Source: Pedosphaera sp. (GTDB lineage: Bacteria > Verrucomicrobiota > Verrucomicrobiia > Limisphaerales > SIBH01). Taken from it: a stretch of DNA of 32,336 bases. Where the stretch lies: positions 1 to 32,336 of the forward strand of contig SIBH01000011.1 of NCBI GenBank assembly GCA_009695285.1, read 5' to 3'. The notes below the pieces were generated by a model that saw nothing but the letters and a program-made list of their open reading frames with translations, was not told the origin of the DNA and did no database searches. A program made the position numbers and the translations under genes. This document shows positions 1 through 32,336 of this stretch, one piece after another. Within the stretch, counting starts at the first letter, position 1; each line of letters begins with the position of its first letter.

Positions 1-1
1 T

Positions 2-856
2 ATGTTGGCTGCGGTTGACACGAAAAACATTCAGGCGGTCGAGCGGGAAGTGCAGGCCATTTTCCAGGCGTTGTTCCCCAAGGCCGACGCCTTCTTCGTC
101 AGCCGCGCGTTCGGCTGGGTTCAGGAGTGGTTCTCTGGAAAATATCCCGGCTACCTGCCCATCGACGCCCGTTATCACGATCTGGAGCACACCATGCAGG
201 GGACGCTCTGTCTGGCGCGCATCTTCCACGGCCACGAGCGGGCAAAAGTGCGCCCCGGCGTGAGCGAAAAAATGTTTGAGCAGGGGCTGCTCGCCATCCT
301 GCTGCACGACACCGGCTACTTGAAAAAAACCGGCGACACCGAGGGGACCGGCGCCAAGTACACGCTGGTTCATGTCGGGCGCAGCGGGGAGTTCGCGGAA
401 AAATTCCTCTCGGAAAAGGGCTATCACTCCCCGGAAATCAGCGCCGTCCACAACATGATCCGTTGCACCGGCGTGAACGTCGATCTCGCCTCCATCCCTT
501 TTGGCAGCGAGTCGGAGCGGATCGTCGGCTACGCCTTGGGCACGGCGGATTTACTAGGGCAGATGGCGGCGGCGGATTATGTCGAGAAGCTGCCGGTGCT
601 TTTTTTGGAGTTTGAGGAGTCCGCGCGGTTCAACGGAAACAAGCCGTGCCGCGCCACCTCGTTTGCCAGCGCCGAGGACTTGATGAGCAACACCGCGCAA
701 TTCTGGGACCGCTACGTGCTGCCAAAAATCAACGAGGACTTCGAGGCGCTCTACCGCTATCTCAACGAGCCGTGGCCCGACGGCCCGAATTTCTACCTCC
801 AGCGCGTCGAGGCCAACATCGCGCGCCTGCGGCAGATGTTCCCGGCAGCGGCTTGA
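2..856 (+). CDS. HD-domain metal-dependent phosphohydrolase
   Basis: A 284-residue soluble protein with the residue pattern of the HD hydrolase superfamily: His59/Asp60 and His63 in YHDLEHT, the His102-Asp103 doublet in LLHDTGY, then His124, His150 and Asp183 in TADLLGQ. These would bind one or two metals for phosphoester hydrolysis. The order His, HD, His, His, Asp resembles the HD-GYP/phosphodiesterase side of the family, but no GYP motif follows the HD, so the substrate (cyclic nucleotide, nucleotide or other) cannot be named. No signal peptide or membrane segment is visible, so it is probably cytosolic. The first ATG is at the second base of the window, so the true start and any upstream domain may lie outside. 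It is followed after about 130 bases by the helicase, with a palindrome at 868-928 between them. Confidence 0.8.
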   Translation: MLAAVDTKNIQAVEREVQAIFQALFPKADAFFVSRAFGWVQEWFSGKYPGYLPIDARYHDLEHTMQGTLCLARIFHGHERAKVRPGVSEKMFEQGLLAILLHDTGYLKKTGDTEGTGAKYTLVHVGRSGEFAEKFLSEKGYHSPEISAVHNMIRCTGVNVDLASIPFGSESERIVGYALGTADLLGQMAAADYVEKLPVLFLEFEESARFNGNKPCRATSFASAEDLMSNTAQFWDRYVLPKINEDFEALYRYLNEPWPDGPNFYLQRVEANIARLRQMFPAAA

Positions 857-867
857 GCGAAGCCGGC

Positions 868-928
868 GCGCCGGTCTCCGACCGGGCACGGACCAAGATC
901 CACCACCCGGCGGGCCGGAGATCGGTGC
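868..928. repeat. Imperfect palindrome after the HD gene
   Basis: Two 16-base arms, GCGCCGGTCTCCGACC (868-883) and GGCCGGAGATCGGTGC (913-928), are reverse complements at 13 of 16 positions around a 29-base loop. It starts 12 bases past the HD gene stop. It lacks a T-run directly after the right arm, so it looks more like a REP-type dispersed palindrome than a classic intrinsic terminator. It may still protect the 3' end of the transcript. Confidence 0.5.
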
Positions 929-983
929 TTCTATTTTGCGTTATCAATTTTCCTTCGCCGCCTTTCCTGTTTAACTCTCCGGC

Positions 984-3005
984 ATGTCGCGTGAGTATGT
1001 GCTCCAATCGTTCCGTCCGCCGGTCAATCTGCAGATTGACTACGCGAACGAATTGAACGCGCAGCAGCACGCCGCCGTCACTGCGCCGCCGGGGGCCGCG
1101 CTGGTCATTGCCGGCGCGGGTTCGGGCAAGACCCGCACGCTCATCTACCGCGTCGCCTACCTGCTGGAACAGGGGATTCCGCCCGACCGTATTTTGCTGC
1201 TCACCTTCACGAACAAGGCGGCCAAGGAAATGATGCGGCGCGTCGCGGACCTCCTCGGCAGCGAACTCTCCGCGCTCTGGGGCGGCACGTTTCACGCCGT
1301 CGCCGCGCGGATTCTGCGACGCCACGCCGAGACGCTCGGCTACCGCCCGGACTTTACGATCATCGACCGCGACGACGCGAACGAACTGCTCAAGACCTGC
1401 ATCAGCGAGGCGCAGATCGACGTGAAGGCCACGCGCTTTCCCAAAACCGACGTGCTGGCGAATGTCTTCTCGATGGCGGTGAACAAATTGCAGTCCGTCT
1501 CGGAAATTCTTGCCGGGGAATACGAATTCTTCTCCACGCTCGCGCCGCAGATCGAGGACATCGCGCGCCGTTACACCGCGCGCAAAAAAGCCGCGAACGT
1601 GATGGACTTCGACGATCTGTTGGTGAACTGGCTGCGCCTGCTGCGCGAGCATGACGCGGTGCGCGAGCAATACCAGGGGCAGTTTCAGTTTATTCTTGTG
1701 GACGAATACCAGGACACGAACAAGCTCCAGGGCGATCTCATTGACCTGCTCGGTGCGCGCCACAAAAATGTGATGGTGGTGGGCGACGATTCGCAGAGCA
1801 TCTACGCGTGGCGCGGTGCGGACTTTCGGAACATTCTGGAATTCCCCAAACGCTACGCCGGCGCGCAGACCTACAAGATCGAGGTCAACTACCGCAGCAC
1901 GCCGGAAATTCTCGAAGTGGCCAACGCCGCTATTGCGCCGAACGTGAACCAGTTCGCCAAGCAGCTTGCGCCGGCGCGCAAGTCCGGCTCCAAGCCGGTG
2001 CTCGTGACCTGCGGTGATGGCAATGAGCAGGCGGCGTTCGTCGCGCAGCGCGTGCTGGAACTGCGCGAGGAGGGCGCGCCCATGGACAAGATGGCAGTGC
2101 TCTATCGCTCGCATTTCCATGCGCTGGAATTGCAGTTGGAACTCACGCGGCGCAACATTCCGTTCAGCATCACCAGCGGCATCCGCTTCTTCGAGCAGGC
2201 GCACATCAAGGACGTGGCGGCGTATCTGAAGCTCGTGAGCAATCCCACGGACGAACTCGCCTTCAAGCGGCTCGTGCAGATGCTGCCGGGGGTTGGCGGG
2301 AAGGGGGCGGAGAAGCTTTGGAGCAACTGGAACGCGGAACACGGAACGCGAAGTGCGGAACAGGGAACACTCGCGGCGGCGTTGCAAAAATGTTCCGCCG
2401 CCGTGCCCAAGAAGGCCGCGACGGCGTGGGCGGAATTTGTCATCACCATTTCACAGCTCGAAGCACCGGCGATCCGTGCCCAGCCCGCGAAGATGATCCG
2501 GCAGGTGATCGAGGCCGGCTACGAGGATTATTTGCAGGAGACGTTTCCGAACCACCGCAGCCGTCTCGATGATCTGGAGCAACTCGCCAGCTTCGCGCTG
2601 CAGTTCACCAGCACGGAGGACTTCCTCACGCAACTGTCGCTGCTCACGAACCTCGAAGCCGAGGCCGAACAAGCCGCGAGCAAGGACACCGAACAGCTCC
2701 GCCTCTCGACCATCCACCAGGCCAAGGGGCTGGAGTTTGATGTGGTCTTCATCATCATGCTCTGCGATGGCATGTTTCCCTCGGCGCGCTCCATGGAATC
2801 AACGGACGGTGAAGAGGAGGAACGGCGGCTCTTTTACGTGGCCATCACGCGGGCGCGGAACGAACTTTATCTGAGCTGGCCGCTGATCCGCGCGACCGCC
2901 GGCTACGGTGGCGATCTCATGCAGCAACGCTCGCGGTTCCTCACCGAAATCCCGGCGGAACTGATCGAGGAATGGAATCTCAGGCCGTTCAATCCTTACG
3001 GATGA
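984..3005 (+). CDS. UvrD/PcrA/Rep-family ATP-dependent DNA helicase
   Basis: Superfamily 1A 3'-5' DNA helicase, 673 residues, acting on DNA in repair or replication restart. The motifs occur in order: Walker A GAGSGKT (residues 44-50), motif Ia TFTNKAAKEM, GTFHAVAARI, Walker B VDEYQDTN (from 239), motif III GDDSQSIYAWRGA, motif IV VNYRSTPEI, motif V STIHQAKGLEFDVVFI and motif VI EERRLFYVAITRAR. It is slightly shorter than E. coli UvrD (about 720) and ends soon after motif VI. It therefore lacks the long PcrA/UvrD C-terminal tail and could be a Rep-like or lineage paralog. A low-complexity stretch between motifs IV and V (around residue 448-463) is encoded by a GGAAC-rich tandem sequence. ATG 984 is the first start after the upstream palindrome and gives full motif I; no good Shine-Dalgarno is seen. 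The stop lies 5 bases before an inverted-repeat arm. Confidence 0.93.
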   Translation: MSREYVLQSFRPPVNLQIDYANELNAQQHAAVTAPPGAALVIAGAGSGKTRTLIYRVAYLLEQGIPPDRILLLTFTNKAAKEMMRRVADLLGSELSALWGGTFHAVAARILRRHAETLGYRPDFTIIDRDDANELLKTCISEAQIDVKATRFPKTDVLANVFSMAVNKLQSVSEILAGEYEFFSTLAPQIEDIARRYTARKKAANVMDFDDLLVNWLRLLREHDAVREQYQGQFQFILVDEYQDTNKLQGDLIDLLGARHKNVMVVGDDSQSIYAWRGADFRNILEFPKRYAGAQTYKIEVNYRSTPEILEVANAAIAPNVNQFAKQLAPARKSGSKPVLVTCGDGNEQAAFVAQRVLELREEGAPMDKMAVLYRSHFHALELQLELTRRNIPFSITSGIRFFEQAHIKDVAAYLKLVSNPTDELAFKRLVQMLPGVGGKGAEKLWSNWNAEHGTRSAEQGTLAAALQKCSAAVPKKAATAWAEFVITISQLEAPAIRAQPAKMIRQVIEAGYEDYLQETFPNHRSRLDDLEQLASFALQFTSTEDFLTQLSLLTNLEAEAEQAASKDTEQLRLSTIHQAKGLEFDVVFIIMLCDGMFPSARSMESTDGEEEERRLFYVAITRARNELYLSWPLIRATAGYGGDLMQQRSRFLTEIPAELIEEWNLRPFNPYG

Positions 3006-3010
3006 AGCCG

Positions 3011-3115
3011 AATCCAAAAGGGATTCCATCTTCCAGCCCGGGGTTGCGTGGCTGCGAGCTACCCTGGGAAATTGTTCCGCAAAATATATCCGCCCTCCTC
3101 CTCGAACGAAGAGCG
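3011..3115 (+). repeat. Left arm of a ~105-bp dispersed inverted repeat
   Basis: It begins AATCCAAAAGGGATT, with GGTTGCG and CTACCCTGGGAAA inside and CCTCCTCCTCGAA near the end. The reverse complement of 3705-3809 aligns along the whole length at roughly three quarters identity by eye. The sequence resembles a dispersed element I associate with verrucomicrobial and planctomycete genomes (AATCCCAACGGGATT ... GGTTGCG ... TACCCTGGGAA), but I cannot verify copy number here. It starts 5 bases after the helicase stop codon. Confidence 0.7.
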
Positions 3116-3189
3116 GGCCGGGGTGAGGAGTCGAAAAATTCTCGTGCTTGTCGCAAAGCAGCACTCCGCATAATCTTGTCGGCATTCAC

Positions 3190-3743
3190 ATGGGCTACCT
3201 AGGAACGATTCGAGCGATGGAGGCTGCGCAACTGCGACAGCAGCGCGATTCGCAACGTCGGATGCGTGAATTGGAGCGCTAGGCGAAAGAAGAAGCAAAG
3301 CTCTCAGTGATTGAGCAGGCGCGGTTGCAAGTTGAGACTTTTCTGGGACAGCTTGAAATGCTTGTGTCTGTTCACAAGGAGCAAGGTGAAGTGTGGGCTT
3401 GGAAAGCGCTTGCGGCTGCATTGCCTCCGCCGAGTCCGCACAGAAATTCTCGTCACGAACAGAAGATGAAGCAGTGCGCGACGGTTTCCCCGTGCAGCAG
3501 AGAGAAGATTTACAGTCTCTACTTGAGCAAGCACGCCGGCAGGATGAGCAGGAGTTTCAGCAGACGACGCAGGCTTATTCTGAACAGATGATGGAATGGG
3601 AAAAACTTAAAGGTTTGGCCCGACGAATTCTTGCCGGAGAGCACAAGGCATACACTGAAGCTTTGGTTGAGCTAAATCCGTTTGCTGAAATGTCTGACCT
3701 TGGTTCTCCTCATTCGAGGAGGAGAGGGAGAATTATTTTGTGA
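3190..3743 (+). pseudogene. Broken coiled-coil hypothetical protein
   Basis: Reading from ATG 3190 gives a charged, Glu/Gln/Arg-rich helical protein starting MGYLGTIRAMEAAQLRQQR. An in-frame TAG at 3280-3282 follows codon 30, where CAG (Gln) would fit between ELER and AKEEAKL. The frame reopens and continues through VHKEQGEVWAWKALAAALP, then a single-base loss near GTTTCCCC (about 3482-3490) shifts it. The continuation in the -1 frame is clearly the same protein: QQREDLQSLLEQARRQDEQE ... EKLKGLARRILAGEHKAYTE ... NPFAEMSDLGS. The coding sense ends at about 3704, exactly where the right inverted-repeat arm begins, so the 3' end may also be truncated. I recognise a recurring verrucomicrobial hypothetical family but no function. 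A weak promoter-like CATAAT lies upstream near 3170. Confidence 0.65.
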
Positions 3744-3809
3744 GAAGTTTTCCCAGGGTAACTCGTTCCTCGCAACCGTTGGGCTGGAGGCTGCAATCCC
3801 GTTGGGATT
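3705..3809 (-). repeat. Right arm of the ~105-bp dispersed inverted repeat
   Basis: Read on the minus strand from 3809 it begins AATCCCAACGGGATT, then carries GGTTGCGAGGAACGAG and TTACCCTGGGAAAA, matching the arm at 3011-3115 in the same order and spacing. Its inner end coincides with loss of coding sense in the coiled-coil pseudogene. With its partner it brackets about 590 bases. Confidence 0.7.
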
Positions 3810-3885
3810 GCCGGGAAGCTTCGGCGTCGCTCTTGCGATGATGGCGCATGGCCGTCGCGGGTGTCGCCGTTAAATCGGTCCGCCT

Positions 3886-4203
3886 TCAGAGAATCTCAAG
3901 CTTGTGAAAATCGCCGGGGCGGCTTGCGGTCACGGCGTTTTGAATCAAGACGGCGGCGGCCAGGATGCGGCGCAGGTCGTTGGTCGAAAGTTCCAGAATC
4001 GCAATTTGGCGGCCCGCCAGATTTTGTTGGTAGCGGATGTTTTAATCCGCAGTGATGAAAAGCGCGAATTCGCTCTCAGCCAGTCGCAGCCAGTCGCCGT
4101 TTTTGAAACTGCCCCAGCCTCGACGTTGCGCCGTGGCACATTCGTGACCGACGAGGAGTTTGTGCATGGGCCAGGGAACACATTCATCAAGCAGGATGTT
4201 CAT
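3886..4203 (-). pseudogene. DUF5615-type PIN-like toxin, nonsense-interrupted
   Basis: The minus-strand frame from ATG 4203 starts MNILLDECVPWPMHKLL and continues TAQRRGWGSFKNGDWLRLAE ... FALFITAD, then TAA at 4042-4044 (codon 54), then NIRYQQNLAGRQIAILELST to a natural TGA at 3886. DUF5615 proteins are PIN-like predicted ribonuclease toxins with the acidic residues DE near the N-terminus and TADK(D/N) in the middle. Here the stop replaces the expected Lys codon (AAA to TAA), so both acidic motifs survive but are split. The ATG overlaps the stop of the upstream DUF433 gene (ATGA), showing translational coupling as a toxin-antitoxin pair. The toxin is probably inactive, unless the base is a sequencing error. 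Confidence 0.75.
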
Positions 4204-4496
4204 GCAGCCGGGGCGAGCAGCGCGGATTCAGACCGCTCCAGGAGGCGGTGAGCCATCGCCCGCGTCACCGACGGGAAACATTCGAGGAATTCTTCCAGCG
4301 TGTAGTCGCGTTCGAGGTAGTCGAAGAGCGTCTTGACCGGGACGCGCGTGCCTTTGAAGACGGGCGTGCCGCCGAGGATGTCCGGGTCAACGGTGATGAG
4401 GTCGCTGGCGTTGATGGCGGAAAGATAGGCTGATTCGGGCGGTAAAGTAAATCTCGCATTGAGCAGGAACGGCACGCCCTGATTTTTCACCACCAT
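4200..4496 (-). CDS. DUF433 antitoxin
   Basis: A 98-residue protein whose C-terminal two thirds match the DUF433 family: ITVDPDILGGTPVFKGTRVP, then VKTLFDYLERDYTLEEFLE and a helical tail. DUF433 proteins have a winged-helix-like fold and are usually paired with DUF5615 PIN-like toxins as antitoxins and likely autorepressors. The stop overlaps the toxin ATG by one base. About 30 residues precede the usual family start, where an Ile codon stands at the position of the expected Met. The native start may therefore have been altered, or the N-terminal extension may be genuine; ATG 4496 is the only ATG in frame before the domain. Confidence 0.8.
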   Translation of the reverse strand: MVVKNQGVPFLLNARFTLPPESAYLSAINASDLITVDPDILGGTPVFKGTRVPVKTLFDYLERDYTLEEFLECFPSVTRAMAHRLLERSESALLAPAA

Positions 4497-4547
4497 CCTG
4501 CGTTTGCAGAAGACGCTGGGCTGCTCCGGGGATTCGCTGATGGGCGT

Positions 4548-4622
4548 GTAGCAACCGAGGTAACGAGGCTCATTTTTTCAAGAGCCAACCGGAATTCAGA
4601 GCCTCCTCACGTCGGCTGCTAC
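4548..4622. repeat. Palindromic repeat between two toxin-antitoxin loci
   Basis: The arms at 4548-4571 (beginning GTAGCAACCGAGG) and 4599-4622 (ending CGTCGGCTGCTAC) are reverse complements at 20 of 24 positions around a 27-base AT-rich loop with a run of six T. It lies just past the 3' end of the antitoxin at 4627-4833 and upstream of the DUF433 gene. A T-rich loop instead of a T-run after the stem argues for a dispersed palindrome rather than a standard terminator. Confidence 0.6.
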
Positions 4623-4626
4623 TTCT

Positions 4627-4833
4627 CTACGTTTTTTGAGGCGGTTCTTCGCGCAGGGCGTAGGAGGTTTCCTTCTCACGGGGAGCAGGCGAGACGACCT
4701 GCCAGCCTTGGGCTTTCAATTGTTCGGTTTGCGCCCGCATCCGCCGGAAAATTTCTTTCACGTCGTAACCACATTCGCGGGCGATTTCTTCGCCGACGCG
4801 GTGGATCTCAGAGAGAATTTCGTTTTCTTTCAT
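4627..4833 (-). CDS. Probable antitoxin partner of the PIN toxin
   Basis: A 68-residue protein starting MKENEILSEIHRVGEEIARE, followed by YDVKEIFRRMRAQTEQ. It is a short, charged helical protein of the kind that accompanies PIN-domain toxins in many soil bacteria. It would bind and neutralise the toxin, perhaps without a classical DNA-binding domain, since none is evident. Its ATG lies 3 bases after the stop of the PIN gene, so the order is toxin then antitoxin on one transcript. The role is inferred from size, composition and position. Confidence 0.65.
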   Translation of the reverse strand: MKENEILSEIHRVGEEIARECGYDVKEIFRRMRAQTEQLKAQGWQVVSPAPREKETSYALREEPPQKT

Positions 4834-4836
4834 GGG

Positions 4837-5265
4837 TCAAGTATCCACCAGATCGTTCGGCGTGCAAATAATGGGACAGGTGTAACCTTGTCGTTCGCAG
4901 AGCCACTCAATCTGCCGGATGATGGCGACGTTGTGGATGTGTTTGCAATTCCAAGTCAGCAGATAATCCATCCCGTGAACGGTGGCCATCGCGATATGCG
5001 CGGCGTCCAACGGGGCCTGGGGCGGAATCAGCCCGGTCGCAAGAATTTGCTCGGCGAGTTCGGTCGCGGTCTGAGGTTCGGGCAGAAGGGGAATACCATC
5101 CAGATATACGAGACGCGCTGCCGCTGCTTGCAGATTACCTCGTTGCACCTCCTCGCGCACGAACTCGGAAATGAAGAGTTCATAATTTTGACGCTGATCT
5201 GCCCACCATTCCTGCGTGGTCTCTTGGTCTGCCGCCAGCCCCAGTTCTCGGCTCCGTCGCGCCAC
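4837..5265 (-). CDS. VapC-like PIN-domain toxin with displaced start
   Basis: From GTG 5265 the frame encodes 142 residues with PIN-like features: SEFVREEVQRGN, APLDAAHIAMA and YLLTWNCKHIHN, the conserved core and C-terminal acidic region expected of a predicted RNase toxin. The same frame is open upstream of 5265 and reads RLYLETTIPSYL, the usual first strand of this PIN subfamily. The natural ATG at 5311 (ATG AAC CCC ...) is out of frame because of a run of six C (5301-5306 on the plus strand as G). With five C it would read MNPRLYLETTIPSYL without interruption. The gene is therefore frameshifted, phase-switched off, or misread by one base. It lies 12 bases after the stop of the coiled-coil gene and 3 bases before the antitoxin. 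As it stands, initiation at GTG 5265 would lose the first acidic residue. Confidence 0.65.
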   Translation of the reverse strand: MARRSRELGLAADQETTQEWWADQRQNYELFISEFVREEVQRGNLQAAAARLVYLDGIPLLPEPQTATELAEQILATGLIPPQAPLDAAHIAMATVHGMDYLLTWNCKHIHNVAIIRQIEWLCERQGYTCPIICTPNDLVDT

Positions 5266-5323
5266 GAGGTAGCTGGGAATGGTGGTTTCGAGATAGAGCC
5301 GGGGGGTTCATCCGCGAGCCTGA

Positions 5324-5608
5324 TTATTTCGCCCCGCCGGCCCGCGCCTTTTCCTTCTTCTCCTCCAGCTCGGCCTGAAATGTTTTGCGGTCACTGATAA
5401 GCTGCTTTTCGATTTGCACGTAGGTTTCGGCGTCGCCTTTCTCCGCGGCCTTGGCAAGTTCGCCTTTCACGAGAATTTCACGGTCGGCGATCTTCGCCTT
5501 GTACTCTGCCTCCAGTTCGGCGATCTGCTTTTTCTGGGCATTGGTGAGTTTGATGGCGGGACTGGCCTTGGCCAGCCGTTCCATGGCGATTTCGTAGGAG
5601 GATTTCAT
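5324..5608 (-). CDS. Small coiled-coil hypothetical protein
   Basis: A 94-residue highly charged protein (Lys/Glu/Ala rich), starting MKSSYEIAMERLAKASPAIK and continuing with long heptad-compatible helices such as LTNAQKKQIAELEAEYKAKI. There is no signal peptide, membrane segment or Cys. I know no function; short proteins with this MKSSYE(I/L)AMERL start seem to recur in Verrucomicrobiota, which is recall, not a search result. It lies directly upstream of the PIN toxin, 12 bases from that gene's natural ATG, so co-transcription is possible. Its content does not look like an antitoxin's. Confidence 0.65.
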   Translation of the reverse strand: MKSSYEIAMERLAKASPAIKLTNAQKKQIAELEAEYKAKIADREILVKGELAKAAEKGDAETYVQIEKQLISDRKTFQAELEEKKEKARAGGAK

Positions 5609-5651
5609 ATTGGTAAAACAGGGCTAGGCGCTTGGTTTCACTTGGCTCATT

Positions 5652-5716
5652 GGACACGCTAAAGCGTGTACTCCAACGCTGGGCCGTTTCCGTTGGAGTT
5701 CAACCTTTAGGTTGTC
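5652..5716. repeat. Nested palindrome, family copy A
   Basis: Left arm GACACGCTAAAGCGTG followed by TACTCCAACG, right arm CGTTGGAGTTCAACC followed by TTTAGGTTGTC. The outer arms pair, and each arm end also contains its own small palindrome (ACGCT-AA-AGCGT and AACCT-AA-AGGTT). The copies at 7073-7142 and 24510-24580 have the same design. It lies between the 3' end of the TPR gene and the start of the coiled-coil gene, both on the minus strand. Confidence 0.75.
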
Positions 5717-5761
5717 ACGGTCTGCAGGAAGGTGAATCAAGTCCATACTTAGTTGTAAATT

Positions 5762-6232
5762 TCAATGTCCCGGCGCGCTGCCGCCGCCGACGGGCGGTTT
5801 CTTTTTCCAGGGCATGTCGGGAAATTTTTCGGGCACCTTCATGGCGGGCGATTTCGGCTGGGCCATCTGCAATTCGGGATCACCATCGCCCGGCGCGTTC
5901 GCGTCGGGTTTAGTCATGTTCCCTTTCCACGAGGCGATGCGCGCCTGGAGGCCGTGATGTTCGGCGGTCTTTTTGTCGCCGGCCTTTTGGTAGAAGAGCG
6001 AGAGGTTGGTGTGGACGAGTTGCTCGTTCGGTTTCATTTTCTCGGCCTTGTGCCCTTCGGCAATGGCCGTCGGATAATCGCCCTTGCGGTAATGGCACAT
6101 GGCCAGCGCGAGTTGCGCGTCGAACTGCTGCGTGTCTTCGGCGAGCAGGGCGGCGAACTTCGCGGTGGCCGCGTCGTAATCGCCCATGCTGTAGTCGAAC
6201 ATCGCGTCGTCGTATTGTTCCTGAGGGGTCAT
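5762..6232 (-). CDS. Tetratricopeptide-repeat protein
   Basis: A 156-residue protein beginning MTPQEQYDDAMFDYSMGDYD. Residues about 5-105 form three TPR-like helix pairs, for example YSMGDYDAATAKFAALLAED, AMCHYRKGDYPTAIAEGHKA and SLFYQKAGDKKTAEHHGLQA. The tail from about 110 is Pro/Gly/Lys rich and likely disordered. TPR arrays mediate protein-protein contacts; no partner can be named. No signal peptide is seen, so it is probably cytosolic. It is divergent from the HAD phosphatase across about 60 bases. Confidence 0.8.
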   Translation of the reverse strand: MTPQEQYDDAMFDYSMGDYDAATAKFAALLAEDTQQFDAQLALAMCHYRKGDYPTAIAEGHKAEKMKPNEQLVHTNLSLFYQKAGDKKTAEHHGLQARIASWKGNMTKPDANAPGDGDPELQMAQPKSPAMKVPEKFPDMPWKKKPPVGGGSAPGH

Positions 6233-6239
6233 AAAGATT

Positions 6240-6267
6240 TTGACAACGGACGTTAGCCCACGATTCT
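6240..6267 (+). promoter_or_regulatory. Possible sigma-70-like promoter for the HAD gene
   Basis: A perfect TTGACA (6240-6245) is followed after 16 bases by GATTCT (6262-6267), a weak -10. It is placed about 25 bases before ATG 6293 in the divergent gap. The short leader and weak -10 keep this tentative. Confidence 0.3.
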
Positions 6268-6292
6268 AGCCGTGCGCAACACGCAACCAAAA

Positions 6293-7069
6293 ATGCTCAA
6301 ACTCATTTCCACCGATTTCGACGGCACGCTCCACGCCGATCATGAAGATCCGCCGGTGCCGCTGGATTTGCAGGCGCTCATTGGACGTCTCCAGGGCGAG
6401 GGCGCGAAATGGGTCATCAACACCGGCCGCGACTTGTCGAGCCTGATGGAGGGCATCGCTCGTGCGCGGTTGACGATCCGGCCGGATTACGTGGTGGTGG
6501 TGGAGCGGGAGATTTACGTGCATGAAGGCGCGCAGTTTATTGAGTTGAAGGAGTGGAACCATCATTGCGCGCGGCAACATGCCGAGCTGTTCGTGCGCGT
6601 CCGTCCGGATCTTCCCCGGCTGTTCCAGTGGATGAACGACCGCCAGCGCGCGATGATCTATGCGGACGCCTATTCGCCGCTCTGTTTCACCGCCGAGAGC
6701 AACGAGGAGGCGGACGTGCTGCAAAAATATCTCGACGAGTATTGCGCGGAAATCCCCGGACTGACGCTGGTGCGGAACGACATTTACGCGCGGTTCAGCC
6801 ATGTCGATTTCAACAAGGGCACGGCGCTGGCGGAGATCGCGCGGCGGCTCGGGGTGACGCCGCCGGAAATTTTTGCGGCGGGCGACCACTTCAACGACCT
6901 CTCGATGCTCTCCGGCGAGCACGCGCACTGTGTCGTGGCGGTGGACAACGCGATGCCGGTGGTGAAGGAAACGGTGCGGCGCGCGAATGGTTACGTGAGC
7001 CATCAGCCGTGGGGCCACGGCGTGGCGCGCGGGCTGGAGTATTATTTGGAGCGGGGCGGGGAGTCATGA
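6293..7069 (+). CDS. HAD-superfamily (Cof/IIB-type) hydrolase
   Basis: A 258-residue phosphatase of the haloacid dehalogenase superfamily. Motif I is ISTDFDGTL (nucleophile Asp plus the +2 Asp) at the N-terminus, motif II is VINTGRD, motif III is the Lys of FNKGTAL, and motif IV is AAGDHFNDLSML. The large cap between motifs II and III fits subclass IIB, as in Cof-type sugar-phosphate or phosphoglycolate-like phosphatases; the exact substrate is unknown. ATG 6293 places motif I at residues 4-12 as in the family. An in-frame GTG at 6272 would add seven unconserved residues. Copy B of the nested palindrome starts 3 bases after the stop. Confidence 0.85.
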   Translation: MLKLISTDFDGTLHADHEDPPVPLDLQALIGRLQGEGAKWVINTGRDLSSLMEGIARARLTIRPDYVVVVEREIYVHEGAQFIELKEWNHHCARQHAELFVRVRPDLPRLFQWMNDRQRAMIYADAYSPLCFTAESNEEADVLQKYLDEYCAEIPGLTLVRNDIYARFSHVDFNKGTALAEIARRLGVTPPEIFAAGDHFNDLSMLSGEHAHCVVAVDNAMPVVKETVRRANGYVSHQPWGHGVARGLEYYLERGGES

Positions 7070-7072
7070 CCG

Positions 7073-7142
7073 GGACAACCTAAAGGTTTAACTTCAACGA
7101 AAATGGCCTCGCGTTGCGCTGGAGTTCACGCTTTAACGTGTC
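7073..7142. repeat. Nested palindrome, family copy B
   Basis: Left arm GACAACCTAAAGGTT then TAACTTCAACG; right arm CGCTGGAGTTCACGC then TTTAACGTGTC. It has the same organisation as the elements at 5652 and 24510. It lies immediately downstream of the HAD gene. Confidence 0.75.
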
Positions 7143-7172
7143 AGATGGATCGGGCGGATTGTCCCCAAAGCA

Positions 7173-7207
7173 CTTCCCGGCTGCACGGCAGCGCAGCGCT
7201 ACCGGGA
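7173..7207. repeat. GC-rich hairpin upstream of broken clpB
   Basis: An outer stem CCCGG (7176-7180) with CCGGG (7202-7206) encloses an inner CTGC-ACG-GCAG hairpin. It is similar in style to other short GC palindromes of this window and sits between copy B of the nested palindrome and the clpB remnant. No T-run follows. Confidence 0.4.
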
Positions 7208-7292
7208 GATGTGTTCCGCAAATTTCGCGTTGGATTCGGCAAGCGGCGATTGGCCCGCTTGAAGCCGGCCGCATAGACTTTATCAATTGAGC

Positions 7293-9195
<1,903 letters not shown>

Positions 9196-9427
9196 GGCGA
9201 TCCGGATATCCCACCCCGCTCGCGGCGGGCAGAGGACTGCACCGGCGGAGCGCGACCGGTCCCCGGTCGCAGGGGGATGAGGGTGGAGAGCCGCAGAATA
9301 CGATGAGGTGTTTCTGCTTATGACACGCTGCGGGCGAGAGACCACCCGCGCTCCAGGGGCCGGTTTTTTTTACAGCCGCCGCCACCCGGACGTGATACGT
9401 TGCCGCAATGTTCCGGGCCTACTTCCC
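9196..9427. other. Non-coding junction with short hairpins after clpB remnant
   Basis: This 230-base stretch lies between the point where clpB homology ends and the next start. It contains a perfect 8-bp hairpin GCGACCGG-TCC-CCGGTCGC (9252-9270) and a 5-bp stem GCGGG...CCCGC (9330-9349). The composition resembles dispersed palindrome debris. No gene is evident. Confidence 0.5.
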
Positions 9428-12400
9428 ATGAAGAATCGCGCGCTGAAAAATTTCGGTTGCTGGCTGGCCGCGTGGCTGGTGCCGGTCGCCAGTTTCGCCG
9501 CGCCGCTCTTTATCAATGAGGTTCTTTTCAACCCCCCTGGCGGCGACGATCTGTCCAATGAATACGTCGAGCTGCGCGGCACGCCCAACGATGTTCTGCC
9601 CGCCGGCCTTTATTTTGTCTCCGTGGAGGGGGACGCGAACGGGAATCCCGGCACGGTGCAGAATGTCTTCGACCTGTCGGGCCGCCGCATCGGCGGCAAC
9701 GGCTTTCTGGTGCTGCTGCAGAAGACGAATACCTACGCCGCGAACATCAATGCCACCTTGCTGGTGAACACCGGCAGTGGCGACGGCTTCGGCAGCGGGT
9801 CGTCCAGTTCCATCGGGCACAAGGGCGAGGGCGGGCAGGTGGATTTTGAAAATGGTTCGGCCACGTTCCTCCTCATCCAGACGACGAACAAGCCCGTCAT
9901 CGGCGTGGACATCGATGCGAACAATGACGGCGTGCCGGACGGGACGGATCACGAGAGCTGGACGGTGCTCGATTCGGTGGGCGTGCTGGACGGGGACGGG
10001 CTGGGTGACATCGCCTATGGAGCGATCAATTATCGCCGGAACGCCGCCGCGATGGCGCCCGGCATCATCGTGTCGGTGGGATTCACGCCGGGCTGGGTGG
10101 GGCGTTCGGGCAACACCACCGTCTCGTCGGCCTCGGCCTGGGTCGCGGGCGACAACCTGGCGGGCACCGCGCCGAACTGGTCGCTGGGCAGCGCCGCGAA
10201 CACCGCGCCGGGGGGCAGCGCCGGGCTGGCGTTGAATCATGTTGGTGGCCCAAATTTCGGAGCGCCGGCGATTCCTGGCGTCATCATCTCGAAGGCCGCG
10301 CGCCTGCAAATCACCGAGGGCGGGGCGGGGGATGCCTACGCCATCGCCTTCAACGTCGCGCCCACGAACCTGGTGACGGTGGAACTCAGGGCCGGGCCGC
10401 AGGTGCAGTTCAGCACGGACGGCGGCGTGACGTTCACCAATGTCCGCGCGCTCGTCTTCAGCAACACCACGCCGCGCGCCATCCAGGTGCGGGCGCTCGA
10501 TGACAACGTGGTCAATGCGTCGCCGCACCATTCGTTCATCAGCCACGCGATCACGAACACGGTGGACGCGACGCGTTACCCGCTGGCGACGGTGATCCCG
10601 AACCTCGTCGTCGCGATTATGGAAAATGATTCGCTGCTCCTGACGGAATTGAAGGTGAATCCGCCCGGCTCGGCTGATGCGCCGTGCGAGTTCATCGAAA
10701 TCAAAGGCCCGCCCAATGCGCTGCTGACGAATGTTTATCTGCTGGTGATCGAGGGGAACACGGAGCTGGATCCCGGCCGCGCCAACGTGGTCGTAAACCT
10801 CACGGGTAAAAGTCTCGGCTCGAGCGGGCTGCTTGTCATCGCCGCCGCCGGCCATCCCTATGCCATTCCTGGCATGACGACGGTGGTGACGAACGCGCAT
10901 TTCAACACGGCGGGCGGCGGACTGGGCAACGGGACGATCTCGTTTCTGCTCGTCGGCACCGAGTCGCCCCTCGTCGAGAGCGCGGACTTGGACGACGGCG
11001 ACAACGGCGTGCTGGAGGAATTGCCGGAGGACATCGCGATCATGGACGCGGTGGGCTGGAGCGATGGCGGCGGCGGCGATTTTGTTTACGGCGGTGTGAC
11101 GCTGACGCTCGCTTCCGCCACGCCCGATGCCGCCGCGCGTTTCCCCGGCAACGTCACGCCGCTCTCCGCCGCCGCGTGGTTCTGCGGCGATCTCGCCGGC
11201 ACGAGCGCCAATTCGCTCGCCTACGACAGCGGCAAGGTCAGCACGAATTTTCCGGGCGGCTCGGCGCTGACGCCCGGCGTGCAGAACAACACCGCGCCGG
11301 CCTTCACCGCGATCGCGGCGTTCTCCAGCGTCATCGGCGATGCGACGAGTCCGGTGGTGAGCTTCACCGTCGCCGACGCCGAGACTGCGGCCAGCCTCAT
11401 CACCGTCACCGCCGCGAGTTCCAATCCCCTGGTCGTGCCGGACGCGAACCTGACGGTCACGCCCGGCGCGGGCGGCGCGCGGACGCTGACGGTTAATCCC
11501 ATCGGCGTCGGTTACGCGACGATCACGCTGACGGCCAGCGATGGTTCGATGAGTAATGAACTTTCCTTCCCGTATGCGGCGTCGGCCCAGGGCCGGCTCG
11601 CCGGAAAATTTCACACCGGCGTGAGCGACGCCTCCTCCGCGATCGCCATTGACGCGAACCTGATGCTGATCGGCGACGACGAGAACCAGACAATCCGCCT
11701 ATTCAACCGCCACAATTCCGGCGCATCCGTGAGCGGGTTTGATTTCAACCTCTGGCTGGGCCTGACCGACCTGTATCCGAGCGGCCAGCCCAAGGAGGTG
11801 GACCTCGAAGGCTCGACGCGCGTGGGCAACCGCATTTACTGGCTCGGCTCCCATTCCCATTCTGTCTTCGCGGAGAACCGCACGAACCGCGCGCGAATTT
11901 TCGCGGCCGATCTCTCCGGCTCCGGCACGAACAGCGCGCTGGCGTTCGCGGGCCGCTACGATTTTCTGAAGGTGGATTTGATCGTCTGGGACAGCAGCAA
12001 CGGCCACGGCCGAGGCTCGAACTATTACGGCCTCGCGGGCAGCGGCGCGGTGGGCATCGACGCGAAAGCGCCCGATGGTTCCGGCTTCAACCTCGAGGGC
12101 TTGACCATGGCACCGGGCAGCACGAGCACCGCCTATCTCGCCTTCCGCGCGCCGCTGATTCCGGCGACGAACCGCGCCAAGGCGCTGCTCGTTCCAGTGA
12201 CGAATTTCAACGTCGTGGCCGTCAGCGCCGGCGGGCCTGGCACCGCGCGATTCGGGCCGCCCATCGAATTGAACCTCGGCGGTCGCGGCGTGCGGAGCAT
12301 TGAGGGGAGCGGCACGAATTATCTCATCGTCGCCGGGCCGCCGGGCCTGGCGACCGGGGTGACGCCGCATGATTTCAAACTTTTCACCTGGAGCGGCCAA

Positions 12401-12847
12401 CCGGGCGAGGCGGCGAAGGAGCGGGCCGCCGACCTGTCGGGGTTGAACCCGGAGGGAATTGTGGAACTGCCCGCCGGGCCGTGGAGCGCGACGAACCAGT
12501 TCCAACTGATCAGCGACAATGGCATCAAGGTTTATTACGGCGACGACGTGCAGGCCAAGTTTCTGTCCGAGCCGAAGTTCAAAAAGTTTCGCAGCGACTG
12601 GGTGCCGCTGGGCACGGGCGTGGTGTCGCGTCCGTTCTTCCGTTCGGTCAAAATTGCGGGCGGTACCTCGACCCTTTCGTGGCACTCCTACTCCGGGCTG
12701 ACCTACCGCGTGCAGTTCGTCCAGAATTTAAGCATGACCAACTGGACGAACCTCGGGGCTGATCTGCTGGCGACCGACGCGGTGTCCGTGCGCCAGGATA
12801 ATTTCAACCCGGCACAGCAGCGGTTTTACCGGGTGATCATTCCGTGA
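9428..12847 (+). CDS. Large secreted lamin-tail / DUF3616 protein
   Basis: A 1139-residue exported protein. ATG 9428 opens a classical signal peptide (MKNRALKNF, a hydrophobic core LAAWLVPVASF, then AA-P); earlier in-frame codons from GTG 9308 lie in repeat debris. Residues about 24-140 form a lamin-tail-like domain (LFINEVLFNPPGG, EYVELRG), and a second copy follows at about 403-520 (LLLTELKVNPPGS, EFIEIKG). An Ig/cadherin-like domain is at about 623-718 (VVSFTVADAETAAS). DUF3616 is at about 721-1032 (GKFHTGVSDASSAIAID, KEVDLEGSTRVGNRIYWLG, FNLEGLTMAPGS). The last 60 residues are the lineage C-terminal module (SGLTYRVQFVQNLSMTNWTN ... FYRVIIP). It is probably a surface or extracellular binding protein; lamin-tail domains in bacteria often accompany nucleases or phosphatases, but no catalytic domain is recognised here. 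It converges on the prepilin gene with a 12-base gap. Confidence 0.85.
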   Translation: MKNRALKNFGCWLAAWLVPVASFAAPLFINEVLFNPPGGDDLSNEYVELRGTPNDVLPAGLYFVSVEGDANGNPGTVQNVFDLSGRRIGGNGFLVLLQKTNTYAANINATLLVNTGSGDGFGSGSSSSIGHKGEGGQVDFENGSATFLLIQTTNKPVIGVDIDANNDGVPDGTDHESWTVLDSVGVLDGDGLGDIAYGAINYRRNAAAMAPGIIVSVGFTPGWVGRSGNTTVSSASAWVAGDNLAGTAPNWSLGSAANTAPGGSAGLALNHVGGPNFGAPAIPGVIISKAARLQITEGGAGDAYAIAFNVAPTNLVTVELRAGPQVQFSTDGGVTFTNVRALVFSNTTPRAIQVRALDDNVVNASPHHSFISHAITNTVDATRYPLATVIPNLVVAIMENDSLLLTELKVNPPGSADAPCEFIEIKGPPNALLTNVYLLVIEGNTELDPGRANVVVNLTGKSLGSSGLLVIAAAGHPYAIPGMTTVVTNAHFNTAGGGLGNGTISFLLVGTESPLVESADLDDGDNGVLEELPEDIAIMDAVGWSDGGGGDFVYGGVTLTLASATPDAAARFPGNVTPLSAAAWFCGDLAGTSANSLAYDSGKVSTNFPGGSALTPGVQNNTAPAFTAIAAFSSVIGDATSPVVSFTVADAETAASLITVTAASSNPLVVPDANLTVTPGAGGARTLTVNPIGVGYATITLTASDGSMSNELSFPYAASAQGRLAGKFHTGVSDASSAIAIDANLMLIGDDENQTIRLFNRHNSGASVSGFDFNLWLGLTDLYPSGQPKEVDLEGSTRVGNRIYWLGSHSHSVFAENRTNRARIFAADLSGSGTNSALAFAGRYDFLKVDLIVWDSSNGHGRGSNYYGLAGSGAVGIDAKAPDGSGFNLEGLTMAPGSTSTAYLAFRAPLIPATNRAKALLVPVTNFNVVAVSAGGPGTARFGPPIELNLGGRGVRSIEGSGTNYLIVAGPPGLATGVTPHDFKLFTWSGQPGEAAKERAADLSGLNPEGIVELPAGPWSATNQFQLISDNGIKVYYGDDVQAKFLSEPKFKKFRSDWVPLGTGVVSRPFFRSVKIAGGTSTLSWHSYSGLTYRVQFVQNLSMTNWTNLGADLLATDAVSVRQDNFNPAQQRFYRVIIP

Positions 12848-12859
12848 GGCGGGAAAAAA

Positions 12860-13390
12860 TCAAAGCGGGTCCACGTGACCGTCGGCGAAGAGGACATATT
12901 TCCGGCCGTTGGTGCCGCCCGCGTGGAAGTTCTCGTAATCGTACATCAGCGTCGCCCGCTCGCTCGGAATGGTGAAGCCGCCGCCGCCGCCCCGGATGGC
13001 TTCAATGGGCATGCCGTTGCGGCTGTAGTTCCATTCGTAGCTGGACCCTTCCGTTTGGAAATATCGGATCCGATCCTGCGGACAGCGGAAGATCAGCGAG
13101 TTGCTGCCGCCGACCTGGGACGCGAGCACGTCGCAGATGCGGGGATAAATGTTGGTCGGGTCCACCGGCGTGGTCGGTTGGCGCTCGGCGAAGGGGAGCT
13201 TGCCCTCATTGTCGTCGGCGAAGAGCGTCAGGGCGATGCCGAGCTGTTTGAGGTTGCTCACGCAGTTGATGTCCTTGGCCTTGTTTTTGGAGCGGGCCAG
13301 CACGGGCAGGAGCAGGCCGGCGAGGATGGCAATGATGGCGATGACGACAAGCAACTCGATGAGCGTGAAGGCGCGGGTGAACTTTTTCAT
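12860..13390 (-). CDS. Type IV pilin-like / pseudopilin (DUF1559-type) protein
   Basis: A 176-residue protein with a prepilin leader and helix, [20 protein letters not shown], after a short basic N-terminus (MKKFTRA). Cleavage by prepilin peptidase would leave N-methylated Phe, and the helix packs into a pseudopilus or stays in the inner membrane. It continues [20 protein letters not shown] and ends [12 protein letters not shown], the H-x9-DG-type tail of planctomycete/verrucomicrobial prepilin-like proteins, which are present in many copies per genome. The ATG overlaps the stop of the upstream gene by one base (ATGA), so the two are coupled. Whether it builds a pseudopilus or an unrelated surface structure is unknown. 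Confidence 0.9.
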
Positions 13391-14481
13391 GGGCGGTTCG
13401 CCTGGCGTTGCTCGCGCTGCTTCTGGCGTTCGAGTCGGCGCTGGTCGCGCTCGACGCGCTGGTCGGGGGTGGTATTTTTGAGGGAGGAGAGCATGCGGTT
13501 TTGCATCTGCTGCTGCCGTTGCCCCTGCTGCGCCTGAAATTCGGGCGAGGTTCGCAGCTTGTCGAAAGCTTCGCGGCGCTGCTCGGACGGCAGGTCGCGG
13601 ATGGCCTCCATCTGCTGGCGCATCGCTGCGGCCTTAGCGCGCTCCTCAGGCGTCATGGTGGCGAACTGGGCGTCAAACTGCCGCTCGGCGGCGGCCTTTT
13701 GCTCCTCCGTCATTTCTCCGCCCCGAAATCCACCGGGGCCGCCGCGACCAAAGCCGCCGCTGCCGCCGCCGTCCAAGGCCGGGGGGCCATTGGTGCCGGC
13801 GAGATCATTGGTGCCACGGTTCCGGCGATCGAAGCCGTCCTCGTCTTGCAGCACGTAAAACACGGTCCACTTGCGGTTGGCCTGTTTGGCGACGGCAGCC
13901 ACGGCCTCCGGCATGGTGACCTGGGCGAGGGTCAGGTTGATCAGGCCCTTGGTGCCGTCCTCGGCGACGATCCGTGATTTGCCGAACCGGTCCAGCGCCA
14001 GCGAGGCGGTTTCCACGTCCTTCCGGTCGAGCTGGAGCGAGATCAGTTTGTTGTCCTCGCGCAGCGCGGCGCCGAACATGCCAAAGCCGCGCCCGAACGG
14101 GCGGGTTTGCCAGGCGCTCCAGCCGTTCTCTTTGGCCGGCAGTTCGCCGACGGCGACGGCCTTGATTTTTCCCAGTGCAGGCTTGGAGGTGTAGAGCGGA
14201 TAGACGGCGAGCCAGCGCGCGGAGGCTTGTTCGGCGAGGATGTTGAGCACGGCGTCGAGCGGGGCGCGGGTGACCTTGAGGGTTATTTTGCCGGCAAGCT
14301 CCTTCTGCACGGCGATGTCCTCCCAGGTCTGGCGCTCGATTTTCCGGATCACGTCGCGCAGGTCGGCGTCGCGCACGTCGAGCGTGACGAGGTTGAGATG
14401 CGCCAACCACGCGGCGTAGCCGAACCAAAGGGCGGCGGCGGCGAACCCGAACGCCGAGATTTTTTTGATGTTCAGATTCAT
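13387..14481 (-). CDS. STN/secretin-N-like secreted protein with Gln/Arg-rich tail
   Basis: About 364 residues from ATG 14481, [20 protein letters not shown], a signal or anchor segment; a GTG 24 bases upstream is a poorer choice. Residues about 29-100 look like a secretin/TonB short N-terminal (STN) domain: [20 protein letters not shown], then [21 protein letters not shown] second, weaker unit ([20 protein letters not shown]) follows at about 200. After a Gly-rich linker ([18 protein letters not shown]) there is a Glu/Gln/Arg-rich helical tail ([20 protein letters not shown]) that ends REQRQANRP. No secretin pore domain is present, so this is an STN-only periplasmic protein. It is translationally coupled to the prepilin-like gene. 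Confidence 0.75.
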
Positions 14482-14897
14482 AAAATGGTGTTGCGGGTGG
14501 GTCACCAGCCACCGTCACCGTTCAGACTCGTCCGTGGCCCGCGCGGTTACAGGGAATCAGGCTCCCCGCTGGTTTCAGCCCGAACTCCGAAGCAGGAATG
14601 GGTGGCACGGGCGACCCGCCTGTGCCGTCCAGCCACTGGCCGGACGGAACGGGCAGGAGCTTCGTCCTGCCACGGACGTTTGGAAAAGTTCGCGCACCCT
14701 CCCCATTCCGAGCGGCGAGTCGCCGCTCGGCACAGGCCAGTGGCCTGTGCTACCCACCGCGACTGCCGCCGCTGCTTGGGATTCTGTTTTCAATGGAATG
14801 ACCGGGGCGGTGGGACGCCCGCTCTCCGGGCAGGCGTGATGCCGGACCCGGCGCGGCCGGTGCGAAGGCAGGCCAGCGGCTCCGCTGACCACCACGT
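14482..14897. other. 416-base intergenic palindrome-rich region
   Basis: It lies between the STN-like gene and the 3' end of the PVC dehydrogenase gene. It holds the palindromic island at 14599-14756 and additional GC-rich pieces at about 14805-14880 (GACGCCCGCTCTCCGGGCAG; GCCGGACCCGGCGCGGCCGG). I see no coding signature on either strand and no tRNA-like fold. A promoter for the coupled STN/prepilin pair should lie near 14490-14560 on the minus strand, but no convincing hexamers stand out. Confidence 0.5.
14599..14756. repeat. Compound palindromic island
   Basis: Outer arms at 14599-14626 (TGGGTGGCACGGGCGACC...) and 14729-14756 (...GGCCTGTGCTACCCA) are reverse complements at 23 of 28 positions. 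Between them lie two perfect hairpins: GGCAGGA-GCTTCG-TCCTGCC (14652-14671) and CGAGCGGCG-AGT-CGCCGCTCG (14709-14729). The design suggests stacked dispersed palindromes (REP/BIME-like) at the end of the gene encoded on 14898-17984. Confidence 0.65.
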
Positions 14898-17800
14898 CTA
14901 TTTGGCGAAGACGGGATGATCTTTCCGCCCGGCGGCTTCGAGGAAGGCGACCAGATCGAGAATGTCTTCCTGGCTGAGGCCGCTCACTAGGCCTTCCGGC
15001 ATGGGGGAGAGCTTGGAGAAGGTGCGGGATTTCACGTCGGTCTTTTTGACTTCCACCTTGGTGTTTGGTTTGAGCGGATCCGGGACGAGGACAAGTTTGT
15101 CGGCGGTTTCTTCCACGAGCCGGCCGGTCACATCGTCGCCGTCCTTTTTTGTCACGGTGGTGTTCTGATATTGCTCGGAAAGAACTTTCGACGGCTCGGT
15201 GATGCTTTCCAAAATATCGCGACGGCCGAAACGCGAGGCCACGACGGTCAGATCAGGTCCGGTTCCGCTGCCCTCGACGCCGAAGCGATGACAGGCGAGG
15301 CACTGAGCATCGACAAAAGCCTGACGTCCGTTCTCGAGACTCCGGCCCTTGAGCGGTTGCTCGATCAAAGGTGCGATGTCGGCGGTCTTCCAGTCCTTGA
15401 CGAAGGCGCGGGGTTTGGCGGTGGGGAAGCTGCTGGGTGGTTTGGGTCCGGTGGAGATGCTCGCGAGGACCGACTCCAGAGCGGCCTTTTCGTCCTCACT
15501 CATCAACCCCACATGTTCCTTGAGAAAATTCTTCCGGAAATTTCCGTAGCTCGCGCCGTCGCTGTAAGGCCGGCCCGCTTCCTGAAACCATCTCAGGAGC
15601 CGCGCTTCATGGGTGTAGGCGTTGCGATCCTTGGCCCAGTAGCCCAGGTATTCGCGGCGTTGTTCGAGGGTCCATTTTCGGGCGGTGCGGAGGTGGAAGA
15701 GGTAGTGCATCATCTCCTCCTGGTTTTTGGCGGCCGCCATCACCTGCAAGGTTTTGCTGACGACATCGGGAGCGCCGAGGGCGATAAGCACCTGCGAAAG
15801 TTCCCGGTTCACGAGATCACTTTTGCTTGGGTAGCTGGCATTGAGTTTTTTCATCGTGGCATTCGCCGCGGTACTCGGGGGCAGTCCGTGGCGGGCGATG
15901 CTGACTTGGAGGGCGCGCAGCTTGGTGAGTTGCTGGGTTTCAGTGAGAGTGTCGAGCGGCCATTTTCCAAGGGCGCGGAAGCATTCTTCCTGCGCCGCCT
16001 TGCCGCCGAGGCGGACGAGCGCGAGCAGCGCGGTGGGGCCGCCGTCGGCGCTCTTCTCGGCTAGGGCGCGTGCCTGCCATTCCGCGACCGGCTGCGCTTC
16101 TAGGGCGATGCGCGCCGCGTAGCGGATGGAACGATCCGGGCTGTTCAAGTGTGGCCAGAGAAAATCGCTCGCTTTCGGGTCGGCCTTGCCGTGAAACGCC
16201 TCGAGTTGGTGACGCAGCTTTCGGGCGTCGGCTCCGGCGGTGTTTGGTTTCCAGGCTGGAGCGGTGGATTCCTTGCCGGTGTAGGTCACGCGGTAAAGGC
16301 CCGAAGGGGTGCCGCGTCCGCCGATGACGAAATACATGGCACCGTCGTTGCCGATGGTGAGGTCGGTGAGGTTGAGTGGGGGCTTGGGCGCACCGGAGTT
16401 GACGAGGCCAGCCGGCGCGACAAAGTTTTCAAACATGCCTTTGTAGCTCGCGCCATCCGGCTCGAGGTGGACGGCGATGAGGCGTCCGTAGGTCCAGTCC
16501 ATGATGTAAATGGCGTGCTGATATTTCGCCGGGAACTTTGCGCCCTTGCCGTTGCCCACGCCCGTCGGGCAGCCGATACCGATGTCCACGGCGGCCCCGA
16601 GACTGTCGGCGTGATAGTCCGGCCACTTGCCGGTGCCAAAGCGCCAGCCGAATTCCGCGCCCGAGACCGCATGGTTCACCCGCGTGGCCCGGTACCACGG
16701 CACACCCCAGTCGTATTCCATGTCCGCGTCGTAAACAAACAACTCGCCGTCCACATTGAAAGCGAAGTCGAACTGGTTGCGGAAGCCGGCGCAGAAGAAA
16801 TCAAACTTGGTTGCGTCTTTGTTCACGCGCAGAACATAACCGCCCGGGGCCATGATGCCGGTGGCGTGTCCGTTGCCGTCCGGTTGGCGCGGCAGGACGT
16901 GGTCTTCCTGGTAATTCTTATGCGGCGAATCCGGCGAGAGTCCCTCGGGGGGCTTGGTGTGATTTCCAGCCATGACCCAGAGATGGCCATCGGGGCCAAG
17001 CTCGATCGCGTGCGGCCCGTGCTCGCCCCCGCCCGGCATTTTCTTAATGAGCTCGATTTTGCTCCAGGTGTCGCTGCCGTCGTCGGTGATGCGGTAGAGG
17101 CCGGATTCGAACTTGGTGGAGTATTTGTTGACCACGACCCAGAGGGATCCATAGGCGAAGACCATGCCTTGGGCGTCGTAGAGAGGCTTGGCGATGAATT
17201 CGCGCTTCGCAATTTTTCCGTCCGCGCTGAGCGTGACGCGGAGCAGGCCGGCGTCGGGATTGTTCTTGCCGTACTGGGGGCTGATGATGAGCCGGCCCTT
17301 GTCGTCCTTGCACATGTTTACCCAAGAGCCTTCTTCCGGCTCGCCGGAGGTCAGCAGTTCGACCTGAAAATCTTTCGCCACGAACAGCGATTCGGCGGGG
17401 GTGGCGGCGCGTTTTTTCGCGACGGGCTTCGGCGCGGCCGGACCCGCGATGCCGGCGGGGATGGCGGCTCCCAAAACATTTCCCCACGGCTCAATGCCGA
17501 GCTTGCCGAGGGATTTGACGGCCACCCATTTCGAATCATCGAAGCCGACCTTGTTCCAGTCCTTCAGACCCTTGTCCGCGCCCTTCCAGGACGAGTCGGT
17601 GACGATGGATTGGCTGCCCTTGGCGGTGGTGAAGTCGAGTTTCGCAATGGCGCCGGCGGGGCTGGCATCCGCATTTTGGGCGCGGATGGCGATGACGTTT
17701 TCGCCGACGACGAGCTTGGAGGTGACGTTGGCTTTGGAGCCGGTGTGCCAGTCGATGGCGGTGATGACGAGGGCGCCGTTCAGGAATACTTCGAGTTCGT

Positions 17801-17984
17801 CGTCGGCCGTGGCAATGATTTCGGCCTTGGTCACCTTGTCCGCAATGGTGAAGGCCTTGCGGAAGTGGCGGACCTCGGCGTCCTCGGTTTTGTTGGACCA
17901 GATCCATTCGGGGGTTTGCGCGGCGAGACGGCCCGCGCAGGCCAGCAGCAACGAGAGGGAGAGGAGGCGTGGTGTGATGATCAT
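14898..17984 (-). CDS. Secreted PVC-type dehydrogenase with C-terminal cytochrome c domain
   Basis: 1028 residues. Signal peptide: MIITPRLLSLSLLLACAGRL then AAQ. Residues about 25-170 form a jelly-roll, galactose-binding-like domain (WIWSNKTEDAEVRHFRKAF, ELEVFLNGA). From about 198 a beta-propeller of the 'putative membrane-bound dehydrogenase' class follows (LFVAKDFQVELLTSGEPEEG, GRLIISPQYGKNN, GPHAIELGPDGHLWVMAGNH, CAGFRNQFDFAFN, YIMDWTYGRLIAVHLEPDGA). Residues about 590-860 are helical, HEAT-like. The C-terminal PVC heme-binding domain starts near 880 with CLACH at residues 895-899 (CxxCH heme c site), followed by GTGPDLTVVASRF and EDILDLVAFLEAAG. It is probably periplasmic, oxidising a sugar or glycan-derived substrate and passing electrons to heme c; the substrate is unknown. 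It is divergent from gyrB. Confidence 0.88.
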   Translation of the reverse strand: MIITPRLLSLSLLLACAGRLAAQTPEWIWSNKTEDAEVRHFRKAFTIADKVTKAEIIATADDELEVFLNGALVITAIDWHTGSKANVTSKLVVGENVIAIRAQNADASPAGAIAKLDFTTAKGSQSIVTDSSWKGADKGLKDWNKVGFDDSKWVAVKSLGKLGIEPWGNVLGAAIPAGIAGPAAPKPVAKKRAATPAESLFVAKDFQVELLTSGEPEEGSWVNMCKDDKGRLIISPQYGKNNPDAGLLRVTLSADGKIAKREFIAKPLYDAQGMVFAYGSLWVVVNKYSTKFESGLYRITDDGSDTWSKIELIKKMPGGGEHGPHAIELGPDGHLWVMAGNHTKPPEGLSPDSPHKNYQEDHVLPRQPDGNGHATGIMAPGGYVLRVNKDATKFDFFCAGFRNQFDFAFNVDGELFVYDADMEYDWGVPWYRATRVNHAVSGAEFGWRFGTGKWPDYHADSLGAAVDIGIGCPTGVGNGKGAKFPAKYQHAIYIMDWTYGRLIAVHLEPDGASYKGMFENFVAPAGLVNSGAPKPPLNLTDLTIGNDGAMYFVIGGRGTPSGLYRVTYTGKESTAPAWKPNTAGADARKLRHQLEAFHGKADPKASDFLWPHLNSPDRSIRYAARIALEAQPVAEWQARALAEKSADGGPTALLALVRLGGKAAQEECFRALGKWPLDTLTETQQLTKLRALQVSIARHGLPPSTAANATMKKLNASYPSKSDLVNRELSQVLIALGAPDVVSKTLQVMAAAKNQEEMMHYLFHLRTARKWTLEQRREYLGYWAKDRNAYTHEARLLRWFQEAGRPYSDGASYGNFRKNFLKEHVGLMSEDEKAALESVLASISTGPKPPSSFPTAKPRAFVKDWKTADIAPLIEQPLKGRSLENGRQAFVDAQCLACHRFGVEGSGTGPDLTVVASRFGRRDILESITEPSKVLSEQYQNTTVTKKDGDDVTGRLVEETADKLVLVPDPLKPNTKVEVKKTDVKSRTFSKLSPMPEGLVSGLSQEDILDLVAFLEAAGRKDHPVFAK

Positions 17985-20915
<2,931 letters not shown>

Positions 20916-20926
20916 GCCATGAGCCT

Positions 20927-20952
20927 GCGCGCCCACCTGTCGGTGGGCGTGC
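20927..20952. repeat. Strong hairpin between gyrB and gyrA
   Basis: An 11-bp stem (GCGCGCCCACC with GGTGGGCGTGC, one G-U pair) and a TGTC loop, in the 70-base gap between the two gyrase genes. No T-run follows, so it looks like a processing or attenuation hairpin or a dispersed palindrome rather than an intrinsic terminator. Confidence 0.55.
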
Positions 20953-20985
20953 GTTGAATTTCAAAACTCCCTCAGAGAAAATTTT

Positions 20986-23640
<2,655 letters not shown>

Positions 23641-23691
23641 GTGGCTTCCGGCTGCTGGCGGTGAACCGGTCATTGTGACCCTTGAACAACC

Positions 23692-24462
23692 ATGTTCCGT
23701 CCCTGCATTGATCTTCATGAAGGCAAGGTGAAGCAGATCGTCGGCGGTTCGCTGCGCGATGATGGCGCGGGCCTGCGCACGAACTTTGTTTCCGAAAAGC
23801 CGGCGGAGTGGTTTGCGGAAATGTATCGCCGCGACGGACTGAAGGGCGGGCATGTCATCCAGCTCGGCTCCGGCAACGAGGCCGCCGCGCGCGCGGCGCT
23901 GGCCGCGTTTCCCGGCGGACTGCATTTGGGCGGCGGGGTGAACCTCGACAACGCCCGCGCCTGGCTCGACGCCGGGGCTTCGCACGTCATCGTCACCTCC
24001 TGGGTCTTCCGCGACGGGCAGCTTGATTTCGACCGCGTGCGCGCGCTCATCGCGGCCATCGGACGGGAGCGGTTGGTGCTGGACCTGAGCTGCCGCCGGC
24101 GCGGGGAGGATTACATCGTGGTCACGGACCGCTGGCAGAAGTTCACCGAGTTCACGATCAATCCGCAGGGGCTGCAACGGCTCGCGAAGCTGTGCGATGA
24201 ATTTCTCATTCACGCCGCCGATGTCGAGGGGTTGTGCGGCGGCGTCGATCTCGAACTGGTGGACAAGCTCCGGCAATGGTCGCCCATCCCGACCACCTAT
24301 GCGGGCGGCGCGCGGTCGATCATCGACCTAGAGGAAGTGACACGGGTGGGGCAGGGCAAGATCGACCTGACCATCGGCTCGGCGCTGGATATTTTTGGCG
24401 GCAGCGGCGTGAAATATGCGGACTTGGTGGCGTTCAACCGGAAGCAGGCGTTGAACCGCTGA
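23692..24462 (+). CDS. hisA: Eukaryote-type HisA (ProFAR isomerase)
   Basis: 256 residues. HisA converts ProFAR to PRFAR in histidine synthesis using a (beta-alpha)8 barrel with two catalytic Asp. It resembles the plant and fungal branch (yeast HIS6) much more than the usual bacterial HisA: CIDLHEGKVKQIVGG with Asp7, the NFVSEKPAEWFAEMYRRDG region, GCHVI-like GHVIQLGSGN, HVIVTSWVFRDG, LVLDLSCRR with Asp131, EFLIHAADVEGLCGGVD, TYAGGARSI and GSALDIFGGSGVKYADL. These blocks align with yeast HIS6 in the same order by memory. It follows gyrA after 51 bases with no terminator seen, so it may be read from the gyrase operon. No other his genes are nearby. Copy C of the nested palindrome lies downstream. 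Confidence 0.93.
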   Translation: MFRPCIDLHEGKVKQIVGGSLRDDGAGLRTNFVSEKPAEWFAEMYRRDGLKGGHVIQLGSGNEAAARAALAAFPGGLHLGGGVNLDNARAWLDAGASHVIVTSWVFRDGQLDFDRVRALIAAIGRERLVLDLSCRRRGEDYIVVTDRWQKFTEFTINPQGLQRLAKLCDEFLIHAADVEGLCGGVDLELVDKLRQWSPIPTTYAGGARSIIDLEEVTRVGQGKIDLTIGSALDIFGGSGVKYADLVAFNRKQALNR

Positions 24463-24509
24463 TTGACGCTGCTGGAAAAGAGTCATGAGTGAGCCGGGGA
24501 GAAACGATC

Positions 24510-24580
24510 GGACAAGCTAAAGTTTGAATTCCAACACCGCGCGCGGGCCGTCTCGTTTGAATTCAAACTTTAGCTTGTCC
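24510..24580. repeat. Nested palindrome, family copy C
   Basis: Left arm GGACAAGCTAAAGTTTGAAT then TCCAAC; right arm CGTTTGAATTCAAAC then TTTAGCTTGTCC. This copy has the longest and most perfect arms of the three. It lies about 48 bases past the hisA stop. The rest of 24463-24668 shows no gene. Confidence 0.8.
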
Positions 24581-24668
24581 CTAGCTGTAAAAGGCAGGAG
24601 TCAATCGCACATCCCCATCCGCAAAATCAATATTATCGAAGATTAGCGGTTAAAAAATCGGCTGCGGA

Positions 24669-24838
24669 TTATGGTAGCACCGACACGCGGTAGAAGTGCT
24701 GACCGTTGGTGGCGGTGGCGTCATGGTATTGTGCGAGCGCTTTGGTGGCGGTGACGGGCGCGCCGAGGTTTGCACACGCGGTGTTGGTGAACTGGAGTCG
24801 GCTGGAGACCTGATATTTTTTCCCGACACGCTTTGCCA
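24669..24838 (-). pseudogene. C-terminal fragment of an interrupted secreted protein
   Basis: The minus-strand frame ending at TAA 24669-24671 reads AKRVGKKYQVSSRLQFTNTA, then NLGAPVTATKALAQYHDATA, then NGQHFYRVSVLP. This is the same C-terminal module that ends the secreted protein at 9428-12847 (YRVQF ... NLGA ... FYRV). The upstream end runs into transposase sequence at about 24838. Together with the signal peptide at 25720-25794 it appears to be one gene split and largely lost around the mobile element. Confidence 0.6.
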
Positions 24839-25723
24839 GAAGATTGTCGTTCCACCCAGCAGATGGTTTTGCGTGCCCGCATCGTTTTGCTGGCGGCCCA
24901 ACAATGGGAGAACCGGGATATGGCCACCAAACTGGAAACCACCGCTACACTGTGGGCGTTTGGCGGCGCCGGTTCATCCTGGAGCATCTGGCCGGGTGCA
25001 GCAACTCTGGCAGGCCAACGATTGGAAACCGGACCGGGTGCGCACCTTCAAGCTTTCCAAGCATCCGCAGTTTGAGGCGAAGTTCTCGGATGTCATCGGG
25101 CTGTATTTGCACCCGCCCCAGCGGGCGTTGGTGCTGTGCTGCGATGAGAAAAGCCAGTGTCAGGCCCTGGAGCGCACCCAACCCGGTCTGCCCTTGGGGT
25201 TGGGTCACACATCCGCACCCGCACCCATGACTATGTGCGGCACGGCACCACGACGCTGTTTGCCGCTTTGAACACTTTGGATGGCCGGGTCATTGCCCGC
25301 ACCGAAACCCGTCACACCCATGTGGAATGGCTTCGATTTCTCCGGCAGATCGAAGCCGAAACGCCGCCGGAACTGGCCCTGCACCTGATCGCGGACAACT
25401 ACGCCACGCACAAACATCCGGCGGTCAAAGCCTGACTGGCCCGCCAACCACGAATCCACCAGCACTTCACGACCACGAGCAGTTCATGGCTCAATTTAGT
25501 CGAACGTTTTTTTCGTAATCTTACCCAGGAGGTGATCCGCGAGGGCAGTTTCCAAAGTGTTCAGAAATTGGTGCGGACGATTAAAGCCTGGCTGGCCGAA
25601 CGCAACCACCAACCGCCGCGCTGCGTCTGGCGAGCTGAAGGTGCCGCCATCCTGGTAAAAATCACCCGCGCACCCGCTAAACTCGAAGAAATAATGGCAG
25701 ACCCTTCAAGGACAGCAGACTAG
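24839..25723 (+). mobile_element. Degenerate IS630-family transposase remnant
   Basis: Transposase fragments of an IS630/Tc1-mariner-type element lie in order across three frames: QQMVLRARIVLLAAQQWENR (near 24860), VGVWRRRFILEHLAG, then LWQANDWKPDRVRTFKLSKH and ALVLCCDEKSQCQALERTQP, then HDYVRHGTTTLFAALNTLDG, LHLIADNYATHKHPAVKA, a TGA at 25433-25435 where Trp (TGG) is expected, then FTTTSSSWLNLVERFFRNLT to TAG 25721. The catalytic DDE residues are visible (DEKS, DNYATHK, VERFF), but three frameshifts, one stop, an internal deletion of about 50 residues after LEHLAG and a missing N-terminus make it inactive. I could not find terminal inverted repeats. Confidence 0.85.
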
Positions 25724-25794
25724 AACTGCGTGGCCGGGGCGGACAGCGCGAGCAGCAGGAGGATGAAGAAGATGGGAAACTTTTTGACGGTCAT
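25720..25794 (-). pseudogene. Signal-peptide fragment of an interrupted secreted protein
   Basis: From ATG 25794 on the minus strand the frame reads MTVKKFPIFFILLLLALSAP then ATQF and TAG. The first 20 residues are a textbook signal peptide. The stop falls at the edge of the transposase remnant. This is the likely N-terminus of the gene whose C-terminal fragment is at 24669-24838. Confidence 0.55.
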
Positions 25795-25866
25795 GGTTTG
25801 GATGGCTTCAAATTAACATCGACCGGACGAGGGGCAAGCTGAACCTGAGGAAGTGGCGGGTCGGGC

Positions 25867-27696
25867 TTAATCCAGCGCCGCCTGGCCGCCGGTGACGCGC
25901 GCGTAGTAGCCGGGCTGTTGCGCCAGTTCGGCGGGGCGGCCGCACCCGGTGAGCCGGCCGGCTTCGAGGACCAGAATTTTATCCACGCGCCGGATGGTCG
26001 TGAGCCGGTGCGCGACCATCAGCGTAGTGCGGCCTTTCATCAGGTCGAAGAGGCTGGCGACGACCTGAGCCTCGCTCTCGGCGTCGAGCGCGCTGGTCGG
26101 CTCGTCGAGGAGCAGGATCGGCGCGTCCTTGAGAAACGCACGCGCGATGTTGATGCGCTGCCGCTCGCCGACGCTCAACCGCGCCGCGCCTTCGCCGACC
26201 ACGGTGCGGTATTTGTCCGGCAGTTTTTCGATGAAGCCGTGCGCGTTGGCGGCGCGGGCAGCGGCTTCAATTTCCGCCAGGCTCGCGCCGGGTTTTCCGT
26301 AGGCGATGTTTTCCGCGAGCGTCATGGGCAGGAGGATCGGTTCCTGCAGCACGACGGCGATCTGCGAACGTAAATCGTGCAGCTTCAAGCCGCGCAAGTC
26401 CGCGCCGTCCAGTTTCACAGCGCCGCGCACGGGATCATAGAAGCGCGGGAGCAGGTTCATTAACGTGCTTTTGCCGGCGCCGCTGGGGCCGATGATGGCG
26501 CAGGATTCGCCGGGGCGCAGCGTGAAGCTGAGCTCGTGGAGCACGGGTTGGTCGGGCTGGTAGCTGAAGGAGACGTTTTCAAAAGTGATTTCACCACGGG
26601 TGAGGAGGGGATCGTAGGGCGTGGGGCGTGGGGCGTGATCCGATTCCACGTTCCACGTTCCGCGCACCACGCTCCTCGCCTCCGGCGCATCCTTGACCTC
26701 CTCCTTCGTGTCGAGCAGTTCGAGGACGCGTCCGGTGCCGGCGCTGGCGCTAGCGACGGTCGCACCGACGTGGGAGAGTTGGTTCAGCGGTTCGTAAAGC
26801 TGCGCGAGGTAGCTGAGGAAAATCCAGAGGGTGCCGATGGTCAGTCGTCCGGCGAGGACTTCGCTCGCGCCCAGCCAGACGATGGCCGCTGTGCCGAGGC
26901 CGAAGACGCCGGTGATCGCCAGCCAGTAGAGCAGCTCCCAGCCGTGCTGCGTGAGGCGCTGGTCCTGGGCCACGGCGGTCTGCGTGTTGAATTGTTTTTC
27001 CTCGAGGCTTTCCCGCGTGTAGCTCTGCACGAGCGGCAGCGCGGCGATGTTCTGCTGGACGAGCGTGGTGACGGCGCTGTCCGCCTGCTGCGCCGCCGCG
27101 CCGCGCTCGGTCATTTTCCGGCCGAAGAAACGGATGACCGCCAGGAGCAGCGGGATCGTGGCGACGGCGACGAGAGTGAGCGGGACGTTCAACCGCAGCA
27201 TCACGACGACCATCAGCACCAGCGAACACAGCGCGGTGACGAAGGTGACGAGGCCCTGCTGGAACAAGTTTTGAAACGAGTAGGTGTCCCAGGCCGCGCG
27301 ATAGATCAGGTCGCCGCTTTTGCTGCCGTGATGAAAGCGCAGCGAGAGCCCTTGCAGGCAGGCGAAGACTTTATTCCGCACGCGCCGCAGCCCGCGCAGG
27401 CCGACGGAGATGGCGAGAAAATTTTGCGCGGCGGAGATCACGCCCTGTCCCGCGTGCAGCACGAAAATCGCGCCGGCCAGCAGCAGGATGAGCGCGGCCT
27501 GGTCCGTGCCTTCGCGAGCGAGGGAACCGAACCAGTCCGGGAGCGGCTTCGTGCCGAGCACGGAATCGACGATGAGCGCGAGCGGCCAGGGCTTGAGGAG
27601 GTTCAGTCCGACGGTCACAAGCGTGAGCGCGAATACGCCCGAGATGCGCGAGGCATCGGGGCGGAAGAAGGTCAGCGCGCGGAAAATATTTTTCAT
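25867..27696 (-). CDS. MsbA-like ABC exporter (fused permease/ATPase)
   Basis: 609 residues from ATG 27696 (MKNIFRALTFFRPDASRISG); an in-frame start 117 bases upstream adds unconserved residues. An ABC-type exporter half-transporter, acting as a homodimer in the inner membrane. Residues about 1-325 hold six membrane helices (VFALTLVTVGLNLLKPWPLA, AALILLLAGAIFVLHAGQ, LLLAVIRFFGRKM). The ATPase domain starts at about 362 (ITFENVSFSYQPDQPVLHEL), with Walker A GPSGAGKSTL (about 403), signature LSVGERQRINIARA (about 506), Walker B ILLLDEPTSALD with the catalytic Glu, and H-loop VAHRLTTI. Substrate cannot be assigned; MsbA-type lipid or a peptide/drug export are options. The linker at about 342-361 (RGTWNVESDHAPRPTPYD) is encoded by tandem GGGCGTG and TTCCACG repeats and looks inserted. 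Confidence 0.9.
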   Translation of the reverse strand: MKNIFRALTFFRPDASRISGVFALTLVTVGLNLLKPWPLALIVDSVLGTKPLPDWFGSLAREGTDQAALILLLAGAIFVLHAGQGVISAAQNFLAISVGLRGLRRVRNKVFACLQGLSLRFHHGSKSGDLIYRAAWDTYSFQNLFQQGLVTFVTALCSLVLMVVVMLRLNVPLTLVAVATIPLLLAVIRFFGRKMTERGAAAQQADSAVTTLVQQNIAALPLVQSYTRESLEEKQFNTQTAVAQDQRLTQHGWELLYWLAITGVFGLGTAAIVWLGASEVLAGRLTIGTLWIFLSYLAQLYEPLNQLSHVGATVASASAGTGRVLELLDTKEEVKDAPEARSVVRGTWNVESDHAPRPTPYDPLLTRGEITFENVSFSYQPDQPVLHELSFTLRPGESCAIIGPSGAGKSTLMNLLPRFYDPVRGAVKLDGADLRGLKLHDLRSQIAVVLQEPILLPMTLAENIAYGKPGASLAEIEAAARAANAHGFIEKLPDKYRTVVGEGAARLSVGERQRINIARAFLKDAPILLLDEPTSALDAESEAQVVASLFDLMKGRTTLMVAHRLTTIRRVDKILVLEAGRLTGCGRPAELAQQPGYYARVTGGQAALD

Positions 27697-27738
27697 CGGC
27701 GGGGCCGACTGTAGGGGGCGGGGGATGATGAATCCAGT

Positions 27739-27768
27739 TTGAATGCACGCGAGCGTCCCGACGATAAT
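27739..27768 (+). promoter_or_regulatory. Possible promoter of the Gfo/Idh/MocA gene
   Basis: TTGAAT (27739-27744), an 18-base spacer and GATAAT (27763-27768), a near-consensus -10, in the divergent gap between the ABC exporter and the oxidoreductase. The leader to ATG 27824 would be about 50 bases. Confidence 0.4.
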
Positions 27769-27823
27769 TGTTCTTGCCCGCCGTCCCTGAAATTTCCAAG
27801 TTGCTCGCGTCAATCCACTCGTT

Positions 27824-29074
27824 ATGAAACGCCATTCATCTTCCGCCCAAGCCGCCGGTTCCCGGCCTGAACATTGCAGCCTTTATTCGCGGCGCGACTT
27901 CTTGCATCGCGCCGGGGCGCTGGCCGGGGCCGCCGCCCTCGGACTGAAACCGGACTCTCATGCCCAGGAGAAAAAGCCCATCCCGGGATTGGAACCCGCC
28001 CCCAATGACCCGAACGCCGCCAAGGGTTGGCAGCCTGTTTCCGATCGCAAGATACGCGTCGGCATTGTCGGTTACGGTGTCTGCCAGTTTGGCGCGGCCT
28101 TCGGTTTTCAGAGCCACCCGAACGTGGAAGTCGTGGCCGTCAGCGATTTGGTGCCCGGGCGTTGCGCCGCGTTGGCCAAGGCCTGCCGTTGTGAAAAGAC
28201 CTACTCGTCGCTCGAAGAGTTGGTCAAAGACGACAAGATCGAAGCCGTCTTTGTTGCCACGGATGCGCCGAGCCACGCGAAGCATTGCGTGGACGTCTTG
28301 AACCACGGCAAGCATGTGGCCTGCGCGGTGCCGGCGGTCTTCGGCTCGCTAGAGGACGCGGAGAAACTGTTGGAGGCCGTCAAGAAAAGTGGCCGAAAAT
28401 ACATGATGTTCGAGACGTCCTGCTTTCACGATGACCTGCACGCGATGCGGCAAATCTACCGGGCCGGCGGCCTGGGCCAGCTCGTCTATGCCGAGGGCGA
28501 GTATTATCACTACATGGACACGCCCATCGATTCCTACCAGGGCTGGCGGATCGGTTTGCCTCCGCAATGGTATCCGACCCATTCCAACGCCTATTACAAC
28601 TGCGTCACCGGCGGCAGTTTCACCGAAGTGTCCTGCCTGGGCATGCCGAGCAAGATCGAGCACCTGCGGCCAGCCAATAATCGTTATCAAAATCCGTTCG
28701 GCACCGAGATCGCGCTCTTCCGCACCAGCGAAGGTGGGACGGCGCGCATGGCGGTGAGCTGGGACACGCCCGGCGCGGGCGGGGAAATGGGCCGCATCCG
28801 CGGGCAGCGCGGCTCGTTCTACACCAAATATGACGGCCTCGAAAAATCTCTGCCGAACCTCAAGCGCCCGGCGCTTCCTCCGGGCGTGTCGGGCGGCGGC
28901 CATGGCGGATCGCATGGTCATCTGATGAACGAGTTCGTCCACGCCGTGCTGCAAGACCGCCAACCGCTGGTGGACATCGTCATGGCCCTGAACCTGACGG
29001 TCGCGGGCATCGTGGCCCATCAATCGGCCTTGAAGAACGGGGAGCTGATGAAAATTCCGCAATACAAGGTTTAG
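27824..29074 (+). CDS. Tat-exported Gfo/Idh/MocA-family oxidoreductase
   Basis: 416 residues. A twin-arginine signal SRRDFLHRAGALAGAAALGL (Arg23-Arg24) shows that a folded, cofactor-loaded enzyme is exported. The mature part begins with the Rossmann fold, RVGIVGYGVCQFG (glycine motif 83-90), AVSDL at the end of beta-2, and AVFVATDAPSHAKHCVDVLN. The family's usual E-K-P is replaced by A-V-P (residues 168-170, in HVACAVPAVFG), so the normal catalytic Lys is absent. The C-terminal half (YHYMDTPIDSYQGWRIGLPP, YNCVTGGSFTEVSCLGMPS, GHGGSHGHLMNEFV) fits the family's dimerisation/substrate domain. It probably acts on a sugar or sugar derivative in the periplasm with tightly bound NAD(P). It lies 113 bases upstream of the ThuA-dehydrogenase gene on the same strand. 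Confidence 0.88.
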   Translation: MKRHSSSAQAAGSRPEHCSLYSRRDFLHRAGALAGAAALGLKPDSHAQEKKPIPGLEPAPNDPNAAKGWQPVSDRKIRVGIVGYGVCQFGAAFGFQSHPNVEVVAVSDLVPGRCAALAKACRCEKTYSSLEELVKDDKIEAVFVATDAPSHAKHCVDVLNHGKHVACAVPAVFGSLEDAEKLLEAVKKSGRKYMMFETSCFHDDLHAMRQIYRAGGLGQLVYAEGEYYHYMDTPIDSYQGWRIGLPPQWYPTHSNAYYNCVTGGSFTEVSCLGMPSKIEHLRPANNRYQNPFGTEIALFRTSEGGTARMAVSWDTPGAGGEMGRIRGQRGSFYTKYDGLEKSLPNLKRPALPPGVSGGGHGGSHGHLMNEFVHAVLQDRQPLVDIVMALNLTVAGIVAHQSALKNGELMKIPQYKV

Positions 29075-29187
29075 ACTGGAACCGTCGTTTCCTTCTGTTC
29101 CATCCGTGCCATCCCGTTTCGACCGCGAAAGGTCTGGCACATCAAACTGAAAGCTGATAAAACATTCCCGTCATTGCCTTAACCATT

Positions 29188-32100
29188 ATGAAATCAAAAA
29201 TCTTCCTCGACTTCGCCGTGCTCGCCTTCGTGGGTGGCCAGCTACTTTCCGCCGCCGAACCGCTCCGTGTCTTCGTCCGTGCCGGCGTCAAGACGCACGG
29301 GCCGAACCAGCACGATCACCCGCATTTTCTCGCCGATTACACCAAGCTGCTGACCGAGCGCGGCATGAAGGTCGATGGCGCGTTGAAATTCCCCACCGGC
29401 GAACAGCTCGACCAGACGGACGTCGTCGTCATCTACGCCGCCGACGGCATGAGGATCACCGGACCGGACCGCGCGAATTTCGAGAAATTTCTCCAGCGCG
29501 GCGGCGGCGTGGTCGTCATCCATGACGGCGTGGTGAGCGGCGACCAGAATGAATGGTGCAAGAGCATCATCGGTGGCGCGTGGATCTGGCCGAAGGACAA
29601 TCCCGGCAAGACCGGCACGAAATTTCTGGAAGGGCAGGTGGGCGTGTTCTTTGTGGATGGAACGCATCCCATTTCGCGCGGCCTCTCGAACTTCGATTGG
29701 AAGGACGAGATTTATTACGATCTCGACATGGCCCCGGATGTGTTCGTGCTCGCGACCAGCTTTCACGACATCAACATCATCCTGCCGCAGCTCTGGACCT
29801 ACGAGAAGACCCTTGCGGGCGGCAGTGCGCCCTACCGCGCGTTCGTCAGCATACCGGGCCATGAATTCACCTCGTTCGAGGCGCCGCAGTACCGCGCGGT
29901 TTTACTGCGCGGCATCGCCTGGGCCGGGAAGCACGCGAACCCGGACAAGTTCTGCTCGAAGGAGGAACTGGCCTCGTTGAAATATCCCCCGGGCGGTCCG
30001 GTGCCGGCGGCCAAGGCGGTGAAGGAATTCAAGCTGCATCCTGAATTTAACGTCACGCTCACGGCTGATGAAAACATCGCGGAGAAAATTATGTCGGTCG
30101 AGTGGGATACCAAGGGACGGATGTGGGTCGCCGAGACGCCGGAGTATCCGAACGGCCGGATGAACAACAAAAACGATCTGAACGCCGAGCCGAACAAGCG
30201 GCTTGATCCCAAAAAATATCCTATCGGCGCGAAGGAAGACCGGCCGGGGCGCGACCGCATTTCGATGCTGGAAGACACGGACGGTGATGGCGTGATGGAC
30301 AAGAAGACGGTGTTTGCCGACGGCCTGGAGCTGGTCACCTCGCTCGTGTTTTACAAGGACGGCGTGATCGTGGCGCAGGCGCCGGACTTTCTTTGGATTC
30401 GCGACACGGATGGCGACGGCAAGGCGGACAAGGTGGAGAAGATTCTCACCGGTTGGGGCGTGGGCGACACGCACGCGGTGACGAGCAACCTGCGCTGGGG
30501 GCCGGACGGCTGGATCTACGGATCGGTCGGCTACAGCGCCGGCACCGTCTCTTCTGGTGACGGCTCCAAGAAATTTGGTCGCATTTCGGCGGGCATCTAC
30601 CGTTTCCGTCCCGACGGCTCCGCGCTGGAACAGGTGGCCGCCGGCGGCTGCAACCAGTGGGGCTGCGAGGTCGCGCCGGACGGCGAAATCATCTTCACCA
30701 CGGCGACCTGTGGCGCGCCGATCTGCCATGTGGTGATGCCGGAGAAATTTCTCGCGCGCGGCAACGTGGGCGGGCATCGCTCCTTCTCGAGCATCATGGA
30801 GGAAAATAAAATTTACCCGCCGTTCAAGGAAACGCGCAAACCCTACGTGCAAATTGACTGGGTCGGCGCCTGGACGGCGGCGACGGGTTCCGCCATCTAC
30901 GACGGCGGTGCGTGGCCTGGAAAGTGGGCGCCGGATGATCGCTACTCCTTTTTCCTGAGCGAGGCGACGATGCACATTTTTCATCACGAGTTTCTCGACC
31001 CAAAAGGCTCCACTTACCAGGGCCGCAAGGAAGAGGACCGCAAGGAAACACATTTCATGACCAGCACGGATTATTGGTTCCGCCCGATTCACAGCCGCGT
31101 CGGTCCCGATGGCGCGATGTATGTCGTGGATTTTTACAATCAGATCGCCGGCCACAATGACACGCGCGGCCCCAAGGTCGGCCACGGCGCGCGCAACGCC
31201 GCCGTCCGCCCGGACCGCGACCACCATTTCACCCGCGTCTATCGCGTGCAGCACAACGAGGCCGTGAAGCTGCCGGCGTTCAAACTCGACGCGAAAGATG
31301 CCGCCAGCCTGGTGAGCATGCTCTCTCATCCGAACGGCTGGGTGCGCACCACCGCCAACCGCCTGCTCAACGAGGCGCAGCCCGCCGCCGCCGGGCCCGC
31401 CCTTGCCGCCGCGATGAAGACCAGCGCGAGCAAATACGGACGCATCCAGGCGCTCTACGCCCTGAACAATCTCGGCCAGCTGGATGACAAGCTGATGGTG
31501 GCCGCCTTGACCGACAAAGATCCTGCCGTCCGAAAAAACGCCGCGCGCCTTGCTTCTGAGCGCACCGCCGTCTCCCCCGAAGTTCAGCGCTCGATCGAAG
31601 CCATGCTGCATGAAACTGACGGCCGCGCCCGCATCAATGCCGTCATGGCGCTCGGCAGTTTCCCCGCGACCGCCGAATCTTCGGCCGCCCTCGTCGCGGT
31701 CTGGCCTTCCGCCGCCACGGACAAGTTCATGCAGTCGGCCATCATCGGCGCTGCCTCGCAAAATCCCGGTGAAAGCATCAATGCCGCGCTGGCCCACGGC
31801 ACGGCGGGAACACACGACGGGTTCGTCAGTCATCTGGTGCGGGTGATTGCCACCAAAGGCGAACCGGAAAAGGCCGCCGCCTTCGTCATCGGCCTCAGCA
31901 AGGCTCCCGCCAGCGGGAATGCGCTCAAGGCCGTCGCGCTGGAAAGTCTGGCGGCGAACTTGAAGATCGTCCCGTCGTGGACTGCCGAGCTGCAGGCCGC
32001 GTTGAAAACCCTCATGGCCTCCCCGAATTCCGCCGTTGTCGCCGCGACCGTTCCGTTGATCGGCCGCTGGGACAAGGACGGCGCGCTGGCCGGCGAGATC

Positions 32101-32336
32101 AAGCCGCTCATCGGCTCGCTCACCGCCAAGCTTGCGGACAAATCTCTCTCCGATGATGCGCGCGCCCAGGCCGCCGCGAATTTGCTGGGCGTTCGTTCCC
32201 AGGACGCGGGGGCGATCGCCTCGGTGGCGAAGCTGCTCGGACCTGATCATTCGGCCGGTTTGCAACGGCTCATCGTCGAAGCGCTCGGCAACATTCCCGA
32301 TGCGCCCGCCGGCCAGGCACTGGTCGCGGCCTACCC
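29188..32336 (+). CDS. ThuA-domain / PVC dehydrogenase / HEAT protein, 3' end outside window
   Basis: The frame is open from ATG 29188 to the window edge (1049 codons, no stop). A signal peptide comes first (MKSKIFLDFAVLAFVGGQLL then SAAE). A ThuA-like domain (glutamine-amidotransferase fold) spans about 24-250: VFVRAGVKTHGPNQHDHPHF, VVVIYAADGM, GGGVVVIHDGVVSG and YRAFVSIPGHEFTSFEAPQY. From about 285 a 'membrane-bound dehydrogenase' propeller follows (IMSVEWDTKGRMWVAETPEY) with two DxDxDG calcium-like motifs (EDTDGDGVMD, RDTDGDGKAD), HAVTSNLRWGPDGWIYGSVG and HSRVGPDGAMYVVDFYNQ. From about 705 it is HEAT-like (LVSMLSHPNGWVRTTANRLL, DKDPAVRKNAARLA). In known members a heme c domain closes the protein; here it would lie past the edge. 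Likely periplasmic and working with the Gfo/Idh/MocA neighbour. Confidence 0.87.
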   Translation, partial: MKSKIFLDFAVLAFVGGQLLSAAEPLRVFVRAGVKTHGPNQHDHPHFLADYTKLLTERGMKVDGALKFPTGEQLDQTDVVVIYAADGMRITGPDRANFEKFLQRGGGVVVIHDGVVSGDQNEWCKSIIGGAWIWPKDNPGKTGTKFLEGQVGVFFVDGTHPISRGLSNFDWKDEIYYDLDMAPDVFVLATSFHDINIILPQLWTYEKTLAGGSAPYRAFVSIPGHEFTSFEAPQYRAVLLRGIAWAGKHANPDKFCSKEELASLKYPPGGPVPAAKAVKEFKLHPEFNVTLTADENIAEKIMSVEWDTKGRMWVAETPEYPNGRMNNKNDLNAEPNKRLDPKKYPIGAKEDRPGRDRISMLEDTDGDGVMDKKTVFADGLELVTSLVFYKDGVIVAQAPDFLWIRDTDGDGKADKVEKILTGWGVGDTHAVTSNLRWGPDGWIYGSVGYSAGTVSSGDGSKKFGRISAGIYRFRPDGSALEQVAAGGCNQWGCEVAPDGEIIFTTATCGAPICHVVMPEKFLARGNVGGHRSFSSIMEENKIYPPFKETRKPYVQIDWVGAWTAATGSAIYDGGAWPGKWAPDDRYSFFLSEATMHIFHHEFLDPKGSTYQGRKEEDRKETHFMTSTDYWFRPIHSRVGPDGAMYVVDFYNQIAGHNDTRGPKVGHGARNAAVRPDRDHHFTRVYRVQHNEAVKLPAFKLDAKDAASLVSMLSHPNGWVRTTANRLLNEAQPAAAGPALAAAMKTSASKYGRIQALYALNNLGQLDDKLMVAALTDKDPAVRKNAARLASERTAVSPEVQRSIEAMLHETDGRARINAVMALGSFPATAESSAALVAVWPSAATDKFMQSAIIGAASQNPGESINAALAHGTAGTHDGFVSHLVRVIATKGEPEKAAAFVIGLSKAPASGNALKAVALESLAANLKIVPSWTAELQAALKTLMASPNSAVVAATVPLIGRWDKDGALAGEIKPLIGSLTAKLADKSLSDDARAQAAANLLGVRSQDAGAIASVAKLLGPDHSAGLQRLIVEALGNIPDAPAGQALVAAY

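What the first reader, a model, noticed from the sequence alone, without database searches (positions are those of the whole stretch)
3011..3809. A ~590-bp unit bracketed by two ~105-bp inverted repeats
The arms at 3011-3115 and 3705-3809 align along their whole length in opposite orientation, and between them lies a complete-looking but damaged coiled-coil gene with its own leader. The inner edge of the right arm coincides with the end of coding sense. Either two copies of a dispersed repeat landed on each side of the gene, or the repeats and the gene form one mobilisable unit (a MITE-like cassette).
Basis: partly seen in the sequence, partly recalled or inferred. Interest (0 to 1): 0.6.

Follow-up and report, generated by a model that had tools for sequence, protein, structure and literature searches.

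The report
Wrecked mobile anti-phage defence cassette
The two mirror-image repeats are the end pieces of an apparently undescribed kind of interchangeable DNA cassette that carries anti-phage genes in bacteria of the order Limisphaerales, and the copy in this window is a broken remnant of one such cassette.

Summary
The inverted repeats are real (75% over 103 nt) and share a fixed architecture: two REP/REPIN-like hairpins, a conserved linker (CGTCCCACAAAATAATTCTC), and an inner hairpin ending GGGGTGAGGAGT. The linker occurs 49 times in 29 of 320 Limisphaerales genomes, never in its reversed control, and in no other of 387 genomes sampled across the phylum. Sixteen arm pairs face inward; none is outward or tandem. 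They bracket about 0.6-6 kb of unrelated cargo, mostly anti-phage systems: restriction-modification types II, III and ISP, Mrr/SNF2, McrBC, PD-Lambda-1/SNIPE. One site carries different cargo in sister species; an empty site and a cargo-free element were also found. The window gene is the 5' half of the first gene of a two-gene SNIPE operon, with a stop, a frameshift and a deletion of about 2.4 kb ending in the right arm. Arm, promoter interval and gene recur together in three other genomes. I read the unit as a decayed member of a family of transposase-less, REP-ended defence cassettes (0.85). Movement in trans by RAYT enzymes, plus recombination between arms, is likely but unproven.

The parts
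3007..3134 (+). left composite arm: outer hairpins 3011-3072 (AATCC..GGGATT and CCCGGGGTTG..CTACCCTGGG), linker 3073-3092, inner hairpin and GGGGTGAGGAGTCGA tail 3093-3134
   Evidence: nhmmer hits Aarm 7e-16, comp 1.2e-12, Btail 1.7e-10; three-hairpin structure with compensatory changes in 32 arms
3148..3174 (+). probable promoter (TTGTCG-15-CATAAT) in the arm-to-ATG interval, which resembles L087, L006 and L097 in length and motif
   Evidence: sequences lined up by eye; the consensus scan did not call it, so inferred
3190..3707 (+). 5' half (codons 1-173 of about 368) of the coiled-coil gene that precedes PD-Lambda-1/SNIPE; TAG at 3280-3282, frameshift near 3486-3495
   Evidence: tblastn with the L006 full-length protein: 77% and 72% identity, nothing matching the C-terminal half; next to SNIPE in the relatives with enough sequence
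3707..3708 (.). deletion junction: about 2.4 kb (3' half of gene 1, the whole SNIPE gene, inner tail of the right arm) missing compared with L087/L006
   Evidence: comparison with L087 3858-7022 and L006 4898-7888
3708..3815 (-). right composite arm: inner hairpin 3708-3735, linker 3736-3748, outer hairpins 3749-3809
   Evidence: junction 2.2e-12, Aarm 4.5e-18; exact pattern hit
984..3005 (+). UvrD/PcrA-like helicase gene whose 3' end (stop 3003-3005) abuts the left arm: the insertion point
   Evidence: ORF list; identity of the gene by reading of the sequence

Best explanation
The unit is a decayed member of a family of defence-gene cassettes. Each cassette consists of two inverted, roughly 130-nt composite arms, facing inward, around an operon. 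The arm is a REPIN/RAYT-type end (two covarying hairpins), then a fixed AT-rich linker, then a third hairpin. SHOWN: the arms, their fixed architecture, the inward-only pairing, the interchangeable and mostly anti-phage cargo, the empty site, the cargo-free form, and the loss of most of the cargo in the window. INFERRED: an arm-cargo-arm cassette for the coiled-coil protein plus SNIPE landed behind a helicase gene. Having no transposase of its own it moved in trans, most likely by host RAYT (Y1/HUH) enzymes acting on single-stranded hairpin ends; cargo can also be swapped by homologous recombination between arms. In this genome the cassette then decayed by a nonsense mutation, a frameshift and a deletion into the right arm. 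I put the family-and-relic reading at 0.85, RAYT as the mover at about 0.4, and arm-arm recombination as a contributor at about 0.5.
For: Arms are real. The composite junction has fixed spacing in unrelated genomes, with 49 hits in 29/320 order genomes and 0 for the reversed control. There are 16 inward pairs, 0 outward, 0 tandem, and 6/6 same-contig pairs in the unbiased hit list face inward. Cargo families: PD-Lambda-1 E 1.9e-91, C5-MTase + GmrSD + HEPN, McrBC, Type ISP, Z1, Mrr, type III, MTES_1575, HerA. PADLOC hits at 1e-5: 12 of 22 tested cargo proteins against 0 of 10 outside neighbours, p 0.003. Same flanks (about 91% DNA identity) with different cargo in L094/L097. Different cargos behind gcvP in four genomes. 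The prfC-ABC-F gap is 9-207 bp in 7 relatives but 4674 bp with the cassette in L147. Cargo-free palindromic element in L142. Arm-to-ATG interval alike in window, L087, L006 and L097. A-type arms flank a RAYT gene in L047, and all 29 arm-bearing genomes encode Y1_Tnp, p 0.0014.
Against: No RAYT gene was found directly next to the full composite arm in about 40 RAYT loci examined, and Y1_Tnp is widespread in the order anyway, so the RAYT link is circumstantial. No movement was observed. Eighteen composite arms with at least 2.5 kb of inner sequence had no partner above threshold, although some have a partner weakened by decay. Several cargos (L046, L084, L094, L131) have no recognised defence family. 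The loci were fetched with more sequence on the inner side, which favours finding inward pairs.
Confidence: 0.85

Rival explanations
1. Arms are fixed landing pads, and cargo is exchanged only by homologous recombination between arms of incoming and resident DNA. The arms as such do not transpose.
For: Same flanks, different cargo in L094/L097 with the left arm shared; several cargos at the gcvP 3' end; no long flanking direct repeats for most cassettes.
Against: The same arm plus cargo unit sits at different sites in different genomes (window, L087, L006, L097), and an empty site without any arm exists, so new sites do get colonised.
Confidence: 0.3
2. Two copies of an ordinary dispersed REP landed independently on each side of a decaying gene.
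For: Outer arm halves are dispersed in 74 of 146 order relatives, mostly as cargo-free elements of about 215 bp.
Against: Both arms are the rarer composite type with linker and third hairpin, pairs face inward only, and the arm-to-gene interval is alike in different genomes.
Confidence: 0.05
3. The arms are bidirectional transcription terminators or insulators selected around foreign operons, not mobility ends.
For: The inner hairpin is followed outward by an AT-rich AGAATTATTTTGTG tract; one terminator-like site was called in the left arm pointing outward.
Against: The number called equals chance (1 against 1.4 expected). Insulation alone does not explain the conserved outer hairpins and linker, the cargo-free copies and the empty sites. 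It may be an added role.
Confidence: 0.1
4. The cassettes are moved by an unidentified enzyme other than RAYT (a recombinase or IS transposase acting on the linker or inner hairpin).
For: Composite arms were not found abutting RAYT genes; the most conserved part of the arm is the linker and inner hairpin, not the REP-like hairpins.
Against: The outer half alone is the end of a RAYT-bearing element and of 215-bp elements (L047), and no annotated cargo contains a candidate enzyme.
Confidence: 0.3

Closest known systems
REPIN / REP doublets with RAYT (PMC3116915, PMC2817692)
   Same: Inverted pair of hairpin-forming repeats, mostly extragenic, no transposase inside, RAYTs in the genome, compensatory changes in the stems
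   Different: Arms are about 130 nt with three hairpins and a fixed linker; up to kilobases of cargo in the middle; published REPINs have spacers of tens of bases and no cargo genes
Long TIR families flanking RAYT genes (PMC3733652)
   Same: Long terminal inverted repeats, moderately abundant, some bracket a RAYT gene (L047 and, with other repeats, L247)
   Different: Here most composite pairs bracket defence operons rather than a transposase
Composite transposons around restriction-modification genes (PMC3031569 and references in it)
   Same: Defence genes between repeats that could move as a unit
   Different: Ends are short non-coding arms, not insertion sequences with transposase genes
PD-Lambda-1 / SNIPE (PMC9519451, PMC13190303)
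   Same: The lost second gene of the cassette has, in relatives, a coiled coil, DUF4041 and GIY-YIG domains
   Different: Here it is an operon with an upstream 368-aa coiled-coil protein of no recognised family or PDB fold; the passages of PMC13190303 that I read do not mention such a partner (I did not read the whole paper or its supplements)

Membership tests
REPIN (RAYT-mobilised REP doublet) | two inverted hairpin repeats | tested here: met
REPIN (RAYT-mobilised REP doublet) | conserved GTAG (or CGTC) tag at the foot of the REP stem | tested here: inconclusive
   GTAG occurs only inside the second stem (CCCAGGGTAG) and CGTC opens the linker in most arms, not clearly in the published position (PMC3733652)
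REPIN (RAYT-mobilised REP doublet) | short spacer without genes | tested here: not met
   574-5773 bp between composite arms in 15 of 16 pairs; only L142 is gene-free
REPIN (RAYT-mobilised REP doublet) | cognate RAYT flanked by the same repeat | tested here: inconclusive
   met for the outer half (L047), not found for the composite arm; Y1_Tnp present in all 29 arm-bearing genomes
MITE of a DDE transposon | target-site duplication and derivation from a transposase element | tested here: inconclusive
   no flanking direct repeat in 16 of 18 loci, one 37-nt and one 150-nt match; short duplications not tested; no DDE transposase recognised in the annotated cargos
IS-bounded composite transposon | each end is an IS with transposase | tested here: not met
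   arms are about 130 nt and non-coding
Integron gene cassette | one attC per gene in tandem orientation with an integron integrase | tested here: not met
   arms are inverted, two per unit, no tandem arrays; integrase not searched for
PD-Lambda-1/SNIPE operon (cargo) | DUF4041 + GIY-YIG nuclease gene | tested here: not met
   absent from the window copy (no SNIPE hit); present in 8 relatives with long matches and as a fragment in L013

The most novel reading that the evidence does not exclude
A transposase-less mobile element class, confined to Limisphaerales as far as sampled, whose composite REP-like ends specifically distribute and swap anti-phage systems between sites and species, powered in trans by domesticated HUH enzymes (RAYTs). 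This would make REP/REPIN populations vehicles of immunity genes and explain part of why RAYTs are kept. The uncharacterised cargos (L046, L084/L145, L094, L131 and the coiled-coil partner of SNIPE) would then be candidate new defence systems.
Probability: 0.4. Interest if true: 0.9.

Novelty: new variant of a known kind. Interest (0 to 1): 0.75.

Why it matters
RAYT transposases and REPINs have persisted in bacterial genomes without a clear benefit to the host, and how single defence operons spread between genomes without a visible mobile element is an open question. Repeat arms that bracket one defence operon at a time would connect the two. They also give a simple sequence handle (the linker CGTCCCACAAAATAATTCTCCCTCTCC) to find unknown anti-phage systems by their packaging rather than by homology.

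Tried and rejected
Rfam: no family at gathering score in the window. Pfam, PHROGs and NCBIfam for the coiled-coil protein: nothing solid, and the AlphaFold model (pLDDT 85) has no PDB fold match at E below 0.001. The idea that the cassettes come with a gene-tail or long target duplication was rejected for most of them, although gene-tail duplications do occur nearby. A G013 locus fetched as a possible empty site for L094/L097 shared only the right-hand gene, so it is uninformative. IMG/VR exact pattern, plasmids and phages: no composite arms (the single phage hit covers 29 nt). Within-pair arm similarity exceeds between-pair similarity (permutation p below 5e-5), but the comparison mixes lineages, so I give it little weight; for the window itself the partner is not the best match.

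Full report
What is in the window. The window is contig C99 of a 2.15-Mb, 57%-complete genome. The closest matching MAG is a Limisphaerales bacterium (Verrucomicrobiota). The two arms are inverted copies, 75% identical over 103 nt, far above shuffled controls. The left arm abuts the stop codon of a UvrD-like helicase gene.

The gene between the arms. The translated gene has one close relative in the GTDB scan, in a Limisphaerales MAG (L006, 76-77% identity), and weaker ones in eight other order genomes. The full-length relatives are about 333-370 aa. The window copy stops matching after codon 173, exactly where the right arm begins, and nothing in the window encodes the C-terminal half. It also has a TAG and a frameshift. 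In all eight relatives with enough sequence the gene is followed by a protein that in L087 carries DUF4041 and GIY-YIG-type domains (T5orf172/MUG113; Pfam) and scores E 1.9e-91 against PADLOC PD-Lambda-1. PD-Lambda-1 was renamed SNIPE in PMC13190303. The window therefore holds the first half of gene 1 of a two-gene SNIPE operon; about 2.4 kb are missing compared with L087.

The arms. The outer 62 nt form a dispersed repeat present in 74 of 146 related genomes. It usually occurs as an inverted pair of about 211-251 bp overall with two further hairpins in the middle, like a large REPIN. One copy brackets a RAYT gene (L047). The window arms have more: a linker and a third hairpin ending in GGGGTGAGGAGT. 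A search for this junction found 14 exact hits with near-constant spacing. The relaxed 27-mer gave 49 hits in 29 of 320 order genomes with none for the reversed control, and no hit besides the window's own genome in 388 genomes drawn across the phylum. Thirty-two aligned arms keep three stems: 92% of cells paired, 11 pairs with compensatory change, 0 of 500 shuffles as high, and slid controls far lower.

Cassettes. Mapping the arms in the fetched loci gave 16 inward pairs, no outward pair and no tandem pair. Because the loci were fetched with more sequence on the inner side, the fairest figure is the six same-contig pairs in the raw list, all inward. Three more pairs (L094, L126, L143) have one weak arm. 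Cargo: C5-methylase + GmrSD + HEPN (L082), EVE-like + McrBC (L086), coiled coil + SNIPE (L087; also L097 beside a single clear arm), type III RM-like (L090), SNF2 + Mrr (L098), Z1 + methylase (L126), type ISP RM (L130, L143), ORC-CDC6-like ATPase (L131), helicase + MTES_1575 (L147), ResIII + Mrr (L150), a kinase-TPR protein (L085), HerA + methylase (L095, one arm seen), and proteins of no known family in L046, L084, L094 and L145. Ten neighbours just outside arms gave no PADLOC hit at the same cut-off, against 12 of 22 cargo proteins.

Evidence that the unit moves or is exchanged. (a) L094 and L097, from two species of one genus, share about 91% identical DNA on both sides but carry different cargo. 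(b) The 3' end of gcvP carries cassettes with different cargo in G164, G307, G187 and G280, and other genes follow gcvP without a cassette in most relatives. (c) prfC and an ABC-F gene lie 9-207 bp apart in seven relatives and 4674 bp apart in G187, where the cassette sits; a 207-aa gene outside the arms is also inserted there. (d) L142 is a cargo-free palindromic element with the same arms. (e) The stretch from arm tail to ATG of the coiled-coil gene has similar length and motifs in the window, L087, L006 and L097, which lie in different genomes. More distant homologs of the operon (L062-L065) have no full arms.

Mechanism. No annotated cargo contains a transposase or recombinase. The outer arm half is a RAYT-associated repeat in L047, Y1_Tnp genes occur in all 29 arm-bearing genomes (258 of 320 overall; p 0.0014), and most cassettes lack long flanking duplications, which fits single-strand HUH transposition but also recombination. 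RAYT genes examined in arm-bearing genomes did not carry the composite arm, and the one read in full has other repeats. I therefore regard mobility of the unit as well supported by comparison, and the enzyme as open, with RAYT first.

Known or new. REPINs, RAYT-flanking TIRs and IS-bounded restriction-modification genes are known (PMC3116915, PMC3733652, PMC3031569). Literature searches found no description of REP-type arms carrying defence operons, but subscription papers and preprints are not in that library. The window's own copy is a wreck: no functional defence is expected from it.

Noticed in passing
L247 1064-1156 and 1840-1935 (G187:C9:22500-25500): A RAYT gene with its own inverted REP-like arms sits between two direct copies of about 95 bp of the host gene's 3' end: an insertion with a gene-tail duplication.
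   Followed up: partly
L087 3397-3534, L084 643-762, L195 1544-1720, L192 2164-2328: The 3' end of gcvP is duplicated in several species, in L087 around a small toxin-antitoxin-like insert, suggesting gcvP is an insertion hot spot for more than one kind of element.
   Followed up: partly
window 3945-4496: A DUF433-like gene next to a DUF5615-like PIN gene that carries an in-frame stop: a probably decayed toxin-antitoxin pair right beside the decayed cassette (by reading, not by a family search).
   Followed up: no
window 5674-5722 and 7068-7116: A second inverted pair (49 nt, 86%) with a different motif (TTCAACCTTTAGGTTG) brackets a TPR-like gene and a hydrolase-like gene in the same window.
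   Followed up: no
L046 2269-5825, L084 934-2924, L094 10467-13974, L131 7798-10255: Cargo operons between composite arms with no or only weak family matches: candidate unknown defence systems by their packaging.
   Followed up: partly
L091 1465-1532 and L086 9829-9899: L091 (family f35) holds next to its arm a stretch resembling the McrBC-like cargo end of L086 (family f42): perhaps a second case of the same cargo with arms in different families (by eye).
   Followed up: no
G000:C105:7362-7719 (L003): The window's own genome has another inverted pair of the outer arm type around about 245 bp of repeat-rich DNA.
   Followed up: partly

Follow-up and report, generated by a model that had tools for sequence, protein, structure and literature searches.

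A predicted Tat-exported Gfo-fold protein with GH109-like active-site residues, encoded beside a ThuA-propeller fusion in Pedosphaera sp.

In rhizobia, ThuA and the Gfo/Idh/MocA protein ThuB act together in trehalose 3-keto metabolism. The catalytic lysine of ordinary Gfo/Idh/MocA dehydrogenases is carried by an EKP motif. Glucose-fructose oxidoreductase is exported with its cofactor bound. On the established view, recycling of NAD is expected only within the cytoplasm. For the GH109 enzyme AmGH109A, His404, Tyr226 and His259 are proposed as catalytic residues in PMC10755693, whose reference list includes a title that assigns the acid-base of GH109 to a conserved GGHGG loop. The same source proposes redox-neutral glycoside cleavage for the NAD+-dependent sulfoquinovosidases of GH188, of which ArSqgA keeps Lys107 at the C3-OH, plus a sulfonate pocket. 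A LacABC-type 3-dehydrogenase with a DUF1080 hydrolase is presented in PMC9007349 as a periplasmic route to 3-keto disaccharides.

In this study, we report the analysis of a window of 32,336 nucleotides from Pedosphaera sp., which is the entire contig SIBH01000011.1 (G000:C99:1-32336) of a 57%-complete assembly of 2.15 Mb. A Gfo-fold protein and a ThuA fusion protein are encoded near its end on the same strand, 113 bp apart. The window being a whole contig, its end cuts the fusion gene, and the 3' end of this gene is therefore missing. Both open reading frames are real, and their domains are those described in the initial annotation (ORF list, Pfam and TIGRFAM matches). The genes and the domains of the fusion are as follows.

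27824..29074, plus strand: Gfo-fold protein, predicted Tat-exported, with GH109-like active-site residues (416 aa; ORF, Pfam, Tat model, alignment, structure model)
29188..32336, plus strand: ThuA / PVC propeller / HEAT protein, predicted secreted, open at the 3' end (ORF 29188-32334, 1049 aa)
29326..29925, plus strand: ThuA domain of the fusion, residues 47-246 (PF06283, E 2.7e-26)
30010..31257, plus strand: DUF7133 / TIGR02604 propeller of the fusion, residues 275-690 (DUF7133 E 7.7e-112; TIGR02604 E 1.8e-70)
31270..32334, plus strand: HEAT-repeat region of the fusion, limits approximate (repeat-protein matches; best PF13646 (HEAT_2) stretch at residues 769-844)
14898..17984, minus strand: second PVC propeller and heme-c protein (TIGR02604, TIGR02603, PF00034)

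The protein at 14898-17984 had been put forward as a possible functional relative of the fusion; the kinship is borne out for the propeller and for the heme domain, which in the fusion is a predicted one, and no ThuA domain was listed for this protein by Pfam at E<=0.001. One weak promoter-like site was found upstream of the Gfo gene (0.4 expected), and no terminator-like site was found by the scan between the Gfo and fusion genes; both results are uninformative. Elsewhere in the window, the minus strand at 12860-13390 encodes a prepilin-like N-terminus; such N-termini are common in PVC bacteria.

The Gfo protein carries the GFO_IDH_MocA NAD-binding Rossmann domain (PF01408, E 1.4e-19) and matches the Tat signal model TIGR01409 (E 1e-4). 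Relatives were collected by a scan in which at least 573 candidate stretches encode a Gfo relative, and closeness to the family was checked for the best 79. Intact proteins were obtained from 77 of these 79 loci, L139 and L206 being dropped for reading frame, and were aligned with the window protein to give 78 rows. Residues were mapped using an hhalign global profile alignment against six GH109 proteins of the same order, found via PF21252. The sites of interest in the window protein are as follows.

27887..27904, plus strand: twin-arginine motif SRRDFL, residues 22-27 (TIGR01409; R23 and R24 at least 90% conserved in the alignment)
28325..28336, plus strand: AVPA, residues 168-171, at the EKP position of ordinary Gfo dehydrogenases (V169 in 78/78 rows)
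28502..28504, plus strand: Y227, aligned to Tyr226 of AmGH109A (invariant, 78/78 rows)
28571..28582, plus strand: YPTH, residues 250-253, with H253 aligned to His259 of AmGH109A (H253 invariant, 78/78 rows)
28895..28909, plus strand: GGHGG loop, residues 358-362, with H360 aligned to the GH109 GGHGG loop (H360 invariant, 78/78)

The EKP lysine is thus replaced by valine in every row, mostly inside AVPA. The profile alignment places H360 on the GH109 GGHGG loop and H253 on YPTH; as a check of register, Y227 falls on the tyrosine numbered 226 in AmGH109A when the YPTH histidine is taken as 259. H253 may be a general catalytic histidine of Gfo proteins and not a mark of GH109. The active site differs from that of GH109: the glutamate of the GH109 EVP motif is alanine in 77 of the 78 rows, and a further histidine, H364, is invariant. 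The GH109 C-terminal model PF21252 gave no match at E<=10 with the window protein and two relatives, and for this reason the window protein is not filed under GH109.

The structure model of the Gfo protein is confident (pLDDT 87.3). Its nearest structures are two GH109 entries, with Z scores of 36.2 and 34.6, followed by 33.7 for the next entry; the lead of GH109 over levoglucosan dehydrogenase is small, and Foldseek E-values put several other Gfo enzymes ahead of GH109 for the same model. Like the NAD+-dependent α-N-acetylgalactosaminidases of GH109 (AmGH109A, 6t2b; 2ixa), the window protein has the Gfo fold over the whole length, the GGHGG loop, equivalents of Tyr226 and His259 and no EKP lysine, but it is only about 20% identical to them, lacks a PF21252 match, has AVPA in place of EVP and belongs to a separate clade. 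The Gfo fold is also shared with the GH188 sulfoquinovosidases (8qc5, Z 32.1), whereas the position of the EKP lysine is valine in the window protein and ArSqgA of GH188 has Lys107. The window genome encodes seven other Gfo proteins, of which five have EKP and one an HGG loop. In the tree, in which branches are long, the Gfo family and GH109 formed separate supported clades joined together with this last sibling, apart from the other six. The sibling itself (L002, G000:C42:5199-5864) has no Tat signal, is 28% identical to the window protein and has HGGSHPH and no YPTH. Judged from alignment and model, the Gfo protein probably works like GH109.

The Gfo family spans Verrucomicrobiota, Planctomycetota, Kiritimatiellota, Lentisphaerae and Bacteroidota. 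Gene neighbourhoods were examined using a simple ORF picker, and a close same-strand neighbour was present at 39 of 68 Gfo loci; such neighbour counts are lower bounds, since the picker recovered the Gfo gene in 69 of the 79 loci. Gfo loci of Larkinella and Dyadobacter contained SusC-, SusD- and GntR-like genes, named by eye from sequence, together with genes for a class III aminotransferase, an enolase-superfamily protein, an SDR, a ceramidase-like protein and an SSS symporter, and in some loci a lactonase-like SGL protein, these being identified by Pfam on eight neighbours picked by eye. Selected neighbours elsewhere (10, also picked by eye) included sulfatases, GH31, GH95, a GH36-type protein and a sugar kinase; the one from L184 gave no match and that from L137 matched a beta-lactamase family. 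These neighbourhoods fit glycan breakdown. A search of open-access papers found no literature on this Gfo clade.

Seven loci of cultured Larkinella and Dyadobacter (L150, L169, L181, L185, L190, L198 and L202) share a conserved arrangement of SusC/D-like, Gfo, class III aminotransferase, enolase-superfamily, SDR, ceramidase-like and symporter genes. The Gfo proteins of Larkinella arboricola and of a Dyadobacter, both cultured, are relatives at about 70% identity. An uncultured Bacteroidetes contig (L175, CAIJYD010000106.1) encodes 11 members of the Gfo family on one strand beside SusC/SusD-like genes; this paralogue array is unusual and is interrupted by a few other genes.

The fusion protein scored 238 bits against TIGR02604, the N-terminal model of PVC-type heme-binding CxxCH proteins, for which the cut-off is 122. 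No CxxCH occurs in the part of the fusion present in the window, in agreement with the initial annotation, which had expected a heme c domain just past the contig end. Relatives were hand-chosen from the longer matches, partial contigs being excluded (20 proteins from 19 genomes, 42-65% identical). Exactly one CxxCH was present in each of the 20, lying 102-103 residues beyond the point at which the window protein is cut, and heme c just beyond the window is therefore strongly predicted by homology. A search of the organism's own assembly did not recover the missing C-terminus, the best matches being at most 39% identical and belonging to other PVC cytochrome-like frames; the heme of the window fusion is accordingly a predicted one and not one seen. 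More than 500 further residues, ending in a second ThuA-like domain, were present in 16 of the 20 relatives, and Pfam listed two ThuA stretches in three of the five relatives scanned. By homology, the part past the contig end is thus expected to include heme c and frequently a further ThuA domain. The fusion resembles the PVC-type CxxCH proteins (TIGR02604/TIGR02603) in its propeller and in the CxxCH of its relatives, but differs from them in the ThuA domain in front and the second, terminal one in most relatives. A DUF1080 domain was expected between the heme and the second ThuA; none was listed there by Pfam. Relatives such as L102 and L109 have a conserved stretch of about 200-300 residues at this place, with no Pfam match at E<=0.001. 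Literature on ThuA-cytochrome fusions was likewise sought among open-access papers and none was found.

The structure model of the propeller is weak (pLDDT 61.4). Every one of its 16 best structural matches is a PQQ-type sugar dehydrogenase or an AA12 enzyme (sGDH and AA12; 3a9g, 6h7t, 1cq1), at 10-17% identity. Comparison of the window ThuA domain with solved structures gave nothing usable, and the whole fusion matched designed alpha-repeat proteins only. PqqC was found above the cut-off in three of 58 genomes, only one of them among the 27 with the fusion; the genome of the window organism, 57% complete, gave no PqqC above the cut-off. Its lack above the cut-off in most fusion holders speaks against a quinoprotein; PQQ might be taken up from outside. 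The propeller model suggests that electrons would reach the heme from the propeller of its own chain, so that the fusion would have no need of the Gfo enzyme.

Whether the two genes travel together was examined in loci and in genomes. The ThuA fusion was present in 0 of 99 Gfo loci, and the Gfo gene in 0 of 20 fusion loci; weak propeller matches (25-29% identity) were found in three Gfo loci. The 99 comprise 20 hand-chosen loci and the best 79, some with short flanks, and at most 93 are different because at least six contigs, judged by their length, are common to both sets. Among 57 other genomes, all related but fragmented assemblies from outside the window organism's own family, 27 held the fusion (listed by hand from matches of at least 44% identity), 15 the Gfo gene and six both, where 7.1 were expected (Fisher p=0.56); in all six, the two genes lay on different contigs. 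The initial annotation had named lack of co-occurrence in relatives as one of the outcomes that would refute its proposal, and this is what was found. As the pairing is absent in relatives, the adjacency in the window is best read as local. The likeness to rhizobial ThuA/ThuB is that a ThuA domain and a Gfo-fold protein are encoded by neighbouring genes; the window proteins differ in that both are predicted to be exported, the ThuA is fused to a propeller and the pairing is not conserved. With no evidence of substrate found either, a ThuA/ThuB-like role in trehalose metabolism was not borne out. The exported and sugar-related nature of both proteins, as first proposed, is supported.

The two-gene electron module of the initial annotation, in which the exported Gfo protein makes a 3-keto sugar, ThuA processes it and the heme c of the fusion receives the electrons, draws on the adjacency of the genes, on the heme predicted in the fusion and on at least 13 full or near-full matches in the window genome to DUF1080, a 3-keto-disaccharide hydrolase, which make it likely that this cell has 3-keto sugar chemistry. 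The module was rejected on the lack of pairing in loci and the chance co-occurrence in genomes, and we consider it very unlikely. A Gfo donor of electrons to heme is also at odds with the loss of the EKP lysine in all 78 rows and the presence of the redox-neutral GH109 residues, and it is not evident how an exported protein with trapped NAD could reduce a cytochrome. No LacABC-type genes were identified beside the window genes, the DUF1080 genes lying elsewhere in the genome. Two other loci of the same genome encode Tat-type Gfo proteins adjoining a DUF1080 match, one with EKP (L007, G000:C100:10346-12012) and one recorded as L005 and L217 (G000:C104:18462-19834), in which L005 has EAP in place of EKP; in this genome, a periplasmic 3-keto module is more plausibly encoded at these loci than by the window pair.

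A different activity for the Gfo clade was also considered. As a lyase or epimerase, it would use the same bound NAD, 3-keto and elimination steps and release an unsaturated or rearranged sugar; the alanine in place of the GH109 glutamate, the extra invariant H364 and the enolase-superfamily, SDR and lactonase genes near the Bacteroidota members could be read in this way, but all three residues proposed for GH109 hydrolysis are kept, and we regard this as unlikely. A cofactor-retaining enzyme like glucose-fructose oxidoreductase, coupling the oxidation of one sugar to the reduction of another, is suggested by the presence of that enzyme among the sequence and fold matches of the Gfo protein; the uniformly missing EKP lysine, the GGHGG loop and the structurally nearer GH109 make it quite improbable. 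Loss of the usual catalytic lysine might point to a non-catalytic sugar- or cofactor-binding protein, but polar residues strictly invariant over several phyla and the many paralogues of L175 fit an enzyme better, and there is little to recommend this reading.

Our best explanation, to which we give about an even chance, is that the two genes encode independent periplasmic sugar-handling parts, a GH109-like, redox-neutral Gfo enzyme beside a separate PVC cytochrome fusion. The chemistry, substrates and electron flow that we infer for the two proteins would be as follows. The Gfo protein would be exported folded via Tat with its nicotinamide cofactor bound, and the bound NAD+ would transiently oxidise C3 of a glycoside. 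The Tyr and His residues would drive C2 elimination and C1 cleavage, after which water would add and the same NADH would reduce C3 again, so that no outside electron acceptor would be needed. In the fusion, a sugar would be oxidised by the propeller, whose fold is putatively that of PQQ sugar dehydrogenases, and the electrons would go to heme c within the same chain; the substrate of the one or two ThuA domains would be this sugar or the keto product made from it.

The invariance of H360, Y227 and H253, the lost EKP lysine, the fold, the glycan-related neighbours, the lack of pairing with the fusion, the CxxCH of all 20 fusion relatives and the nearest structures of the propeller model argue for this explanation. 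The missing PF21252 match, the alanine for the EVP glutamate, the Foldseek order, the small Z lead and the long branches argue against it, as do the low pLDDT of the propeller model and the single PqqC among 27 fusion holders against the propeller part. A bolder proposal, which is doubtful at present, takes the Gfo clade as an undescribed family of NAD+-dependent enzymes that are exported by Tat and cleave glycosides, with AVPA standing where EKP or EVP would be, and takes the fusions as periplasmic sugar oxidases in which the PQQ-type propeller, heme c and up to two ThuA domains of a single chain would oxidise a sugar and process the keto product.

The more interesting finding is a GH109-like site, widespread and strictly conserved, in a family classed as oxidoreductases by general models. 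Hundreds of genes matching only the general Gfo/Idh/MocA models may be glycosidases of the GH109 kind. For the fusions, a sugar-dehydrogenase-like propeller and heme c in one chain make a direct proposal on function; if true, ThuA fusions acting as periplasmic sugar oxidases would give PVC cytochromes a function.
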